Positions 1 to 64,000 of a stretch of DNA of 64,000 nt are shown in pieces. Within the stretch, counting starts at the first letter, position 1. Each line of letters begins with the position of its first letter. The notes under the pieces are model-generated. The model saw only the letters and a list, made by a program, of their open reading frames with translations, made no database searches and was not told the DNA's origin. The stretch lies in assembly GCF_009937975.1 (NCBI RefSeq), contig NZ_AP018441.1, positions 1,612,001 to 1,676,000 on the forward strand. Direction: 5' to 3'. The stretch is from Undibacterium sp. YM2. GTDB taxonomy: Bacteria > Pseudomonadota > Gammaproteobacteria > Burkholderiales > Burkholderiaceae_D. The position numbers were made by a program, and so were the translations under genes.

Positions 1-1
1 A

Positions 2-79
2 GTAAGTGTATTGGTCATGAATGTATCCGGTTCTGAATTGAGTGCAAATATGTGTGCCACCTGCCATGCAGGTGATTAA
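2..79 (+). CDS. C-terminal end of a truncated CDS with a CxxCH motif
   Basis: An open frame enters from the left edge and ends at TAA 77-79, giving 25 visible residues. The last ones read MCATCHAGD, so a c-type haem motif (CATCH) lies three residues from the stop. Such a motif usually sits near the N-terminus of a cytochrome c domain, so a C-terminal copy would be a lone haem site or part of a multihaem protein. The fragment is too short to assign a family, and a chance reading frame cannot be excluded. Confidence 0.35.
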   Translation, partial: VSVLVMNVSGSELSANMCATCHAGD

Positions 80-432
80 AAATAAAACGCGATTAATTCG
101 TCGCATTGGTGAAAAATGATACGGTCAATGATTCAGCTTGACTAATCGCATTGGGCCTCGCGTTTTTGCCCTGGCCTGCGCTATTGGATAAGTCTTTGAT
201 TCGTTATAAGAATTTGTCTGTCGGGTGGCGATAACAGAGGTTTTGAATGACATGTCATCAGATCAAAGCTCAGGTTTTGCCTTGGTGTGAAATTGCTTTC
301 ATTGCAATGATTTGGGTAGATTGCAAGCTGATTGAGTGAAGGCACAGCTTGGGTTAAGATGTGATGGATTCATCGCATTTTCACAGGATGGATTTTCCAT
401 TTTCTTGTTCGTTTTCTACGGTTTCTTACACG
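80..432. other. intergenic region upstream of the TetR-family gene
   Basis: No convincing gene is seen here. The region holds two short perfect palindromes, TGACATGTCA (248-257) and TCATTGCAATGA (299-310). Both lie upstream of the TetR-type gene, where an autoregulatory operator would be expected. Neither is long enough to be decisive. Confidence 0.4.
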
Positions 433-1065
433 ATGACTACCCGCCGCCGTCCTCAGGTTTCCACCCGCAAGCAGCCACAACAGGTACGCTCGGCAGGTCT
501 GGTAACGGCAATCCTGCAGGCGGCAGTTCAGGTTTTGGCGCAAGAAGGCGTGACGCGTTTTACTACGGCGAGAGTGGCAGAGCGGGCAGGGGTCAGCATA
601 GGTTCGGTTTATCAATATTTCCCGAATAAGGCCGCGATTCTGTTCCGGCTGCAAACCGACGAGTGGCAACAGACTACCGAGATGTTGCGCCGCATTCTTG
701 AAGACACCAGCAAGCCACCGCTTGAACGCCTGCGCATACTGGTCCATGCTTTCATACGTTCAGAATGTGAAGAGGCTGAAACACGTCTGGCGCTCAGTGA
801 CGCCGCACCGCTTTACCGCGACGCGCCTGAGGCGCAAGAAATGCGGGCCTCGGCAGACCGGACTATCGAGCTATTTATGGATGAAGTGTTGCCCGCGGCA
901 TCTGCAGCCAAGCGCACGCTTGCTGGTGACCTGGTCACCACGACCCTGAGTTCAGTAGGCAGCAGTTTTTCTGGCACACGCCGCACTAAGGCAGAAATCA
1001 AAACCTATGCCGATGCCATGGCGGATATGTTTTGTGCTTATCTCAAGGGCATTCAGTCAGATTGA
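433..1065 (+). CDS. TetR/AcrR-family transcriptional regulator
   Basis: A TetR-type repressor of 210 residues from the ATG at 433. The N-terminal helix-turn-helix is clear: TTARVAERAGVSIGSVYQYF followed by PNKAAILFRL. The C-terminal ligand-binding half is not specific enough to name an effector. The frame stays open upstream to an ATG at 361, adding 24 residues rich in Phe and Ser. I prefer 433 because MTTRRRP is the usual basic lead into this HTH, but no strong ribosome-binding site separates the two. It is followed by the BaiN-type flavoprotein gene on the same strand; no target gene is evident. Confidence 0.85.
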   Translation: MTTRRRPQVSTRKQPQQVRSAGLVTAILQAAVQVLAQEGVTRFTTARVAERAGVSIGSVYQYFPNKAAILFRLQTDEWQQTTEMLRRILEDTSKPPLERLRILVHAFIRSECEEAETRLALSDAAPLYRDAPEAQEMRASADRTIELFMDEVLPAASAAKRTLAGDLVTTTLSSVGSSFSGTRRTKAEIKTYADAMADMFCAYLKGIQSD

Positions 1066-1143
1066 GCCGAACTGCCGGATTCATTGCGCCGGCCATAAGC
1101 TACAATCTCGCCTGAATTTTTGAAAGTACCGAAAGTAGATACC

Positions 1144-2343
1144 ATGAGTAATCAATTTGATCTTGCCGTGATAGGCGCAGGCGCTGCCGGGATGATGTGC
1201 GCAGCCGTTGCGGGCCAGCGTGGCAAGCGTGTGGTATTGATCGATCATGCCACCCGACTGGCTGAAAAAATCCGTATTTCGGGCGGTGGGCGATGTAATT
1301 TCACTAACCTGCATGCAGGGCCGAATAATTTTCTTTCCGAGAACCCGCATTTTTGCAAAAGCGCCTTGTCGCGTTATACACCGCAAGATTTTTTGTCCCT
1401 GATGAAGCGCTATCAGATTGCCTGGCATGAGAAGCATAAAGGCCAATTGTTTTGTGACGACAGCGCTGAAGACATCATCCGTATGCTCAAGGCTGAATGT
1501 GATGCTGGCAAGGTCGATTGGCGCATGGGCTGCAAGGTCGATGAGGTGCAACAACAGGAGCTGGGTGGTTTCTTGCTGCAAACCGGTGCAGGTGTCATCC
1601 GCACTGCGCAAGTGGTGATCGCCTGTGGTGGCTTGTCCATCCCAAAGATAGGCGCGACTGACTTTGCCCATAAGGTAGCGCGCCAATTTGGCCTGAAGAT
1701 CATAGAGCCACGTCCGGCCCTCGTGCCTCTGACTTTCGACGCCAAGGCCTGGGAGCCTTTCGTACCCCTGTCTGGTATCTCACTGGAAGTAGATATAGAG
1801 ACTGGCGAGAAAAAATCCCGCGCGGTATTCCGTGAGGATTTGCTGTTCACTCACCGTGGTTTGTCTGGCCCGGCGGTATTACAGATATCCAGCTTTTGGG
1901 GGCCTGGCAAAGCCATACGCATCAATCTCTTGCCAGAAGTGGATGTAGCAGAGGACCTGGTCGGCAATAAATCGACGATCAAAAAGAATCTTGCAAATCA
2001 TTTATCGCAATACCTGCCTGCACGCCTGGTTGATGGGTTGTTGACTGCCCATGGTTTTGCTGGTGATGCCAGAGTAGCGGACATGCCGGACAAACGCTTG
2101 CGCCTGCTGGGTGAAAAGCTGAACCGCTGGGAACTGATACCGAATGGGTCTGAAGGTTACCGCAAGGCTGAAGTGACACGCGGCGGTGTCGATACCCGTG
2201 AGTTGTCCCAGCAAAGCATGATGGCGAACAAAGTGCCTGGCTTGTATTTTATCGGTGAGGCAGTCGATGTGACGGGCTGGCTTGGTGGCTATAATTTCCA
2301 GTGGGCCTGGGCTTCCGGTACAGCCGCCGGACTGGCGATATAA
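1144..2343 (+). CDS. BaiN/HI0933-family NAD(P)/FAD-dependent oxidoreductase
   Basis: A soluble flavoprotein of 399 residues in the HI0933/YhiN/BaiN family. The N-terminus carries the Rossmann FAD motif (VIGAGAAGMMCA), then the family signature KIRISGGGRCNFTN. The C-terminus has a second FAD-contact motif near GLYFIGEAVDVTGWLGGYNFQWA. Some gut relatives reduce bile-acid intermediates; in Proteobacteria the substrate is unknown, so no pathway is claimed. The start at 1144 is chosen over an in-frame TTG at 1120 because MSNQFDLAVIGAG is the expected N-terminus and GAAAG lies just upstream. Confidence 0.9.
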   Translation: MSNQFDLAVIGAGAAGMMCAAVAGQRGKRVVLIDHATRLAEKIRISGGGRCNFTNLHAGPNNFLSENPHFCKSALSRYTPQDFLSLMKRYQIAWHEKHKGQLFCDDSAEDIIRMLKAECDAGKVDWRMGCKVDEVQQQELGGFLLQTGAGVIRTAQVVIACGGLSIPKIGATDFAHKVARQFGLKIIEPRPALVPLTFDAKAWEPFVPLSGISLEVDIETGEKKSRAVFREDLLFTHRGLSGPAVLQISSFWGPGKAIRINLLPEVDVAEDLVGNKSTIKKNLANHLSQYLPARLVDGLLTAHGFAGDARVADMPDKRLRLLGEKLNRWELIPNGSEGYRKAEVTRGGVDTRELSQQSMMANKVPGLYFIGEAVDVTGWLGGYNFQWAWASGTAAGLAI

Positions 2344-2616
2344 AGTGTTGTAAGAGCGGTGTTGTATTTTTGCCTGTTATAATACACGGAGGCAGTATGC
2401 TGGTTTGCATTTCATTTATTAGTCTGTAATGCATGGAGATCGCGCACATACTCCTCAAAATATCGAAATTTCCAGGTGAATGGGGAGCGGATATTGATGG
2501 TCTTGTTTTGTCATGCAGAGGTTTTTGCGCAAGATTTAATCAACTTCCTTCCATTAATTTAATTTTCCTGTTAATATCTCGGTCTTCCTATAAATCTTTC
2601 CATGGTTTGAACTTAC
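2344..2616 (+). promoter_or_regulatory. intergenic leader of rpsU with a TATAAT box
   Basis: This gap holds no convincing gene; a 67-codon open frame crossing into rpsU has no family resemblance. A perfect TATAAT lies at 2378-2383, but I see no good -35 box at 16-18 bp. It could start rpsU transcription with a leader of about 225 nt. Support is the -10 box and its position only. Confidence 0.4.
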
Positions 2617-2829
2617 ATGACCACAATTCGCCTTAAAGAAAACGAGCCGTTCGAAGTTGCCATGCGCCGCTTCAAGCGCACTATCGAAAAGACCGGTCTG
2701 TTGACCGAATTGCGCGCTCGCGAGTTCTACGAGAAGCCAACAGCAGAACGCAAACGTAAGTTGGCTGCAGCTGTTAAGCGTCACTACAAACGTATTCGTA
2801 GTCAGCAATTGCCTAAGAAGATGTACTAA
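2617..2829 (+). CDS. rpsU: 30S ribosomal protein S21
   Basis: The 70-residue product begins [19 protein letters not shown] and ends in the basic tail [13 protein letters not shown], typical for bS21. S21 binds the small subunit near the anti-Shine-Dalgarno region and aids initiation. It is the first gene of the classical rpsU-dnaG-rpoD macromolecular-synthesis arrangement; here yqeY sits between rpsU and dnaG. An intrinsic terminator follows at 2900-2932, so much rpsU mRNA should end before yqeY, fitting the high demand for S21 relative to primase. Confidence 0.98.
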
Positions 2830-2899
2830 TCCAGCTGTTGTGTCTGGCAATTTGCCGGATGCCTCATCGCTGTTGGTGCATTAAAGCTTAGGTTTGCAT

Positions 2900-2932
2900 G
2901 CCCGCTCCGGTCAGCCGCAGCGGGCTTTATTG
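2900..2932 (+). terminator. intrinsic terminator after rpsU
   Basis: The arms GCCCGCT (2900-2906) and AGCGGGC (2919-2925) form a perfect 7-bp GC-rich stem with a 12-nt loop, followed by TTTATTGTCTTTG. The T tract is interrupted, so some read-through is plausible. Confidence 0.75.
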
Positions 2933-3069
2933 TCTTTGTTTCGGGTATTGTGCCGGCGCTGTGCAAGTACTATGCAAGTATTGCGTGTCGCACTGCACGT
3001 GCCCGGGCTGGTATGTGATTCCAGTGCAAGTTTGCGCGGAATTCATTTAAATAATTTCAGGAGCAGCTT

Positions 3070-3516
3070 ATGAGTTTGAAAGAGCAGATCACCGATGACA
3101 TGAAGGCTGCCATGCGCGCCAAAGAAACAGTCAAGCTGGGCACTATCCGCTTGCTGACGGCAGCGATGAAGCAAAAAGAAGTCGATGAGCGCGTAGAGCT
3201 GGATGATGGCATGATCCTGACCATCATAGAAAAAATGCTCAAGCAGCGTAAAGATTCCATCACCCAGTTTGAAGCAGGTGGTCGTCAGGACTTGGCTGAT
3301 ATAGAAAAAGCTGAACTGGCTGTTTTGTCTGTGTATATGCCAGCCGCGATGTCAGATGAAGAAGTGCAGGCAGCCGTGGTTGCTGCCGTGGCAGAAACTG
3401 GCGCAGCCGGCCCGCAAGATATGCGTAAAGTGATTGATGTATTGAAGGCAAAACTGGCTGGTCGTGCCGACATGGGCAAGGTCTCTGGCCTGGTCAAAGC
3501 GGCATTGTCCAAGTAA
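3070..3516 (+). CDS. yqeY: GatB/YqeY domain-containing protein
   Basis: A 148-residue protein starting MSLKEQITDDMKAAMRAKE and built as a helical YqeY domain, related to the tail domain of the GatB amidotransferase subunit. YqeY proteins are thought to interact with tRNA, but no activity is established. The start has a good ribosome-binding site (CAGGAG at about 3059-3064). Its place between rpsU and dnaG recurs in Betaproteobacteria and Firmicutes, suggesting a tie to translation or replication capacity. Confidence 0.92.
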   Translation: MSLKEQITDDMKAAMRAKETVKLGTIRLLTAAMKQKEVDERVELDDGMILTIIEKMLKQRKDSITQFEAGGRQDLADIEKAELAVLSVYMPAAMSDEEVQAAVVAAVAETGAAGPQDMRKVIDVLKAKLAGRADMGKVSGLVKAALSK

Positions 3517-3566
3517 TCTGGTCATTTGCTTAGACTTTTGTTTTATCCTTTAGCTGGCGTCCTGCG

Positions 3567-5360
3567 TTGATACCACAAAGTTTTATACAGGATTTACTGG
3601 CCCGCGTTGATATTGTCGACGTGGTGGGTAAATACGTGCAGCTCAAAAAAGGTGGCGCAAACTATATGGGTTTGTGCCCCTTTCATAACGAAAAATCCCC
3701 AAGTTTTACCGTCAGTCCGACCAAGCAGTTTTATCACTGCTTTGGCTGTGGTGCGCATGGCAGTTCCATTGGTTTTTTGATGGAATATTCCGGGCTCAGC
3801 TATGTGGATGCCATCCGCGACCTGGCGCAAAACAATGGCATGATCGTGCCAGAAGAAGACCGGCTCTTGCCTGCGCAGCGTGCAGAAGTTACGGCAAAAA
3901 GCCTGGCCTTGTCAGAGGTCATGACCAAGGCAGGTGAATACTATAAACAGCAATTGCGTACCGCGCCGCAAGCCATCGCTTATTTGAAAAAACGTGGTTT
4001 GACCGGTGAAATAGCGGCACGCTTTGGTCTTGGTTTTTCCCCGGATGCCTGGGATGGCTTGCGCAGTGTTTTTGCTGATTACAATATCCCGGCCCTGGTC
4101 GAGGCTGGCCTGGTCATCGATAAAAGCGAGGAAGAGGGTGGTGGCCGCAAGCGTTATGACCGCTTCCGCGATCGCGTCATGTTCCCGATACGTAATACCA
4201 AAGGCCAGATCATAGGCTTTGGTGGCCGCATCATGGAGCAGGGTGAGCCCAAGTACCTGAACTCGCCAGAAACCCCGCTATTTCAAAAGGGCCTGGAATT
4301 ATATGGCCTGTTTGAAGCACGCCAGGCTATCCGTGAAGCTGGTTATGTGCTGGTCACTGAGGGTTATATGGATGTGGTGGCGCTGGCGCAAATGGGTTTT
4401 CCGCAAGCGGTAGCGACCCTGGGTACGGCTTGTACGCCTACCCATGTGCAAAAACTCTTGCGCCAGACTGATCACGTGATTTTCAGTTTTGATGGCGACA
4501 GTGCGGGTCGCCGTGCGGCCAGGCGTGCACTCGATGCCTGCCTGCCGCATGCGAATGACGACAAGGTCATCAAGTTCCTGTTTTTGCCCAAGGAGCATGA
4601 CCCTGACAGTTATATCCGTGAATTTGGTGCGGATGCCTTTGAGCAGGAGGTGCGCGATGCGATGCCGCTGTCGCAATTCTTTATGCGCGAAATGATAGGC
4701 GACAATGATTTGAGTACGGCAGAAGGGCGCGCCCGCACCCAGTTTGATGCCAAGCCACTGTTGCAAGCCATGCAATCGTCTGGCATGCGTTTGCAACTGG
4801 TGCGCAATCTGGCGCAGGTCACGCAAACCAGCCCGTCCGAAATAGAAGCCATGTTCGAGCTCAGTCAGCCAGTGGCGCGTATCAAACTGGCGCCTCCAAA
4901 AAGCAAGCGCAATGCGCCTGTTGGGCTGGAGCGCCAAATCATGCGCATCCTTGTCGCTCATCCTTCATTGGCCATGATGCTTGATGAAAATGTGCTGGCT
5001 GATGCTGCCGTCCTTGCGCCTGATGGGGCCGACATGTTGCGCAGTCTGGTATTTACCGCACAGAGCATGGGTGAAAATGCACAATTTGCGGCATTGTCCG
5101 AGCAATTGCGCTCGGGAGGCTCAGATTTTGATGTTTTGATCGCCGAGATCGCAGAGCAGGCAGAAACTGATATTGATATCGTCAGGTTGGAGTTGGCCGG
5201 GGCCTTGCGTCAGATGCGCCATCAAGTCTTGCGTGCTGAGGCAGAGAGTCTGGCTGCGCGTGGTTTGCGTACGCCTGAAGACATGGCGCGCTATCGCGAA
5301 ATTGTGCAATTGCAAGACCAGCTTAAAAAACAGGCGGCAGCGGAAGCTGCATTGCGTTAA
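3567..5360 (+). CDS. dnaG: DNA primase DnaG
   Basis: Primase makes the RNA primers for lagging-strand synthesis and works with the DnaB helicase. The 597-residue protein has an N-terminal CHC2 zinc-binding domain (CPFHNEKSPSF ... FYHCFGCGAHG, about residues 38-65), a catalytic core with the TOPRIM glutamate motif (VTEGYMDVVAL) and acidic metal site (FSFDGDSAGRRAAR), and a C-terminal helicase-binding region. Conserved residue order beginning IPQSFIQDLL requires a TTG start at 3567; no ATG or GTG is suitably placed and no strong Shine-Dalgarno precedes it. Weak initiation would fit the low copy number expected for primase. Confidence 0.97.
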   Translation: MIPQSFIQDLLARVDIVDVVGKYVQLKKGGANYMGLCPFHNEKSPSFTVSPTKQFYHCFGCGAHGSSIGFLMEYSGLSYVDAIRDLAQNNGMIVPEEDRLLPAQRAEVTAKSLALSEVMTKAGEYYKQQLRTAPQAIAYLKKRGLTGEIAARFGLGFSPDAWDGLRSVFADYNIPALVEAGLVIDKSEEEGGGRKRYDRFRDRVMFPIRNTKGQIIGFGGRIMEQGEPKYLNSPETPLFQKGLELYGLFEARQAIREAGYVLVTEGYMDVVALAQMGFPQAVATLGTACTPTHVQKLLRQTDHVIFSFDGDSAGRRAARRALDACLPHANDDKVIKFLFLPKEHDPDSYIREFGADAFEQEVRDAMPLSQFFMREMIGDNDLSTAEGRARTQFDAKPLLQAMQSSGMRLQLVRNLAQVTQTSPSEIEAMFELSQPVARIKLAPPKSKRNAPVGLERQIMRILVAHPSLAMMLDENVLADAAVLAPDGADMLRSLVFTAQSMGENAQFAALSEQLRSGGSDFDVLIAEIAEQAETDIDIVRLELAGALRQMRHQVLRAEAESLAARGLRTPEDMARYREIVQLQDQLKKQAAAEAALR

Positions 5361-5626
5361 GTAAAAAACAATTTTCGGTTGAGCCATATTCCGTGTTGCG
5401 CGATCATCAGAGTTTGAGGTCTGGTCTTGTTATTTTTGATTTTGGCTTCATTTCTGCTATTGAGATCAGGGCGAAGATCAAATTATTTAATTATTTGCTA
5501 AATAATTTGACAAGTTGGTGCGTTGCAAATCAGGGTTTTTGCCTCTTTTTTACCCAGTATTTGCCTAAAATTTATTCACTAAGTTGATATATGCACAGTC
5601 TTGGGCTGGAGTAAAGTACGCCCGCG

Positions 5627-5635
5627 TGGTATAAT
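5627..5635 (+). promoter_or_regulatory. extended -10 promoter in the dnaG-rpoD gap
   Basis: The 525-bp gap 5361-5885 holds no convincing gene. A perfect extended -10 element, TGGTATAAT, sits about 250 bp upstream of the rpoD start. No -35 box lies at normal spacing, which extended -10 promoters tolerate. This gives rpoD its own promoter in addition to read-through from dnaG. Confidence 0.6.
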
Positions 5636-5885
5636 TAAAGGCTTTCGATTCAAGGTCTTAGGTTGTTTCATTCTGGGCGAAGCTTTTTGCATTTGCACAG
5701 GATGTGTTGTTTAGGTGAGCGTAATGCTCCTCCGAGTAACCCAAAACACTGGCGCTGAGACTCGGGAAGTCTGCAACAAACCAGATTTTGCTCTGCGATG
5801 CCGATCAACAGATCTGCTGGCAGCGCATTTTCTTTTTTGTGATGTGCCCACAGGCGACTTCCTCAGTACCGGATGGTTTGATTCA

Positions 5886-8669
5886 ATGGCTAGCGCAATG
5901 AAGAAACCCGCGAAAACCCTGAAGTCCACTACGGTAACAAAAGCCGTGGCAAGCGCACCCAAAAAAGCGCCTGCCACTGCAACGAGCAAAGCGGTAAAAA
6001 CCGCGGCAAGTGCTGGCACCAAGGCAAAGACGGCTGCAGCGTCTGTTGCACGGAGTACGAGTAGTAAGGCTGTGACTGTCAGTAAAACAGACAAAACAGC
6101 GGAGCAAAAAGGGGTTGCGAAAGACGTTAAAGCGCCTAAAGTGATAAAGACCTCACTGGCAGCCGAGACCGTCAAGGTGACGCAGGCAGCAAAACAGGCA
6201 ACAAGTAAAGCAGTATTGAAAACGGCAACAAAAGCCAAAGACACGGATGCAGTATCCGCGTCTGCGACAAAAACGGCTGGTAAGGAAGTGAGCGGCAAGA
6301 ATGCGACACCACCGGCAAAAAAAGGGAGTCAGCCAGCAGAAGCGGCCGAATCCCAGCTCAGTGGAAAAACCAGGAGTGCATCTGCAGCCCGGCCAGAACC
6401 AGTATCCGTATCATCGAAAGCTTCTGTGACAATTAACAAAACCGATTCAAAGACAGTGACTAAGCCAACCAAGAATTCAGCGAAAGCTGCACCAGAGGTG
6501 CAGGAAATCAAAACCGGTTCTGCGCCTACCGTAAGCCAGACGACCGATGCTGCGGTGCTTGCCGCGATTGACACCTCCGGCTATGTATTGCCCGGGGTGA
6601 AGGTGCCTGGCCGCCGTGGTCGCAAGCCAAAAGAATACCAGCCTGAGAATGAAGAAATCGCCGCGCTCAATGCAGTAGAGCGCGCCGAGATGAAAGCCAT
6701 AGACAAGGCCAAGGCAAAAGACCGAAAGGCCAAAGAAAAGGCTTTGCTCAAAGATGCCTTCTCTTCTGATCCTGAAGCGACAGAAGAAGAACTCGAGCGC
6801 CGTCGCCAGAAACTGAAAACCCTGATCAAACTGGGTAAGGACCGTGGCTACCTGACGTTTGCAGAAATCAACGATCACTTGCCAGAAAACGTTGTTGACC
6901 CTGAAGCCATCGAAGGCATCATCGGTACCTTCAACGACATGGGCGTGGCCGTCTACGAGCAAGCCCCTGATGCTGAAACCCTGTTGTTGTCGGATAACGT
7001 CGTCACTGTCACGACCGATGATGATGAAGTTGAAGCCGCTGCTGAAGCTGCACTTTCTACGGTCGATTCTGATTTTGGTCGCACCACTGACCCTGTGCGC
7101 ATGTATATGCGCGAAATGGGTTCGGTCGAGTTGCTGACGCGTGAAGGCGAAATCGTCATCGCGAAGAAAATCGAAGAAGGCCTGAAAGACATGATACAGG
7201 CGATTTCTGCCTGCCCAACCACGATTGCAGAAATCCTCGCTGCGGCGGACCGTATCGCTGCCGATGAAATCAAGATCGATGAAATCGTCGATGGCCTGGT
7301 TGATCCGAATGCGGATGAGCAGGCTGCGCCGGTAGTGGTCGCTGCTGCCGAAGAATCGTCTGAAGAAGATGAAGAGGACGAAGAGGAAGAAGAGGAAGAA
7401 GAAGACGATGATGGCGGTGCCGCTGGCGCAGCTGCTATCTCTGCTGAGCAACTCGAACAACTGAAGCGCGATGCTCTGGCAAAATTCGAAATCATTGCGA
7501 CGAATTTTGACAAGATGCGCAAGTCCTACGAAAAAGAGGGCTATAACTCCAAGACTTACGTCAAGGCGCAGGAAGCGATTTCCGGGGAGCTGCTGGGCAT
7601 ACGCTTTACCGCAAAAGTCGTTGAAAAATTATGCGATACCTTGCGTGGTCAGGTTGATGAAGTGCGCCATGTAGAAAAACAGATACTCGAAGTGGTAGTC
7701 AATCGTTGCGGCATGCCACGTTCTCACTTCATCAAGGTTTTCCCTGGTAATGAAACCAATCTGAGCTGGGTTGAAGGCGAAGTGAATTCCGGTCATTCCT
7801 ACAGTGCTGTGCTGGGCCGTAATATCCCTTCAGTGCAACAACTGCAGCAGAAACTGATAGACCTGCAATCCCGTGTCGTCCTGCCTTTGCCTGATCTGCG
7901 CAACATCAATAAAAAGATGTCTGCCGGTGAAATGAAGGCACGCAAAGCCAAGCGTGAAATGACCGAGGCCAACTTGCGTCTGGTGATTTCGATCGCCAAG
8001 AAATACACGAATCGTGGTTTGCAATTCCTGGATCTGATTCAGGAAGGCAATATCGGTTTGATGAAGGCAGTCGACAAGTTTGAATACCGTCGTGGTTATA
8101 AATTCTCGACCTATGCAACATGGTGGATACGTCAGGCCATTACCCGTTCTATCGCCGATCAGGCACGCACGATCCGTATTCCAGTGCACATGATAGAAAC
8201 GATTAATAAAATGAATCGTATCTCGCGTCAGATTTTGCAAGAGACAGGTGTAGAGCCTGATCCTGCAACGCTGGCGATCAAGATGGAAATGCCGGAAGAT
8301 AAAATTCGCAAGATCATGAAGATTGCGAAAGAGCCGATTTCCATGGAGACACCGATAGGCGACGATGATGATTCCCATCTGGGCGATTTCATCGAAGACA
8401 ATCACACATTGGCGCCAGCCGATGCTGCCCTGCACGCATCGATGCGCAATGTAGTAAAAGACGTGCTCGACTCCTTGACGCCGCGCGAAGCAAAAGTATT
8501 GCGCATGCGTTTTGGCGTTGAAATGTCCACGGATCATACCCTCGAAGAAGTAGGTAAACAATTTGACGTGACTAGAGAACGTATTCGCCAGATAGAAGCC
8601 AAGGCTTTGCGAAAATTACGCCATCCGTCACGTTCGGATAAGCTCAAGAGCTTCCTCGAAGGTAATTAA
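5886..8669 (+). CDS. rpoD: RNA polymerase primary sigma factor (sigma 70, RpoD)
   Basis: The housekeeping sigma factor, 927 residues from ATG 5886. About the first 220 residues are a low-complexity Lys/Ala/Thr/Ser tract resembling histone-H1 tails. Then come region 1.1 ([20 protein letters not shown]), region 1.2 ([21 protein letters not shown]), a long acidic run of Glu/Asp around residue 500 in the non-conserved region, region 2 ([34 protein letters not shown]), region 3 and region 4 ([20 protein letters not shown]). It is far longer than the about 613-residue E. coli protein because of the N-terminal tract. The frame is open back to a GTG at 5715, but those residues look non-coding. Start choice between 5886 and 5901 is not certain. 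Confidence 0.95.
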
Positions 8670-8674
8670 TGTTA

Positions 8675-8702
8675 TATAATGGGTGTCGGTTTTCCGGTGC
8701 CC
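8675..8702 (+). promoter_or_regulatory. TATAAT box followed by a GU-rich hairpin, rpoD-tRNA gap
   Basis: A perfect TATAAT (8675-8680) begins six bases after the rpoD stop and could serve the tRNA gene. It abuts a 9-bp RNA hairpin (GGGTGTCGG / CCGGTGCCC with a TTTT loop, 8681-8702) that pairs fully only with three G-U wobbles on the plus-strand RNA. No T tract follows, so it is a weak terminator at best; it may instead protect the rpoD 3' end. No clear -35 box is seen. Confidence 0.4.
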
Positions 8703-8836
8703 ATTGAAATTGTTGTGCTGAAATTTGGCGCAATTTTTTGCAGGCGGCATCATCTGGCTTTACCTGCAAAACCTGAAGTATTTTTCCAAACTGGATTAAC
8801 CTCAGATTAAAGCAGGCAGAGCTTGCAGAAAGAATT

Positions 8837-8913
<77 letters not shown>

Positions 8914-8919
8914 ACTACC

Positions 8920-10413
8920 ATGACTGATATCAAGTCCCCAGCTACATCCTCTGATGAGCAAGCTACCCCTACGGTAAAGTTTGCCGATTTTGGTCTTGCG
9001 CCAGAAATCTTGCGTGCCCTGACAGATCAGGGTTATGTGCATCCAACTCCGATTCAGGAACAGGCTATTCCAGTTGTCTTGCAAGGCCGTGACGTGATGG
9101 GCGCCGCCCAGACCGGCACAGGCAAGACTGCAGGTTTTTCACTGCCTATCATCCAGTTGTTGCTGGCACATGCAAGCAGCAGTGCTTCGCCGGCACGCCA
9201 CCCTGTGCGCGCACTGATTTTGACGCCGACCAGGGAGCTGGCTGACCAGGTCGCAGAAAACGTCAAAGCTTATTCCCGTCACACGCCTTTGCGTTCTACC
9301 GTCGTATTCGGTGGCATGGACATGGCACCGCAGACGGCAATCTTGCGTAACGGCGTCGAGATTGTGATTGCTACACCTGGCCGTTTGCTCGATCACGTAC
9401 AGCAAAAAACCGTCAACCTGTCGCAGGTCCAGATACTGGTCATGGATGAGGCTGACCGCATGCTGGACATGGGTTTCCTGCCTGACTTGCAGCGCATCAT
9501 CAACCTGCTGCCCAAAAAGCGCCAGAACCTGATGTTCTCTGCGACGTTCTCGCAAGAGATCAAAAAACTCGCTGCCAGTTTCCTGACCAATCCGCAAACC
9601 ATAGAAGTGGCACGCAGCAATGCTACTGCTGATAATGTCACGCAGATTTTGTACAAGGTATCGACGGAAGAAAAGCGTGATGCCGTCTCCTTCATCATCC
9701 GTGAACGCGGCCTGAAGCAAGTCATCGTGTTTTCCAACACCAAGATAGGTGCCTCACGCCTGGCTGTGCACCTGGTCAAGCAAGGTGTCAAAGCATCTGC
9801 AATTCACGGTGACAAGTCACAGCAAGAACGTATGGCGGCACTGGAGGCCTTCAAGCAAGGTGAGGTTGAAGTGCTGGTGGCAACTGACGTGGCCGCACGC
9901 GGCCTTGATATTGCCGAGCTGCCTTGCGTCATCAATTTTGACTTGCCGTATAACGCAGAAGACTATGTCCACCGCATAGGCCGTACTGGTCGTGCCGGTG
10001 CCAAGGGCGATGCGATTTCCCTGCACACCGATCAGGATGAGCGTCTGCTGATCGATATAGAAAAAATGATCAAGCAAAAAATCGTGCGCCTGCATCTGGC
10101 CGGTTTTGTGGCGACATCCGTACATCAGCCAGAACACCGTGCACCGCGTGAGCGTGGTGAGCAGGGCGATCGTTCTGGTCGTGACCGCGCTGACAGGTCT
10201 GACCGTGGCGAAAGAAGCGAGCGCCCAACGCGTAGCTATCAACCACCGAAAGAGAAAGTCGATCCCTGGTTCCTCAAGCCTTACGAACCAAGTTCAGGTG
10301 CGAGTTCAAGCAGCAACAATACGACAGCGTCGATGGCATCGCCATCGAGTAACAGCACACCAGCCAAGCCACAAAAGCGTGCGGCTTTGTTGGGTGGGTT
10401 TCCCAAGAGCTGA
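8920..10413 (+). CDS. DEAD-box ATP-dependent RNA helicase (RhlE-like)
   Basis: A 497-residue RNA helicase. Motifs occur in order: Q motif (FGLAPEILRALTDQGYVHPT), I (AQTGTGKT), Ia (PTRELADQ), Ib (TPGRLLD), II (DEAD), III (SAT), IV (IVFSNT), V (ATDVAARGLD) and VI (HRIGRTGRAG). The last about 100 residues are a charged Arg/Asp/Glu-rich then Ser/Asn-rich tail, typical of RhlE-group proteins that remodel ribosome precursors or act with the degradosome. The ATG at 8920 is the only start that keeps the Q motif, yet it lies 6 nt after the tRNA CCA end, so the mature mRNA would have almost no leader. Confidence 0.96.
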   Translation: MTDIKSPATSSDEQATPTVKFADFGLAPEILRALTDQGYVHPTPIQEQAIPVVLQGRDVMGAAQTGTGKTAGFSLPIIQLLLAHASSSASPARHPVRALILTPTRELADQVAENVKAYSRHTPLRSTVVFGGMDMAPQTAILRNGVEIVIATPGRLLDHVQQKTVNLSQVQILVMDEADRMLDMGFLPDLQRIINLLPKKRQNLMFSATFSQEIKKLAASFLTNPQTIEVARSNATADNVTQILYKVSTEEKRDAVSFIIRERGLKQVIVFSNTKIGASRLAVHLVKQGVKASAIHGDKSQQERMAALEAFKQGEVEVLVATDVAARGLDIAELPCVINFDLPYNAEDYVHRIGRTGRAGAKGDAISLHTDQDERLLIDIEKMIKQKIVRLHLAGFVATSVHQPEHRAPRERGEQGDRSGRDRADRSDRGERSERPTRSYQPPKEKVDPWFLKPYEPSSGASSSSNNTTASMASPSSNSTPAKPQKRAALLGGFPKS

Positions 10414-10478
10414 TTTTTTCCCAAGACCTGATTTGGATATGGCAAAGTTGATGACTTTGCTGAATGTATATGTGATGT

Positions 10479-10589
10479 CGTAGGTTGGGCCGGGCGTCGC
10501 TACGCTACGTTTCACAAGCCCAACACCCGAATAATTTATACGTTTGTTGAGGCACAGTGTTGGGCTGGTGAAGCGTAGCCCAACCTACG
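10479..10589. repeat. palindromic intergenic repeat (TAGGTTGGGC type)
   Basis: Twelve-base perfect terminal inverted repeats (CGTAGGTTGGGC at 10479-10490 and GCCCAACCTACG at 10578-10589) enclose further imperfect complementarity (GCTACGCT ... AAGCCCAACAC versus GTGTTGGGCT ... AGCGTAGC). The 111-bp unit lies between the convergent helicase and OCD-family genes and could fold into a long hairpin acting as a two-way terminator. Similar TAGGTTGGGC palindromes are common in Betaproteobacterial intergenic DNA. Confidence 0.75.
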
Positions 10590-10650
10590 AGGATAGGCAG
10601 ACCCAGCCTACAATGCATAGCCAAGTTCAGGGCCTAGTCTGCGTCAATCA

Positions 10651-11589
10651 TCATTTCCCCCACACCAGATTCGCTGCACACAAATCCTCGATTGCCGTCC
10701 CCACTGACTTGAACAAAGTGATCTCGGCATTGCTCTTGCGCCCCAGGTGCTTGTCGGCGCAAAGCTCGGCCAGTTCCGCAACAATCGCTGATTTTGCCAG
10801 GTTGCCATTCGCCAGGGTTTGTGTGATGTCTCCTGCCTCAGCCAGGGCGCCTGCATAAGTATCGACAAACACGGTGGCCCTGCTCATCAACTCGTCATCC
10901 ACTTCACGCATATCCGGCTTGAATCCGCCTACCAGATCAAGATGTGTTCCCGCTTTGACATAGTCACTCAACACAACCGGTGTCTTGCTGGTGGTCGCGC
11001 AACAAATGATGTCGGCTTCATGGCATGCTGCTGCCAGGTCTTCCCTGACATGTACCCTTATATGTGCGGGAAATTCTGCATGTTCGCGTATTATTTTTGC
11101 GGCACTTGCTGACTTCTCAACCGATCTGCCCCAGATGCTAATGTCCGTAATCGCCCTGGTCTGGCAATGTGCAATCGCGATATGGGGTGCCAGGCTGCCG
11201 TTGCCAACCAACAGCAAATGCCGTGCATCGTGCCGGGATGCGTAGGATGATGCTAGTGCAGAAGCCGCAGCAGTGCGTCGCAAAGTCAATTCCTCACCAT
11301 CCATCAAGGCCAGCGGTGCACCTGTTTTGGTATCAAATAAAACAAAGACTGCGTGCACGGTTGGTACATCTGTATTCTTTGGTGCCACCGTTACCAGCTT
11401 GACACCGAGTTGCCCTTGCGGCTGCCAGACTGGCATCAACAACAGACTGGAACTGTCTGCTTCAGACAGGCTGTGTGCATGCCGTTTCGGGGAGATTATC
11501 TCTTGCGTAAATGCCAGGCGTAAAGCAGGTATCAGTTTTGCATAGGGCAGGGCAATGCTGACTTGTTCTTTGGTGAAATAGGGGATCAT
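10651..11589 (-). CDS. ornithine cyclodeaminase / mu-crystallin family protein
   Basis: A 312-residue NAD(P)-dependent enzyme of the OCD/mu-crystallin family. Features include LGVKLVTVAPKN and LMDGEELTLRRTAAASALAS in the substrate/dimer domain and a Rossmann segment HLLLVGNGSLAPHIAIAH. Members include ornithine cyclodeaminase, alanine dehydrogenase and pyrroline-2-carboxylate reductase; sequence alone does not decide. The nucleotide motif is GNGSLA rather than the more usual GxGxQA. The gene stands alone, convergent with the helicase. Confidence 0.85.
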   Translation of the reverse strand: MIPYFTKEQVSIALPYAKLIPALRLAFTQEIISPKRHAHSLSEADSSSLLLMPVWQPQGQLGVKLVTVAPKNTDVPTVHAVFVLFDTKTGAPLALMDGEELTLRRTAAASALASSYASRHDARHLLLVGNGSLAPHIAIAHCQTRAITDISIWGRSVEKSASAAKIIREHAEFPAHIRVHVREDLAAACHEADIICCATTSKTPVVLSDYVKAGTHLDLVGGFKPDMREVDDELMSRATVFVDTYAGALAEAGDITQTLANGNLAKSAIVAELAELCADKHLGRKSNAEITLFKSVGTAIEDLCAANLVWGK

Positions 11590-11870
11590 GTCGTGTAATT
11601 GGAAACTTGCTATGGTTGGATGCGCAATTTTTTATTGTAAGGGCATATGTATTTTGCATTCAATGATGTAATGCCTGAACATGGCAGAAACATCATTTTT
11701 ATTAAACGCCAACTCTCTTCATGCGGTTTGCCCTCTCTTGAGAAAAGCAGTGCTTGTCAATCAGGCAAAACTTTGTCCTGAGTTTTCTTTACTCCCTCTT
11801 AAAATGCACTATAGTGGCTCAGCAAGTTTGCACGCTATGCATCAAAGCCAGATATATCAGCGGCGCCATT

Positions 11871-11898
11871 TTGATTCAAGTCTTCTATAAGATATAAT
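11871..11898 (+). promoter_or_regulatory. promoter of the DUF3579 gene
   Basis: TTGATT (11871-11876) and a perfect TATAAT (11893-11898) are separated by 16 bp, about 75 bp upstream of the DUF3579 start. The surrounding gap 11590-11970 is otherwise AT-rich and shows no convincing gene. Confidence 0.65.
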
Positions 11899-11974
11899 AT
11901 GGAAGTATATTGAAAGCTTGGTGTCACATAATGATGTTAAGCTTAATTCACTCTTGCTTTTGCAAGCCGAGCAC

Positions 11975-12307
11975 ATGGCCGATTCCAAAGAAACGCAACA
12001 AGTACGCGAGTTTTTCATCCAGGGTATTACCAGCGATGGAAAACAATTTCGCCCCAGCGACTGGGCAGAGCGCCTGTGCGGAGCCATGTCCTGTTTCAGC
12101 CCTGATGGTGGCAGAAATTCACACTTGCAGTATTCACCTTATGTACGCCCCATCTTGTTGAATGGTGTGCGTTCTGTCGTGGTGAATGAAGCTATACGTG
12201 AAATTGAACCACTGGCTTATCATTTTGTTCTCAGTTTCGCCAAAGATAATGATTTGCAAATTATCGATGCCTGTCTGTTGCCTGATGAGCCCAAGGCTGG
12301 CAAATAA
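11975..12307 (+). CDS. DUF3579 domain-containing protein
   Basis: A 110-residue soluble protein (MADSKETQQVREFFIQGITS; RPSDWAERLCGAMSCF) matching the DUF3579 family, largely limited to Betaproteobacteria, with no known function. The frame is open upstream to TTG 11918 and GTG 11921, which would add 18-19 residues. I prefer ATG 11975 because family members begin just before this conserved block, though no strong ribosome-binding site precedes it. It has its own promoter and is convergent with the LysR gene. Confidence 0.85.
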   Translation: MADSKETQQVREFFIQGITSDGKQFRPSDWAERLCGAMSCFSPDGGRNSHLQYSPYVRPILLNGVRSVVVNEAIREIEPLAYHFVLSFAKDNDLQIIDACLLPDEPKAGK

Positions 12308-12356
12308 ATCACATCATGCCTGATGCTGGATCAAACCAGCTTCATGTCTTGCACTT

Positions 12357-13268
12357 TCACACTGTCTGGTCTTGAAACGCTTCTATCACTTGCTGCCTTA
12401 ACCAGCGATTGGCCGGGTCATTTTCCACATTCTGGTGCCAGTACAAATACACATCCCACGAAGGCATGGCTGCCGGTAGCGGCAATATCTGGTTGTTAAA
12501 CTGCTCATTCGCGATGCGTGCATAGCCTTCCGGCATGGTCAGCAGTAAATCAGTCTGGCTGACTACCCGGCAAGCCGCAAAATAATGCTGACAGCGCAGG
12601 CGTATGCGTCTTTGCAAGCCCAGGCGGCTCAGTTCAAAGTCTTCCAGACCCATGCCTTTGCGGCGTGAACTGGCAAGTATGTGTTCTGCCTGCATATAGG
12701 TGTCCAAATCCAGCTTGCCTTGTATGACGGGGTGATCACGCCGCGCCAGAACCACGGTATTGCCTTGCACTACCTTCTGGCGGTGTATTTCATTTGGCAA
12801 TGGCAATAGCATGTCAATCGCCAGATCCAGGCTGCCAGCCGCCAGTTCACTGACCAGTTCCCGTCTTTCTACCTGTATCGCTGCCAGATTGATTTGCGGT
12901 GCCTGCCGCGTGATGCTTTCCATCAACGGTGGCAGAGCCGTGGACTCCAATACATCCCGCAAAGCCAGGTTGAACTGTTTGGTGGCTAGTGCCGGGTCAA
13001 ACTTGTCATTCTCGGTCAGCGTCACTTCCAGCCCGCGCAGAGCTTGTCGCACCGGTTCTATGATGCTGCGCGCCAGCGGAGTCGAGACCATCATCTGGCC
13101 CTGGCGTACAAACAAAGGGTCATTGAATAATTGCCGCAGGCGGTTCAGCGCATGGCTGATGGCTGGCTGGGTCAGGTTCAGTTGCTGGCTGGCGCGGGTC
13201 ACGCTGCCTTCGGTATAGATGGCAACAAAGACGGTGAACAGGTTTAAATCGACGCGGGATAAATGCAT
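12357..13268 (-). CDS. LysR-family transcriptional regulator
   Basis: A 303-residue LysR regulator. The N-terminal winged helix-turn-helix is MHLSRVDLNLFTVFVAIYTE then SVTRASQQLNLTQPAISHALNRLRQLFNDPLFVR; the remainder is the periplasmic-binding-like effector domain. It is divergent from the phosphatase/SDR/acyl-CoA genes at 13370-18483, the standard layout for a LysR activator and its target operon. The effector is probably a pathway acid or CoA ester (inference). Confidence 0.95.
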   Translation of the reverse strand: MHLSRVDLNLFTVFVAIYTEGSVTRASQQLNLTQPAISHALNRLRQLFNDPLFVRQGQMMVSTPLARSIIEPVRQALRGLEVTLTENDKFDPALATKQFNLALRDVLESTALPPLMESITRQAPQINLAAIQVERRELVSELAAGSLDLAIDMLLPLPNEIHRQKVVQGNTVVLARRDHPVIQGKLDLDTYMQAEHILASSRRKGMGLEDFELSRLGLQRRIRLRCQHYFAACRVVSQTDLLLTMPEGYARIANEQFNNQILPLPAAMPSWDVYLYWHQNVENDPANRWLRQQVIEAFQDQTV

Positions 13269-13369
13269 GAGATTAATTAATCTTGATAATAACTATTCAT
13301 TTGATCAATTATAGTCCCGGGCTTACACTTTGTTCATCAATTTATAAGTGATATCTCACAGAGGAAGTA
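13269..13369. promoter_or_regulatory. divergent LysR control region
   Basis: A 101-bp AT-rich spacer between divergent starts. It contains the perfect palindrome GATTAATTAATC (13272-13283) just upstream of the LysR start, and TTGATCAATTATAG further right. Such A/T-rich dyads are usual LysR recognition sites. The phosphatase start has a good AGAGGAAG ribosome-binding site. Confidence 0.55.
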
Positions 13370-14101
13370 ATGGCAGCTTTATATCTGGTCAGGCATGGGC
13401 AGGCTTCATTCGGCAACCAGAACTATGACCAATTGTCTGAATTGGGCGAACAGCAGGCGAGGCACTTGGGCCGCTGGTGGGCGGCGCGTGATATGCAGGT
13501 GTCAAGGGTGGTAACGGGCGCGTTGAAACGGCACCAGCAGACTGCGCAAGCCTGTCTGTCCGAAATGCTGCAACAGGATGTTGATGGGCTGGATACCTCT
13601 GTCTGGCATTGCGACGCCGGTTTCAATGAATACAACCATCATGAAGTGCTGGCACGGCACGTACCCGCTTTTGATGATCCGGCAGCAGTCAAGCATTTCC
13701 TCATGAATACGCCGAATGGCAAGCAAGCCTTCCAGGATATTTTTGCCCAGGCCATCAGCCGCTGGATGTCAGGCGAACATGATGCTGAGTATGTAGAAAG
13801 CTGGAACGAATTCTGCCAGCGTTGCGTCGTTGCCATGCACAAGCAACTGGCAATTGCGGATGATGCCAAGAACATCGTCGTCTTCACTTCTGGCGGCACA
13901 ATCTCTGCCTTATGCCAGCATGTACTGGGTTTTCCTGATCCACGTTTTGCTGAACTCAACTGGTCATTGGTGAATAGCGCGGTCACGCGCTTTCATTTGC
14001 AGCCAACAGCAGAAGGCGTATTGCGCCCAGCTTTGGCTTACCTGAATAATTTTTCACATCTTGAAGTATTGAACAACCCCAAAGCAATTACCTACGTTTA
14101 A
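13370..14101 (+). CDS. histidine phosphatase family protein
   Basis: A 243-residue member of the histidine phosphatase (phosphoglycerate mutase-like) superfamily. The catalytic RHG motif is at the N-terminus (LYLVRHGQASFG) and a second conserved region follows (VVFTSGGTISALCQH in place of the common SHG). First gene of a five-gene run with SDR, thioesterase, ACAD and ligase. In related operons these phosphatases accompany acyl-CoA dehydrogenases of the ACAD10/11 type; the natural substrate is unknown. Confidence 0.88.
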   Translation: MAALYLVRHGQASFGNQNYDQLSELGEQQARHLGRWWAARDMQVSRVVTGALKRHQQTAQACLSEMLQQDVDGLDTSVWHCDAGFNEYNHHEVLARHVPAFDDPAAVKHFLMNTPNGKQAFQDIFAQAISRWMSGEHDAEYVESWNEFCQRCVVAMHKQLAIADDAKNIVVFTSGGTISALCQHVLGFPDPRFAELNWSLVNSAVTRFHLQPTAEGVLRPALAYLNNFSHLEVLNNPKAITYV

Positions 14102-14130
14102 AAAAACAAGAGAGACGAGAGAGATACGAC

Positions 14131-14895
14131 ATGACAACAATGTTTGATTTGACCGGCAAGGTCGCACTGGTCACCGGTGCCAGCCGTGGCATAGGTGAGG
14201 CCGTCGCCAAAACCCTGGCTGCCAATGGTGCCTATGTCATCGTGAGCAGCCGTAAGGCAGAAGCTTGTGAAGCCGTGGTGGCAGCAATTATCGCTGCCGG
14301 TGGCAAGGCAGAAGCACGTGCTTGCCATATTGGTGAAATGGCACAGATAGATGCCTTGTTTGCCGATATCACAGCCACTCATGGCAAGCTCGATATCCTG
14401 GTCAATAATGCTGCCACCAACCCGCACTTCGGACATATCACCGAGACCGATGTCAGCGCATTCCAGAAGACGGTCGATGTCAATATACGCGGCTATTTCT
14501 TCATGTCTTCAGCCGGCGCCAAGTTGATGGCAAAACATGGCGGGGGCAGCATCATCAATGTCGCTTCTGTCAACGGCGTAGTGCCTGGTGCCATGCAAGG
14601 AATTTACTCCATCACCAAGGCAGCAGTCATCGCCATGACCAAATCCTTCGCACAGGAGTGTGCGTCTATGGGCGTGCGTGTGAATGCCTTGCTGCCAGGC
14701 GCGACCGATACCAAGTTTGCCTCGGCCTTGTTCCACAATCCTGTCATTCTCGAAAGAGCCCTGACCCGCATACCCATGAAGCGCATTGCCGAACCTGACG
14801 AAATGGCGGGCACGGTCTTGTACCTGGCATCGAATGCATCCAGCTATACCACTGGTGCCTGCATCAATGTTGATGGCGGTTATCTGGTTAGTTAA
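14131..14895 (+). CDS. SDR family oxidoreductase
   Basis: A classical short-chain dehydrogenase of 254 residues. It has the cofactor motif TGASRGIGEAVA, NNAATNP, the catalytic Ser-Tyr-Lys set (INVASVNG ... GIYSITKAAV) and a C-terminal DGGYLVS. The Tyr-x3-Lys is intact (YSITK). It probably oxidises a hydroxyl of an acyl-CoA or alcohol intermediate. It follows the phosphatase by 29 bp and precedes the thioesterase by 24 bp, so the three are co-transcribed. Confidence 0.92.
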   Translation: MTTMFDLTGKVALVTGASRGIGEAVAKTLAANGAYVIVSSRKAEACEAVVAAIIAAGGKAEARACHIGEMAQIDALFADITATHGKLDILVNNAATNPHFGHITETDVSAFQKTVDVNIRGYFFMSSAGAKLMAKHGGGSIINVASVNGVVPGAMQGIYSITKAAVIAMTKSFAQECASMGVRVNALLPGATDTKFASALFHNPVILERALTRIPMKRIAEPDEMAGTVLYLASNASSYTTGACINVDGGYLVS

Positions 14896-14919
14896 CACGG
14901 CAAATAACAAGGCACGATC

Positions 14920-15369
14920 ATGAAACCTGCATACGAGGCTAGCAATCCAGATTACGCAATACAGCTTAAGAGCCTGGTGCTGGCCATGCCCATGGCTAAA
15001 TGGCTGGGTATAGAGTTTTTGAAGATAGCACCGGGTGAAGTGGAACTGGAGATTGCTTATCGTGAAGAACTCAGTTTCGTGCCTGGAAAGATGCAGGCCA
15101 CAGCGATATTTGCAGCCGCAGATTTTGCCGGCGTCTCTGCCGCTGGTACCCTGTTACCAGCAGGCTGGATCAACGCCAGCATTGATTGCAATTTAAAGAT
15201 AGTCGCCCCTGCTGATGGTGAAAAATTGCGGGCACGTGGGCGAGTGGTTTCAAATGGAAAGTTGTTGACAGTCAGCGCCGCAGAGGTTTTCTCTGTACGC
15301 GATGGCGAAGAAGTTTTATGCGCAACAGCCTTGCTGACGGCGCGCAATATCGAACTAGAAAGAAAGTAA
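14920..15369 (+). CDS. PaaI-like hotdog-fold thioesterase
   Basis: A 149-residue hotdog-fold protein with the central segment [24 protein letters not shown], where PaaI-type thioesterases carry their active-site helix. It would hydrolyse acyl-CoA thioesters in the cytoplasm, perhaps recovering CoA from stalled intermediates of the surrounding pathway. It ends 49 bp before the ACAD start. The exact acyl group is not predictable. Confidence 0.85.
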
Positions 15370-15418
15370 AGCGGACATATCCATGTCCATCTGGACCAAC
15401 AAGGAAAAAGGAAACAAA

Positions 15419-16645
15419 ATGGATTTTCAATACAGCCCCAAAGTCAAAGATTTGCAGGCACGCCTGATCGCTTTCATGGATGAGCACGTCTATCCAAATG
15501 AAAAGACTTTCTTTGGTGAGATCGCAGCCAACCGCAAGGCAGGCAATGCCTGGATACCAACCAAGGTCGTTGAACAACTGAAAGCCAAGGCACGCGATGC
15601 CGGTTTGTGGAATCTCTTCTTGCCAGAATCTGGCCATGGCGCAGGTTTGACAAATCTCGAATATGCACCGCTGTGCGAAATCATGGGCCGCGCCGTCTGG
15701 GCACCTGAGGTATTCAATTGCTCTGCACCTGATACCGGCAATATGGAAGTGTTTGCCCGTTACGGTACGCCTGAGCATCAGGAACAATGGTTGAAGCCCT
15801 TGCTGCGCGGCGAAATCCGTTCCTGCTTCGCCATGACAGAACCGGCAGTCGCCTCTTCTGACGCCACCAATATTGAATCATCGATAGTGCGTGATGGCGA
15901 TGAGTACGTCATCAATGGCCGCAAATGGTGGTCGTCCGGTGCCAATGATCCACGTTGCAAAGTGTTTATCTTCATGGGTAAGAGTGATCCTGACAATGCT
16001 GACCGCCACAAGCAGCAATCCATGATCATCGTGCCGCGTGATACGCCGGGCGTAACAATTTTGCGTGCCTTGCCGGTGTTCGGTTATGACGATGCCCCAC
16101 ATGGTCATGGCGAAGTGTTGTTTGAGAACGTGCGTGTACCAGCATCCAATATCTTGCTGGGTGAAGGCCGTGGTTTTGAAATTGCCCAGGGGCGGCTTGG
16201 ACCTGGTCGTATCCATCACTGCATGCGTCTCATCGGTCTGGCAGAACGTGCACTGGAAGACATGTGCAAACGCTCTTTGACACGTGTGGCTTTCGGCAAA
16301 CGGGTGGCAGAGCAGGGCGTGACGCTGGAACGCATTGCCAACGCCCGCATCCTGATCGACCAGGCACGCTTCCTGGTCTTGAATGCCGCACAGATGATGG
16401 ACACGGTAGGTAACAAGGCAGCCGCCAAAGAAATCGCCATGATCAAGGTGGCCGCACCAACCATGGCTTGCCAGGTCATCGACTGGGCGATACAGGCGCA
16501 TGGTGGTGGTGGTGTGTCTGATGATTTTGGTCTGGCATATTCTTATGCACAGGCGCGCACCCTGCGCCTGGCAGATGGCCCGGATGAAGTACACAGGAAT
16601 CAAATCGGCAAGATGGAGTTAAAGAAATATGCGGAGAAAAAATAA
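15419..16645 (+). CDS. acyl-CoA dehydrogenase, ACAD10/11-like
   Basis: A 408-residue FAD-dependent acyl-CoA dehydrogenase. Typical segments are [16 protein letters not shown] (flavin/substrate loop), [31 protein letters not shown] and [19 protein letters not shown]. Where the catalytic glutamate of medium-chain enzymes lies (EGT), this protein has LADGPDEVH with Asp; the same DGPDEVH segment is a mark of ACAD10/11-type enzymes, linked to 4-hydroxy-acid breakdown. Start 15419 has a strong AAGGAAA site; the upstream ATG 15383 lacks one. No kinase partner is nearby. Confidence 0.92.
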
Positions 16646-16779
16646 TTACTTGTAGTTTCATAAGTGCGATTTACGGGTAGTTCCGGATTGGCTCTTCTTC
16701 TTTTTGAGGCAGGGCTTTTCCGACGTTAACTTCCCAGTTGGCTGACATTTTCAAATTATTCTTATAAAGAGAGACAAAA

Positions 16780-18483
16780 ATGCGCGACTTACAACCCTGG
16801 ATCAAATCTTACCCCGCAGGCGTACACTGGGACGCCGACCTGCCCATCAGCAGCGTGCCACAATTGCTACATGATGCCGTTGCCAAATGGCCAGACTTGC
16901 CCGCACTGGAATTCATGGGCAAGAAAACCAGCTATGCAGAATTGCAAAAGCTGGTAAACCAGGCCACCAAAGGCTTCCAGCAACTAGGTGTGAAGCCAGG
17001 TGTGCATGTGGGCCTTTATTTGCCGAATACACCGCATTACGTCATCAGTTTTTTTGCGATCTTGCAGGCAGGTGGCACGGTGGTGAATTATTCGCCGCTG
17101 GATGCAGAGAAAGTGCTGGAGCATAAAATTGCCGACAGCCATACCGACATGCTGGTGACGCTGGACATGGTCATGCTGTATCCGCAAATGGCCAAGATGC
17201 TGGGACATACACGCCTGCAAAAACTCATCATCGGCAATATCCCGGAAATGACACCTTATCCGGATGCCGTCAGGGCTAATCTGGACAAGGCAGGCCAGCT
17301 AAGCGCAATTCCCGATGATGCACAGCACCTGCTGTTTGCAAAACTGCTGGACAATGATGGTGACTACACACCCATCCCGGCAATCGATCCCAAAGAAGCC
17401 ATCGCAACCCTGCAATACACGGGCGGCACTACTGGCCTGCCCAAGGGGGCGATGCTCACGCATGTCAACCTGACCACGGCGTGCAGCCAGATCATGGAGA
17501 CCACCAATATCGAGCCGCGTGTACTGGAAGAGGGTAAGGAAAAACTGCTGGCCGTTTTACCGTTATTTCACATCTATGCATTGACAGTAGATATGCTGTT
17601 CGGCATACGCCTGGGTGCAGAAATTGTCTTGCATACCCGCTTCGATGCTGATGCCGTGGTCAAGGATCTGGCGAATAAAAAAATCACGGTATTCCCTGGT
17701 GTGCCGACAATGTACACAGCCATCATCAATCATCCGCAGATCAAGGAATATGATCTCAGTGCTTTAAAGTTTTGCAACTCCGGTGGCGCACCCTTGCCGA
17801 CAGAAGTGCTACAACAATTCCAGGCGCTGACAGGCTGCACCCTGCTGGAAGGCTGGGGCATGACCGAGACTTCGCCCACCGGTACCTTCACTCCCTTGGG
17901 TGGTGTGCGCAAGGCGGGGTCCTGCGGTTTACCCACGCCTGGCATACGCTTTAAATTTGCCAGCATTGATGACCCCCGCCAGGAAGTGGCTTTGGGAGAA
18001 CGCGGCGAAATCTGCGTGGCCGGTGCGAATATCATGAAAGGCTACTGGAACAAACCAGATGCGACCCGTGATGCATTTACTACTGACGGTTACTTCCGTA
18101 CCGGCGATGTCGGGTACATGGATGCGGACGGGTTTGTGTATATCGTCGACCGCACCAAGGACATGATTTTGTCCGGCGGCTACAACGTCTATCCGCGCAA
18201 TATAGAAGAAGCGATTTATGAACATCCGGCTGTCGCCGAAGTCAGCGTCATTGGCATCCCCGATGCATATCGTGGGCAAGCTGCCAAAGCCTTTATCAAA
18301 CTCAAGACAGGTCAGATGGCTTTCAGCTTCGATGAATTGAAAGACTTCCTCAAGGACAGACTGGGCAAGCATGAAATGCCGCAAGCCATGGATATCCGTG
18401 CAGAGTTACCTAAAACCCCGGTAGGGAAATTGTCCAAAAAAGAATTGTATGAGGAAGAGGCCAAGAAGAGGGCCGCTGCCTGA
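16780..18483 (+). CDS. long-chain fatty-acid-CoA ligase (AMP-forming)
   Basis: A 567-residue ANL-superfamily ligase that activates a carboxylic acid to its CoA thioester via an acyl-AMP. Motifs include the P-loop TLQYTGGTTGLPKGAMLTH, GWGMTETSP, the YFRTGDVGYMD hinge region and the C-terminal catalytic lysine in TPVGKLSKKEL. It resembles FadD-type enzymes but the chain length is not certain. It is separated from the ACAD gene by 134 bp and may have its own promoter. It ends at a strong terminator, closing the cluster. Confidence 0.93.
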   Translation: MRDLQPWIKSYPAGVHWDADLPISSVPQLLHDAVAKWPDLPALEFMGKKTSYAELQKLVNQATKGFQQLGVKPGVHVGLYLPNTPHYVISFFAILQAGGTVVNYSPLDAEKVLEHKIADSHTDMLVTLDMVMLYPQMAKMLGHTRLQKLIIGNIPEMTPYPDAVRANLDKAGQLSAIPDDAQHLLFAKLLDNDGDYTPIPAIDPKEAIATLQYTGGTTGLPKGAMLTHVNLTTACSQIMETTNIEPRVLEEGKEKLLAVLPLFHIYALTVDMLFGIRLGAEIVLHTRFDADAVVKDLANKKITVFPGVPTMYTAIINHPQIKEYDLSALKFCNSGGAPLPTEVLQQFQALTGCTLLEGWGMTETSPTGTFTPLGGVRKAGSCGLPTPGIRFKFASIDDPRQEVALGERGEICVAGANIMKGYWNKPDATRDAFTTDGYFRTGDVGYMDADGFVYIVDRTKDMILSGGYNVYPRNIEEAIYEHPAVAEVSVIGIPDAYRGQAAKAFIKLKTGQMAFSFDELKDFLKDRLGKHEMPQAMDIRAELPKTPVGKLSKKELYEEEAKKRAAA

Positions 18484-18524
18484 GTTAGTCTGATCTACCT
18501 GATTAAACAAGTTTTTGCGCGTTT

Positions 18525-18566
18525 CTGCGGCTTTCTGGTTCCCTCCAGGAAGGCCGCAGTTTTTTA
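18525..18566 (+). terminator. intrinsic terminator after the acyl-CoA ligase gene
   Basis: The arms CTGCGGC (18525-18531) and GCCGCAG (18553-18559), extended by inner pairing of TTCTGG with CCAGGAA, are followed by TTTTTTAT. It is strong on the plus strand and ends the acyl-CoA cluster just before a convergent small gene. Confidence 0.9.
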
Positions 18567-18568
18567 TC

Positions 18569-18799
18569 TTATTTATTTTTCCCCGCAGATTTGACGGCTA
18601 ACTTGACAGCTACATTGTCCTTCACGTGAGTTTGCAAATTCTGCAAATCTTTTGCACTATGCTTAACCACAATAGTCTTGGTATCTGCCACCTGAGCTTG
18701 GCTGCTGACTTGTAGTTCGGGTACGGCTTTTCTTGGCCTTACAGGCTGTGGATGATGCAGGAAGAACATGGCTTGCTCCAGTAGGATCAGGCTGAGCAT
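18569..18799 (-). CDS. small hypothetical protein
   Basis: A 76-codon frame (MLSLILLEQAMFFLHHPQPV ... KLAVKSAGKNK) with a hydrophobic start and basic end. I do not recognise it. It lies downstream of the TIGR01777 gene on the same strand with a 39-bp gap, so it could be the fourth gene of that operon. No strong ribosome-binding site is visible, and it may be a chance frame. Confidence 0.4.
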   Translation of the reverse strand: MLSLILLEQAMFFLHHPQPVRPRKAVPELQVSSQAQVADTKTIVVKHSAKDLQNLQTHVKDNVAVKLAVKSAGKNK

Positions 18800-18838
18800 A
18801 TCGAGACATTCTTATCGAATTCAAGTGATTTATGTACA

Positions 18839-20299
18839 TCAAGCCAGATTGCTGATTGCACTACGCAAATCCGGATAATCAAAAACAAAACCGTCTTCCA
18901 ATAATTTTGCTGGCACGACGCGCTGGCCTTCCAGTAATAAATCAGCTTGCTCACCCAGCATCAGGCGCATAGGCCAGCCCGGGGTAGGGAAAAAGCTGGG
19001 GCGATGCAAGACACTGGCGGCGATAGTGCTGAACTGTTTTTGCGTGACTACTTCAGGTGCAGTAAAATTATAAGCTCTGTCCGGCGGCAGGCTGGCTTCA
19101 TGCTGCCACAGGTGGGCAATGCCGCGCAATACATCGTGTACGTGTATCCACGATTGCCATTGTTTGCCGCTACCCAGCGCGCCACCCAGACCCAACTTGA
19201 TGGGCAGCAGCATCATACCCAGTGCACCTTGCTGTCCCAGTACAACGCCGAAGCGCATCCTGGCTACTTTGATGCCGTAAGTAGTGGCGGCCTGGTTAGC
19301 TTGCTCCCATTCCTGGCACAGTTCTGACATGAAGATGGATTGTGGTGCTGCGCTTTCTGTCAATTCTCTGTCATCGCCTATTGCCTGTATGCCGTAATAA
19401 CCTATGGCTGAGGCTGCCAGCAAGAGCCTGGGTTTGCTTTTTGCACGACTTATCCATGCAATAATTTCTTTCGTCAGGCCGGTGCGGCTATGACGCAATT
19501 CTGCCTTGCGTTTTTCTGACCAGCGCCAGCCCAGTATGCGTGCACCGGCCAGGTTGATGATGACATCGATGTGTTGATTTACTGGTAATTCCTGCATGGA
19601 TGCAATGACCCTGATTCTGCCGTCAAATTTCCAGCTTGCCTGTTTGGGATTGCGGCTGAGTATCGTCACTTGCTGTCCATCCGCCAGCAAGGCTTTGACC
19701 AGCAAGCTGCCGATAAAACCGGTGGCACCAGTGACCAGAACCTGTTCTGATTGGTCGCTGAAATGGATAGTGGATGCCTGTTTATCCTTGTTTGCCAGTT
19801 TACCCAGTCGCAGTGCCGCTAGCCCATCACGTATGCCCGAGAGGCCAACGCCCACTCCACATAAGGCCAGAAATACACTGAGCCAGCCCTGTGGCTGCCA
19901 TAGCATTTGTGTAGGAGCCGCAAACCACTCAGGTGTATTCAAGATCAACAAGGTGATAAAGGCACCACCATTGATGGCGAGTACGGTATGCGTCACGCGT
20001 TCAGTGGCTGGCAAAAGTCGGGTCTGGTCTTCAATCACAAAGTCCCACAAGGTTAAAACGATCTCGACGCCAAACACCAGCAACAACACGATGGCCCAGA
20101 CACCTTGCCAGGCCCACGCTGACAAACCAACGAAGAGCAAACTGTAGATAAGCGCGCGGGTCGCATGTATGCCCAGCTCTTTGCGGGCGCTGGCGCGTTG
20201 TGGCAAGGCCTCGGTCAGTTCATGGTGATACAGTGTATCGAAAGCGCCGAGCAAGCCTTGTGCGGCCATTAATTGCAGGGCAAGCAGGTGGGTGTTCAT
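18839..20299 (-). CDS. TIGR01777-family epimerase with N-terminal membrane domain
   Basis: A 486-residue fusion. The first about 170 residues form several hydrophobic helices (LIYSLLFVGLSAWAWQGVWA; VLLLVFGVEIVLTLWDFVI). Residues from about 185 on are a TIGR01777/YfcH-type NAD-dependent epimerase: VLVTGATGFIGSLLVKALL, INLAGARILGWRWSEKRK, AASAIGYYGI, YNFTAPEVVTQ. Stand-alone family members are about 300 residues and lack membrane segments, so this form is anchored. Activity is unknown. It overlaps the DUF4166 gene by 4 bp and belongs to the operon starting at 21409. Confidence 0.88.
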   Translation of the reverse strand: MNTHLLALQLMAAQGLLGAFDTLYHHELTEALPQRASARKELGIHATRALIYSLLFVGLSAWAWQGVWAIVLLLVFGVEIVLTLWDFVIEDQTRLLPATERVTHTVLAINGGAFITLLILNTPEWFAAPTQMLWQPQGWLSVFLALCGVGVGLSGIRDGLAALRLGKLANKDKQASTIHFSDQSEQVLVTGATGFIGSLLVKALLADGQQVTILSRNPKQASWKFDGRIRVIASMQELPVNQHIDVIINLAGARILGWRWSEKRKAELRHSRTGLTKEIIAWISRAKSKPRLLLAASAIGYYGIQAIGDDRELTESAAPQSIFMSELCQEWEQANQAATTYGIKVARMRFGVVLGQQGALGMMLLPIKLGLGGALGSGKQWQSWIHVHDVLRGIAHLWQHEASLPPDRAYNFTAPEVVTQKQFSTIAASVLHRPSFFPTPGWPMRLMLGEQADLLLEGQRVVPAKLLEDGFVFDYPDLRSAISNLA

Positions 20300-20943
20300 G
20301 ATGCAGCCTCAGGATGAATTTCCTTGAAAACGCCGACCTGGGTAAAGGTTCGGCCAAACAAGGCGTGTTTGATTTCTATGCGTATATTGAATTGCTCAGG
20401 ATTGTCATTGCGATGACAGAGATAAGTTTTGCCCGGCGTAAAAATACCGGGTATGGGCATGCGGTAGCCCAGTACATCCCAGAAGTAACCATCGCTGGTG
20501 AAGTAGAGATTGCCTTCATGTACATGCAAGACCAGTTTCATACCGAGGCCCATGCCTACATATTCGAGCACTTCGCCTTTCTCACTTTCCTGCATGTAGG
20601 ATGTGAATTGTATCGGTGGCCTGTTGTGCAGACGGTATATCCTCTGCTTGAAAATGGAAGGACAATCTGGTTTGGAATACACCATGATATCGACAGGAAA
20701 ATCATGATCAGTGTAAGGGATCAAGGCCCCGGCGATCATCGGTTTGGTCAGGTGACCCAGGAGTTTGCCTATTCTTGAACAGCTCAGTTCACTGAGCTGG
20801 CCAGTGTAGTACAGTGGCTTGTCCGGTTCAGGGTTCTTGGCGAACCTGGTCTGGATATCCGGGTGCAGTTTCAACCATTCCTTGCCCAGGATTTTCCTGA
20901 ATAATTCACCTTCGGATGGGATGGGCTTGCTATCTGGATTCAT
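20296..20943 (-). CDS. DUF4166 domain-containing protein
   Basis: A 215-residue protein with sequence typical of DUF4166 (FRKILGKEWLKLHPDIQTRF; YTGQLSELSCSRIGKLLGHL; WDVLGYRMPIPGIFTPGKTY). The family often neighbours or is fused to dehydrogenase/epimerase-like proteins, and function is unknown. It overlaps its upstream gene by 14 bp and its downstream gene by 4 bp, a strong sign of translational coupling. I infer a role with the adjacent epimerase, perhaps in lipid or envelope modification. Confidence 0.85.
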   Translation of the reverse strand: MNPDSKPIPSEGELFRKILGKEWLKLHPDIQTRFAKNPEPDKPLYYTGQLSELSCSRIGKLLGHLTKPMIAGALIPYTDHDFPVDIMVYSKPDCPSIFKQRIYRLHNRPPIQFTSYMQESEKGEVLEYVGMGLGMKLVLHVHEGNLYFTSDGYFWDVLGYRMPIPGIFTPGKTYLCHRNDNPEQFNIRIEIKHALFGRTFTQVGVFKEIHPEAAS

Positions 20944-21409
20944 GCACTTCTTTCTGTATTTTCAGTATTCTTTGAGTCCATTTTCCATAAGATGAATAAG
21001 GGGGGATCATGCTTAGCACCGCGAATGCATCTATCCATACATTAATTAGCATATTCGCCTGCATGGAAATCAACATATCCTGCGGAGCCCATACCAGTAT
21101 GCCTATCATCAGCCATAGCCAGGCAAAGCGGCTACGATGCTGGTTACCCAGGTAAATCAGCGCGCCCATCCACAAGCCCACAGTTTGCACGGTAGCGCCA
21201 AACAGACTCATCCACCAGACTTGCATATTGCGCGCCGCATCTGGCGCAGCCTGTGGCCAGAAATGGCTTTCTATGAGCTGGTGATAAACCTCGACCAGGC
21301 CAGTGGCACTGATCCAGGGTAACAAAATGCCGATCAGCAAATGAGTGAAAGCTGCGGCATACAGCCAGAGTATCAGCCATTTGCGTAATGAGGATTGTTT
21401 TTGTAGCAT
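20930..21409 (-). CDS. hypothetical four-helix membrane protein
   Basis: A 159-residue protein with about four hydrophobic helices (LILWLYAAAFTHLLIGILLPW; MSLFGATVQTVGLWMGALIYL; FAWLWLMIGILVWAPQDMLI; LINVWIDAFAVLSMIPPY). I do not recognise the family. It is the first gene of the operon with DUF4166 and the membrane-anchored epimerase, with an AAGGA ribosome-binding site and a strong promoter under a large dyad. Confidence 0.75.
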   Translation of the reverse strand: MLQKQSSLRKWLILWLYAAAFTHLLIGILLPWISATGLVEVYHQLIESHFWPQAAPDAARNMQVWWMSLFGATVQTVGLWMGALIYLGNQHRSRFAWLWLMIGILVWAPQDMLISMQANMLINVWIDAFAVLSMIPPYSSYGKWTQRILKIQKEVHESR

Positions 21410-21426
21410 GGCTTTTCCTTTATTTC

Positions 21427-21477
21427 TTTAATTTCTGTCGTTACAGAAATTAAAGATTAAATGACGGCGACTGTCAA
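21427..21477 (-). promoter_or_regulatory. consensus promoter with a perfect 12+12 operator dyad
   Basis: Reading leftward, TTGACA (21477-21472) is followed by a 17-bp spacer and TTTAAT (21454-21449), nearly a consensus sigma-70 promoter. A perfect inverted repeat, TTTAATTTCTGT (21427-21438) and ACAGAAATTAAA (21443-21454) with a 4-nt centre, begins exactly at the -10 box and covers the transcription start. It lies 17 bp before the first start codon of the operon at 21409. This is the usual geometry of a repressor operator; no obvious cognate repressor is adjacent. Confidence 0.85.
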
Positions 21478-21586
21478 GTGATTTGCAGCATATCTTTTGA
21501 ATCCGGCCATGGCGTACAATCACGCTGCACTTATTGTTTCATTCGTCTTTTCACTCGTCCTTTCACACATCAAGCACATACAAAAC

Positions 21587-22249
21587 ATGAAAGTCCTGCT
21601 CGTCGAAGACGACCCCATGATAGGTGAAAACATACAGATTGCCCTGGAAAGCGAAGCCAATCTGGTCGATTGGCTCAGCAACGGTGAAGCCGCCGAGGCT
21701 GCCCTACAATTCCATAGCTATGATGTGTTATTGCTGGACCTGAGCCTGCCACAGCGCGATGGCATGGACGTTTTAAAAGCCTTGCGCAAGCGCGGTGATA
21801 CCTTGCCCGTGCTGGTCATGACCGCGCGCGACGCCGTGCCTGACCGCGTACGCGGCCTGCATGCAGGTGCAGACGATTACCTCGTCAAACCTTTTGATCT
21901 GGATGAGTTGATCGCCCGCATGCATGCCCTGGTAAGGCGTTCGCATGGGCGTACTGATACTTCTTATGTATGCGGCGACGTCGTCGTTAATACCACGACG
22001 CGGCAAGTATTTAGTGGTACAGAGCAGGTCATACTGTCTTCGCGTGAATGGACAATACTTGATGCTCTGGTAGCACGGCCTGGTGCCATACTGTCGCGCA
22101 GCCGTCTGGAGGACCAGTTATTCGGTGCCACTTCAGAGATAGAAAGCAATGCGGTTGAAGTGTATATCCACGGCTTGCGGAAAAAGCTGGGACAAAAATT
22201 CATCGTCAATGTGCGTGGCGTCGGCTATATGGTAGAGAAAAGCGCATGA
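21587..22249 (+). CDS. OmpR-family response regulator (QseB/PmrA-like)
   Basis: A 220-residue response regulator. The receiver domain has the acidic pair (LLVEDDPMIGE), the phosphoacceptor Asp in YDVLLLDLSLPQRDGMD and the conserved Lys in ADDYLVKPFDLDEL; a winged-helix DNA-binding domain follows (SSREWTILDALVARPGAILS; VEVYIHGLRKKLG; VRGVGYMVEK). The frame is open upstream to 21497, but ATG 21587 gives the standard MKVLLVEDD start. It overlaps its kinase gene by 4 bp. The signal is unknown. Confidence 0.93.
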   Translation: MKVLLVEDDPMIGENIQIALESEANLVDWLSNGEAAEAALQFHSYDVLLLDLSLPQRDGMDVLKALRKRGDTLPVLVMTARDAVPDRVRGLHAGADDYLVKPFDLDELIARMHALVRRSHGRTDTSYVCGDVVVNTTTRQVFSGTEQVILSSREWTILDALVARPGAILSRSRLEDQLFGATSEIESNAVEVYIHGLRKKLGQKFIVNVRGVGYMVEKSA

Positions 22250-23571
22250 AGTCTTTGCGCCTGCAAATGATGCTCTTGTTTGGCATCGCCATTCTGGCCG
22301 CCGCAGCCCTGCAGTTTGCCAGTTCGCTGCATGCGGCCATTGGTGAAGCCAACAAACTGTTTGATTACCACATGCAGCAAATGGCACTGGCCTTGCAGGA
22401 TGGTGATTTTGACCAGGTTGATTGGCATAATTTGCCAGGTACTGAGATTGATGATTTTGATTTTGTCGTCCAGGTCTGGTCAGAAGATGGTGCCAGGGTT
22501 TACCAGTCACGCCAGCACCGCAGCCTGCCCAAGCAAGCTGCGCTAGGCTATTCAACAGTGACGCTGGAAAACGGCGACTGGCGTGTGTATGCTGCAGAAG
22601 AAAACAAGCGCGTCATCCAGGTTGCGCAAAAAATGGGTTCACGCAGGGACAGGGCGATATCCTTTGCACTGAGTACCTTGTGGCCGGTGATACCGGTTTC
22701 TTTGCTCCTGTTTTGCGCAGTCTGGTGGGGCATCAACTCTGTGCTGGCACCTCTTAATCGCATAGGTAGCGAGCTGGCCAACCGCAATGCCAATTCGACT
22801 GATCCGGTGTCGTCAGACGGCGTGCCAAAAGAAGTTTCCCTGCTGGTGACGGAATTGAATTCGCTGCTGAGTCGCATGGGTCTGGCGATACAATCACAAC
22901 AGCGTTTTGTGGCAGATGCCGCGCATGAGCTCAGGTCGCCCATCACCGCCTTGCGTTTGCAAGTACAAAATCTGGGCAGGGTCAAGGATGAAAACAGTCA
23001 TGAACAAGCCATCAATCGCCTGCTGGGTGGTGTCGATAGAGCTTCACGACTGGTAGAACAATTGCTGGCGCTGGCCAGGCAAGACCCGACTTCACAAGCC
23101 AGCCTGAGCTTCCAAAACGTCACGCTGAATACCTGTATAGAACAGGCAGTCAGCGATGTCATGCCCTTTGCGCAATCCAGAAAAATAGCTATCAATGCAG
23201 AAATGCCTGAACTGCTTGAACTGCAAGGTGATAGCGAAAGTCTGCGCATCATGATACGCAACCTGCTCGACAATGCCGTGCGCTATATACAGGACGAGGG
23301 CAGGGTACAGATCAGTCTCAGCCGCGACAAAGATGGTGTGCGGCTCGGTATACAGGATACTGGCGACGGCATCGCGCCAGAAGAACGTGAACGTATCTTT
23401 GACCGCTTTTATCGCGTTGCAGGGACGAATAAAAGCGGCAGCGGACTGGGTCTGGCCATCGCCAAGGCGATTGCTGACCGCCACCATGCCACTATCAGCC
23501 TGACGGATGCCGCCCTGGGCGGGCTGGAAGTAATCATCCTGTTTCCTGCTACTCATACCCTGCCTGGCTGA
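22246..23571 (+). CDS. sensor histidine kinase (QseC/TctE-like)
   Basis: A 441-residue membrane kinase. A first transmembrane helix (about residues 5-25), a periplasmic sensor segment and a second helix (LSTLWPVIPVSLLLFCAVWW, about 143-165) precede a HAMP linker, a HisKA domain with the phospho-His in FVADAAHELRSPITALRLQ, and an HATPase domain with N box (IRNLLDNAVRY), DTGDGI and GSGLGLAIAKAI. The ATGA overlap with the response regulator gene shows a coupled pair. The sensor region does not identify the stimulus. Confidence 0.94.
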   Translation: MKSLRLQMMLLFGIAILAAAALQFASSLHAAIGEANKLFDYHMQQMALALQDGDFDQVDWHNLPGTEIDDFDFVVQVWSEDGARVYQSRQHRSLPKQAALGYSTVTLENGDWRVYAAEENKRVIQVAQKMGSRRDRAISFALSTLWPVIPVSLLLFCAVWWGINSVLAPLNRIGSELANRNANSTDPVSSDGVPKEVSLLVTELNSLLSRMGLAIQSQQRFVADAAHELRSPITALRLQVQNLGRVKDENSHEQAINRLLGGVDRASRLVEQLLALARQDPTSQASLSFQNVTLNTCIEQAVSDVMPFAQSRKIAINAEMPELLELQGDSESLRIMIRNLLDNAVRYIQDEGRVQISLSRDKDGVRLGIQDTGDGIAPEERERIFDRFYRVAGTNKSGSGLGLAIAKAIADRHHATISLTDAALGGLEVIILFPATHTLPG

Positions 23572-23740
23572 AAAACACTCACATTTTTGACAAAATTCTG
23601 TGTTTGATTGCTGGCAATGCGGTTTTTTAAGATTCGCCTAAGTTTCCTGAGGCAAGATAGCATTGCTTCATACTACCTGGTAGCGCCTCGCTTACGCGCC
23701 AGGTTTGAATCGACCAATTAAAAATTTAGAGGGTATTTAC

Positions 23741-24277
23741 ATGCGTGCAATTAACACAATCAATAGCGCTGCCGGGTTGGTAGCAGTAGCAGTTTTATTG
23801 GCAGCTTGCAGTTCGCCAGTAAAAGTGGCTGAACAACCAACACAACAACCTGCAACAACGACTAAGCCTCCGGTTACTGATACACGTAGTGTCACGGCAG
23901 TAAAAACTGAAATAGATCCGTTGAATGATCCAAACAGCCCATTGGCAAAACGCAGCGTCTATTTTGATTTCGACCAATATGTAGTCAAAACTGAATACAG
24001 TGGTACGGTTAACGCTCACTCTAAATATCTGAGCGCCAACAATGGCAAAAAAATCCTGATTCAGGGTAATACCGACGAACGTGGTGGCCGTGAATACAAC
24101 CTGGCGCTGGGCCAGAAACGTGCTGAAGCCGTGCGCAAGTCCCTGTCCCTGCTGGGAGTGCCTGAAGCGCAAATGGAGGCAGTCTCCCTGGGTAAAGAAA
24201 AACCAAAAGCCACAGGTAGCGATGAAGCTGCATGGGCAGAAAACCGCCGTGCAGATATTATCTACTCCGGTAAGTAA
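23741..24277 (+). CDS. pal: OmpA-family peptidoglycan-associated lipoprotein (Pal type)
   Basis: A 178-residue outer-membrane lipoprotein. A type II signal with lipobox LLAAC places the lipidated Cys near residue 23; a Pro/Thr-rich linker and an OmpA-like peptidoglycan-binding domain follow (RSVYFDFDQYVVK; ILIQGNTDERGGREYNLALGQKRAEAV; ENRRADIIY). Pal normally works with TolB in the Tol system, but no tol genes flank it here, so it may be a stand-alone paralogue. ATG 23741 is chosen because TAGAGGG lies upstream and the lipobox is then at the right depth. A terminator follows. Confidence 0.88.
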   Translation: MRAINTINSAAGLVAVAVLLAACSSPVKVAEQPTQQPATTTKPPVTDTRSVTAVKTEIDPLNDPNSPLAKRSVYFDFDQYVVKTEYSGTVNAHSKYLSANNGKKILIQGNTDERGGREYNLALGQKRAEAVRKSLSLLGVPEAQMEAVSLGKEKPKATGSDEAAWAENRRADIIYSGK

Positions 24278-24290
24278 TCTTCAGTTGTGA

Positions 24291-24349
24291 AAAAACCGGT
24301 TTGCATGCAGCGAGCAAAACTTGCCGACTGTATGCAAGCTGGTTTTTCT
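24291..24349 (+). terminator. intrinsic terminator after the pal-type gene
   Basis: The arms AAAAACCGGTTTGCATGCAG (24291-24310) and CTGTATGCAAGCTGGTTTTT (24328-24347) form a long stem with few mismatches, ending in a T tract. The flanking A run makes it potentially bidirectional. Confidence 0.85.
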
Positions 24350-24454
24350 CTATAATGTTGACGCAAAATTGTTATATTCGGGTTTGTCCCTTTGCCTTAG
24401 CAATTTTGCGTCAGCCTTATTTGTTTAATCCCGTGACAGAATCGATGTGCCCAG

Positions 24455-25291
24455 ATGTTGAAGCCCAAGCTGTTAGTTGTTCTGATGTTGTACTGCGGCA
24501 GCCTGTCTGCCATGCAATTAAGTTCTCAAAATGCCATTGTTGTTGATGAGCGCAATGGCCAGGTTTTGCTGGAAAAAAATTCCGATGTGGTCGTACCCAT
24601 TGCTTCGCTGACCAAGCTCATGACAGCCATGGTGCTGCTCGACAGCAAGGCGAACATGGATGAGAAAATCTCCATAGAAGAAGAGGATAAAGACCAGCTC
24701 AAGCATAGCCGCTCCCATGTTCCTATAGGTTCAAGCCTGACGCGCCGGGAGGCCTTGCAACTGGCACTGATGTCTTCTGATAACCGTGCCGCCGCTGCAC
24801 TGTCCCGCACTTATCCTGGTGGTCAGGGTGCCTTCATGGTCGCGGTCAAATCCAAATTGGTCGCTCTGGGTATGGGGCACACCGTCATTCGCGAAGCGAC
24901 AGGCTTGTCGCCAGAAAATACTTCGACAGCTGCTGACCTGGTGAAGATGGCGCAGGCTGCATCACGTTATCCGGAAATTGCCGACATCACGACCGACAGT
25001 GAAGACAGTGTCACCTTGAAGAATGGGCTCAGCCGTGAATTCCATAACACTAATCGCCTGATCGGTAAAAAAGGCTGGGATATCCTGCTATCAAAAACCG
25101 GCTTCACCAATGAAGCCGGTGCCTGTCTGATCATGCGAGTCAAATTGGCAGGCAAAAAAGCCACCATGATTTTGTTGAATGCACGGGCTGGTTCGGCGCG
25201 CTGGACTGATGCATTGAATATAGGCAAATTGTTGGGCTATAAAGAAGAAATCAAGGCAAAGATAAGCCGAAGACACAGGCATCATCGCTGA
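24455..25291 (+). CDS. pbpG: D-alanyl-D-alanine endopeptidase (PBP7/8 type)
   Basis: A 278-residue serine peptidase of the S11 family acting on peptidoglycan cross-links in the periplasm. An N-terminal signal peptide (LLVVLMLYCGSLSAM) precedes all three penicillin-binding motifs: SLTK with the nucleophile serine, SSDN and SKTG. The size and the lack of a C-terminal amphipathic anchor fit PBP7/8 endopeptidases rather than DacA-type carboxypeptidases. It ends in a His/Arg-rich tail (RRHRHHR). Confidence 0.88.
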   Translation: MLKPKLLVVLMLYCGSLSAMQLSSQNAIVVDERNGQVLLEKNSDVVVPIASLTKLMTAMVLLDSKANMDEKISIEEEDKDQLKHSRSHVPIGSSLTRREALQLALMSSDNRAAAALSRTYPGGQGAFMVAVKSKLVALGMGHTVIREATGLSPENTSTAADLVKMAQAASRYPEIADITTDSEDSVTLKNGLSREFHNTNRLIGKKGWDILLSKTGFTNEAGACLIMRVKLAGKKATMILLNARAGSARWTDALNIGKLLGYKEEIKAKISRRHRHHR

Positions 25292-25390
25292 TCTTGTCCT
25301 CCCATGTCAGTGCGCTTGTTTGATGATAAGTGGATGCCAGCAGCTTGTGCTAGCATGACTATTCTCAAATGAACCCTGACAGGTAAAACC

Positions 25391-25732
25391 ATGACCCGCT
25401 TGGTCGAAATCCGCACTTATCGTCTCAAACCCGGCGTTGCCGAGGCCTTCCATCATGCCGTGCATACCGTTGCTGTGCCCATGCTGAAAAGCAGGAATAT
25501 GGATGTAGTCGCCTATGGGCATTCTGATCATGAAGAAGCGACTTATTACCTGATACGTTCTTATGCCAGCCGCGCAGCTTTGGAAGCAGAGCAAGATGCC
25601 TTCTATGGTTCCAGCGAATGGAAAAATGGCCCCAGGGCAGAGTTGGTCGATCGCATCGAGACGTATATGAATACTCTGATCTGGTTGTCAGAAGACGCTA
25701 TCATTAGCATGCGCGAGTTGAACAAAGCGTAG
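25391..25732 (+). CDS. NIPSNAP family protein
   Basis: A 113-residue ferredoxin-like alpha/beta-barrel protein (VEIRTYRLKPGVAEAFHHAV; DEEATY-like core HEEATYYLIRSYAS; a C-terminal ELVDRIETYMNTLIW). NIPSNAP proteins are small dimers with poorly known roles. It stands alone, convergent with the HxlR gene, 37 bp apart. Confidence 0.85.
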   Translation: MTRLVEIRTYRLKPGVAEAFHHAVHTVAVPMLKSRNMDVVAYGHSDHEEATYYLIRSYASRAALEAEQDAFYGSSEWKNGPRAELVDRIETYMNTLIWLSEDAIISMRELNKA

Positions 25733-25769
25733 ATAGCCTGCTACAGTCTCGGTCAGTGCTATGCAGGGC

Positions 25770-26177
25770 TTACGCAGCTCCATTCTCTTGATCAAAGGTC
25801 TGCCTCGATAATTTGATTTGTTCAAAATTCTTGTCTGCCCACTCTACCAGGGCGCCCAAAGGCAGCATGACCGAGATACCTAGCGGGGTCAATTCATATT
25901 CCACGCTGGGTGGTTTGGTTGGGAACACTTTCCGGCTCAGTAAACCGTCCCTTTCCAAATCGCGCAAAGACTGTGTCAGCATGCGCTTGGAAATGTCAGG
26001 CACCTGCTTATGCAACTGACTAAAGCGCAGAGGGCCTGCTTGCAGCGTCAGCAAGATCAGCGGCGTCCATTTGGTGCTGATATGGTCGAGCACATTCCTG
26101 ACCGGGCACAAGTCCGTATCAAAATCCGATGCCATCCCCAAGCTTTTAACCTGGTTCACTTTTGGTAACCTGGACAC
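25770..26177 (-). CDS. HxlR-family transcriptional regulator (QorR/YodB-like)
   Basis: A 135-residue winged-helix regulator. The family core is [50 protein letters not shown] and [13 protein letters not shown]. The Cys of LCPVRN sits where redox-sensing relatives such as YodB and QorR keep a reactive thiol. The frame has an internal ATG ([11 protein letters not shown]) that could be the true start, about 14 codons in. It is divergent from the SnoaL-like/QorB genes, with a 12+12 inverted repeat between them, so it probably represses a quinone- or diamide-induced operon. Confidence 0.92.
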
Positions 26178-26223
26178 GAAAAACTGCCTCCTTACAATTT
26201 TTAGACATAGTCTCTATTATAGA

Positions 26224-26262
26224 CCTTGATTCGATCGCTAATACAAGTATATCGAAACAAGG
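26224..26262 (+). promoter_or_regulatory. promoter and candidate HxlR operator
   Basis: A dyad CCTTGATTCGAT (26224-26235) and ATCGAAACAAGG (26251-26262), 11 of 12 positions matching, with a 15-bp centre. It contains a promoter for the rightward genes (TTGATT 26226-26231, 16 bp, TATATC 26248-26253) and its right arm ends in the ribosome-binding site. A second palindrome, TCTATTATAGA (26213-26223), abuts it. Binding would block both transcription and translation initiation. Confidence 0.7.
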
Positions 26263-26274
26263 AGATGCTTTGTC

Positions 26275-26808
26275 ATGAAAAAACAGTTGCACAAATTCAA
26301 GAAAAACCTGATTTCGGGCGCAATGATCACGCTTGCGTTCACGACATTGTCTGTCGTTTTGCCATCTAGCAGTCATGCGCAGGAGCCAGTTGCCGGGGTT
26401 GAAAACCCTGACCTGCTGTTCACCAGCAGCGATCCAAAGCTGCATGCCAACAAGCAGGTGGTCTATCACATTGTGAAAGACTTGCTGGAGGCGGGCCATT
26501 GGGAGCTGGCAGACAAGTATCTGTCCAAACGCTACCTGCAACACAACCCGAACGCAGCGTCCGGCCTCGATGGCGTGGTCAGGTATTTTGTCGAAGTCAG
26601 AAAAGTCCAGGCCACACCCATACCGGAAAAGATGACGAAACCCGTGGTTGCAGTCATCGCCGAAGGTGACCTGGTAACAGTCATGTATCCCTTGCCAGTC
26701 AGGGACAAGACCACCAACAAGCTTTTATACACCACCACCTGGTTTGATACCTGGCGGATAGTGGATGGAAAAGCAGATGAACACTGGGATTCTGCACTTA
26801 AAAATTGA
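26275..26808 (+). CDS. secreted SnoaL-like / NTF2-fold protein
   Basis: A 177-residue protein with a long signal peptide (ISGAMITLAFTTLSVVLPSSSHAQ) and an NTF2-like cone domain typical of SnoaL relatives (VVYHIVKDLLEAGHWELADKYLSKRYLQHNP; TTTWFDTWRIVDGKADEHWD). Many secreted homologues are called predicted ester cyclases without proof. It lies under the HxlR-facing promoter with an AAGGAG site and precedes QorB by 49 bp, so both are probably induced together by electrophile stress. The substrate is unknown. Confidence 0.85.
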   Translation: MKKQLHKFKKNLISGAMITLAFTTLSVVLPSSSHAQEPVAGVENPDLLFTSSDPKLHANKQVVYHIVKDLLEAGHWELADKYLSKRYLQHNPNAASGLDGVVRYFVEVRKVQATPIPEKMTKPVVAVIAEGDLVTVMYPLPVRDKTTNKLLYTTTWFDTWRIVDGKADEHWDSALKN

Positions 26809-26857
26809 TGAATTTTGATGAGCGTTGACGAATTTTCACATAACAGGAGAAATAAAT

Positions 26858-27715
26858 ATGATCGCAGTAACAGGAGCAAGTGGGCAATTGGGACGTCTGG
26901 TGATACAGACCTTGTTGGACACGGTCCCGGCGAATCAGATCGTTGCCATCGTCAGGGATGTCAGCAAGGCAGAGGATTTGCGCGCCAGCGGCGTACAGGT
27001 TCGCCAGGGTGATTACAGCCAGCCAGAGACTTTGGCTACGGCCTTGCAGGGAGTGAAAAAAGTCTTGCTGGTGTCCTCCAGCGAAATTGGGCAAAGACTG
27101 GAACAGCACAAGAATGTGGTGCAGGCAGCAAAGAATGCAGGCGTAGAATTAATTGCTTATACCAGCATCCTGCACGCAGATACTTCACCGCTGTCGCTGG
27201 CCCAGGAACATATAGAGACAGAACAGCTGATACGCGACAGTGGCCTGTCTTTCGTGTTCTTGCGCAATGCCTGGTATATAGAAAACTATTTCTCTGCAGT
27301 GGGCACTGCGCTACAAACTGGCAAGGTATTTGGGGCAGCAGGTGAGGGCAAATTCTCGGCTGCATCGCGTGCTGACTTTGCGGTAGCCGCGGCAGCGGTG
27401 CTGACAGGCAGTGATCAGGGCGGCAAGATCTATGAACTGGCCGGTGACCAGGCATTCACTCTCGCAGAACTGGCTGCGACCCTGGCTGAACTGTCAGGCA
27501 AGCCTGTCGCTTATGTGAACTATGCGGAGACTGAATACAAGGACTTGCTCGTGTCATTTGGTTTGCCAGAAGGCTTTGCCCATATCCTGGCGCAATCCGA
27601 TACAGGCGCTGCACAAGGTGGTTTGTATGATGGCAATGGCCAGTTGTCCAAACTGATACAGCGGCCAACGGCGACTTTGCGTTCTGTGCTGCAAGCGCAT
27701 TTGGCAACGGTGTAA
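26858..27715 (+). CDS. qorB: NAD(P)H:quinone oxidoreductase, NmrA/QorB type
   Basis: A 285-residue Rossmann protein of the NmrA-like atypical SDR group. It starts MIAVTGASGQLGRLVIQTLL and continues with VLLVSSSEIGQR, YTSILHADTSPL and FLRNAWYIENY, the pattern of E. coli QorB (YtfG), which reduces quinones with NADPH. Start 26858 follows a strong CAGGAGAA site. Pairing with an HxlR regulator parallels the QorR-QorA quinone-response systems of Gram-positives and the qorB/ytfH pair of enterics. A strong terminator follows. Confidence 0.9.
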   Translation: MIAVTGASGQLGRLVIQTLLDTVPANQIVAIVRDVSKAEDLRASGVQVRQGDYSQPETLATALQGVKKVLLVSSSEIGQRLEQHKNVVQAAKNAGVELIAYTSILHADTSPLSLAQEHIETEQLIRDSGLSFVFLRNAWYIENYFSAVGTALQTGKVFGAAGEGKFSAASRADFAVAAAAVLTGSDQGGKIYELAGDQAFTLAELAATLAELSGKPVAYVNYAETEYKDLLVSFGLPEGFAHILAQSDTGAAQGGLYDGNGQLSKLIQRPTATLRSVLQAHLATV

Positions 27716-27750
27716 GCGACTTGTCATCATAGGCCAAATTAAGCCGAACC

Positions 27751-27792
27751 AAACCAGTAAGCTGCTGCACGCAGTTTTACTGGTTTTTTTTA
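27751..27792 (+). terminator. intrinsic terminator after qorB
   Basis: A perfect 10-bp stem, AAACCAGTAA (27751-27760) with TTACTGGTTT (27777-27786), is followed by a run of T. It closes the HxlR-controlled operon. Confidence 0.9.
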
Positions 27793-27920
27793 TGTAACCT
27801 TTATTCCAAAGCCTTTGATCAGGGTTTGAGTCATCGAAATCCTGCATTCATCGGATTGCAAGAGCTGGCAACGACAATACCGCATAGCATCCACAGCATT
27901 GATTCCTCCTGGAGAAATGC

Positions 27921-29225
27921 GTGAAAATATTATCGTCCACTCTGTTTGTTGCATGCACGCTAGCATGTCCCAGCCTGTTTGCGCAGGCTGTTACTATGCC
28001 TGATCAATTGAAGTCCAGCTCTTTTATATCGGCCCCTTGTGAGACAGGTATTTTTAAAAAAGACAAACAGACATTTGTTGTCGTGACCAAGGCAGACAAA
28101 GGATTTAACTACACCTTCAGCAACGGGATGCTTGGCAATACGCTGGATTCCGGGACTACGCTGATATGTGGAAAAAACGCAGTTCTGGTTCGAGGAGAGG
28201 AGGTCTGGAACAAGCTGATCATTTCTGAGTTGAACACGCGATTTGAATCTGGTGGTGTCGTGCTCGCAGGTCGCTTGATGGAAGCTATGGAACCGCCCGG
28301 TGCTGGAAAAAATACACCCCTGGTTGTCTATGCACATGGCTCAGAAGGCACTGGCTGGATAGACCGTGCAGGTGACCCTTATCAAATGCTCGGACGGGGT
28401 ATTTCGGTCTTTGTGTATGACAAACGCGGCACCGGATTTTCGCAAGGAGAATATACCCAAAACTTCCCCCGCCTGGCCGATGACCTGGTAGCAGCTTCGC
28501 ACGAAGCCAAACGACTGGCAGCCGGGCGCTACGGTCGTTTTGGTCTCATAGGCCTGAGTCAGGGTGGGTGGATAGTGCCACTCGCGGCAGCGCGGGCCAG
28601 GGCAGAGTTTCTTGGGATTGGCTTTGGCCTGGCGGTTGATATTACGGGGCAGGATGCGGAGCAAGACAGAAAGGAATTACGCGATCACGGTTATGGCGAC
28701 GACATACTCGCCAAAGCCAGCAAAGTCACAGATGTGACAGCAAAAATAGCAAGATCTGATTTGAAAGAAGGGTTTGATGAGCTTGCTGATATCCAGAAGC
28801 AGTTTGGCAAAGAAGCCTGGTTCACAAGTATAAAGGGAGGATACTCAGGTGTGTTCCTGAGTATGTCCGTAGATGATTTGCGCCGTAATGGCGTACCAAG
28901 ATTCGACAAGCTGAATATTGACTGGTCGCTTGATCCCATGCAGGTCTTGCGCAAAGTTGATGTACCACAGATGTGGGTATTCGCGGATGAAGACCGCCAG
29001 GCTCCGGGTGCAGTGACTTTGGAACGGCTCTCAAGTCTGCGTCGCCAGGGCAGTAATATCACGATTTACCGCTTCCCCGATACCGGTCATGGCATGTGGG
29101 AATATACAGAAGCAAAAGATGGTACGCGCAAGCAGACACGTATTACGCCAGGTTTTTACGATCTGATGGCGGACTGGGCAAAAGGCAAACTTGACGGCAG
29201 CTATGGGAATGCATATCGCAGATAA
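27921..29225 (+). CDS. secreted alpha/beta hydrolase
   Basis: A 434-residue exported hydrolase. A signal peptide (LSSTLFVACTLACPSLFAQA) leads to an alpha/beta-hydrolase fold: oxyanion region VVYAHGSEGTGW, nucleophile elbow GLIGLSQGGWIVP (GxSxGG), acid WVFADEDRQAP and a final His in FPDTGHGMWEY. It resembles bacterial S9/S15-like esterase-peptidases, but the substrate is unknown. The start is GTG 27921 with TGGAGAAA upstream; an out-of-frame ATG overlaps it. A terminator upstream shows it is a single transcription unit. Confidence 0.87.
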   Translation: MKILSSTLFVACTLACPSLFAQAVTMPDQLKSSSFISAPCETGIFKKDKQTFVVVTKADKGFNYTFSNGMLGNTLDSGTTLICGKNAVLVRGEEVWNKLIISELNTRFESGGVVLAGRLMEAMEPPGAGKNTPLVVYAHGSEGTGWIDRAGDPYQMLGRGISVFVYDKRGTGFSQGEYTQNFPRLADDLVAASHEAKRLAAGRYGRFGLIGLSQGGWIVPLAAARARAEFLGIGFGLAVDITGQDAEQDRKELRDHGYGDDILAKASKVTDVTAKIARSDLKEGFDELADIQKQFGKEAWFTSIKGGYSGVFLSMSVDDLRRNGVPRFDKLNIDWSLDPMQVLRKVDVPQMWVFADEDRQAPGAVTLERLSSLRRQGSNITIYRFPDTGHGMWEYTEAKDGTRKQTRITPGFYDLMADWAKGKLDGSYGNAYRR

Positions 29226-29323
29226 ATGCTCATGGATATGCTTCCCTGTATCTCTGTCGGTGCAGGGTAATGGCAGCATCTGTGCGATGGAACCAGATTA
29301 CTATCAAGTGCCAGAACCTTTTA

Positions 29324-29803
29324 TTATCGGGCAAAGCTATTGCTGCGCTTGATCTTGTTCTGTAACTGCAACAGGCCATAAATCAGCGCCTCTGCAGTAG
29401 GTGGGCAACCGGGTATATAGATATCGACTGGCACGATGCGGTCGCAGCCACGCACGACAGAATAAGAGTAGTGATAGTAACCGCCACCGTTGGCGCAGGA
29501 GCCCATGGAAATCACATAGCGTGGCTCGGCCATCTGGTCATACACTTTGCGCAGCGCTGGGGCCATTTTATTGGTGAGGGTGCCGGCAACGATCATCAAA
29601 TCTGCCTGGCGTGGGCTGGCGCGTGGCATGAAGCCAAAGCGGTCCATGTCATACCGTGCGCTGGCAGCCTGCATCATCTCGACAGCGCAACAGGCAAGGC
29701 CAAAGGACAGGTACCACATGCTGTTGCTCTGTACCTTGTTCATCAGATCGTTGACGTTGGTGAGGATGTATGAATCCTGAAACAAACCTGCTTGCTCTTC
29801 CAT
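29324..29803 (-). CDS. NuoB-like complex I 20-kDa subunit paralogue outside any nuo operon
   Basis: A 159-residue protein highly similar in pattern to NuoB, which carries iron-sulphur cluster N2. The ligands are present: the tandem Cys in [16 protein letters not shown] and [10 protein letters not shown], with [22 protein letters not shown]. Normal NuoB sits between nuoA and nuoC; here neighbours are an AraC regulator and an unrelated hydrolase. The N-terminus ([25 protein letters not shown]) differs from a typical NuoB. An in-frame extension to 29893 overlaps the AraC gene and is rejected. It may be a second complex I isoform subunit or part of another Ni-Fe-hydrogenase-like assembly. Confidence 0.85.
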
Positions 29804-29849
29804 GATGTGGGCCCTTGCTTGCCTGGTATAAGAAGACCTGATTATGGAT

Positions 29850-30728
29850 TCAAGAGATAAGCTGGTCTTGAACCGAAACGACATCGATTTCATCTAATGG
29901 GATAAACATCTTTCCCACGTCAGTTTCATTGAAACGGAAGGCCCAGAGCGCAGGGTCTTGAGCTGCAATCCCACGCATGAGCTGGGCTGGTGTATGACCA
30001 GTAAAGCGGGCAAAGTCACGGTTCATGTGTGCCTGGTCAGCATAACCAAAGCTGATGGCACATTCAGCCCAGGTAGGGGCTGGCAAGCTGCCCAGCATGA
30101 CTTGCATCAGCGACGCGCCATAACGCAAGTGCTGTTTGTAGCTGCGCAAACTCAGGCCAAAGCTGGCCAGGAAACGTCGCTCGAACTGCCTGGTACCCAG
30201 ACCGAGTTGGTCAGCCAGCTCATCGCCTGGCTTGCTGATCCAGTGAGGTGGCATCGCCAGCGGGGCGATGCGTGGTTTTTCCAGCAAACGCCAACGTAGC
30301 AACATGTCTTGCACCACTTCTACTTTGGCAGCAGTGCCGCAGGCAGCATGCAGTTTGTCCTGGAATTCATGACAGCTGGATGGCGGCAGCACATCGGCGA
30401 GATCAATGACAGCATCACTGAATTCATCCACGGGATATCCAAGGATAGCGCTGAGCTTGCCTGGGCGGAACGCGGCTGAAATAAATCTTGAGCCGGGTTG
30501 AGCCTTGCCACGGTAGCGATGACGGCTGGGGCCTACGACAGTCAGGGGAGGCAATGTTTGCCCGTTTTCCATTTCAACTGCACCATGCGTGACCACAAGC
30601 AACATAGGTAGTGGGCTGGCAGGTACGGTGTACCAACAGTCGGGAATGTCCTTGACCAGAAAATGCATGCAGACATCCGCCAGCAGGGGATGTGGGGCGA
30701 GGCTGACATGGGATAAATAATCTTGCAA
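29850..30728 (-). CDS. AraC-family transcriptional regulator
   Basis: A 292-residue regulator. The C-terminal AraC double helix-turn-helix is recognisable ([51 protein letters not shown]), after an N-terminal sensing region of about 170 residues ([20 protein letters not shown]). It is 46 bp upstream of the orphan NuoB gene on the same strand, suggesting co-transcription or control of it. The effector is unknown. Confidence 0.92.
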
Positions 30729-30786
30729 TTTAGGCTAACTTTGATTGCGGAAGAATTGGCGCTATTGTAGCCTGTTTGCAAAAAGC

Positions 30787-31404
30787 TTATTCGCTCCTGA
30801 CTGCTTGCTCCTGGGCCTGGTCTGGTGGCAGGTAGCATGTGGCTGGCAGTGTCTCAGGTTTTATTTTGTAGAGATAAGTAATAGTTGAAGTCTGTGCATC
30901 TGGCTTGAGTTTGACGGTCTTGAAATAGCGTCTTCTCAAGTCGCCATAGGCACGCAGATTCAGCCGGATATCTTTCAGGAGTAACAGTGGATTGGCTGCG
31001 ATGGGTGCAAAATCTTCGCCCGGGCGGTATTTGGAAAAAGCAAATCCCAGGCGTTTTACATACAGCGGGAACATGCTCTTGCTTTCTTCCATGCCACAAG
31101 CCAGCAAGACTGCGATTGCCTGGTGTTGGGCAGATGCCTTCCATTTGCTGCTCTCGTAATAATACAAACCGGCATCATCATAGTTTTCTACTGTGCGCCA
31201 GCTGCTTGCTGGCAAAGAGCGGCTGAGCTTGAGCGCGGCGGCATTCAGTTGCAATGCTTTTTTCTGGTCGTGATTCTTTTCAAATGCACTCATGGCTGCT
31301 TCGCGCAGCGCGTCTGACTTCGCTTCAAGCGCGGTTTGCTCGGCGTAGGAAAGCAAGGGAAGGCTGCATATCCAAAAAATAACTGCTTTCCTCATCGTCT
31401 TCAT
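30787..31404 (-). CDS. hypothetical secreted protein
   Basis: A 205-residue protein with a signal peptide (AVIFWICSLPLLSYA) and a largely helical mature part (EAKSDALREAAMSAFEKNHD; QLNAAALKLSRSLPASSW), reminiscent of TPR-type packing. I do not recognise a family. It lies 49 bp after the response-regulator gene and 58 bp before the AraC gene on the same strand, so it may be the tail of the amidohydrolase/DesKR-like transcript. Confidence 0.7.
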   Translation of the reverse strand: MKTMRKAVIFWICSLPLLSYAEQTALEAKSDALREAAMSAFEKNHDQKKALQLNAAALKLSRSLPASSWRTVENYDDAGLYYYESSKWKASAQHQAIAVLLACGMEESKSMFPLYVKRLGFAFSKYRPGEDFAPIAANPLLLLKDIRLNLRAYGDLRRRYFKTVKLKPDAQTSTITYLYKIKPETLPATCYLPPDQAQEQAVRSE

Positions 31405-31453
31405 CCTTTTTAGCCCTGCATTTCGTCCTTACAATTATAGGCTGCCTGTGACT

Positions 31454-32059
31454 TTACAACCAGCCTTGATCCCTCGCGAGGCGATAGGCATCCACACGGT
31501 TTTTTGCATGTAGTTTACTGATCGCTTCTGACAGGTAATTGCGTACCGTACCTTCCGATAAATGCATGATCCTGGCAATTTCTGTACTGCTGGAACCCGA
31601 CCCTGCCAGTCGTAAAACCTGGCGTTCACGCTCGCTCAGCGGGTCTTGTTCTCCGCCCCAGCTTTCCATCGCCAGCTCCGGCGCGATAGCACGACCACCG
31701 CCATGCACCGTACGTATGGCGGCTGCCAGCGTATCAGCAGGCGCGTCCTTGAGCATGTAACCACGCACGCCACTGGCCATGGCGCGGCGCAGGTAGCCGC
31801 TGCGGGCAAAGGTGGTCAGCACGATGACTTTACTGTTGAGCTTTTTCTCTGCAATTGCTGCTGCCAGTTCCAGCCCTGTCATCAGGGGCATTTCTATATC
31901 GGTAACGAGTATGTCTGGCTGTTCTTTTTCGCACAAGGCCAAGGCTTCCTGGCCGTTTTTTGCCAGCGCAATGACTTCCAGGTCGTCTTCCAGGCCCAAC
32001 AGGGCGGCCAGTGCGCCAGATACCAGGGCCTGGTCTTCGGCGATGATGATGCGTATCAT
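31454..32059 (-). CDS. NarL/FixJ-family response regulator (DesR-like)
   Basis: A 201-residue regulator: receiver domain (IRIIIAEDQALVSGALAALL, phospho-Asp in DILVTDIEMPLMTGLE, Lys in GYMLKDAPADTLAA) and a LuxR-type helix-turn-helix (DPLSERERQVLRLAGSGSSSTEIARIMHLSEGTVRNYLSEAISKL). It overlaps the kinase gene by 4 bp and forms a pair with it. DesR relatives control fatty-acid desaturases, but no desaturase is adjacent, so the target is open. Confidence 0.94.
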   Translation of the reverse strand: MIRIIIAEDQALVSGALAALLGLEDDLEVIALAKNGQEALALCEKEQPDILVTDIEMPLMTGLELAAAIAEKKLNSKVIVLTTFARSGYLRRAMASGVRGYMLKDAPADTLAAAIRTVHGGGRAIAPELAMESWGGEQDPLSERERQVLRLAGSGSSSTEIARIMHLSEGTVRNYLSEAISKLHAKNRVDAYRLARDQGWL

Positions 32060-33171
32060 GTCTTTTCTTTCAAGGGCAAAGATAATTCCAGGTGCAAGCC
32101 TATGGCGCCTGGTGCTACCTGTACTTGCAGGCTTCCACCCAGGGCCAGTACACGTTCACTCATGCCGTTCAAACCACTACCTTTGCGTACTGCACCAGTT
32201 TGTCCGGCGACGCCATTGTCGCTGATTTTCAAGATGACATGCGCATCATGCTGGTAAAGCCTGATGTGGCATTGGCTGGCATGGGCATGCCGTATGATAT
32301 TCGTAATGGCTTCACGCAATGCCAGCGCCAACACGTTTTCCTGTGCTGAGGGTATGGTGAATTGCTCAATCTCGCTGAGCAGGGTCACTTCAGCCGCGTC
32401 CAGGGTTTTTTTCGCAGACTGTAGTTCATGCCCCAGGCCGGTGGCGCGATAGCCGATGACGGCGGCCCGCACTTCTGCCAGTGCCTGCCGGGCAGTGTGC
32501 TCTATGTCATTGATCTCTTTTTTGCAGGCCTCGGGATTTCTGTCCAGCAGTTTGCCAGCGAGTTCGGCCTTCAGGGTAATCACTGACAGTGTATGACCAA
32601 GCAAATCGTGCAAGTCCCTGGCTATGCGTTCACGCTCGGCAAGGGCTGCCAGGTATTCGACTTCTTCCTGCTTCTTGAGCAGGTTTTCATTGCTGCGGCC
32701 AAGACGCTCACTGATGATGGCACCAGCCCCGCTGGGGATACTGAAGATCAGCGCCGGTACCCAGAAATAAGAATCCAGGTGCATCAGCAGACTGGCACTG
32801 ACTATCACGATACCGATGCAGAATAAAGTCAGGTAAGCCTTGCGGGTATCTGGCAAACGTGAACAGATGGTGGCAGCAAATATGCAAAAAGTGGAACCGC
32901 CATAGTTATAAGGTGCCCACATGACGCCCTGGGTGCATATAAATATGATGCATGCATACAGGCGCCAGCCCGAGCACCAGAAGCTGTAAAAATAAACAGG
33001 CAGGAATAGCAGCAGGCTCAGTGCCAGGCAGGCTATTTCCTCAACTGTTGGTGTCACGTATAAATACTTCCAGCCAAAAATGGCAAACGAGAGTAGCCAG
33101 AAGTAGGGTGCCTTGCCATAACGTGCTGGCACCCAGGGGAAAGAGAGTATTGATAAGATTTTTCTGGTCAC
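32056..33171 (-). CDS. sensor histidine kinase, HisKA_3 type (DesK-like)
   Basis: A 371-residue kinase with about five N-terminal membrane helices (FWLLSFAIFGWKYLYV; ACLALSLLLFLPVYFYSFWC; further helices to about residue 155), no large periplasmic domain, a coiled linker, the HisKA_3 phospho-His motif (ERERIARDLHDLLGHTLSVI) and an HATPase with REAITNIIRHA, DNGVAGQTG and GSGLNGMSERV. This layout is that of DesK-type thermosensors or bilayer sensors. It is preceded by the amidohydrolase gene with a 35-bp gap. Confidence 0.93.
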   Translation of the reverse strand: MTRKILSILSFPWVPARYGKAPYFWLLSFAIFGWKYLYVTPTVEEIACLALSLLLFLPVYFYSFWCSGWRLYACIIFICTQGVMWAPYNYGGSTFCIFAATICSRLPDTRKAYLTLFCIGIVIVSASLLMHLDSYFWVPALIFSIPSGAGAIISERLGRSNENLLKKQEEVEYLAALAERERIARDLHDLLGHTLSVITLKAELAGKLLDRNPEACKKEINDIEHTARQALAEVRAAVIGYRATGLGHELQSAKKTLDAAEVTLLSEIEQFTIPSAQENVLALALREAITNIIRHAHASQCHIRLYQHDAHVILKISDNGVAGQTGAVRKGSGLNGMSERVLALGGSLQVQVAPGAIGLHLELSLPLKEKT

Positions 33172-33206
33172 GGCTTTACCCTGGGTGTTGAATCAAGAAT
33201 GCTGCA

Positions 33207-35027
33207 TTATTCCTTCAAAAGGCGGATATCGGCAATTTCAAAATGAAATTCTCCGGTTTGCGGCCCGGCATTGAAGGCAAGGATAGTGATGATGCTGGGA
33301 TCCATACCCTTGAATTTAGTGAAGGGAATAGAAATTTCCTGCCACTCTGCCGTTGTTTTGAAACTGACTGTGACGGGGATAAAGCTGCCTTGCATGCTGA
33401 TGCCAACGCTATAGTCTTTGCCATCACCTTTGACACGGAATTTCAAGGTATTGGCATTCCCGAGATTGACTGCTTCCATAGGCTTATTGCCGGGAAAGAA
33501 AGCCAGACCAGCCCAGGGATAAGTAAAACCAGGGTTGATACTGCCAGCGACCGAGAGCGCATGTTCAGGCACATCGCCATCCTTGCCAGACTCGAGGACT
33601 TTCAGGGTGACTGTAGATTTGCCACCCATGGGGGAGTCATTGGATGGATACCAGCCTGAGCCAAAAGGACTGGCCAGTTTGTCTTTGCTGAACAGACCTA
33701 TACGTCCATCTGCAGGTATATTGACCAGCAGATTTTTTTGCATTTTTTGTTTGGCGACTTCCTGCAGTTTTTGCTCGCGTTGTGCCGTGACGCGCTCGCC
33801 ATCCTTCCATACATCAACAATATTGCGCGTGTTGAGAATATCTTTGTCCGGCTCGCCTTCAACCAGCAAGAGATCAGCTTTGTAACCCTTGGCGATGCGG
33901 CCACGGTCTTTCAGCCTGAAGGCGGTGGCTGCCACCGATGTGGCTGACTCCAGTGCTGCCATTGGGCTCAGGACTGCCTCGACCAGTGCAGCGAGTTCAT
34001 GATGCAGGCTGATGCCATACTGGGTGCCGGAATTGCCAGCATCGGTACCTGCCAGGACAGGGATGCCAGCAGCATGCATGGCTGCTGTTACCTTCCTTGG
34101 GGCCTTGAGCAAATCAGCATCAGGCTTGTAGCCATACGGTGTATTCAAAGGTTGCAGTTGCGATTTGCTGAGCAGGCCGTTCATACGCTGGTCGGACAGG
34201 ACATCCTGTTCTTTCAGGCCAGCAATACTCTCCAGTACCGCGAAAGTCGGTATGACGAAAGCATGTTTGCTTTTTGCGCTGGTGACGAGTGCACGCAAAT
34301 GCTGTTCACTGATTTGCCTGTCGGTGAAAAGATGTACCAGCCCATCTGCACCGGCATCCAGCGCATCCTGTGCCTCTTTCAGGGTACCTATATGGACAAC
34401 TGCGAGTTTGTTGCGCAAGTGTGCGGCCTTGACCAGCGCCTTGACGGTGGCATTGTCCAGGCTGTTGAAAGAGTGTTCTTCACTGCCATGCTCGATGACG
34501 ATCTTGATAAAGTGCGAGCCTTCGGCGATACGGGCATCCACCCAGGCCTGTGCTTCTTCAGGCTTGGTCAGGGTGGGGATGGGCATGCCGTATTCCGTAC
34601 CATGGCCGCCAGGGGCAGTAGCGAGTATGCCTGCAGAGATGATGTCGGCACGGTCGCGGTTCTCGCCTTTGCGCATTTTTTCATTGATGGCCTTGAGCAT
34701 GTCCACATTGCTGAACATGTCGATCTGTGTGGTTACACCATATAGCAGTGGCAGTTCCTGATCCTGGAATGCATGTACATGGGCGTCGATCAGGCCAGGC
34801 AGCAGGGTGCGGCCTTTGCCATTGACGATGGTGGTATCGGCGGCAGGCTTGCCAGTGAAATTGCTGTCCTGGATCTTACCATCGACGATGAGCACATTTT
34901 TATCAGCCTGGATTTTCTGGCCATCAAACACGCGTACATGTTCAATCAGAAAACTCGCAGCGCTTGCCGGGAAATGAATGGTGCCAGCGCAAACAGCCAG
35001 TGCCAGGGCGAGTGAGGTTTTATGCAT
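33207..35027 (-). CDS. secreted amidohydrolase with C-terminal CIA30/CBM11-like domain
   Basis: A 606-residue exported protein. After a signal peptide, an imidazolonepropionase/prolidase-like amidohydrolase domain covers about residues 25-420: GLIDAHVHAFQD (metal HxH), HFIKIVIEHGSEEHSF, AVVHIGTLKEAQDALDAG, LAGTDAGNSG and the composite-barrel end YKADLLLVEGEPDKDI. The last about 160 residues form a jelly-roll with CIA30/CBM11 features (NTLKFRVKGDGKDYSVGISM; WQEISIPFTKFKG), a domain often used to hold sugar or partner proteins. The fusion to a peptidase-like amidohydrolase is seen in some Gram-negatives; substrate unknown. It probably heads an operon with the two-component pair. Confidence 0.87.
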   Translation of the reverse strand: MHKTSLALALAVCAGTIHFPASAASFLIEHVRVFDGQKIQADKNVLIVDGKIQDSNFTGKPAADTTIVNGKGRTLLPGLIDAHVHAFQDQELPLLYGVTTQIDMFSNVDMLKAINEKMRKGENRDRADIISAGILATAPGGHGTEYGMPIPTLTKPEEAQAWVDARIAEGSHFIKIVIEHGSEEHSFNSLDNATVKALVKAAHLRNKLAVVHIGTLKEAQDALDAGADGLVHLFTDRQISEQHLRALVTSAKSKHAFVIPTFAVLESIAGLKEQDVLSDQRMNGLLSKSQLQPLNTPYGYKPDADLLKAPRKVTAAMHAAGIPVLAGTDAGNSGTQYGISLHHELAALVEAVLSPMAALESATSVAATAFRLKDRGRIAKGYKADLLLVEGEPDKDILNTRNIVDVWKDGERVTAQREQKLQEVAKQKMQKNLLVNIPADGRIGLFSKDKLASPFGSGWYPSNDSPMGGKSTVTLKVLESGKDGDVPEHALSVAGSINPGFTYPWAGLAFFPGNKPMEAVNLGNANTLKFRVKGDGKDYSVGISMQGSFIPVTVSFKTTAEWQEISIPFTKFKGMDPSIITILAFNAGPQTGEFHFEIADIRLLKE

Positions 35028-35152
35028 TTATTTCTCCTTGTTTTGTATGTCGTCATTTTGCCTCGCCTGGTGTTGGTAAAACAGAAGCAAATGCCATCAG
35101 TTTGAGATGACATTTGTCATGTCGGGTCTGGTTTGATTTGCCTGGCAGGCAA

Positions 35153-35181
35153 AAAAAATCCCGCAAGCTTGCGGGATTTTT
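35153..35181 (-). terminator. bidirectional intrinsic terminator after sppA
   Basis: The arms AAAAATCCCGCAAG (35156-35169) and CTTGCGGGATTTTT are exact complements, giving a 14-bp perfect stem flanked by an A run to the left (35151-35158). It lies 19 bp past the sppA stop and is symmetrical, so it works on either strand. Confidence 0.92.
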
Positions 35182-35199
35182 ACTGCAAAAACAATCAAT

Positions 35200-37056
35200 T
35201 TACGGTGCAGTACACAGGCAATGCGTCAATGCAGTGAAGCCTTTGCCTTCTTTATTGACTTCTGCCAGCCAGCTCAGGTCGTTCAGCACCTGGCTTGCAG
35301 CCGCTGGTGGCAAACCTGTAGGTACGGCAGCAAGCTTGAAGTTGTCTTGCAATACCTTGGCTATCTTGGCGTCAAAAATACTCAGCAGGCGGTCTATCTT
35401 GGAAGGCTCACGTTCTATGTAGCTGATGCGATAGTCTGCCCCCAGTTTGGCGCGGGTGGATGCCGATTTCAGTGCATCACCAAAACTGCCTATGGTATCG
35501 ACCAGGCCTCTTTCCTTGGCTTGTATGCCAGTCCAGACGCGGCCCTGGGCAACTTCATTGATTTTCTCTGGCGTGGTTTTACGCGCTGCCGCTGCCTTGG
35601 AGGTGAACTCAGCATAGGTATGGTCTATGCTGGTCTGCAAGACCTGGGCAAAACGCGCGTTAAAAGGACGCAGGGGATTGAAAGGATCGGCCAGCCAGGT
35701 GGTTGGTGAACCCGCAGTGTGTACCCCCAGTTTGTCGGCAGCTTTATCGGCAGATGGCAAAATCGCGATGACACCGATAGAGCCGGTAATCGTCGCTTCA
35801 TCTGCGATCACCTCGTCAGATGCCATGGAAATCCAGTAGCCACCCGATGCCGCAACATCACCCATGGAGACCACAACGGGTTTGCCAGCCTTGCGTGTCA
35901 GTTCCAGTTCGCGGCGTATCAATTCAGAACCAAAGGCACTGCCGCCGGGAGAATCGACTCGCAGCACGATGGCTTTGATGCTGTCGTCTTCTCTTGCCTT
36001 GCGTATCATCTGCGATGTCGATAAACCACCTATGGAACCTGGAGGCGCAGTTCCTTCACTGATTTCACCAGCAGCAACGATGACGCCTACAGCGTCACCA
36101 AAAGTTTTGGTCTTGACCCTGGCCAGGTAGTCGTCAAAGGAAATCTGACGAAAGCTCTTGATCTGCTCATCCCTGATACCGCGCTTGAGCATCAGTTCAC
36201 GCAATTCGTCACGGGTTTTCAAACCATCAACGAGTTTGGCGTTGACCGCCAGTTTGGCCAGATCACCGCCTGCATCTGTCAGCAATTTGCCGAGGTCATT
36301 GATGCCACGCATGATATCGCCATCGGGCAGCTTGCGGGCTTTTTCTACATTGCTGGTATAGGTTTTCCACAGGCCATTGTATAAATAGCTTTCTGCTTCT
36401 GCGGCTTCTTTTGAAGGGCCTTTGGCAACATAGGGTTCGCCAAAGCTCTTGAAGTTACCCGCCTTGAGCACATTCACGGTGACTCCCACTTTGTCTAGCA
36501 CATCGCGATAGTAATTGCGGTATTTGCCAAAGCCGGTAATCATGACAGTGCCCATGGGGTGCAGATAGACTTCATTTGCATGCGAGGCCAGGTAGTACTG
36601 GCGCTGGTCAAAGCTGGAACCCCAGGCGACGACAGTTTTGCCACTGGCCTTGAAGCGGTCAATCGCCGTTGCTACTTCGCGCAGGGTGGCAAGACCCGCT
36701 CCACCCATTTCATCCAGTAGCAAGACTGCGCTGCTGATTTGCGGGTCCTTGGCTGCCTGATCCAGCACAGCCAGTACATCGCGCAATTGCGTGGTTCTCT
36801 TGGTATCGCCTCTGGCTTCTGCCAGCAGTGCTTCACGCGGGCTGCTGTCATGTTGTTCGACCAGCGTGCCTTTCAGATTCAGCACCAGGGCAGTTTTGTT
36901 TTCTATTTTTCTAACCCCGCTACTGAGAATGTTAACGATGATCATGATCAGAATAGCCAGGATCAGCAGGTTGAAAAATACCCTGCGGCTGAAATCGAGC
37001 GCATTCCAGAGGTATTTAAATCCTTGTCCTGCCCAGCGTAGCGGAGTGAAAGCCAT
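35200..37056 (-). CDS. sppA: signal peptide peptidase SppA, 67-kDa type
   Basis: A 618-residue inner-membrane serine protease that degrades cleaved signal peptides. One N-terminal transmembrane helix (VFFNLLILAILIMIIVNILS) precedes two tandem S49 domains. The Lys of the dyad is in the N-terminal half (FKASGKTVVAWGSSFDQRQYYLAS) and the Ser in the C-terminal half (VSMGDVAASGGYWISMASD). The preceding LRVDSPGGSAFGSELIRREL is also typical. Length agrees with the E. coli-like long form. It is 30 bp downstream of the S1/P1 nuclease gene. Confidence 0.96.
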   Translation of the reverse strand: MAFTPLRWAGQGFKYLWNALDFSRRVFFNLLILAILIMIIVNILSSGVRKIENKTALVLNLKGTLVEQHDSSPREALLAEARGDTKRTTQLRDVLAVLDQAAKDPQISSAVLLLDEMGGAGLATLREVATAIDRFKASGKTVVAWGSSFDQRQYYLASHANEVYLHPMGTVMITGFGKYRNYYRDVLDKVGVTVNVLKAGNFKSFGEPYVAKGPSKEAAEAESYLYNGLWKTYTSNVEKARKLPDGDIMRGINDLGKLLTDAGGDLAKLAVNAKLVDGLKTRDELRELMLKRGIRDEQIKSFRQISFDDYLARVKTKTFGDAVGVIVAAGEISEGTAPPGSIGGLSTSQMIRKAREDDSIKAIVLRVDSPGGSAFGSELIRRELELTRKAGKPVVVSMGDVAASGGYWISMASDEVIADEATITGSIGVIAILPSADKAADKLGVHTAGSPTTWLADPFNPLRPFNARFAQVLQTSIDHTYAEFTSKAAAARKTTPEKINEVAQGRVWTGIQAKERGLVDTIGSFGDALKSASTRAKLGADYRISYIEREPSKIDRLLSIFDAKIAKVLQDNFKLAAVPTGLPPAAASQVLNDLSWLAEVNKEGKGFTALTHCLCTAP

Positions 37057-37086
37057 AAAAATTTCCTAATGTGACGTAAGACTGAA

Positions 37087-38100
37087 TTATTCGGGCCAGA
37101 TGGTTTTTAACAGCTGGGCCAGATGAGCACCTGCACGGGCCAGCGCATCTTCCTTCATGTTCAGCATGGTTTTTTCATATTCCAGCGGTAAAGCGATAGA
37201 CCAGTTATTTCCTCTTTGGTTCGGTGTGCTTTTGCTGAATTGTGTGCCGGCAAACAAAACCCTGGCATCACGGATGGCATCATTGGCCCACAAGACGGGC
37301 AATTCCTCGATGGCGCCATTTGTTGGTGCCACCGCTTTTGCCTTTTTGGTCAGTGCATCATTCATGCGGCCACGTTTGAACTGCTGTGGCAGGTCATCCC
37401 ACAGCGAATGCAGATTGCCACATGGGCATTGCAGCGCATTACCGCCTACGGTATTGCTGCCACGGTCATACTGGCCCTCATCAGGATTGACGATCTTGCC
37501 GTCCGCATTCAGGAACACAGATCCTACATGCAGCGGTTGATGCAAGTCACCGACATAGTGGGTCAATAACATCAGGGCTTCCTGCTTGTCCTTGAAATTG
37601 AACGGGGCAGGCTGAGTCTTGCCTTGCAAGACCATGACCGCAGCGCGTATCGCATACACGACGTCGTGATCGCTGGTGCCAACATAGCCCAGTTTGTATT
37701 GATCATGCTGCAAAGCCACGTCGGCATAATGATATTGCTTGTGGCAATTCTCTTCGTCAGAAGCCGGGTTGCAATTGGTGTTATTGCGTTTTACATAGTC
37801 GGCCATGGCGGCGATGCCTGCTGCCGTCTCGAAAGATGCACATTCAGGGTAACGGCCTGCAGAGGTATAGGCAAAATCCTTGTCCGGTGCGATGCCTTTG
37901 ACGCAATCACCCCATACAGCAATTTTTTCCAGCGAGTTATCACCCAGCAGTGCCTTGACCTGGGCTCCAGCCTTGCTGCCTGCCAGCAGGTTTTCGGCAA
38001 CGGCACCGACCGTCTGGTGTCCATCAGCGCCCCAGGCAAAACCCAGTTGTGGCAAGCTGGCCAGCGCCAGCATGAAAGCGGATATCAGTAGCTTTTTCAT
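37087..38100 (-). CDS. secreted S1/P1-type zinc nuclease
   Basis: A 337-residue nuclease exported by a signal peptide ending LGFA, leaving Trp as the mature N-terminus; in this family the N-terminal Trp itself binds zinc. Other trinuclear-zinc ligands are visible in WGADGHQTVG, VWGD, YHYADV, THYVGDLHQPLHVG and GNLHSLWDD. Such enzymes cleave single-stranded DNA and RNA in the periplasm or outside, mainly for phosphate and nucleoside scavenging. Likely co-transcribed with sppA (30 bp gap), a pairing without an obvious functional link. Confidence 0.93.
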   Translation of the reverse strand: MKKLLISAFMLALASLPQLGFAWGADGHQTVGAVAENLLAGSKAGAQVKALLGDNSLEKIAVWGDCVKGIAPDKDFAYTSAGRYPECASFETAAGIAAMADYVKRNNTNCNPASDEENCHKQYHYADVALQHDQYKLGYVGTSDHDVVYAIRAAVMVLQGKTQPAPFNFKDKQEALMLLTHYVGDLHQPLHVGSVFLNADGKIVNPDEGQYDRGSNTVGGNALQCPCGNLHSLWDDLPQQFKRGRMNDALTKKAKAVAPTNGAIEELPVLWANDAIRDARVLFAGTQFSKSTPNQRGNNWSIALPLEYEKTMLNMKEDALARAGAHLAQLLKTIWPE

Positions 38101-38188
38101 AGAAATGTCGATAAATAGTGATCAATACCAGGAATAGTAAAGGGCAAAGATGACGAGGATATAGCAAACTGATTAAATTGTGTGTACA

Positions 38189-38935
38189 TCAGAAAGCATA
38201 TTGCAGGCGCATGCTGAATACGCCGGTATGGCGGGCATTGAGCTTGCCCATGACATACGCGGCCTCATACCTGATGGCTTGTTTGCTGTCCGGTGCATTT
38301 CCCAGCCTGAAATTGCCAGAAATCATGGGGCCGGCGCGGTGAGATTGCCGGGCTCTGGCTGACCAGTCGTCCAAGTCACCGAGTTCTCCAAAGCCCTGCA
38401 AACCAAATTCCAGCTCAGACCGCAGGCGGTATTTAGCCTGCCACTGGTATTTCATCTGCATGCGGCTGGTGGGCGTGGTGCGGTAAGTTCTTTCCAGAAA
38501 TACATTGGTATTTACCTGCACGCGACCAAATTCAGTCTGCATGGCCGGGCCAAATTCAAAGTCCACGCCACGGCTGCTGTCGATATTCTTGTTCAGGCTG
38601 GTATGCAGCGCCAGATCAACGGGATATTGGCCATGGGTGAGCAGGAAGTCGTTTTGCCAGGTCCAGGCGCTATTTGCCAGCGAACTTGCTCCACGTTTTG
38701 CCCAACTGGCATAGACTTCGGTGTACCAGGTCTTGTTGGGCATATAGCTGATACCCAGCTCAGGTACGGTGGAGGTCGCCCGGTTTTCTGGAAATGAAGA
38801 CCAGGATTTGAAGTCTATGGTCTTTTCACCCTCATTTTCATAGATACTGACCAGATAATAACCAGAGCCTGCCTGTACTGGCATGGACATGAATAGGCAA
38901 ACAAAAAATGTTGCTGTAAGAGCAAATTTCTTCAT
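38189..38935 (-). CDS. putative outer-membrane beta-barrel protein
   Basis: A 248-residue protein with a signal peptide (LTATFFVCLFMSMPVQAG) and alternating hydrophobic/polar strands (GISYMPNKTWYTEVYASWAK; QTEFGRVQVNTNVFLERTYR; MKYQWQAKYRLRSELEFGLQ) ending in a terminal aromatic residue (FSMRLQYAF), the mark of outer-membrane insertion. I do not recognise a family; the pattern is like small copper/porin-type barrels of unknown role. It is upstream of the nuclease on the same strand, 88 bp away. Confidence 0.75.
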   Translation of the reverse strand: MKKFALTATFFVCLFMSMPVQAGSGYYLVSIYENEGEKTIDFKSWSSFPENRATSTVPELGISYMPNKTWYTEVYASWAKRGASSLANSAWTWQNDFLLTHGQYPVDLALHTSLNKNIDSSRGVDFEFGPAMQTEFGRVQVNTNVFLERTYRTTPTSRMQMKYQWQAKYRLRSELEFGLQGFGELGDLDDWSARARQSHRAGPMISGNFRLGNAPDSKQAIRYEAAYVMGKLNARHTGVFSMRLQYAF

Positions 38936-39143
38936 GGCGGGCTAAATGAGCGTCAATATCGGCATCTCCATATCATGGCATTGCCGCGGTAAAGTGCAAG
39001 ATAATCTCTTGGCGAAATTGTTATTTCCTTCATTTTTCCTGGATGAGCCGTAAATTGCGCTGATCCTGATAGTGCTTGCATTCGACTTCGCCCTCAATAC
39101 CAGCTAAACTTGCGTGTTTTTCTTCCATTTTTGCGGTATCAGC

Positions 39144-40829
39144 ATGAACACCATGAATACATCCCCAGACGATAACGCTGAATCCGGCCACGAGTCAGTC
39201 TCAGAGACGAGCACGGTCAGCGCGGCATCGAAAGACCTGATCAGCCGCGAAGTGGCACGCCGTCGTACATTCGGCATCATTTCCCATCCGGATGCGGGTA
39301 AAACCACGCTGACTGAAAAGCTGCTGATGTTCTCCGGCGCGATCCAGCTGGCAGGTACAGTCAAGGCACGCAAGAGTGGCCGCCATGCGACATCTGACTG
39401 GATGGAAATCGAAAAGCAACGCGGTATTTCTGTGGCATCCTCCGTCATGCAGTTTGAATACCGCGACCACGTGGTCAACCTGCTTGACACTCCAGGCCAC
39501 CAGGACTTTTCTGAAGATACCTACCGCGTATTGACTGCAGTCGATTCTGCCTTGATGGTGATCGATGCTGCCAAGGGTGTGGAAGAACAGACCATCAAGC
39601 TGCTGAATGTTTGCCGCATGCGCAATACGCCCATTATCACCTTCGTCAACAAGATGGACCGCGAAACCCGCGACCCGCTGGAGTTGCTGGATGAACTGGA
39701 ATCTGTACTGAAGATACAGTGTGCACCAGTGACCTGGCCTATAGGCATGGGCAAGACTTTCCGCGGTGTGTATCACATCCTGAAAGATGAAATCCTGCTG
39801 TTCACGCCAGGTAGCGAACGTGCTGACCAGGAATTTGAAGTCATCAAGGGCATTGATAACCCGCGTCTGGTTGAAATGTTCCCGCTGGAGATCGAACAAC
39901 TGAAGATGGAAGTCGAACTGGTGCACGGCGCATCCCACCCATTCAGCCTGGAAGACTTTTTGGCCGGTGTGCAGACGCCGGTATTCTTTGGTTCTGCCAT
40001 CAATAACTTTGGTGTGCGTGAAATTTTGAATGCCTTGCTGGACTGGGCTCCTGCACCGCGCGAACGTGATGCTACCGTACGTGCGGTAGAGCCCAAGGAA
40101 GTGCCATTCTCTGGTTTCATCTTTAAAATCCAGGCGAATATGGACCCAGCCCACCGTGACCGTATTGCCTTCCTGCGCGTGTGCTCGGGCCGGTTTGAAC
40201 GTGGCATGAAGCTCAAGCATCTGCGCCTGAACCGTGACATCAAGGTATCGTCTGTTGTGACCTTCATGGCGTCTTCTCGCGAGCAGGTGGAAGAGGCTTA
40301 TGCAGGCGATATCATAGGCTTGCCCAACCATGGCAATATGCAGATAGGCGACAGTTTCTCAGAGGGTGAATTGCTGCAATTTACCGGCATCCCGTATTTC
40401 GCGCCCGACTTTTTCCGTACAGCACGTATCCTGAACCCGCTGAAAATCAAGCAATTGCAAAAAGGCTTGCAACAATTGGGTGAAGAGGGTGCCGTGCAGG
40501 TATTCAAGCCAGTTGTCAGCAGTGACCTGGTGCTGGGTGCGGTGGGTGTCCTGCAGTTTGAGGTGGTCGCCAGCCGCCTTAAAAATGAATATGGTGTCGA
40601 TGCCGTGTTTGAAGGCACCAGTATCAGCAGCGCCCGGTGGATCAGTTGTGACGACAAGAAAATGCTGGCTGATTTTGAACGCTCCAGCGCTGGTGGCAAC
40701 ATCGCCTATGATGCCGCGGGCAATATGGCTTATCTGGCGACATCGGGTGTGAATTTGAAGCTGACACAAGAACGTTGGCCTGGCGTAACTTTCCACGCTA
40801 CACGTGAACATGCAGCAAAATTGAGCTGA
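39144..40829 (+). CDS. prfC: peptide chain release factor 3
   Basis: RF3 is a GTPase that removes RF1/RF2 from the ribosome after peptide release. The 561-residue protein has G1 ([15 protein letters not shown]), switch region [15 protein letters not shown]3 ([16 protein letters not shown]) and G4 ([19 protein letters not shown]), then domains II and III ([40 protein letters not shown]). ATG 39144 is taken as start; the GTG at 39114 would add a Phe-rich lead with no family support. The first about 30 residues are an extra Ser/Glu-rich extension. A terminator follows. Confidence 0.97.
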
Positions 40830-40865
40830 TTAAAAAAGACAGCGAAGCACAGCGAGCAAACTGAC

Positions 40866-40900
40866 GGCTGACAGAGCGAAAAGCTTCTGTCAGCCGCTTT
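40866..40900 (+). terminator. hairpin terminator after prfC
   Basis: A perfect 9-bp stem, GGCTGACAG (40866-40874) with CTGTCAGCC (40887-40895), has inner pairing in its 12-nt loop and is followed by a short T-rich stretch (GCTTTGCT). The T tract is weak, so it may be partly Rho-assisted. Confidence 0.65.
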
Positions 40901-41119
40901 GCTATTGAGGTCGAAAAAATTTACTTGAACGCAGATTTTAATTTGCTAACATGTTGATTTAAGGTGCTTTTTTTACACGGCATCATGACATATAGCTGTC
41001 ATACTAAAGGCGCAAGATAAAGTAACAGGCTGGTGCAGTTCCTGATAATTGTAGAAATTTGCACAGGCAATTCAATTTCCTTCCCGGTTTTCTTTGCAAC
41101 TTAGATGAGGAGCGTGATC

Positions 41120-41434
41120 ATGGCATTATTTTTTATCGAAGCCGTCCGTTTTGATGACAGTGGACAGCGTATCGCCAAGGTGCGCTGGGGCAAGAGCAAA
41201 GGCGGACAAGTGATGCCACCAGCCACGGTGGATGACCCCCAGGAAGCGGATGTACAGGCTGTGCTGGACACCATCGCCAACGGTGATGAAGTCTTGCCCA
41301 AGTTCCAGAGTGAAAACGGCATCATACTGGGGCCAAAAGTAGTCGGTATCCTGTATGAAGATGGCGCACATGGCCTGAGTACTGCCAGCAATGATGCCCC
41401 TGGGCATAATTTGAGTGACCTTCCTTCTTTCTGA
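41120..41434 (+). CDS. hypothetical protein, possibly DUF3892-like
   Basis: A 104-residue soluble protein (MALFFIEAVRFDDSGQRIAK ... GQVMPPATVDDPQEADVQAV) with a good ribosome-binding site (GAGGAGCG) before ATG 41120. The first half resembles the small DUF3892 fold that starts with a beta strand and an 'AVR' motif, but I am not certain. It stands alone between two terminators, so it is a monocistronic unit. Confidence 0.7.
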   Translation: MALFFIEAVRFDDSGQRIAKVRWGKSKGGQVMPPATVDDPQEADVQAVLDTIANGDEVLPKFQSENGIILGPKVVGILYEDGAHGLSTASNDAPGHNLSDLPSF

Positions 41435-41445
41435 TGTCATCTGTA

Positions 41446-41475
41446 CGCCACTGCCATGCGGTGGCGTTTTTGTTT
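41446..41475 (+). terminator. intrinsic terminator after the 104-aa gene
   Basis: CGCCAC (41446-41451) pairs with GTGGCG (41461-41466), followed immediately by TTTTTGTTTG. A short but canonical Rho-independent terminator. Confidence 0.85.
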
Positions 41476-41663
41476 GCTCAGGCTTCCTTGTTTTGCGCAT
41501 ATAGCTGCCCCAGGTATATGCAAATAAGAAATACTTCGTTGTCCTTCGTCAGCCTGACTCCATATCATACACAGGTCGCCGGAGAATCTTTCCATCCGGC
41601 ATGTGTGAATGTATTTGTCTTCATTGCAGTGTGATGAAAGGCAGTAAACCCCTAGGGAATATA

Positions 41664-42470
41664 ATGAAAATTTCTACAAAAAAAACAATCTCCACTTTGC
41701 TGGCTGGCGTTATTTTGGCCAGTGCTTCTTTGTCGGCAACTGCTGCTGATTTGCTCGATACCGTTAAATCACGCGGCACCTTGAAAATCGCATTGGAAGG
41801 TACTTACCCTCCATTCAATTTTAAAGATACCAAAACCAATGAACTGGCTGGCTTTGACGTTGATGTTGCCAAATTACTGGCGGCTAAACTGGGTGTCAAA
41901 CCAGAATTCGTGACTTCTGAATGGAGCGGCATACTCGCAGGCTTGTCCGCTGGTAAATTTGATGTCATCGTCAATCAGGTCGGCATTACTGCCAAGCGTC
42001 AGGAGACTTTTGATTTCTCTGACCCATACACTGTCTCCAGTGCCCAGCTTATCGTCAAAAAAGATGAGAAACGCGAGTTCAAGAGCCTGGAAGACCTGAA
42101 AGGCAAAAAACTGGGTGTAGGGCAGGGTAGTAATTATGAAGAACGTGCCAAGGCTGTTGCAGGCGTTGAAGTTAAAAGTTATCCAGGTGCACCAGAGTAC
42201 CTTCAAGACTTGGCTGCTGGCCGTGTTGATGCCGCGTTGAATGACAGCCTGATGGTTGCCTACCTCGTCAAAACCAGCAATCTGCCTATCAAGGCTGGCG
42301 CACCTATCGGTGAAATTGCAAAAAATGGTATTCCCTTCCAAAAAGCCAACCCCAAGTTTGCGGCTGCTTTGAATGCTGCCCTGGCTGACATTATCAAAGA
42401 CGGCAGCTTTGCCAAAGTATCCAATAAATGGTTTGGCAAGGATGTCAGCAAGGCACCTGCTGCACAATAA
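41664..42470 (+). CDS. amino-acid ABC transporter substrate-binding protein (cystine/polar type)
   Basis: A 268-residue periplasmic binding protein of the polar-amino-acid (SBP_bac_3) family. The signal peptide ends ASASLSATAA; the mature start LLDTVKSRGTLKIALEGTYPPFNFKD and the segments ELAGFDVDVAKLLAAKLGVKP and FDFSDPYTVSSAQLIVKKDE are the usual ligand cleft. The sequence is nearest in feel to cystine/FliY-type proteins, but specificity is not certain. The cognate permease lies downstream, separated by 485 bp that hold a palindromic element. No ATPase gene is nearby. Confidence 0.9.
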   Translation: MKISTKKTISTLLAGVILASASLSATAADLLDTVKSRGTLKIALEGTYPPFNFKDTKTNELAGFDVDVAKLLAAKLGVKPEFVTSEWSGILAGLSAGKFDVIVNQVGITAKRQETFDFSDPYTVSSAQLIVKKDEKREFKSLEDLKGKKLGVGQGSNYEERAKAVAGVEVKSYPGAPEYLQDLAAGRVDAALNDSLMVAYLVKTSNLPIKAGAPIGEIAKNGIPFQKANPKFAAALNAALADIIKDGSFAKVSNKWFGKDVSKAPAAQ

Positions 42471-42570
42471 GCGACAAACAAGCTGAAATTAAGTCGGCAA
42501 TACTGTCTGATATGGATTGCCGGCTGATTACGCATGTATGATTAAGTGGATGTAATCCATTTGATGTCAC

Positions 42571-42915
42571 TAGAACTCATTTCATAAATAGGGTGAGATG
42601 CGTTTGCCTCATAACGTGGGCTGGCAAGGGTAAAGCAGGGGTTTCGTGCAGCATGTTGCACGCCTGCGTACGATGTGCGCTTGCAAGCGCACATGCGCCC
42701 TGCAAGGGGATGAGGCAGTCAATAGCTTTGCCTATTGACAACGAGTCCAACGCAGTCCAGCGCACGTTATGAGGCAAACCCTCCGGGAACTGACGATTTG
42801 GGCGCATTGCAGCGTTGTGCCCTCGCTAAGGCACCAGCCTTAGCTTCGCGTCACGCCTTGCACTGCATCCCAAATCGTCTTGTTTGCACTCATCCTATTT
42901 ATGAAATGAGTTCTA
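42571..42915. mobile_element. 345-bp MITE-like element with nested inverted repeats
   Basis: Terminal 27-bp inverted repeats (left 42571-42597 beginning TAGAACTCATTTCATAAATA; right 42889-42915) differ at one position. Inside are a perfect 17-bp inverted pair GTTTGCCTCATAACGTG / CACGTTATGAGGCAAAC (42602-42618, 42763-42779), a perfect 22-bp palindrome with arms ATGTGCGCTTG and CAAGCGCACAT (42673-42694), GACGATTTGGG / CCCAAATCGTC (42792-42802, 42869-42879) and the hairpin GCTAAGGC/GCCTTAGC (42825-42844). The outer TA on each side could be a duplicated target dinucleotide. No transposase is encoded. It separates the binding-protein and permease genes. Confidence 0.85.
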
Positions 42916-42955
42916 TATCCCCGTCACCACGGGGATATTTCTTTTTAAAGTCGCC

Positions 42956-43615
42956 ATGGAAATTTTCGAATTGCTGCAAATGGCCGCACCGGTCATGTTG
43001 AAGGGGGTTGCCTATACCCTGTTGTTTGCCATCGGTGCCATGGTAGGTGGTTTGATACTGGGTTTCTTGCTGGCGGTTGCGCGCATATTGCCAAGCAAAT
43101 TGATCAGTACGCCCGCTGCTGTCTATGTCAGCCTGATACGCGGCACACCCTTGCTGGTACAGATTTTCGTCATCTATTACGGCTTGCCTGGCATAGGCAT
43201 AGAATTTTCAGCGACATCGGCAGGCATACTGGCCTTGAGTCTGAACGCCGGTGCCTATCTGTCAGAAAGCATACGCGGTGCAATAGTTGGTGTCAGCCGC
43301 GGTCAGTGGTCTGCCAGCTCCAGCCTGGGCTTGAATTATGGGCAGACCCTGCGTTATATCGTCGTGCCACAAGCCATGCGTGTGGCAGTGCCGTCCATGA
43401 GCAATACCCTCATCAGCCTGATCAAGGATACTTCTCTGGTATCGGTCATTACCGTGACAGAGCTGATGCTGGCGACCAAGGAAGTCATCGCCACCAGCTT
43501 TCGCCCCTTGCCACTGTATATCGCAGCCGCTTGCATCTATTGGGCGCTGAGCCTGTGTTTTGAAGTCGTACAAAGACGCCTGGAAAAACGTCTGCAAAAA
43601 GCCCATCAGGTTTGA
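42956..43615 (+). CDS. amino-acid ABC transporter permease
   Basis: A 219-residue inner-membrane permease of the His/Glu/Gln (HisM/GlnP) group. It has the N-terminal signature (TLLFAIGAMVGGLILGFLLA; SLIRGTPLLVQIFVIYYGLP) and the EAA-type loop contacting the ATPase (ESIRGAIVGVSRGQWSASSSLGLNYGQTLRYIVVPQAMR). It belongs with the binding protein at 41664. There is no ATP-binding gene after it, since the next gene is on the opposite strand; an unlinked ATPase must serve it. Confidence 0.93.
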   Translation: MEIFELLQMAAPVMLKGVAYTLLFAIGAMVGGLILGFLLAVARILPSKLISTPAAVYVSLIRGTPLLVQIFVIYYGLPGIGIEFSATSAGILALSLNAGAYLSESIRGAIVGVSRGQWSASSSLGLNYGQTLRYIVVPQAMRVAVPSMSNTLISLIKDTSLVSVITVTELMLATKEVIATSFRPLPLYIAAACIYWALSLCFEVVQRRLEKRLQKAHQV

Positions 43616-43640
43616 CACGGCACCGTACCGCACCGCTTGA

Positions 43641-45098
43641 CTAGGCGGGTTGTGTCGCCTCTTTTTGCAAGCCATTCAGATAAGCGACAGTGAGTTTTGA
43701 TTGTAGCGCGGCCTGCAATAATTCTGATGGCATGAGCCTGGTGTCAGCCCGTGTCATGGTCAGTGCCTGGCCAGGCAGCAGGCTGGCTTTATAGCCATAA
43801 TGTGTCAGGCACGCGGCAATCCAGGACTCCATGATTTCGAGTACATAAAGACGCTTGCCCAACGGCGACAGGAAGCTGACGCCTTCTGGCCTGAGCCTGT
43901 CCCATAAGCTGTTTGGATCAGTCGCCATCTTGACCAGTTCATTCAGGGGCAGGGCTTGCGGGTCCATCCAGCTACCGGCAAATCGCTGTTTATTCTGCTC
44001 CTGCAAGACTTCGGTAGCATATCTGTCCCAGTCACAATGCTGCAGGTTTTCTTTTTCAAACATGGCATACCATGCATTCTCTGTTTCTGCTTCCCCACCC
44101 AGTAAATGCAGGCACTGAGACAGGGGAGGGAAGCTGGGTTTGGCACCGGGAACAACTGCCGCCACCCTTTCTTCGAGGCTGGGATGGGTATCAAATTCCG
44201 TGGTCGTGTGTGATTCTGCATAATTGATCGCAGTTTGAATATCGGCCCGCTTTACGCCGGGTTTGCAGAAACGGCGGAAACCTTCAAAGATAGGCATGCG
44301 CACGCCACGATTCAAGGCGGGGCCAAGTTCATAATCGAGATAACTTGACCACATCGGTGAAATCAAATGTACTTTTTCCAGTGCACTGCGGGTGGCGACC
44401 GGGCCAAATTTTTTGGCAGCCAATGCATCTGCGGCAAATTCCTGTTCGCGTGATACAGCGGCAGATAATTTCAAGAACCATTTGCCATAAAACCGGAACA
44501 GGACATCCAGAAAAAACATGGAGTCATCGAGATCTGTGACTGTATAAGCGATAGACGTGCGGGTGCGGTATACCCAGGGGCCGAGTGACAGGTCGCCTGC
44601 AACAAAGTGACCAAATTCATGGGCGATGACTGAACCCAGCTCTGCCTCAGATAGGGTGCCCAGCAATGGCAGGCCCAGGCCAACTTCAAGCTCTTTCACC
44701 TTTCCCCGCCAGTTCTTTTTGCCGCTGATGAAGGCAGATGCCACGCCTATCAGGTGAATATTGACTGGTGCTTCTACCTTGAGTTCCTTGGCGATGCGCT
44801 CTACCAGCGCATACAAGGGTTCAGCGGTTTGGCGTGATAAAGGTTTAACGGTATTGCCGCTCTTTTTCTCCTTGCTGCGTGGTCGCAAGGAATACGCCAG
44901 TGTCAATGCCGCAATACCCGCAATGACACCAGAAAATTGCAAAGAAGAGCGGTGATTGATCTGGGTAATCGGCACCCAGGCCAATGCAATTAACAGCCCA
45001 AGGGCGAGTACCCAAAAGCCAACCCAGAGGGCGACAACCAGTCCGGCGCGGCGCGTCAGATTGGTTTTTTGTGGTTTGCGTTGATGATCTGTTTTCAT
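43641..45098 (-). CDS. M48-family membrane metallopeptidase
   Basis: A 485-residue HtpX/Ste24-like zinc protease. Two N-terminal helices (LVVALWVGFWVLALGLLIAL; LQFSGVIAGIAALTLAYSLR) precede the catalytic domain with zinc motif GSVIAHEFGHFVAGDLSLG and downstream Glu region REQEFAADALAAKKFG. An uncharacterised C-terminal region of about 200 residues follows, longer than HtpX. It is 7 bp downstream of the 702-residue repeat protein, so the two form an operon. Substrates of this subgroup are unknown. Confidence 0.9.
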   Translation of the reverse strand: MKTDHQRKPQKTNLTRRAGLVVALWVGFWVLALGLLIALAWVPITQINHRSSLQFSGVIAGIAALTLAYSLRPRSKEKKSGNTVKPLSRQTAEPLYALVERIAKELKVEAPVNIHLIGVASAFISGKKNWRGKVKELEVGLGLPLLGTLSEAELGSVIAHEFGHFVAGDLSLGPWVYRTRTSIAYTVTDLDDSMFFLDVLFRFYGKWFLKLSAAVSREQEFAADALAAKKFGPVATRSALEKVHLISPMWSSYLDYELGPALNRGVRMPIFEGFRRFCKPGVKRADIQTAINYAESHTTTEFDTHPSLEERVAAVVPGAKPSFPPLSQCLHLLGGEAETENAWYAMFEKENLQHCDWDRYATEVLQEQNKQRFAGSWMDPQALPLNELVKMATDPNSLWDRLRPEGVSFLSPLGKRLYVLEIMESWIAACLTHYGYKASLLPGQALTMTRADTRLMPSELLQAALQSKLTVAYLNGLQKEATQPA

Positions 45099-45105
45099 AA
45101 TGGAC

Positions 45106-47214
45106 TCAGCTTTGCCATTGCTTGATTGCGGTCGTGACTATGCCTTGCAGCACATCTGTTTTTGCTGCCAGTTTCCTCAAATTTTGCCGTTCCTGCGCTG
45201 ACAGTTGCGGATTACGTGAGCGAATAAAATAAGCCGCTGCCAGTACATCAGTTTCAAAATCCATCTCATCCAGATTGACCTGTTCGCCTCGCACATATTG
45301 CTCAAATGCAGACAAATCGGCTTTGCGCATGTGCATCATCTGCTGCAACTTGTCTTTGGTGGTTTTGTCATTGACGCGGCAGGCTTCGCCATATAGCAGC
45401 GCCAGTTGATCAGCTCCCAGATGCTGGCGTACCTGTATCGTGTTGATATGTTTTACCAAATCCAGTGTTTGCTCTGGTGAACTGCGCAAGCTTAGTGCAA
45501 GCTTGACCATGGGCAGGTCACGATGCTCTGTCTTGTTCGGTGGCAGGCCAGCTTTGGCGCGATAAATATCCAGGATATTGTCATTCTCGTCGTCCGGCAT
45601 GCTGCGCAAATACTTTTCGGGATCACCAATTCCCTGTTGCCGGGCGATTTCATTGAATTCGACGGCGAGCATGGCTCTTTCCAGACCCTTGCTGTTATTG
45701 ATTGCCGCATCCAGTAATTTCAGGGCATCAGCGGGACGCTGTTGCGTCAGCAGCAGCCTGATTTCTGTATCCAATAAATAGCTGGCATTTTCTGGCGACA
45801 GCTTATGCAGTTGCTGCAAATCCTGGGCGGCACCGCGACTGTCACCGTGAACAAATTTACGCCAGGTCAGGCTGCGCAGGATATTGGCGTCTCGTGGGAA
45901 TTTTTGTGCCAGGTTCTTCATTGCCTGCAAGCCTTCGTTGCCGCTCAATAGTGAGGCATACAAGTATTGCTCTGACGAAGAGTCAGCAGCCTGACTGGCA
46001 CGTTGGGCATATTCCTTGAGCATGACATCATGCTCACCGATATCATCACGCAAATCCTGGACACTGCGCTCCAGCAATACATTGTCCGGGTGTATTTTCA
46101 AGACCTTGCGGCTCAGGCGCAGCGCTTCTGCACGCGAGATGCCATTGGCGACAAACAGGGCAATGTCAGTAGTGCGCGTATCCCAGCCCTTGATGGCGGC
46201 ATAGGCTTCCAGCGCGGGTAGCATGTCTTTTTCCTGGCCATGGCCAAATGCATAATTCAGGCAGGACATCACAGCGGGTGTGTCGGCCTGGTTGACGATA
46301 GTCAATTGCCTGGCGCTGACACTGCTTTGGTGCTTGCTCATGCTCTTGGTTTGCGGCGGTTCTGTGAACAGGTACTCGACGCCGGCAAATTCCAGCAGGC
46401 GCTTGCCGCAATACACGGTCTGGCTGCCAGCTTGCTCTGGAGAGGCTGGTTTGACTTTGCTATAAATGATGGTGTTTTCCACCAGCGGGGCAGCCCCGGC
46501 GATATTCCATACGTTATAGCGGTCAGTGCTTGCCAGCGTCTGATCATAGGTGTCGATGATGCCAGTCTTGTCGCTGCTGGCTTCGCCTTTTAATTGACCT
46601 ACTGGCAAGGTCATGGTTGCACGTCCTTGTGCTGCCACGACCAGTGCCTGTTCCCCTATCTTCACTTTGACGGGTATGTCAAAACCATTCAGTATGGTCA
46701 GGTTCTGGGTGCTCGCTTCCTGATAACTTGCCGCTGCACCGGTCAGGACCATGATGACCATGGCCAGCGCCAGGCCACGTGTATATAACCAGCCCATGAT
46801 GCCCAAGGGCGCACGGGCATAAATTTGCCATTGCCTGTCGCCAGTGCTGCGCACTACGTAAGATCCCATGGGAACGAGTGGTATGCCAAACAGGATGACA
46901 AAAGCATGCAGGGCAATATGGCTGCCGTCAGTATCCCGCTCCGATTCACCGACAAAACTGAAGCCTACCGAGTTGATTGTTCCTAGCGAAGGCGTTCCTT
47001 TCAGTGGCTTGGCAAACAGACGGCGTTCACTGGTCAGCTCCTTGAGTACTTCCTTATGCTGTGGAAGGCGACGGAACAGGCGTGCCAGCACCAGGGAACG
47101 ATAGACCTTGAACGTATCTCCAGATTCTATGGCCCGGCTGATTTTTGGGTCATCGCTGAAAGTGCGTAACTCTGGCACGCGCTGGAATAAATTGGCTGGA
47201 TCAGATATGGACAT
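45106..47214 (-). CDS. large membrane protein with TPR-like repeat region, partner of the M48 protease
   Basis: A 702-residue protein I do not recognise as a whole. Residues about 1-120 are cytoplasmic with a short hydrophobic stretch (LHAFVILFGIPLVPMG), about 135-160 form a membrane helix (WLYTRGLALAMVIMVLTGAA), and the rest appears extracytoplasmic: a beta-rich section (TILNGFDIPVKVKIGEQALV) and about 400 residues of helical TPR-like repeats (ALRLSRKVLKIHPDNVLLER; ANILRSLTWRKFVHGDSRGA). The tandem link to an M48 protease with a 7-bp gap suggests a dedicated adaptor or substrate-presenting partner. Confidence 0.8.
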   Translation of the reverse strand: MSISDPANLFQRVPELRTFSDDPKISRAIESGDTFKVYRSLVLARLFRRLPQHKEVLKELTSERRLFAKPLKGTPSLGTINSVGFSFVGESERDTDGSHIALHAFVILFGIPLVPMGSYVVRSTGDRQWQIYARAPLGIMGWLYTRGLALAMVIMVLTGAAASYQEASTQNLTILNGFDIPVKVKIGEQALVVAAQGRATMTLPVGQLKGEASSDKTGIIDTYDQTLASTDRYNVWNIAGAAPLVENTIIYSKVKPASPEQAGSQTVYCGKRLLEFAGVEYLFTEPPQTKSMSKHQSSVSARQLTIVNQADTPAVMSCLNYAFGHGQEKDMLPALEAYAAIKGWDTRTTDIALFVANGISRAEALRLSRKVLKIHPDNVLLERSVQDLRDDIGEHDVMLKEYAQRASQAADSSSEQYLYASLLSGNEGLQAMKNLAQKFPRDANILRSLTWRKFVHGDSRGAAQDLQQLHKLSPENASYLLDTEIRLLLTQQRPADALKLLDAAINNSKGLERAMLAVEFNEIARQQGIGDPEKYLRSMPDDENDNILDIYRAKAGLPPNKTEHRDLPMVKLALSLRSSPEQTLDLVKHINTIQVRQHLGADQLALLYGEACRVNDKTTKDKLQQMMHMRKADLSAFEQYVRGEQVNLDEMDFETDVLAAAYFIRSRNPQLSAQERQNLRKLAAKTDVLQGIVTTAIKQWQS

Positions 47215-47287
47215 ACTGGTTTATGAATGAGATAGCCAACAGTAATAAATTGAAATAAAGGATGTACAAACGATTACATGAAAAGCA

Positions 47288-48025
47288 TCAGGCTTTCCTG
47301 AAGCGTGGTGCCAACGACAAAACCACCAGCGCAGTCGCGATAGGCAGGGTAGAAATAAAACCAAAATGCTTGAATCCATAGGCACCGGTCAAAGCACCCA
47401 AGAAAAACGAAGCTACAAGCAAGCCGTGCAAACGCAGCTTTTGCAAATTGGCTCCCACTTCATTGTCATGATGGATTTCGTCTTGATTCCTGTTCCAGTA
47501 AATCATCTTGCCCAGTTCTATACCTATATCAGTGACCAGACCGGTGACATGGGTAGTGCGTATCTCGGCTTGTGAGATTTTGGTGATCAGCGCATTTTGC
47601 AGGCCCATCACATAACAAAGCAGGACAGTGGTGAACGAGACGGTAATCACGGCGTGCTCCTGCAATTCAGTACCAACCAGGCCAAATATCAGGAGCAACA
47701 CAGCCTCCAGCAACAAGACGGGGGTATAGATATAGCGAAAGTGGTTGCGTTTGGCGTAATTCACCATGATAGCGGTGCAGGCCGCACCCCAGGCAAAGGC
47801 AATTAGCATGAATAAGGCGGCCAGGGCAGGTAATACCTTGCCGAGCACCAGGTCATCGGCGGCAGAAGACAACATGCCCGTCATGTGGGAAGTATATTGT
47901 CCTACTGCCAGAAAGCCACCCGCATTCAAGGCTCCGGCCACACATGCCAGGCTAACTCCCAGGTGCATGTTAGCCCGGGGAGTGCGCTTGGGTGAGGTCA
48001 GCTTGGCGAGATAATTGATGGGCAT
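47288..48025 (-). CDS. YoaK/DUF1275 family membrane protein
   Basis: A 245-residue membrane protein with about six helices (VSLACVAGALNAGGFLAVGQ; LAALFMLIAFAWGAACTAIM; AVITVSFTTVLLCYVMGLQNA). The motifs SHMTGMLSSAADDL and RTTHVTGLVTDIGIELGK are typical of YoaK/DUF1275, a family of unknown transport-like function. ATG 48025 is preferred; the frame reaches back to 48082 with a segment that looks untranslated. It lies downstream of the halogenase-like gene in the same direction, 137 bp away. Confidence 0.88.
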   Translation of the reverse strand: MPINYLAKLTSPKRTPRANMHLGVSLACVAGALNAGGFLAVGQYTSHMTGMLSSAADDLVLGKVLPALAALFMLIAFAWGAACTAIMVNYAKRNHFRYIYTPVLLLEAVLLLIFGLVGTELQEHAVITVSFTTVLLCYVMGLQNALITKISQAEIRTTHVTGLVTDIGIELGKMIYWNRNQDEIHHDNEVGANLQKLRLHGLLVASFFLGALTGAYGFKHFGFISTLPIATALVVLSLAPRFRKA

Positions 48026-48162
48026 GCAGGAAAAGATAGATTTTTTGCCAGTCTGACCAGAGTTTAGCCCAAAAACTGGCAAAAATGCACACCCGCCTGC
48101 ATTTGCTGCCTTTGTTCATGCGATTTACTGCATGCTTATCGGCATTCCTGTATATCCCTGGT

Positions 48163-49677
48163 CTACATGGCAGGCTTTTGCTTAGCTAAAAAACTGCGGT
48201 GATCCTGGAAATTCAGTGCGCAACGCTGGATGAAATCACCGAGTGGGTATTGTTGGTGCTGTTCACCAGCGGTTGTTTTCTTTTCTGCATCGGGGAATAT
48301 GCCCATGCCCGCCAGCAAAGCGTACCAGGAGGCTATCGGGTAATACTTCTCGATATTCTGACGGCGTATTTCATCGCCCAGATCACGGCCTTCCAGCCAG
48401 GTTGAAAAGATGTGCTTGAGTGAATCAGGTATTCTGTGCAGGTTGGCCGCGTTGGCCTTCCAGTATTCTGTATCTGTCCGGGTATTGGTTTTGTAATGGG
48501 CGATGATGTAATTCCTGTGTCCGTCAAAATAATCGTTGATTTCCTGGTTATAGACTTGTTGAGCCTGTTCGCTCAAATCACCTTTTTCCAGGAACAGGCA
48601 AAAGATCGCAGCGGTCATTTGCGTCAGGTAAAGCGCCGTCGCCTCCAGCGGTTCGAGGAAACCCTGTGACAGTCCGACAGCCAGACAATTCTTGTTCCAG
48701 TGTTTCTCCACACGGCCGAGTTTCATCTTCAGATGACGTGCTGGCGTGTCGGAATCAAGCATGCCAATTTTTTCGCGCAATTCTGTCTCTGCCTGATCTG
48801 CCGTCGTAAAAGCCGAGCTATACACATAACCATTGCCATAGCGATTTTGCAGTGGAATCTTCCAGGCCCAGCCATGCTTCATGGCAGTGGATACGGTCAA
48901 CGTGGGAATCTTGTCGCATATGTCGGTGGGCATGGCTATCGCCGAATCATTGAGCAGATTGTCTGCGTAGCTGACAAAAGGTGTTTTCAGTGCCTTGTCT
49001 ATCAGTAGAGCAGAGAAACCTGAACAGTCAACAAAGAAATCCGCTGCCAGTTCACTGCCATCTGCCAGACTGACGGCGGCGATATTCCCTTTTTCATCCA
49101 GGCGGGCGTGATCGATATGTGCCTTGATATGCTCTATGCCTGTCTGCAAGGCTTTCTTGCGCAGGAATTTGCCAAGCAGCATGGCATCGAAATGATAGCC
49201 ATAAGTCGTAAAGAAAGGGAAGTTATGATCTGCGATAGGTGCAAGGCAACTGTCAGCCAGTTGCGCCGAAAGAAAAAACTTGTTCGGCAAGGCACAGACA
49301 TCTGCCCCTTGCAAGCGCGCTTTAACGTTTTCGATAAAGGGTGGCATGGTCAGATTATCGACCATGGTCACAAACGGGTGGAAATAACTCGCATGACCGG
49401 GCTTGCTTGACCAGCCATCAAAGGCAATACCGCTTTTGTAAGTGGCATTGCATTCAGGCATCCATTCGGTTTCATGTATCTCCAGGGTGTCGAAGAAACG
49501 CTTCATGACTGGTGTTGAGCCTTCGCCTACACCAATGACGCCAACGGTTTCGGATTCTATGACGGAAACCTGTATGCCCTTGTCCTTGACGGAATGAGCA
49601 ATCAGCAATGCTGCCATCCAACCGGCAGAACCGCCGCCGACGACCAGGATTTTTTTTATGGAGTCTTGTGTAGTCAT
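48163..49677 (-). CDS. tryptophan-halogenase-family flavoprotein
   Basis: A 504-residue FAD-dependent protein of the Trp_halogenase family. Seen directly: the FAD motif VVGGGSAGWMAALL, the Lys in the position of the catalytic lysine of PrnA-type enzymes (YKSGIAFDGW, K81), the WxWxIP motif (W270-A-W272-K-I-P275) that blocks monooxygenase activity, and GFLEPLEATALY. So the halogenase signature is complete. Family members of this subgroup sit beside TonB-dependent receptors in Caulobacter- and Xanthomonas-type sugar-utilisation loci, where their product is unknown. It follows the receptor on the same strand but after a terminator. Confidence 0.9.
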   Translation of the reverse strand: MTTQDSIKKILVVGGGSAGWMAALLIAHSVKDKGIQVSVIESETVGVIGVGEGSTPVMKRFFDTLEIHETEWMPECNATYKSGIAFDGWSSKPGHASYFHPFVTMVDNLTMPPFIENVKARLQGADVCALPNKFFLSAQLADSCLAPIADHNFPFFTTYGYHFDAMLLGKFLRKKALQTGIEHIKAHIDHARLDEKGNIAAVSLADGSELAADFFVDCSGFSALLIDKALKTPFVSYADNLLNDSAIAMPTDICDKIPTLTVSTAMKHGWAWKIPLQNRYGNGYVYSSAFTTADQAETELREKIGMLDSDTPARHLKMKLGRVEKHWNKNCLAVGLSQGFLEPLEATALYLTQMTAAIFCLFLEKGDLSEQAQQVYNQEINDYFDGHRNYIIAHYKTNTRTDTEYWKANAANLHRIPDSLKHIFSTWLEGRDLGDEIRRQNIEKYYPIASWYALLAGMGIFPDAEKKTTAGEQHQQYPLGDFIQRCALNFQDHRSFLAKQKPAM

Positions 49678-49736
49678 ATCGTTTGCCGTAAAAATGACAG
49701 TATCAGAAGAATATCTGACAACAGGGTTGCAAATGC

Positions 49737-49770
49737 AAAAAAAGTGATGGGGCAGGCATGCACCATCACT
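49737..49770 (-). terminator. intrinsic terminator between receptor and halogenase genes
   Basis: On the minus strand AGTGATGG (from 49770) pairs with CCATCACT (to 49743) around a 12-nt loop, and seven T residues follow (49743-49737 read as A on the plus strand). It ends receptor transcription about 60 bp before the halogenase start, so halogenase expression must come from read-through or its own promoter. Confidence 0.85.
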
Positions 49771-49776
49771 TATGAA

Positions 49777-49810
49777 GCGGGGAAGCAGAACAACGAATCA
49801 ACTTCCCCGC
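49777..49810 (-). other. GC-rich intercistronic hairpin after the receptor gene
   Basis: A perfect 9-bp stem, GCGGGGAAG (49777-49785) with CTTCCCCGC (49802-49810), lies between the receptor stop (49839) and the terminator. It has no T tract of its own in either direction, so it may guard the receptor mRNA 3' end against exonucleases. Confidence 0.7.
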
Positions 49811-49838
49811 ATTTACCGCTATAGAATTACAAAGCTGC

Positions 49839-52595
49839 TTACATCTTCGCGTGCAAAGTCAGGAAGATTTGACGGCCATTTTTGTACAGGGATGCTGGCA
49901 GATCTGCTGCGCCTGGTGTTTTCCAGACAGAGCTGACCAATGGATTGTTGAGGTCCTTGCCATCCAGAGAGATGGAGAAGCTGTCATTGATCTGATAAGC
50001 CAGTGTTGCAGACAAAGTACCGATATCATTCTGGTAAGCAGCGCTGTTACGGCTGGTACCATTCAGGAAGCCGGAACGATAGCTGTATGTCAGACGCGCG
50101 CTGAACTTGCCATCTTCATAGAATGCACCGATGTTGTATGCATTTTTGGAAGTACCGATCAGCGTGCAATCAGGAGCCAGCAAATCACCGCACTTGGAAC
50201 CAGGAGCTGCACCTGTTTCTTTACCCAGTGTGTAAGTGTAGTTGGCGTTGATACCAAAACCTGCTGGCAGTGCCTGGATGTAAGCCAGTTCCAGACCCTT
50301 GACTTCAGCCTGGGTATTGATAGGCGTACTCATTGCATACACAGTGTTTTTCTTCTGGATCTGGTTGTAGAAGGTACCTGTGCTTGAGCCATAAGTAACA
50401 TAGCCATCCAGAGCAGAGTAGAACAGGTCAGCAGACACCATGGACTTAGGTGCGAAATACCATTCTACGCCCAGGTCTACAGTATTGGCACGGATAGGTT
50501 TCAGGTTAGGGTTACCACCGTTACCTGTACCTTGAACGTCACGCAGATCCAGACCAGCCATTTGACCCAGTTCAGGACGGGCCATCGTGCGGGAAACACT
50601 GAAACGGGCAACCATGTCTTTGTTCAGATCCATGCGGAAGTTTGCACTTGGCAGGAAGTCGACATAATTGTTGTTATAGGTACGTGGTTCAAAATTGCCA
50701 GAAGCACCGATCTCATTACGTGTGACTTGCTCGCTGGTGCGGGCAACACGCAAACCGAAATTACCGCTGATGCCTTCGCCTGCAAAATCAGCCATCACAT
50801 ACGCAGATTGTGTTGGTTCTTTAATGGAGAATTCATTTTGCAGTAAGTGGCCAGTATAGTTGGTGTATTGTGCCAACCAGGCATTCACAGAAGCTTGAGA
50901 GAATGTCCAGTAACCCGCACCATTGGCACCCAGATCATTGAAAATGGCTGGGAAGGCTGTCAAGCCAGACATAGGCAGATTGGCTGCATTGCTCAAACCT
51001 GGCAAGGCATTATTGCCGATGGAAGTCAGATCACGCTTGTGTTCGGCAGCACGGAAACCAAAACGCACAGTAGGTATGCTGGCGAGAGAAGTTTTGAACG
51101 TACCGTCGATTTGTGCGTAGTCTTCCTTGTCATTGGCGGTTACGTGTGAGCCGTAAGTGTATGGTGCTCCAGGTGTGCCAGGTGCGCCATTGTTAAAGCC
51201 ACCGATAGAGAACTTGTCAGCACCAGGTGTGACATAAATCACAGGCTTGTCAGAACCCTGAACTGTGTAGCTACCACCTGTCCATGGCATCCAGATACCC
51301 ATCGCACCACTGATAGTGTTGCCCAGGCCTTTGGTTGTACCGATTTTACCGGCAAGTGTCAGTTGATCATTGACGCGGAAAGAGCCGTCGATGTTAAAGA
51401 ACTGAGACTGGCTTTCGGCTACAGGACGGGAAAAAATTTCCTGAACAGAGCTGGACATGCCGCTGCAAGGTACGCAACCGGCAGGATTGCCAACGGATAA
51501 TTGGGAAATAACGCCCTGGCTCAAAGTGCCACTGACAGCGCTGGTTGGGAAACCAGTTGTTGCCCAGGATGGTCCGACGAAACGGCCCAGGGATTGCATG
51601 AAGTTGTGATTGACGTTAGGTGCATCGAGATGGGACTGGAATGCAGTAATATCAATGTTCACATCTTTGGATGGTTTGAACTGGAAGTCAATCAAACCAC
51701 CTTCGCGGGTACGTTGCTGTTCAAACCAGGCAGTACCACCCAGATAGTTGGTGACTGCGCCAGAAGCTGGCGATGTTGCTGTGTTTGCTGTACCAGCACC
51801 TTTGATGGCGCTATCGATAGGGCTGCCAACATCAACTTTATCCCACCAGATTTGATTCTCTTGGCCAGCGCGGCTCAGAGTACGTTTTTGGTGGAACGCT
51901 TGCACCAGAATACCCATGGTAGATGCATCATTTTTCCAGGCGATCAGACCGCTCAACTGAGGATCAGATTTGCCGGAGTTGGCAGAGTTGACCAGACCAA
52001 TACTTGCCTGTGCATTGAATTGCTTTTTGAAATCCAATGGCTTGCGTGTTTCGATATCGACGACACCTTCAGCACCGCCATCAAGCAGGTTGGCTTGAGA
52101 ACCTTTATGTACTGTTACGCGGCCTATCAGTTCGGATGGGAACAAAGAGAAGCTGACGCTGCGGCCACCGCCAACGATATTGTCGGCAAACCAGTCGCCG
52201 CTCGATACTGAGTGACCATTGAGTGTCGTCAGTGTCAGGCCAAATGGTGTGCCGCGCAAGGCAACGCGATCGTTCTCACCAAAGCTGCCTTCGCCGCCAC
52301 CGGCTGCAGCAACGCTGACGCCAGGAACGCGTTGCAGAGAGTCAGCCACGTTTTTATCAGGCATCTTGCCGATGTCTTCGGCAGTGATCACTTCAACGAA
52401 GTTATCAGCGTTACGCTTTTGATTCAAAGATTGTTGCAGGGATGCGCGAATACCAGTTACGACCACTTCTTGAGGCGCCGCGGGCTTTGCTGCCTCTTGT
52501 GCTTGCGCCTGCATGGCAACGCTCATGATCAGTACCGCAACAGCGGACGCCACGGGCGTTAAATTGTTCCTCATTGGACTCATTTTATTTTGCAT
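49839..52595 (-). CDS. TonB-dependent receptor, Caulobacter/Xanthomonas type
   Basis: A 918-residue outer-membrane receptor. After a signal peptide (VAVLIMSVAMQAQAQ) comes a TonB box-like EVVVTG, the plug (NADNFVEVITAEDIGKMPDKNVADSLQRVPGVS; VALRGTPFGLTLTTLNGHSVSS; VTVHKGSQANLLDGGAEGVVDIETRKPL) and a large beta-barrel ending ... TLHAKM. The plug is of the TIGR01782 kind found in receptors for oligosaccharides. Here it is inferred to import GlcNAc or chito-oligosaccharides, because the nag genes share its promoter motif and it lies next to tonB-exbBD. It has a strong AAGGAG ribosome-binding site. The barrel ends in Met rather than the usual Phe. Confidence 0.93.
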   Translation of the reverse strand: MQNKMSPMRNNLTPVASAVAVLIMSVAMQAQAQEAAKPAAPQEVVVTGIRASLQQSLNQKRNADNFVEVITAEDIGKMPDKNVADSLQRVPGVSVAAAGGGEGSFGENDRVALRGTPFGLTLTTLNGHSVSSGDWFADNIVGGGRSVSFSLFPSELIGRVTVHKGSQANLLDGGAEGVVDIETRKPLDFKKQFNAQASIGLVNSANSGKSDPQLSGLIAWKNDASTMGILVQAFHQKRTLSRAGQENQIWWDKVDVGSPIDSAIKGAGTANTATSPASGAVTNYLGGTAWFEQQRTREGGLIDFQFKPSKDVNIDITAFQSHLDAPNVNHNFMQSLGRFVGPSWATTGFPTSAVSGTLSQGVISQLSVGNPAGCVPCSGMSSSVQEIFSRPVAESQSQFFNIDGSFRVNDQLTLAGKIGTTKGLGNTISGAMGIWMPWTGGSYTVQGSDKPVIYVTPGADKFSIGGFNNGAPGTPGAPYTYGSHVTANDKEDYAQIDGTFKTSLASIPTVRFGFRAAEHKRDLTSIGNNALPGLSNAANLPMSGLTAFPAIFNDLGANGAGYWTFSQASVNAWLAQYTNYTGHLLQNEFSIKEPTQSAYVMADFAGEGISGNFGLRVARTSEQVTRNEIGASGNFEPRTYNNNYVDFLPSANFRMDLNKDMVARFSVSRTMARPELGQMAGLDLRDVQGTGNGGNPNLKPIRANTVDLGVEWYFAPKSMVSADLFYSALDGYVTYGSSTGTFYNQIQKKNTVYAMSTPINTQAEVKGLELAYIQALPAGFGINANYTYTLGKETGAAPGSKCGDLLAPDCTLIGTSKNAYNIGAFYEDGKFSARLTYSYRSGFLNGTSRNSAAYQNDIGTLSATLAYQINDSFSISLDGKDLNNPLVSSVWKTPGAADLPASLYKNGRQIFLTLHAKM

Positions 52596-52772
52596 TTATT
52601 TCTCCTTCGGTTAAGACCTGTGAAAAGCTTTAGATCCGTGACAAAAAATTGCTTCCTCCCCCATACCCTACACACTTGATGTTTTGCCAGTGAGTATTTT
52701 CGGTACAACCCGCTGCAGTAAAAGTCATTCAGAGTTAGCTACCACTCGAAACAACAACACCGGATGTGAAGC

Positions 52773-52822
52773 ACTTTAGTGGTGACTAAACAGGTTGTCA
52801 ATCGGTATCTAAGTGGTATCTA
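52773..52822 (-). promoter_or_regulatory. receptor promoter with GntR-type candidate operator
   Basis: Leftward promoter: TTGACA (52801-52796), 17 bp, TAAAGT (52778-52773), starting a leader of about 170 nt. Directly upstream of the -35 box (52802-52822) is TAGATACCACTTAGATACCGA read on the minus strand as two GGTAT-type half sites in direct orientation. The same motif occurs before tonB and the kinase gene. Confidence 0.85.
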
Positions 52823-53241
52823 TGCGATGTTTAAATGCTTGTTTCTTTGATATCTGTATTCAATCTATCTATTTGTTTTTATTGAATAAATTATTCTTTT
52901 CAAATTCGGAAGATGAGAAGTGGACTGATGTTTTATTCCCACATGTGGTCTTTAATTGTTCCTTTTTTAGTCAATAAAGTGGATTTGAAGTGGCTTTGAA
53001 CTTGGTTTTTTAAATTTATTTACTTATGTCTTGAGTGAGGTATTGATGGCTGCATTCTGCGCACAAAAAACATGTTTTAAATTTCCCTGGAAGCGCTGAC
53101 AGATATAGGTGTTGCCCCGATCATGTCTGCTTGATGGCTTTATTTGCTGTTTGATGAGCTAAGACCAGTTGCAAAAATGTGTCATTGTTTTGACGTGAAT
53201 TTTTGCTTGAGCAAGGCTCATAATACCTTCTGATTTGAGCC
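52823..53241. other. AT-rich spacer between receptor and tonB
   Basis: About 420 bp with no convincing gene. It is markedly AT-rich (for example 52850-53040) and carries the small palindrome CCACATGTGG (52939-52948). The AT richness between two divergent promoters could make it a nucleoid-protein binding or upstream-activating region. Confidence 0.5.
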
Positions 53242-53259
53242 TTTCAGGATATCCTGAAA
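53242..53259. promoter_or_regulatory. 18-bp perfect palindrome upstream of tonB
   Basis: TTTCAGGATATCCTGAAA is a perfect palindrome without a spacer, 14 bp upstream of the shared operator motif of the tonB promoter. It is a candidate site for a second regulator, such as a global sugar or iron regulator. Confidence 0.55.
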
Positions 53260-53272
53260 ATGGTAAATTTAA

Positions 53273-53318
53273 TTCCACATAGATACCTCTTGACAACCAG
53301 TTGTGAGGACACTACAGT
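53273..53318 (+). promoter_or_regulatory. tonB operon promoter with GntR-type candidate operator
   Basis: TTCCACATAGATACCTC (53273-53289) then TTGACA (53290-53295), 17 bp, TACAGT (53313-53318). It matches the receptor and kinase promoters over the operator and -35 box. The start codon of tonB is 268 bp further on, so the leader is long; it contains an isolated AGTGGTAT (53387-53394) like the operator half site. Confidence 0.82.
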
Positions 53319-53586
53319 GAGCCAGATTCTAAAGACTGGCGCTTACTTAAGACGTTTTCAAGGCTGTTCAGGGCAAGTTGTACGGGAGTGGTATTTTTGT
53401 ATTTTCCTGCAAGGATAGAGTTCAGGGCATGCTTGCATCTGCAAAATTGCAGGTACATGAATGCACGCATCACTAGTCCAAGCACGGTGATGCGATACAA
53501 GCTGCTCCCGGTTCTGAATCTGCCTTTGCTGCAGTGTTTGGAAGCCGGTTGGTGAAAATGTCTTCACAATAATAGAGGGAGCAGTA

Positions 53587-54258
53587 ATGGATTTTTCAAA
53601 TCGCCAGCAAGAGCCGGGGAAGAAGTTTATAGGCTTAGGGCTGGTTATCGCATTTCACGTACTGGTGGTATATGCGCTGGTATCTGGATTGGCGCGCAAA
53701 GCGATGGAAGTGGTGATCAAGCCAGCAGAAGTCAAGCTGGTAGAAGAAGTAAAACCGCCGCCACCGCCGCCAGACACCCCGCCACCGCCACCACCAAAAT
53801 TGTTGGCCCCGCCGCCGCCGTTCATTCCGCCACCGGAAGTCCAGGTCCAGCAGCCGGTCCAGCAACAGCCAGCGATATCAGCGGTATCGAATGTCAAGCC
53901 AGAAAACCCGACATTCACCAAGACCCAGGCCCCACCTGCACCAGTTGCAGAGACGAAGGCCACAGGTCCCGTCACGATACCAGGCGTGATCGACTTCAAC
54001 GTTGGTGGATGCAAACCGGAATATCCGCGTGCCTCCCTGCGCAATGAAGAAACCGGCACCGTCCTGTTGTCCGTATTGATTGGTGCAGATGGTTCTGTGG
54101 CCGACGTCAAGATCGACAAATCCAGCGGTTTCCGCGGTCTCGACAATGCGGTGAAATCCCAGTTGATGTCAGGTTCCTGCAAAAACAAACCAGGTACCGT
54201 CGATGGCAAACCACAACAGACCTGGGCCAAGGTTCAGTATGTATGGAAGTTGGAGTAG
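53587..54258 (+). CDS. tonB: energy transducer TonB
   Basis: A 223-residue inner-membrane protein that passes proton-motive force to outer-membrane receptors. One transmembrane helix (FIGLGLVIAFHVLVVYALVSG, about residues 14-34), a Pro-rich periplasmic section (about 57-85), a linker, and a TonB C-terminal domain (about 140-223: KPEYPRASLRNEETGTVLLS). Two Cys (142 and 198) in the C-terminal domain could form a disulphide. It is followed by exbB, exbD and a second exbD, a set dedicated to the adjacent receptor. A GAGGGAGC site precedes ATG 53587. Confidence 0.94.
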   Translation: MDFSNRQQEPGKKFIGLGLVIAFHVLVVYALVSGLARKAMEVVIKPAEVKLVEEVKPPPPPPDTPPPPPPKLLAPPPPFIPPPEVQVQQPVQQQPAISAVSNVKPENPTFTKTQAPPAPVAETKATGPVTIPGVIDFNVGGCKPEYPRASLRNEETGTVLLSVLIGADGSVADVKIDKSSGFRGLDNAVKSQLMSGSCKNKPGTVDGKPQQTWAKVQYVWKLE

Positions 54259-54278
54259 ATAAAATCAAGATCAAGATC

Positions 54279-54432
54279 AAGACCTCTCACCACAGAGGCA
54301 CAGAGACACAGAGAAAAGCAAGAGGAAACACCGATGGATAAAACATCCACACTTTGCGAAGTTTTTCTCACCAGGGTTTTCTCAATGCCCCATCTGTGAC
54401 TCAGTGTCTCTGTGGTGAAGATGTTTGGTCTT
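54279..54432. repeat. palindromic repeat A (ACCACAGAG type), tonB-exbB gap
   Basis: A 154-bp unit with imperfect inverted ends: AAGACC...TCACCACAGAGGCACAGAG on the left and its complement ...CTCTGTGGTGAAG...GGTCTT on the right. The AC(A/C)ACAGAGRCAC motif recurs at 55527 and after. It fills nearly all of the gap between the tonB stop and exbB. It is the broad 'CACAGAGGCACAGAGACACAGAG' class of intergenic repeat found in many phyla. Confidence 0.8.
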
Positions 54433-54509
54433 CAAGTTTCATATTCAAGTAATACATAAAAACAGCAGTAAGCAATACCAACCTTATTTTGTTAAAAGGA
54501 AGCACCTCA

Positions 54510-55379
54510 ATGAAAACCCGTTTCTCCGCATTCCTGGCTGCAACACTCCTGGCCTTGACAGCCGCCGTTGCCGTCGCCCCTGTTTCTGCACAGGAATCCG
54601 CCTCAGCAGCTGCCTCCGCTGCCGCTTCAGCCCCTGCTGCAGAAGCAGCCCCGGCACCAGCCGCTCCAGCAGACGCTGGCGCCCCGGCAGCACCAGCAGC
54701 CGCCAAAGAAATGGTAGAAAACCCATATGGTCTCGACGCCCTCTGGAAAACTGGTGACTTCGTTGCCAAAGGCACCCTCATCATCATGGTCATCATGTCC
54801 ATGGGCAGCTGGTACATCCTCATCACCAAAATCATTGACCAGGTCAAATTGTCCGGTCAAGCCACAGATGCCCGCTCCAAATTCTGGAAAGCAGCTTCTG
54901 TACAAGCCGGTGCCGCTTCTCTGAAAGAAGGCAGCCCATTCCGCTTCATCGCTGACTCTGGCATCAAAGCCACAGAACACCATGAAGGCGCCTTGCTCGA
55001 ACAAATCGATCTGAACACCTGGGTATCCATGTCCATCCAGCGCGCTGTTGATAAAGTCCAAAGCCGTTTGCAAGATGGCCTGGCCTTCCTGGCGACTGTG
55101 GGCTCCACAGCACCATTCGTTGGTCTGTTCGGTACCGTATGGGGTATTTACCATGCGCTGACAGCGATTGGTATGTCCGGTCAGGCATCGATCGACAAAG
55201 TAGCGGGCCCTGTTGGTGAAGCGCTCATCATGACCGCGATTGGTCTGGCTGTCGCTGTTCCTGCTGTACTGGGTTACAACTTCCTGGTCCGCCGCAACAA
55301 GAGCGCCATGGAAGAAGTCCGTGCCTTCTCCGCTGACCTGCACTCCGTAGTCCTGTCCGGCACCATGGGCAAGAAGTGA
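54510..55379 (+). CDS. exbB: ExbB/MotA/TolQ-family proton channel protein with exported N-terminal extension
   Basis: A 289-residue subunit of the ExbBD motor. Unlike short ExbB proteins it has a cleavable signal peptide (ATLLALTAAVAVAPVSA) and an Ala/Pro-rich periplasmic linker (about residues 28-66). The core holds a first helix (TLIIMVIMSMGSWYILITKI) and the conserved pair LATVGSTAPFVGLFGTVWGIYHAL and VGEALIMTAIGLAVAVPAVL. ATG 54510 is preceded by AAGGAAGC; the start at 54489 adds a leader without family support. Second gene of the tonB operon. Confidence 0.93.
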   Translation: MKTRFSAFLAATLLALTAAVAVAPVSAQESASAAASAAASAPAAEAAPAPAAPADAGAPAAPAAAKEMVENPYGLDALWKTGDFVAKGTLIIMVIMSMGSWYILITKIIDQVKLSGQATDARSKFWKAASVQAGAASLKEGSPFRFIADSGIKATEHHEGALLEQIDLNTWVSMSIQRAVDKVQSRLQDGLAFLATVGSTAPFVGLFGTVWGIYHALTAIGMSGQASIDKVAGPVGEALIMTAIGLAVAVPAVLGYNFLVRRNKSAMEEVRAFSADLHSVVLSGTMGKK

Positions 55380-55498
55380 AATACTGATGAAGCTACTGCG
55401 CGACGCGATTTTGAACCTGCGATGCTCGTCGTACCGAAGTACGACTGCGCTTCTTAACTAAAATTAGCGCCGCTCGCTACGCTTCCTCAGCATTTCAC
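55376..55498. repeat. palindromic repeat B, includes the exbB stop codon
   Basis: Imperfect terminal inverted repeats GTGAAATACTGATGAAGC (55376-55393) and GCTTCCTCAGCATTTCAC (55481-55498), 16 of 18 complementary, with a central perfect hairpin GTCGTAC-CGAA-GTACGAC (55428-55445). The left arm contains the TGA stop of exbB (55377-55379), so the element overlaps the coding end. Its family is unlike repeats A and C. Confidence 0.75.
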
Positions 55499-55526
55499 AC
55501 GGCTACTTGTAAGATTGAAAAAAACC

Positions 55527-55735
55527 AAGACCCTTAACCACAGAGGGGTAGAGACACAGAGGAAAAACATAGGGAAAATCTGGGATGACTTGCAAGTAAC
55601 TGCAAACAAGTTTCCCCTGCCTTTCTCTGTGTCTCCGTGGTGTGGCAGGGAATTCGAGGGGCATGCCACTCGCCTGCGGAACGAAGACTTCTTGCAAGAA
55701 GTCTTTCTTTTCTCTGTGTTGAGAGGTCTTAAGGG
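55527..55735. repeat. palindromic repeat C (ACCACAGAG type), exbB-exbD gap
   Basis: A second copy of the type in repeat A: AAGACCCTTAACCACAGAGG...GAGACACAGAGG (from 55527) opposed by CCTTTCTCTGTGTCTCCGTGG (55619-55639), with a further partial arm CTTTTCTCTGTGTTGAGAGGTCTTAAGGGTT ending at 55737. It carries an inner perfect 22-bp palindrome. Confidence 0.78.
55684..55705. repeat. 22-bp perfect palindrome within repeat C
   Basis: The arms AAGACTTCTTG and CAAGAAGTCTT are exact complements with no spacer. It lies about 60 bp upstream of the first exbD start. It could form a small hairpin in the mRNA or be a dimer-binding site. Confidence 0.7.
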
Positions 55736-55765
55736 TTAAAGCGTAACATCGAAAGAGAACACATT

Positions 55766-56200
55766 ATGGCAATGGCAATTGGCAATGATGGAGATGGTGA
55801 AGACGAAGTCAACAGCACCATCAACACCACCCCGCTGGTCGACGTCATGCTGGTATTGCTGATCATCTTCCTGATCACCACTCCGGTGATTACAGATACG
55901 GTCAAGCTGAAATTACCGGCAGAAACCAACGTGATTTACAAAACCAAACCGGAAAACATCACCCTGTCGGTGAACAAGGATGGTGATCTGTACTGGAACG
56001 GCAGCATGAAGCCGCTGGCAGGCACGGATGCCCTGTTTGAAAAGCTCAAGGTAGAAGCAGTCAAGATCCCGCAACCGGAGTTGCATATCAGTGGAGATCA
56101 GAATACCCGCTATGAGTTTATTGGCAAAAGTATCCTGACGGCACAGCGTGCCGGTATCGCCAAGGTCGGCTTCGTGATTGAACCGCCTCCACGGAACTAG
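55766..56200 (+). CDS. exbD: ExbD/TolR-family protein (first copy)
   Basis: A 144-residue single-pass subunit of the ExbBD motor. The N-terminal helix holds the essential Asp (TTPLVDVMLVLLIIFLITTP, Asp26), followed by a periplasmic domain (KLKLPAETNVIYKTKPENIT; YEFIGKSILTAQRAGIAKVG). The start has a purine-rich AAAGAGAA upstream. Another exbD follows, so the complex may contain both. Confidence 0.94.
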   Translation: MAMAIGNDGDGEDEVNSTINTTPLVDVMLVLLIIFLITTPVITDTVKLKLPAETNVIYKTKPENITLSVNKDGDLYWNGSMKPLAGTDALFEKLKVEAVKIPQPELHISGDQNTRYEFIGKSILTAQRAGIAKVGFVIEPPPRN

Positions 56201-56229
56201 TTTTTTGAATGACTAAACAGGGCTGGCGA

Positions 56230-56309
56230 AAAATTGTCCTGACAAGGCGTAGCGACGAAGACAGTGCGAATAGCACGGCGAGGAGCTGCAACGCAGTCAG
56301 GGCGATTTT
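56230..56309. repeat. palindromic repeat D, between the two exbD genes
   Basis: An 80-bp unit with imperfect terminal inverted repeats AAAATTGTCCTGAC (56230-56243) and GTCAGGGCGATTTT (56296-56309). The interior (AGCGACGAAGACAGTGCGAA ... GAGGAGCTGCAACGCAGTC) is of a type widely repeated in Proteobacteria, to my recollection. It fills the spacer between the exbD copies and is distinct from repeats A, B and C. Confidence 0.72.
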
Positions 56310-56336
56310 ATCGTCGGTCCCAGCAAAGGAAGCATT

Positions 56337-56771
56337 ATGGGTATGCAAATTGGTTCCGGTGGAGCGTCAGCCGATCCGGAAGTGATGATAGAAATGAACA
56401 TGACGCCGCTGATTGACGTCATGCTGGTATTGATCATCATGTTGATTATTACCATTCCTATTCAGAATCACGCAGTGAATCTGAATATGCCGACAGGTAA
56501 CCCACCGCCACCAACCACACCGCCTGTGGTAGTGAATATCGACGTCGATTTTGATGGTACGGTGTCCTGGAATGGTACGGCAGTCGATCATGCACAGCTG
56601 GAAGCGAAGTTGGCTGAATCGGCAGCAATGCCTGCAGCAAACCAGCCAGAGATCCACCTGCGTCCGGTTGCTGTTGTACCTTACAAATCCGTGGCGTCCG
56701 TCATGGCGGCGGCACAGCGTCTTGGTGTGACCAAGATCGGTATGGTCGGGAATGAGCAGTTCCTGAAGTAA
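56337..56771 (+). CDS. exbD: ExbD/TolR-family protein (second copy)
   Basis: A second 144-residue ExbD, with essential Asp27 in NMTPLIDVMLVLIIMLIITI and a different periplasmic part rich in Pro (MPTGNPPPPTTPPVVVNIDV; YKSVASVMAAAQRLGVTKIG). It diverges clearly from the first copy, so it is not a fresh duplication. Tandem ExbD proteins occur in Xanthomonas (ExbD1/ExbD2), where the second is needed only for some functions. AAAGGAAG precedes its ATG. Confidence 0.94.
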   Translation: MGMQIGSGGASADPEVMIEMNMTPLIDVMLVLIIMLIITIPIQNHAVNLNMPTGNPPPPTTPPVVVNIDVDFDGTVSWNGTAVDHAQLEAKLAESAAMPAANQPEIHLRPVAVVPYKSVASVMAAAQRLGVTKIGMVGNEQFLK

Positions 56772-56782
56772 AAATGGTCTCA

Positions 56783-56815
56783 GCAAGCGCTAATACAAGT
56801 TGCTATGGCGCTTGC
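56783..56815 (+). terminator. hairpin after the second exbD
   Basis: GCAAGCGC (56783-56790) pairs perfectly with GCGCTTGC (56808-56815) around 17 nt. No T tract follows, so it is a weak or Rho-linked terminator, or simply an RNA stabiliser. Confidence 0.4.
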
Positions 56816-56901
56816 AGTGGAGAGGTCGGTTAGCAAGCCTGTTTCATTGTGCTGGACGGCAATAGTGTTGCGGGAATAAAGTAGGCAAAATTAAATTTAA
56901 C

Positions 56902-56950
56902 GATACCACTTAAATACCTATTGACATCCACTAGTAAAAAAACTTACAGT
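56902..56950 (+). promoter_or_regulatory. nag operon promoter with GntR-type candidate operator
   Basis: GATACCACTTAAATACCTA (56902-56920) followed by a perfect TTGACA (56921-56926) and TTACAG (17-bp spacer) or TACAGT (18-bp spacer) at about 56945. It is the third instance of the shared motif and directs the kinase-nagR-nagA-deaminase operon. The leader is about 115 nt. Confidence 0.85.
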
Positions 56951-57008
56951 GAGGCTTAAAATAGTAGCAGAAGTACAGATTCTGATTTGGTCAGATAACT
57001 TATTGCAC

Positions 57009-57068
57009 CATTTTTATTATCGTTCTTATCGTCGTTTTTATCACCATTCTTATCACCATTTAATTATC
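57009..57068 (+). repeat. five 12-nt tandem repeats directly before the kinase start
   Basis: Units of 12 nt with the form C(A/G)TT(C/T)TTATC(A/G)(T/C) fill positions 57009-57068: CATTTTTATTAT, CGTTCTTATCGT, CGTTTTTATCAC, CATTCTTATCAC, CATTTAATTATC. The ATG follows one base later. No purine-rich ribosome-binding site is present in this pyrimidine-rich run. Confidence 0.85.
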
Positions 57069-57069
57069 A

Positions 57070-58014
57070 ATGAACAAACAGGCAGAACATCTTTCTACAG
57101 TTGATTCATCAGGTACTGCGGGGCAGTCCTCAGCAAAACCTGCTTGTTCTTATTTTATTGGTGCTGATGGTGGTGGTACTGGCACACGAGTGGTGTTGGC
57201 TGATGCCAGTGGCAAAGAACTTGGCCGTGGCAGTGCCGGTCCTTCTGGCCTCGCACATGGCCGGGATAAAGCCTGGCAATCCATCCTGCTGGCGACCCAG
57301 CAAGCGTTTGCAGCGGCGAATCTGGATGTGCCGGCACTGACCGATATCGCAGTCGGTTGCGGCCTGGCTGGTGTTCATAATATTCATTGGGCCAGGGAGT
57401 TTGTTGCGCTCAATCCTGGCTTTGGCGCGGTCTGTGCAGAAACCGATGGCTATACCACTTTGCTGGGCGCACTTGATGGCAAGCCTGGTTCTATCATCGC
57501 CTTGGGAACTGGCAGCGTTGGTGAAGTTTTGTTACCTGATGGTCAGCGTCGTGAAGTCGGTGGTTGGGGCTTCCCGGTCAGTGATGAGGCCAGTGGTGCC
57601 TGGCTGGGTATGCGCGCCGTCAATCATTTGCAGCGTGTGCTTGATGGCCGCGCTGCCAGCAATCCATTTGCCAGCGCTGTGCTGACACATTGCGGTGGCG
57701 ACAAAGATGCCGTCTTCGCCTGGCTTGCCCTGGCCAATCAAACCCGCTATGCCGAACTGGCACCCCTGGTGATACGTTTTGCGCCCGAGGTAGAGGTCGC
57801 CCGTGCGATCATGCTCGAAGCAGGTAAAGAAGTCGCCATCATGGCACAGTCCCTGGACCCGGAATCTGCATTGCCGATTGCTCTATGTGGTGGTCTGGCA
57901 GCGCCGGTAGCCAGCTATTTGCCAGCAGATTTAAAAGCAAGAATACAAATGCCCAAGGCTGATTCAGCAGTTGGGGCTTTGATCCTGATACAACAGCATT
58001 TGCAAGCCCAATAA
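57070..58014 (+). CDS. nagK: BadF/BadG-family N-acetylglucosamine kinase
   Basis: A 314-residue ATPase-fold sugar kinase that makes GlcNAc-6-phosphate from imported GlcNAc. Phosphate and adenosine motifs are present: FIGADGGGTGTRVVLADASG, SIIALGTGSVGEVLL, GGWGFPVSDEASGAWLGMRA and ALCGGLAAPV. The BadF/BcrA-type fold is the GlcNAc-kinase form (NagK) used by many Betaproteobacteria and by eukaryotes; it is not the ROK type. About 26 unstructured residues precede the core, with no alternate start in frame. It begins the nag operon under the shared operator. Confidence 0.9.
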   Translation: MNKQAEHLSTVDSSGTAGQSSAKPACSYFIGADGGGTGTRVVLADASGKELGRGSAGPSGLAHGRDKAWQSILLATQQAFAAANLDVPALTDIAVGCGLAGVHNIHWAREFVALNPGFGAVCAETDGYTTLLGALDGKPGSIIALGTGSVGEVLLPDGQRREVGGWGFPVSDEASGAWLGMRAVNHLQRVLDGRAASNPFASAVLTHCGGDKDAVFAWLALANQTRYAELAPLVIRFAPEVEVARAIMLEAGKEVAIMAQSLDPESALPIALCGGLAAPVASYLPADLKARIQMPKADSAVGALILIQQHLQAQ

Positions 58015-58036
58015 ATACATAAAAAGAGAGAAAGAC

Positions 58037-58771
58037 ATGCTGGCACAATTGATAGACTTTAAACCTGACGCAGAAAGTTCTACCCCCTTGTATCTGCAAC
58101 TGGCGAACAAGCTTGCGAACGGCATACATAGCGGATTGTGGCAGCCGGACGAAGCCTTGCCTTCAGAGCGCATGCTGTCTGATACTCTGGAAATCTCACG
58201 TGTGACAGCACGCAAGGCCATAGACATGTTGTGCGAGCGTGGCATGCTGACCCGCAAACATGGCTCTGGCACTTACATCACGCCCAAGATAGAACAACCA
58301 CTGTCACGCCTGACCAACTTCAGTGAAGAATTGCGTAACCGAGGTTTTGCACCAGGCTCTCGCTGGTTGTCGCGTGAAACCGGCATTGCTTCGCCAGAAG
58401 AAATTTTGTCACTGGGGCTGTCACCCAATACCGTGGTATCGCGTTTGAAACGTCTGCGTACCGCCGACAATGTCGTCATGGCGATAGAAAGCTCGACCAT
58501 CCCGGCAATCTACATGCCGAATCCCAAACTGGTCAATGACAGCCTGTACGGTTATCTGGAATCACATAATCTGTCGCCGACACGCGCCTTGCAGCATATA
58601 CGCGCCGTCAATGCAACTGCCGAACAGGCGCGCCTGGCAGATATCAAGCAGGGCGCTGCCATGTTGTTCATCACCCGTGTTGCCTATCTCCCTAACGGTG
58701 CAGCGATAGAACTGTCGCATTCTTATTGCCGTAGTGATTACTATGACTTTGTGGCGGAGTTGTTCAGATGA
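58037..58771 (+). CDS. nagR: GntR/HutC-family transcriptional regulator of GlcNAc genes
   Basis: A 244-residue regulator. An N-terminal winged helix-turn-helix (PLYLQLANKLANGIHSGLWQ; SDTLEISRVTARKAIDMLCE) is joined to a UTRA effector-binding domain (RLTNFSEELRNRGFAPGSRW; YGYLESHNLSPTRALQHIRA). NagR/YvoA/DasR-type members answer to GlcN-6-P or GlcNAc-6-P. It lies inside the nag operon (23 bp after the kinase) and is probably autoregulated through the operator at 56902. It overlaps nagA by 4 bp. Confidence 0.93.
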   Translation: MLAQLIDFKPDAESSTPLYLQLANKLANGIHSGLWQPDEALPSERMLSDTLEISRVTARKAIDMLCERGMLTRKHGSGTYITPKIEQPLSRLTNFSEELRNRGFAPGSRWLSRETGIASPEEILSLGLSPNTVVSRLKRLRTADNVVMAIESSTIPAIYMPNPKLVNDSLYGYLESHNLSPTRALQHIRAVNATAEQARLADIKQGAAMLFITRVAYLPNGAAIELSHSYCRSDYYDFVAELFR

Positions 58772-59904
58772 GTTTGCCACAACAAGTGCAGGGACAAATA
58801 CTGACGCCCCAAGGCTGGGTGCGCGGCTCTCTGGTGTTCGATGAAAGAGTGCAGACCATCACTGTCGATGCTGCCGATGCTGATGTAGAGAATGCTGCTG
58901 ATGCAGAATCCCTGCATTACATCTTGCCCGGCTTTGTCGATTTGCATGTACACGGTGCCGGTGGCAAAGACACCATGGAAGCTGGCGACGCGGTAGAAAT
59001 CATCGCCCGCAAGCATGCTAAACATGGCACCACCAGCATGCTGGCCACCACCATGACAGCGCCGCTGTCTGATCTGGAAATGGCCTTGAAGGCGATCAGG
59101 CCATTGGTGGATAAACGCAGCAGCGGTTCTGCCCGCATATTGGGTGTGCATCTGGAAGGGCCGTATATCAATCCCGGCAAGCTCGGTGCGCAGCCAGACT
59201 TTGCTCATACAGGTTCGCTGGAACAGGTACGTCACCTCGATGCGATAGCACCGATACGCCTGATCACCGTGGCACCAGAAATGGATGGGCATTTGCAACT
59301 GGTGCGCGAACTAACAGCCATAGGCATGCAGGTGCAGATAGGTCATACCCTCGGTACTTATGAAGAGGGTAAGGCAGCGCTGGAAAATGGTGCCACCGGT
59401 TTTACCCACTTGTACAACGCCATGTCGCGCCTTGATCACCGTGCGCCTGGTATGGTGGGTGCAGCGCTGGCACATGCGCAGTTTTCTGAAATTATTCCCG
59501 ACTTGTTGCACGTTCACCCTGGCGCGATCAAAGCCGCCATGCGTGCGATTCCGCATCTGTATTGCGTTACTGATTCCACTGCCGCTTCCGGTATGCCGGA
59601 TGGGCAATACATGCTGGGCCGCCAGGTCGTGCATAAATGTCTGGGTGGCGTGCGTCTTGAAGACGGCACGCTGGCAGGCAGCACACTGACCATGGATCAA
59701 GCCTTGCGCAATCTGGTCAGCATAGGCCTGGACCTGGAAGATGCATCGAAGCGTGTTTCTACCTACGCAGCCGATTATCTGGGACTGAATGAGCGTGGCC
59801 GCCTGCAGGCTGGCAGTTACGCAGACCTGGTTGTGCTGGACCGCCAGCTCAACCTCATCGCTGTTTATGTAGAAGGAGAAAAGATTGACCTCGCAGATGC
59901 TTAA
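58768..59904 (+). CDS. nagA: N-acetylglucosamine-6-phosphate deacetylase
   Basis: A 378-residue amidohydrolase that turns GlcNAc-6-P into GlcN-6-P and acetate. Metal and substrate residues are visible: GFVDLHVHGAGGKDTMEAG (H60, H62), HLEGPYINPGKLGA (E130), QIGHTLGTYEEG (H193), FTHLYNAMS (H214) and the catalytic Asp in VTDSTAASGMPDG (D269). The ATGA overlap with nagR and the overlap of its end with the deaminase gene show tight coupling. Confidence 0.95.
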   Translation: MSLPQQVQGQILTPQGWVRGSLVFDERVQTITVDAADADVENAADAESLHYILPGFVDLHVHGAGGKDTMEAGDAVEIIARKHAKHGTTSMLATTMTAPLSDLEMALKAIRPLVDKRSSGSARILGVHLEGPYINPGKLGAQPDFAHTGSLEQVRHLDAIAPIRLITVAPEMDGHLQLVRELTAIGMQVQIGHTLGTYEEGKAALENGATGFTHLYNAMSRLDHRAPGMVGAALAHAQFSEIIPDLLHVHPGAIKAAMRAIPHLYCVTDSTAASGMPDGQYMLGRQVVHKCLGGVRLEDGTLAGSTLTMDQALRNLVSIGLDLEDASKRVSTYAADYLGLNERGRLQAGSYADLVVLDRQLNLIAVYVEGEKIDLADA

Positions 59905-60907
59905 GGAAGCCAGCTCTTCCGCTGATTTTGTAGCCGAACAACTCAAACACGAACGTGAGCGCTATGCCGAACTTGGTGCATACTTGCGCGCCAAACCACC
60001 CACATCCGTTGTTACCGTTGCCCGTGGCAGCTCAGACCATGCCGCTAATTATGCAGCCTATCTGATCATGGCCAGGGTAGGGCGTATCGTCGCCTCTCTG
60101 CCCATGTCTCTGGTGACTTTGAACAAGGCTCCACTGGCAGCCAAAGATGCGTTGGCAATTGCGATTTCACAATCTGGCCAAAGCCCTGACGTGGTCGAGC
60201 CTATTCGCTATTTCCGCGAAGGTGGCGCGACTACTGTTGCCCTCGTCAACGACGCAGCATCGCCGCTGGCACAAAGCGCAGAATGGACCATGCCATTGTA
60301 CGCAGGCCCGGAACTGAGCGTGGCTGCGACCAAGAGCTTTATCACTTCGCTGGTGGCAGGCGCACGCCTGGCAGGTCACTGGCAAAACGATGCAGAATTT
60401 TTGGCGGCGATAGAGCAATTGCCCGAATCCCTGCATGCTGCCACAAAACTTGATTGGTCACCTGCAATAGAAGTCTTGCAACCTGCATCACGCATCATGG
60501 TGGTGGGCCGTGGCATCAGCTTCCCGGTTGCGCTGGAGTCTGCACTTAAGTTCAAAGAGACTTCCGTCATCCAGGCAGAAGCCTTCAGCGGTGCAGAGAT
60601 CAAGCATGGCCCCATGGCACTGATACATGATGGTTATCCATTATTGATTTTCGCAACCCGTGGCCCTGCACAGGCTGGCCTGATTGCCCTGGCAGAAGAA
60701 ATGCGTGGCCGTGGCGCGAATGTCTTGCTGGCAGCACCAGAAGATGTCAAGGAACGTAACCTGACTTTGCCAGTTGCAGCAACGCCTGATCTCGATCCTG
60801 TGGTCGCAATACAAGCCTTCTACATGATGGCAGCAAACCTGTCGATTGCCCGTGGCCTCGACCCGGACAAGCCAAGGCACTTGAGCAAAGTCACCAAGAC
60901 AAATTAA
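59885..60907 (+). CDS. SIS-domain glucosamine-6-phosphate deaminase (NagB-II type)
   Basis: A 340-residue protein made of two SIS domains without the glutaminase half of GlmS: SVVTVARGSSDHAANYAAYL, ALAIAISQSGQSPDVVEPIRY, ATKSFITSLVAGARLAGHW, then ESALKFKETSVIQAEAFSGAEIKHGPMALI. This fits NagB-II, which isomerises and deaminates GlcN-6-P to fructose-6-P and ammonia, in place of classical NagB. Start choice: TTG 59885 has a strong AAGGAG (59873-59878) six bases before it, while ATG 59897 does not, so TTG is taken. The 20-bp overlap with nagA suggests coupling. Confidence 0.9.
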   Translation: MTSQMLKEASSSADFVAEQLKHERERYAELGAYLRAKPPTSVVTVARGSSDHAANYAAYLIMARVGRIVASLPMSLVTLNKAPLAAKDALAIAISQSGQSPDVVEPIRYFREGGATTVALVNDAASPLAQSAEWTMPLYAGPELSVAATKSFITSLVAGARLAGHWQNDAEFLAAIEQLPESLHAATKLDWSPAIEVLQPASRIMVVGRGISFPVALESALKFKETSVIQAEAFSGAEIKHGPMALIHDGYPLLIFATRGPAQAGLIALAEEMRGRGANVLLAAPEDVKERNLTLPVAATPDLDPVVAIQAFYMMAANLSIARGLDPDKPRHLSKVTKTN

Positions 60908-61028
60908 CATCGCTAAAGCAGCAGGCTATTTTTTAAAAACTTAAAAAATATATACTGCCCCCAGTATTTTTATTAATAGCAAGATTGGTATGACTAAAAT
61001 GCGAGATTGCTTAAGAATATTGGGGAGT

Positions 61029-62318
61029 ATGTGTAAAAGAGTGATTTTGGTAACGAAGTTACGCGTGTTCTTGAGTGTACTGCTATTGAGTTTTGGCTTG
61101 CACGACAATGCCTTTGCCGTCCAGAAAATTGAATTCTGGACCATGAGCCTGAAGCCAAAATTCATTCCCTATTTCCAGGAACTCGTCAAAAATTACGAAA
61201 CCCAACATCCCGGCATCAAGCTCGAATGGGTAGATTTTCCCTGGGACATTCTGCAATTAAAACTGATCACTGCGATTGCTGCCGGTACACCACCAGCACT
61301 CGTAAATCTGAGCGTGCCATGGGCAGAAGAAATGGCGCGTGATGGTTTGCTCGAACCTGTCGATGCCTTGCTGGCAGCGCCAGGTGCCACCAATGATTAC
61401 ACCGATGCCGCATTGGCCGACCTGCGTTTCAATGGCAAAGTCTACGGCTTCCCGCATTACAGCAACGTCAATGTCATTGCCTATAACCGCAAGATATTGG
61501 CAGCGGCAGGCATCTTCCAGGCACCACGCAGCATGGATGAATTGCTGACCCAGGCAGTCATGATCTCCCTCAAAACCGGCAAGCCCGGCTACGCACCAGC
61601 ACTCGGCAAAATTGATGGCTTTTTCATGCAGCAGGGGCTGGATTTGATGCGCGATGGCAAGGCAGTCTTCAATTCGCCAGCCCATGTGACCCTGGTCAAA
61701 AAATTGGCTGCCACTTACAAGGCGGGTGGTTTTTTAAAAGATAAATTATTTGCAGAAGACAATTTTCCTGCCGTGGTAGATGCCTATCTCGGTGGTCGTC
61801 TTGGCGTCATGGTCAGCGCACCCACGGCCATCAAACGCATACAGACTGATGCACCAGAAATTTATGCGCAAACCGGTATCTTTCCTGTGCCGCCGGGCCC
61901 GACGGGCATCAATGACGGTGGCTGGATGTTCCATTTCGCTATACCCAAAGGTGTGAAGAAAAAAGATATACCTGAAGTTGCCGCCTTTGCCCGTTACCTG
62001 ACCAGCGATACCAATCAACTGGCTTTTGCCAGCATGGCCGGTGTCATGCCGACGACCAAACAGGCATTGGCAAATTCCTACTTCAAGAAGATATTACCCA
62101 ATGCTGGCGCATCAGAGCAGGCGTTGGCAGTGGCGGCAAATTCCATGAATTCTGCCCGCAGTCTGTACGTCAGCGGCATTGATGATTATGATGAATTGCG
62201 CCGCTTTCTGGTCAAGGCTGTCGAAGCTGGCGTTACGGGCCGCCGTGATATACAAGAAGCGCTGGATGAGGCAGTCGCTATCTGGAACCGCAAGCTGCAA
62301 GGGGTGAAGCTGCCATGA
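61029..62318 (+). CDS. sugar ABC transporter substrate-binding protein
   Basis: A 429-residue periplasmic binding protein of the MalE-like (SBP_bac_1) family: after a signal peptide (FLSVLLLSFGLHDNAFA), QKIEFWTMSLKPKFIPYFQE, FHPGIKLEW-like core HPGIKLEWVDFPWDILQLKL, AAGTPPALVNLSVPWAEEMA and GGWMFHFAIPKG. It binds a sugar, here probably GlcNAc, chitobiose or a related sugar by context. ATG 61029 gives a normal signal peptide; ATG 60990 would add 13 residues and is the alternative. It follows the deaminase gene after an AT-rich 120-bp gap and overlaps the first permease gene by 4 bp. Confidence 0.88.
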   Translation: MCKRVILVTKLRVFLSVLLLSFGLHDNAFAVQKIEFWTMSLKPKFIPYFQELVKNYETQHPGIKLEWVDFPWDILQLKLITAIAAGTPPALVNLSVPWAEEMARDGLLEPVDALLAAPGATNDYTDAALADLRFNGKVYGFPHYSNVNVIAYNRKILAAAGIFQAPRSMDELLTQAVMISLKTGKPGYAPALGKIDGFFMQQGLDLMRDGKAVFNSPAHVTLVKKLAATYKAGGFLKDKLFAEDNFPAVVDAYLGGRLGVMVSAPTAIKRIQTDAPEIYAQTGIFPVPPGPTGINDGGWMFHFAIPKGVKKKDIPEVAAFARYLTSDTNQLAFASMAGVMPTTKQALANSYFKKILPNAGASEQALAVAANSMNSARSLYVSGIDDYDELRRFLVKAVEAGVTGRRDIQEALDEAVAIWNRKLQGVKLP

Positions 62319-63208
62319 GTATGCCTGGCTCTTTATCAGCAAGCAACAAGCGGCGTAATCTGCTCGCCTATGCCTTCCTGGCACCAGCTTTGTTATTGCT
62401 ACTGATGTTTTCTTTCTGGCCTGTCATGTATGGCTCTTATCTGAGCTTTACAGACTTCAGCCTGATACGCGAAGTGCACTGGGTAGGTTTCGCCAATTAT
62501 CGCGCCTTGTTTGCAAATGACATGTTTTTGACCGGGCTTAAAAACTCCTTGCTATTTTTGCTGGTCGTACCTTTCACGCAATTAGGGGCGATATCACTGG
62601 CAGTGCTGGTGAATAATCAATTGCCCGGCATACGCTGGTTTCGTGCTGCCTATTATGTGCCTGTAGTGACGACGGTTTCTGTCGTCGGCATCATGTGGGG
62701 CTTCATGTTCCACGACCAGGGCACACTCAATTATGTACTGCTGCAATTGCATATCATTGCTGCGCCACTGGGCTGGTTGTCGGACGATGCACTCGCTCTG
62801 TTTGCCGTGATGTTCGTCTCTTTCTGGCGCGGCCTGGGCTGGTATATGGTCATGTACCTCGCGGCCCTGCAATCGCTGCCATCCGAAATGCAGGAAGCCG
62901 CCATACTGGACGGGGCCAATCGCTGGCAACGCTTCTGGCGCATCACCGTGCCCATGCTGAAGCCGACAATACTGGTCTGCAGCATCATGTCTGTACTGGC
63001 CGCTTTGAAGGCTTATCAGGAAGTTGATGTGTTGACCCAGGGCGGGCCCATGAACGCCACCTTCACGGCCCTGTATTATGCCTATGACCAGGGCTTGAAA
63101 CATCTGAAGTTGCCGCGTGGTCTGGCTGCGAGTTTTGTTGTATCCCTGTGCTGCATGGCGATTGCTTTCGTCTGCCTGCGCTGGCTTAAACCAGGGCACA
63201 GGGAATGA
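62315..63208 (+). CDS. sugar ABC transporter permease, MalF/UgpA type
   Basis: A 297-residue six-helix permease (LLAYAFLAPALLLLLMFSFW; NSLLFLLVVPFTQLGAISLA; YVPVVTTVSVVGIMWGFMFH). The EAA loop is LQSLPSEMQEAAILDGANRWQRFWRITVPMLKP. It shares start/stop overlaps with the binding protein gene and with the second permease gene, so the three are one translational unit. Confidence 0.94.
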   Translation: MSMPGSLSASNKRRNLLAYAFLAPALLLLLMFSFWPVMYGSYLSFTDFSLIREVHWVGFANYRALFANDMFLTGLKNSLLFLLVVPFTQLGAISLAVLVNNQLPGIRWFRAAYYVPVVTTVSVVGIMWGFMFHDQGTLNYVLLQLHIIAAPLGWLSDDALALFAVMFVSFWRGLGWYMVMYLAALQSLPSEMQEAAILDGANRWQRFWRITVPMLKPTILVCSIMSVLAALKAYQEVDVLTQGGPMNATFTALYYAYDQGLKHLKLPRGLAASFVVSLCCMAIAFVCLRWLKPGHRE

Positions 63209-64000
63209 GCATGCACATCAAAAAAATCCTGCGTAAGGCTTCACAATATGGCTTGCTGAGCCTGATTGCCATCATCTGTATTTTTCCATTCTGGTGGACG
63301 CTGGTAGTGGCGATGTCCACCGAGGGCAATCTGTTCGAATTCCCACCCACATTCTGGCCGCGTGGCATTTCGCTGGATAATTTTATAGAGGCTTTCCGCG
63401 TTATCCCCATCATCGCTTTCTACAAGAACTCACTGTTGATCACTTTGACGACAGTGCTGGGCAAGCTGGTCGTGTGCTCACTTGCTGCTTACCCTTTGTC
63501 GCGCATGCAGTTCAGCGGCAGCAAGCTCATCATGGGGGTGATACTGGCGACCATGATCTTGCCGTCTGAAGTCAATTTCCTGGTCAACTTCATCACCATG
63601 ACCAAGATATCTTTGGTGAATACTTATACCGCCGTAGTGCTGCCAAATATTGTGACAGCAGTCTCGATACTCTTGCTGAAGCAGGCTTTTGATGAAGTGC
63701 CGCAAGACTTGCTTGATGCTGCTCGCGTCGATGGTGCCACAGAATGGATTATCTTTTACCGTATCGTCTTGCCATTGATTACACCCTGGCTGGCAACAGT
63801 CGGCATCCTGACTGCGGTGGAGGCATGGAATGAATACATCTGGCCATCCATCGTCATCAGCAAGCCAGAAGACTTTCCCTTGTCTGCCGGTGTGCTGTAT
63901 TTGCGCGGCACTTACGGCAGCAGCACCCGCGTGATCGCGGCAGGAACCATTTTGACAGTTGCACCTATATTGGTCGCCTTTTTATTTACCCAGCGCTTTT
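63205..64000 (+). CDS. sugar ABC transporter permease, MalG/UgpE type (runs off window)
   Basis: The frame opens at ATG 63205, overlapping the first permease gene by 4 bp, and has no stop before 64000, giving 265 visible residues. It has an N-terminal helix (YGLLSLIAIICIFPFWWTLV), repeated membrane helices and the EAA loop FDEVPQDLLDAARVDGATEWIIFYRIVLPLITP typical of MalG-type permeases. The remaining end and the ATPase gene, if linked, lie outside this window. Confidence 0.92.
   Translation, partial: MSMHIKKILRKASQYGLLSLIAIICIFPFWWTLVVAMSTEGNLFEFPPTFWPRGISLDNFIEAFRVIPIIAFYKNSLLITLTTVLGKLVVCSLAAYPLSRMQFSGSKLIMGVILATMILPSEVNFLVNFITMTKISLVNTYTAVVLPNIVTAVSILLLKQAFDEVPQDLLDAARVDGATEWIIFYRIVLPLITPWLATVGILTAVEAWNEYIWPSIVISKPEDFPLSAGVLYLRGTYGSSTRVIAAGTILTVAPILVAFLFTQRF

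Follow-up and report, generated by a model that had tools for sequence, protein, structure and literature searches.

Genes and promoters of the locus

The window, meaning the whole 64-kb stretch of Undibacterium DNA analyzed here, encodes on its minus strand a TonB-dependent receptor of the TonB-Xanth-Caul type (49839..52595; TIGR01782, 568.6 bits, cut-off 310). On the plus strand are found tonB (53587..54258; PF03544), exbB (54510-55379, read from 54507; ExbB/TolQ models, under their cut-offs) and two exbD genes (55766-56200 and 56337-56771; PF02472, 1.1e-23 and 2.1e-23). These are followed, on the same strand, by nagK, encoding an N-acetylglucosamine (GlcNAc) kinase of the BadF/BadG family (57070..58014; NagK_SO3507, 7.9e-51, under the curated cut-off), a gntR gene (58037..58771), nagA for GlcNAc-6-P deacetylase (58768..59904; TIGR00221, 274.7 bits, cut-off 225.65) and a gene for a SIS-domain, NagB-II like glucosamine-6-P deaminase (59885..60907; SIS, 6e-32; NF046059, 7.2e-82, under the curated cut-off). 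A sugar-binding protein and an ABC permease are encoded downstream of nagB-II (60990..63208, plus strand; SBP_bac_1, 2.1e-35; BPD_transp_1, 1.9e-14).

The first-pass annotation had reported a motif of high likeness at the receptor, tonB and kinase promoters, and this observation was confirmed. The 13-mer CCACWTARATACC has exactly three perfect matches in the window, at 52804-52816 (minus strand), 53275-53287 (plus) and 56906-56918 (plus), and the mean in dinucleotide shuffles was 0.00. With up to three mismatches, 36 matches were found in the window against 35 expected, which is chance level; therefore, only the exact sites stand out there, and the mismatched ones were excluded from further use. 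In full the element reads ATACCASTTAA-ATACCNNTTGA-CA, a direct repeat of 11 bp in which the second unit extends into the -35 box. It is present as ATACCACTTAGATACC before the receptor gene (52804..52819, minus strand; kept in relatives), as ATTCCACATAGATACC before tonB (53272..53287, plus strand; one deviation in the first half-site) and as ATACCACTTAAATACC before nagK (56903..56918, plus strand; identical to the family consensus). All three operators carry their half-sites in direct order with an 11-bp period, and each can be read as a direct TGGTATT-type repeat (GGTATTTAAGTGGTAT and variants). The earlier description of two direct TGGTAT-type half-sites was correct as to order, but the 13-mer as delimited truncates the first of them.

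The core promoters are TTGACA-17-TAAAGT for the receptor (52773..52801, minus strand), TTGACA-17-TACAGT for tonB (53290..53318, plus strand) and TTGACA-18-TACAGT for nagK (56921..56950, plus strand). Sequences of the form TTGACA N15-19 TANAGT occur in the window at these three places only. The TTGACA and the TA(A/C)AGT-like -10 boxes were borne out; the 17-bp spacer given for all three promoters holds for the receptor and tonB and is 18 bp at the kinase, and motif and TTGACA, described as two or three bases apart, are separated by 2 bp in every case. Additional half-sites noted at 52739-52744 and 53387-53394 are present and kept in the nearest relatives examined, but are absent in G085. AGTGGTA followed only 3 of 134 family operators (about 1.1 expected), so such extra half-sites are not general.

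Genome-wide, the 13-mer alone occurred four times, against once in the reversed control. The fourth copy, at C1:610484, consists of a single ATACC unit followed by TTGACA, with no recognizable gene downstream. The 13-mer with TTGACA within 0-4 bp was found at the three window sites only (reversed control, 0). The motif joined to a -35 box is thus not equally frequent elsewhere in the genome, the test the first-pass annotation had set, and the bare 13-mer occurs just once more; the element is nearly confined to these promoters. A looser pattern allowing three mismatches gave 8 matches against 4 in controls, and the 16-bp repeat with at most one mismatch gave 13, including the three window sites, against 2 in controls. 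Fifteen weak-site loci of the genome were read by eye, and none resembled the promoter of a GlcNAc gene except the acs site. The count for acs was 14 of 30 loci, including nine whose start was not located, and acs is a possible further target.

Conservation of the operator and the GntR protein

The exact 23-mer pattern was detected in 40 of 145 genomes of the family, and its reversed control in 0 of 145. All 40 fall among the 53 genomes with a homologous GntR. Twelve of the remaining 13 carry the operator with 1-4 mismatches of 24, and in the last (G091) the operator region is cut by a contig end. An exact or near-exact operator therefore accompanies this GntR clade in 52 of 52 testable genomes, these counts being of related species and not of independent events. 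The exact operator was found in none of the 92 family genomes without such a GntR. A nagB-II gene, sought in five of these 92, was present in one (G026), and the best operator-like match at its operon reached only 14 of 24.

The operator lies upstream of nagK-gntR-nagA-nagB, TonB receptors, tonB and solitary gntR genes; one genus also has it before GH3 and DUF5009 genes. Its recognizable targets are amino-sugar genes. Where gntR is located away from nag genes (L068, L071 and L203), it bears the operator at its own promoter. In G130 the operator is kept at the receptor and absent from the kinase promoter. A one-mismatch search across the genus gave 39 of 39 genomes among the matches listed, but the reversed controls matched too, and the search was therefore used solely for choosing regions.

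Across the order, the exact family pattern was found in 5 of 300 genomes, all inside the family, to which 10 of the 300 sampled genomes belong. Removal of near-duplicates reduced 76 regulator-upstream regions to 68, which contained 56 direct AKACC pairs at 11 bp, and every other spacing gave at most 8; shuffles averaged 0.18. A dre-type inverted operator was also sought in these regions and was not found, since pairs in that order numbered at most 2 at any spacing, versus the 56 direct ones. From other families and distant members 26 loci (L142-L167) were collected, 22 of which entered the pair count. An 11-bp pair was present in 10 and a 22-bp pair in three (f5), L150 had only a 12-bp pair located inside the kinase gene, and no pair was found in eight (L144, L152, L153, L158, L159, L162, L163 and L167). 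Looser 11-bp repeats were seen upstream of the operon in L152, L153 and L163.

The GntR protein contains a GntR DNA-binding domain (PF00392, 3.1e-17) and a HutC/UTRA effector domain (PF07702, 6.6e-36), both above cut-off, and its nearest solved structure by sequence is NagR/YvoA of B. subtilis (1.3e-41). The base-contacting residues of NagR, Arg38, Arg48 and Gly69 (PMC4333415), correspond to R45, R55 and G76 in an alignment counted by hand. Hand mapping of the NagR sugar pocket showed that Arg133, Arg135, Glu145, Ser165, Tyr167, Arg211 and Glu222 are kept; Thr90, Ser88 and Ala224 are changed to S96, N94 and S227, and Tyr228, which contacts the sugar, corresponds to Cys231 in our reading of the alignment.

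A proposed amino-sugar switch and its alternatives

These data make it highly probable that a single amino-sugar repressor uses the three sites as its operators, namely the GntR/HutC protein of NagQ type encoded at 58037-58771. The gntR gene is encoded with nagK, nagA and nagB-II behind an operator, and would control this operon. Genome comparison gives good support to the earlier assignment of the GlcNAc regulon to this regulator; its binding, the inducer and the direction of control are what we infer beyond the comparison. Each operator directly repeats, at 11 bp, a half-site of the AGTGGTAT type (ATACC when read along the promoter strand), and one dimer would perhaps occupy both units. As long as no amino-sugar phosphate is present, the repressor, bound to the operator, would block access of sigma-70 polymerase to the -35 box. 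GlcNAc-6-P or GlcN-6-P would release it, leading to joint induction of the receptor, the TonB-ExbBD energizer and nagK-gntR-nagA-nagB, including gntR itself. The fixed operator-promoter gap, G130, Cys231, the pairless 8 of 22 loci and six genomes without a close GntR1 were counted against repression by this protein.

The same protein might instead activate transcription by touching sigma region 4 from a site beside the -35 box, which we consider unlikely. The distance from operator to TTGAC would suit such contact: it is exactly 2 bp at 47 of 47 operators that match perfectly and at 28 of 29 with one mismatch, while the spacer between -35 and -10 varies between 17 and 18. However, promoters this near to consensus should need no activation, and NagR in B. 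subtilis acts as a repressor (PMC4333415). In other families the repeats are reversed and placed differently: three 11-bp repeats span the -35 to the -10 in family f27 (L154, L155), and in f21 they start shortly after a TTGACA. Positions over or just after the -35 suggest that the related regulators in these families act by repression.

It is less likely still that a regulator encoded elsewhere binds the sites, with the neighboring GntR coincidental or using other sites. Six genomes do possess the exact operator with no close GntR1, just paralogues at about 45-58% identity. Yet in all six the paralogue scores at E <= 1e-40, and ACC-N8-ACC repeats occur near the paralogues in four of six loci inspected (L074, L076, L077 and L078). 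The operators at isolated gntR genes and the lack of an exact operator in all 92 genomes without such a GntR also argue against another regulator. That the shared sequence is only an extended strong promoter or a recent duplication is most improbable of all. Conservation does extend to the -35 and -10 boxes, but beyond operator and core promoter the three regions show little alignment by eye. The repeat is moreover kept before genes of several kinds (kinase, receptor, tonB, gntR and others), and its promoter geometry differs in other families.

Outer-membrane uptake, its own TonB energizer and catabolism would thus stand under one sugar switch, and the operator, being tightly defined, can be put to the test in a group of environmental bacteria. 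Where, as in this family, one operator unit merges into the -35 box, repressor and sigma factor would read overlapping bases. We propose only tentatively the full combination: head-to-tail reading of DNA by a symmetric GntR/UTRA dimer, half-sites that lie one helical turn apart and can number three or more, one unit fused to the -35, and acetyl-CoA synthetase under the same regulator. If true, control of acetyl-CoA synthetase would tie acetate recovery to amino-sugar breakdown. How a two-fold symmetric dimer is accommodated on direct repeats one turn apart is now a testable structural question, given that NagR reads inverted repeats with the same contact residues.

Comparison with known systems

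NagR/YvoA and DasR, the nearest solved structures by sequence, resemble the GntR protein in domain layout, GTGG-type half-site and base-contacting residues. Their dre sites are inverted repeats, however, an order practically absent upstream of the GntR genes. NanR of the FadR subfamily has direct repeats of a nearly identical half-site, TGGTATAW (PMC4494728), but its C-terminal domain is of the FadR type instead of HutC/UTRA. Passages of PMC4494728 describe palindromic GntR sites, also in the HutC subfamily, that are accompanied by extra half-sites at 7-12 nt; the Undibacterium operators have extra half-sites too, but no palindrome was found.

The closest counterpart is NagQ. The first-pass annotation regarded a direct repeat as unusual for a dimeric GntR repressor, and it is indeed exceptional for the HutC subfamily, yet direct TGGTATT repeats are listed for NagQ (PMC4494728, attributed to Yang 2006). 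By description both are HutC-subfamily GntR proteins of GlcNAc utilization with direct TGGTATT half-sites. In the NagQ passages of PMC4494728 neither the spacing of the repeats nor their place in the promoter nor the organism is stated; beyond them, the present system displays an 11-bp period, a second unit merged with the -35 in Undibacterium's family, a dedicated tonB-exbBD system as predicted target and possibly an acs target. Because such repeats are listed for NagQ, the Undibacterium system appears to belong to a known operator type, one already predicted for NagQ, of which its GntR would be a well-supported further case.

Operator structure and promoters

The first-pass annotation had described a 13-mer shared by the receptor, tonB and kinase promoters as the operator of a GlcNAc regulon. 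Three perfect matches to CCACWTARATACC were found in the window, compared with 0.00 in shuffles, at the operators of the receptor (52804-52819, minus strand), tonB (53272-53287, plus strand) and the kinase gene nagK (56903-56918, plus strand). With TTGACA within 4 bp, the motif occurred genome-wide only at these three sites (reversed control 0). The bare 13-mer was less specific, with four copies in the whole genome (6.66 Mb) against one for the reversed control. The fourth exact copy (610484-610496 of contig C1, L004) contains one ATACC unit, with TTGACA 6 bp further on, and no recognisable gene was seen in the downstream region inspected. The gap to TTGACA, given before as two or three bases, is exactly 2 bp at all three sites, and the 17-bp spacer claimed for all of them applies to the receptor and tonB but not to the kinase, where it is 18 bp. 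The TTGACA and TA(A/C)AGT-like -10 boxes were confirmed, TTGACA N15-19 TANAGT being found within the window at these sites only.

The full element reads on beyond the 13-mer as an 11-bp direct repeat, namely ATACCACTTAA ATACCTATTGA CA at the kinase promoter, ATACCACTTAG ATACCGATTGA CA at the receptor promoter and ATTCCACATAG ATACCTCTTGA CA at the tonB promoter; with the trailing CA, the second unit therefore runs into the -35 box. Among 66 aligned sites, which were picked with a consensus containing TTGACA, conservation covered both units and the -35 box, and the CC of both half-sites was invariant except for one base. To avoid the bias of selecting on TTGACA, the 16-bp operator by itself was then searched for in 80 named loci. 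An operator with at most three mismatches was detected in 78 of them (88 sites, versus 2 for the reversed consensus). The other two, L219 and L280, extend just 574 and 182 bases upstream of the regulator, so that the operon start is probably missing from their sequence. TTGAC followed exactly 2 bp after 47/47 perfect, 28/29 one-mismatch, 5/5 two-mismatch and 0/7 three-mismatch operators, the last seven being probably chance matches. The -35/-10 spacer over 80 sites was 17 bp in 53, 18 bp in 25 and ambiguous in two. The half-sites are in direct and not inverted order, as had been noted: 68 non-redundant upstream regions (out of 76) held 56 AKACC pairs, counted as pairs and not as regions, in direct order at 11 bp, with 8 at the next spacings, at most 2 inverted pairs at any spacing and a mean of 0.18 in mononucleotide shuffles.

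Additional half-sites, AGTGGTA(G/T), follow the receptor promoter (52739-52746) and the tonB promoter (53387-53394) in the opposite orientation to the operator. Reported earlier, they are present and kept in the nearest relatives (the receptor one in G438 and G460, the tonB one in G460), but both are missing in genome G085; they are possible auxiliary sites. By eye, CACAGAG-rich intergenic sequences were also seen in both orientations along the tonB-exbB-exbD run (about 54285-54420 and 55530-55650); they could represent a repeat or a hairpin.

Genes behind the operators

For 82 distinct operators from fetched family loci outside the window, the closest homolog of a window gene on the same strand, up to 900 bp away, was the kinase in 45, a TonB receptor in 25, gntR in three, tonB in two and a tryptophan-halogenase-like gene in one. 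The remaining six had none. In genus g42, three of these (L118, L119, L121) precede a GH3 nagZ-like gene (Pfam Glyco_hydro_3, 8e-96, in L118; likewise by ORF start in the others) and one (L120) precedes a gene for a DUF5009 protein (7.3e-9); L050 and L056 are the other two. The named targets fit amino-sugar or cell-wall sugar use. In G085 (L215, 4330-4735), an operator and promoter of the tonB type lie ahead of the kinase operator, and the stretch between them contains no ORF of at least 100 aa. Apparent last codons of an exbD gene were seen there by eye, suggesting a deletion of tonB-exbBD.

Outside the window, the only weak genomic site located between ORFs and upstream of a fitting gene precedes acs, encoding acetyl-CoA synthetase (C1: 2629436-2631427, plus strand; L138), identified by the ACAS_N and AMP-binding domains of a relative (L201). 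The gene is present in 39/39 Undibacterium genomes. A GGTAT-N6-GGTAT-type 11-bp repeat, a pattern set after the first examples had been viewed, was found upstream of acs in 14 of 30 fetched Undibacterium loci (L297-L326), some from closely related species, versus 2.0% of shuffles; the other 16 were without it. GlcNAc-6-P deacetylation yields acetate, which makes a link between acs and the amino-sugar regulon plausible. In the five of these regions that were inspected, CGTAAGGCTTGAGTAAGTCTCC or a closely similar sequence forms a second block between the repeat and acs.

Co-occurrence with the GntR regulator

The gene at 58037-58771 (plus strand) of nagK-gntR-nagA-nagB encodes a GntR/UTRA protein 98% identical to the GntRs of Undibacterium pigrum and U. 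umbellatum. Homologs at E <= 1e-40 were detected in 53 of 145 family genomes. The exact pattern ATACCASNTNRATACCNNTTGAC occurred in 40/145 genomes (reversed control 0/145), all of them among these 53. Near-exact operators were present in G028, G061, G117, G130 and G018 (20-22/24 matching; in G130 at the receptor promoter only) and in G003, G011, G045, G052, G072, G108 and G125 (22-23/24). The contig of the remaining genome, G091, stops within the kinase. Thus, the operator was exact or near-exact in 52/52 testable genomes with GntR versus 0/92 exact in those without, which supports the earlier proposal of this GntR as the one regulator. Five of these 92 were queried for nagB-II, which was found in G026 only, and a near-exact search of the operon region of G026 gave nothing above 14/24.

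In L068 and L071 the element lies just upstream of gntR, with no match to the kinase, nagA or nagB in the fetched 20 kb. A GntR/UTRA gene beside a receptor in L203 also bears the element just upstream, and visual inspection of those 10 kb revealed no nag ORF. Six genomes carried the exact element without a close homologue of the 58037 protein, all of them with paralogues of 45-58% identity, and ACC-N8-ACC repeats were found near four of six paralogue genes inspected (L073-L078). Together, these observations suggest that the paralogues may share the site. The paralogous genes of L073-L076 and L078, termed GntR2, showed 54-61% identity, and ORFs resembling cell-wall recycling genes were noticed by eye near some of them.

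Operator position and known relatives

In the family of Undibacterium, the operator extends over the beginning of the -35 box, in the same direction in those of the listed aligned sites that have a TTGAC. Regulator orthologues from other families of the order are 56-67% identical, and there the repeats are placed elsewhere. Family f27 (L154, L155) has three units, GGTATTGACGTGGTATTTAAGTGGTATTAACTT, with a TTGACG -35 and a TAACTT -10 inside the array; in L165 and L166, one unit of a similar array is degenerate. The GGTMT units of f21 start shortly after a TTGACA, for which a promoter pattern search found no -10 box. At three f5 loci (L160, L161, L164), two half-sites 22 bp apart lie downstream of promoter-like sequence. 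No half-site pair appeared in 8 of the 22 loci covered by the pattern scan. Repeats placed as in f27, f21 and f5 are easier to reconcile with a repressor than with a fixed activator.

The closest solved structure by sequence is B. subtilis NagR/YvoA, described as contacting GTGG half-sites via Arg38, Arg48 and Gly69 (PMC4333415). These correspond to R45, R55 and G76 of the 58037 protein (alignment, hand count), and the GlcNAc-6-P/GlcN-6-P pocket residues described in the same source are mostly kept, although Tyr228 aligns with Cys231. Contact residues and half-site look the same in the two systems; the difference lies in how the two half-sites are oriented to each other. Motifs of the HutC subfamily are described as mostly palindromes, with exceptions that include the direct TGGTATT repeats of NagQ, attributed to Yang 2006 (PMC4494728). 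Because the Undibacterium half-site reads TGGTATT on the other strand, its regulator and operator can be filed, by the half-site description in that source, as of the NagQ kind.
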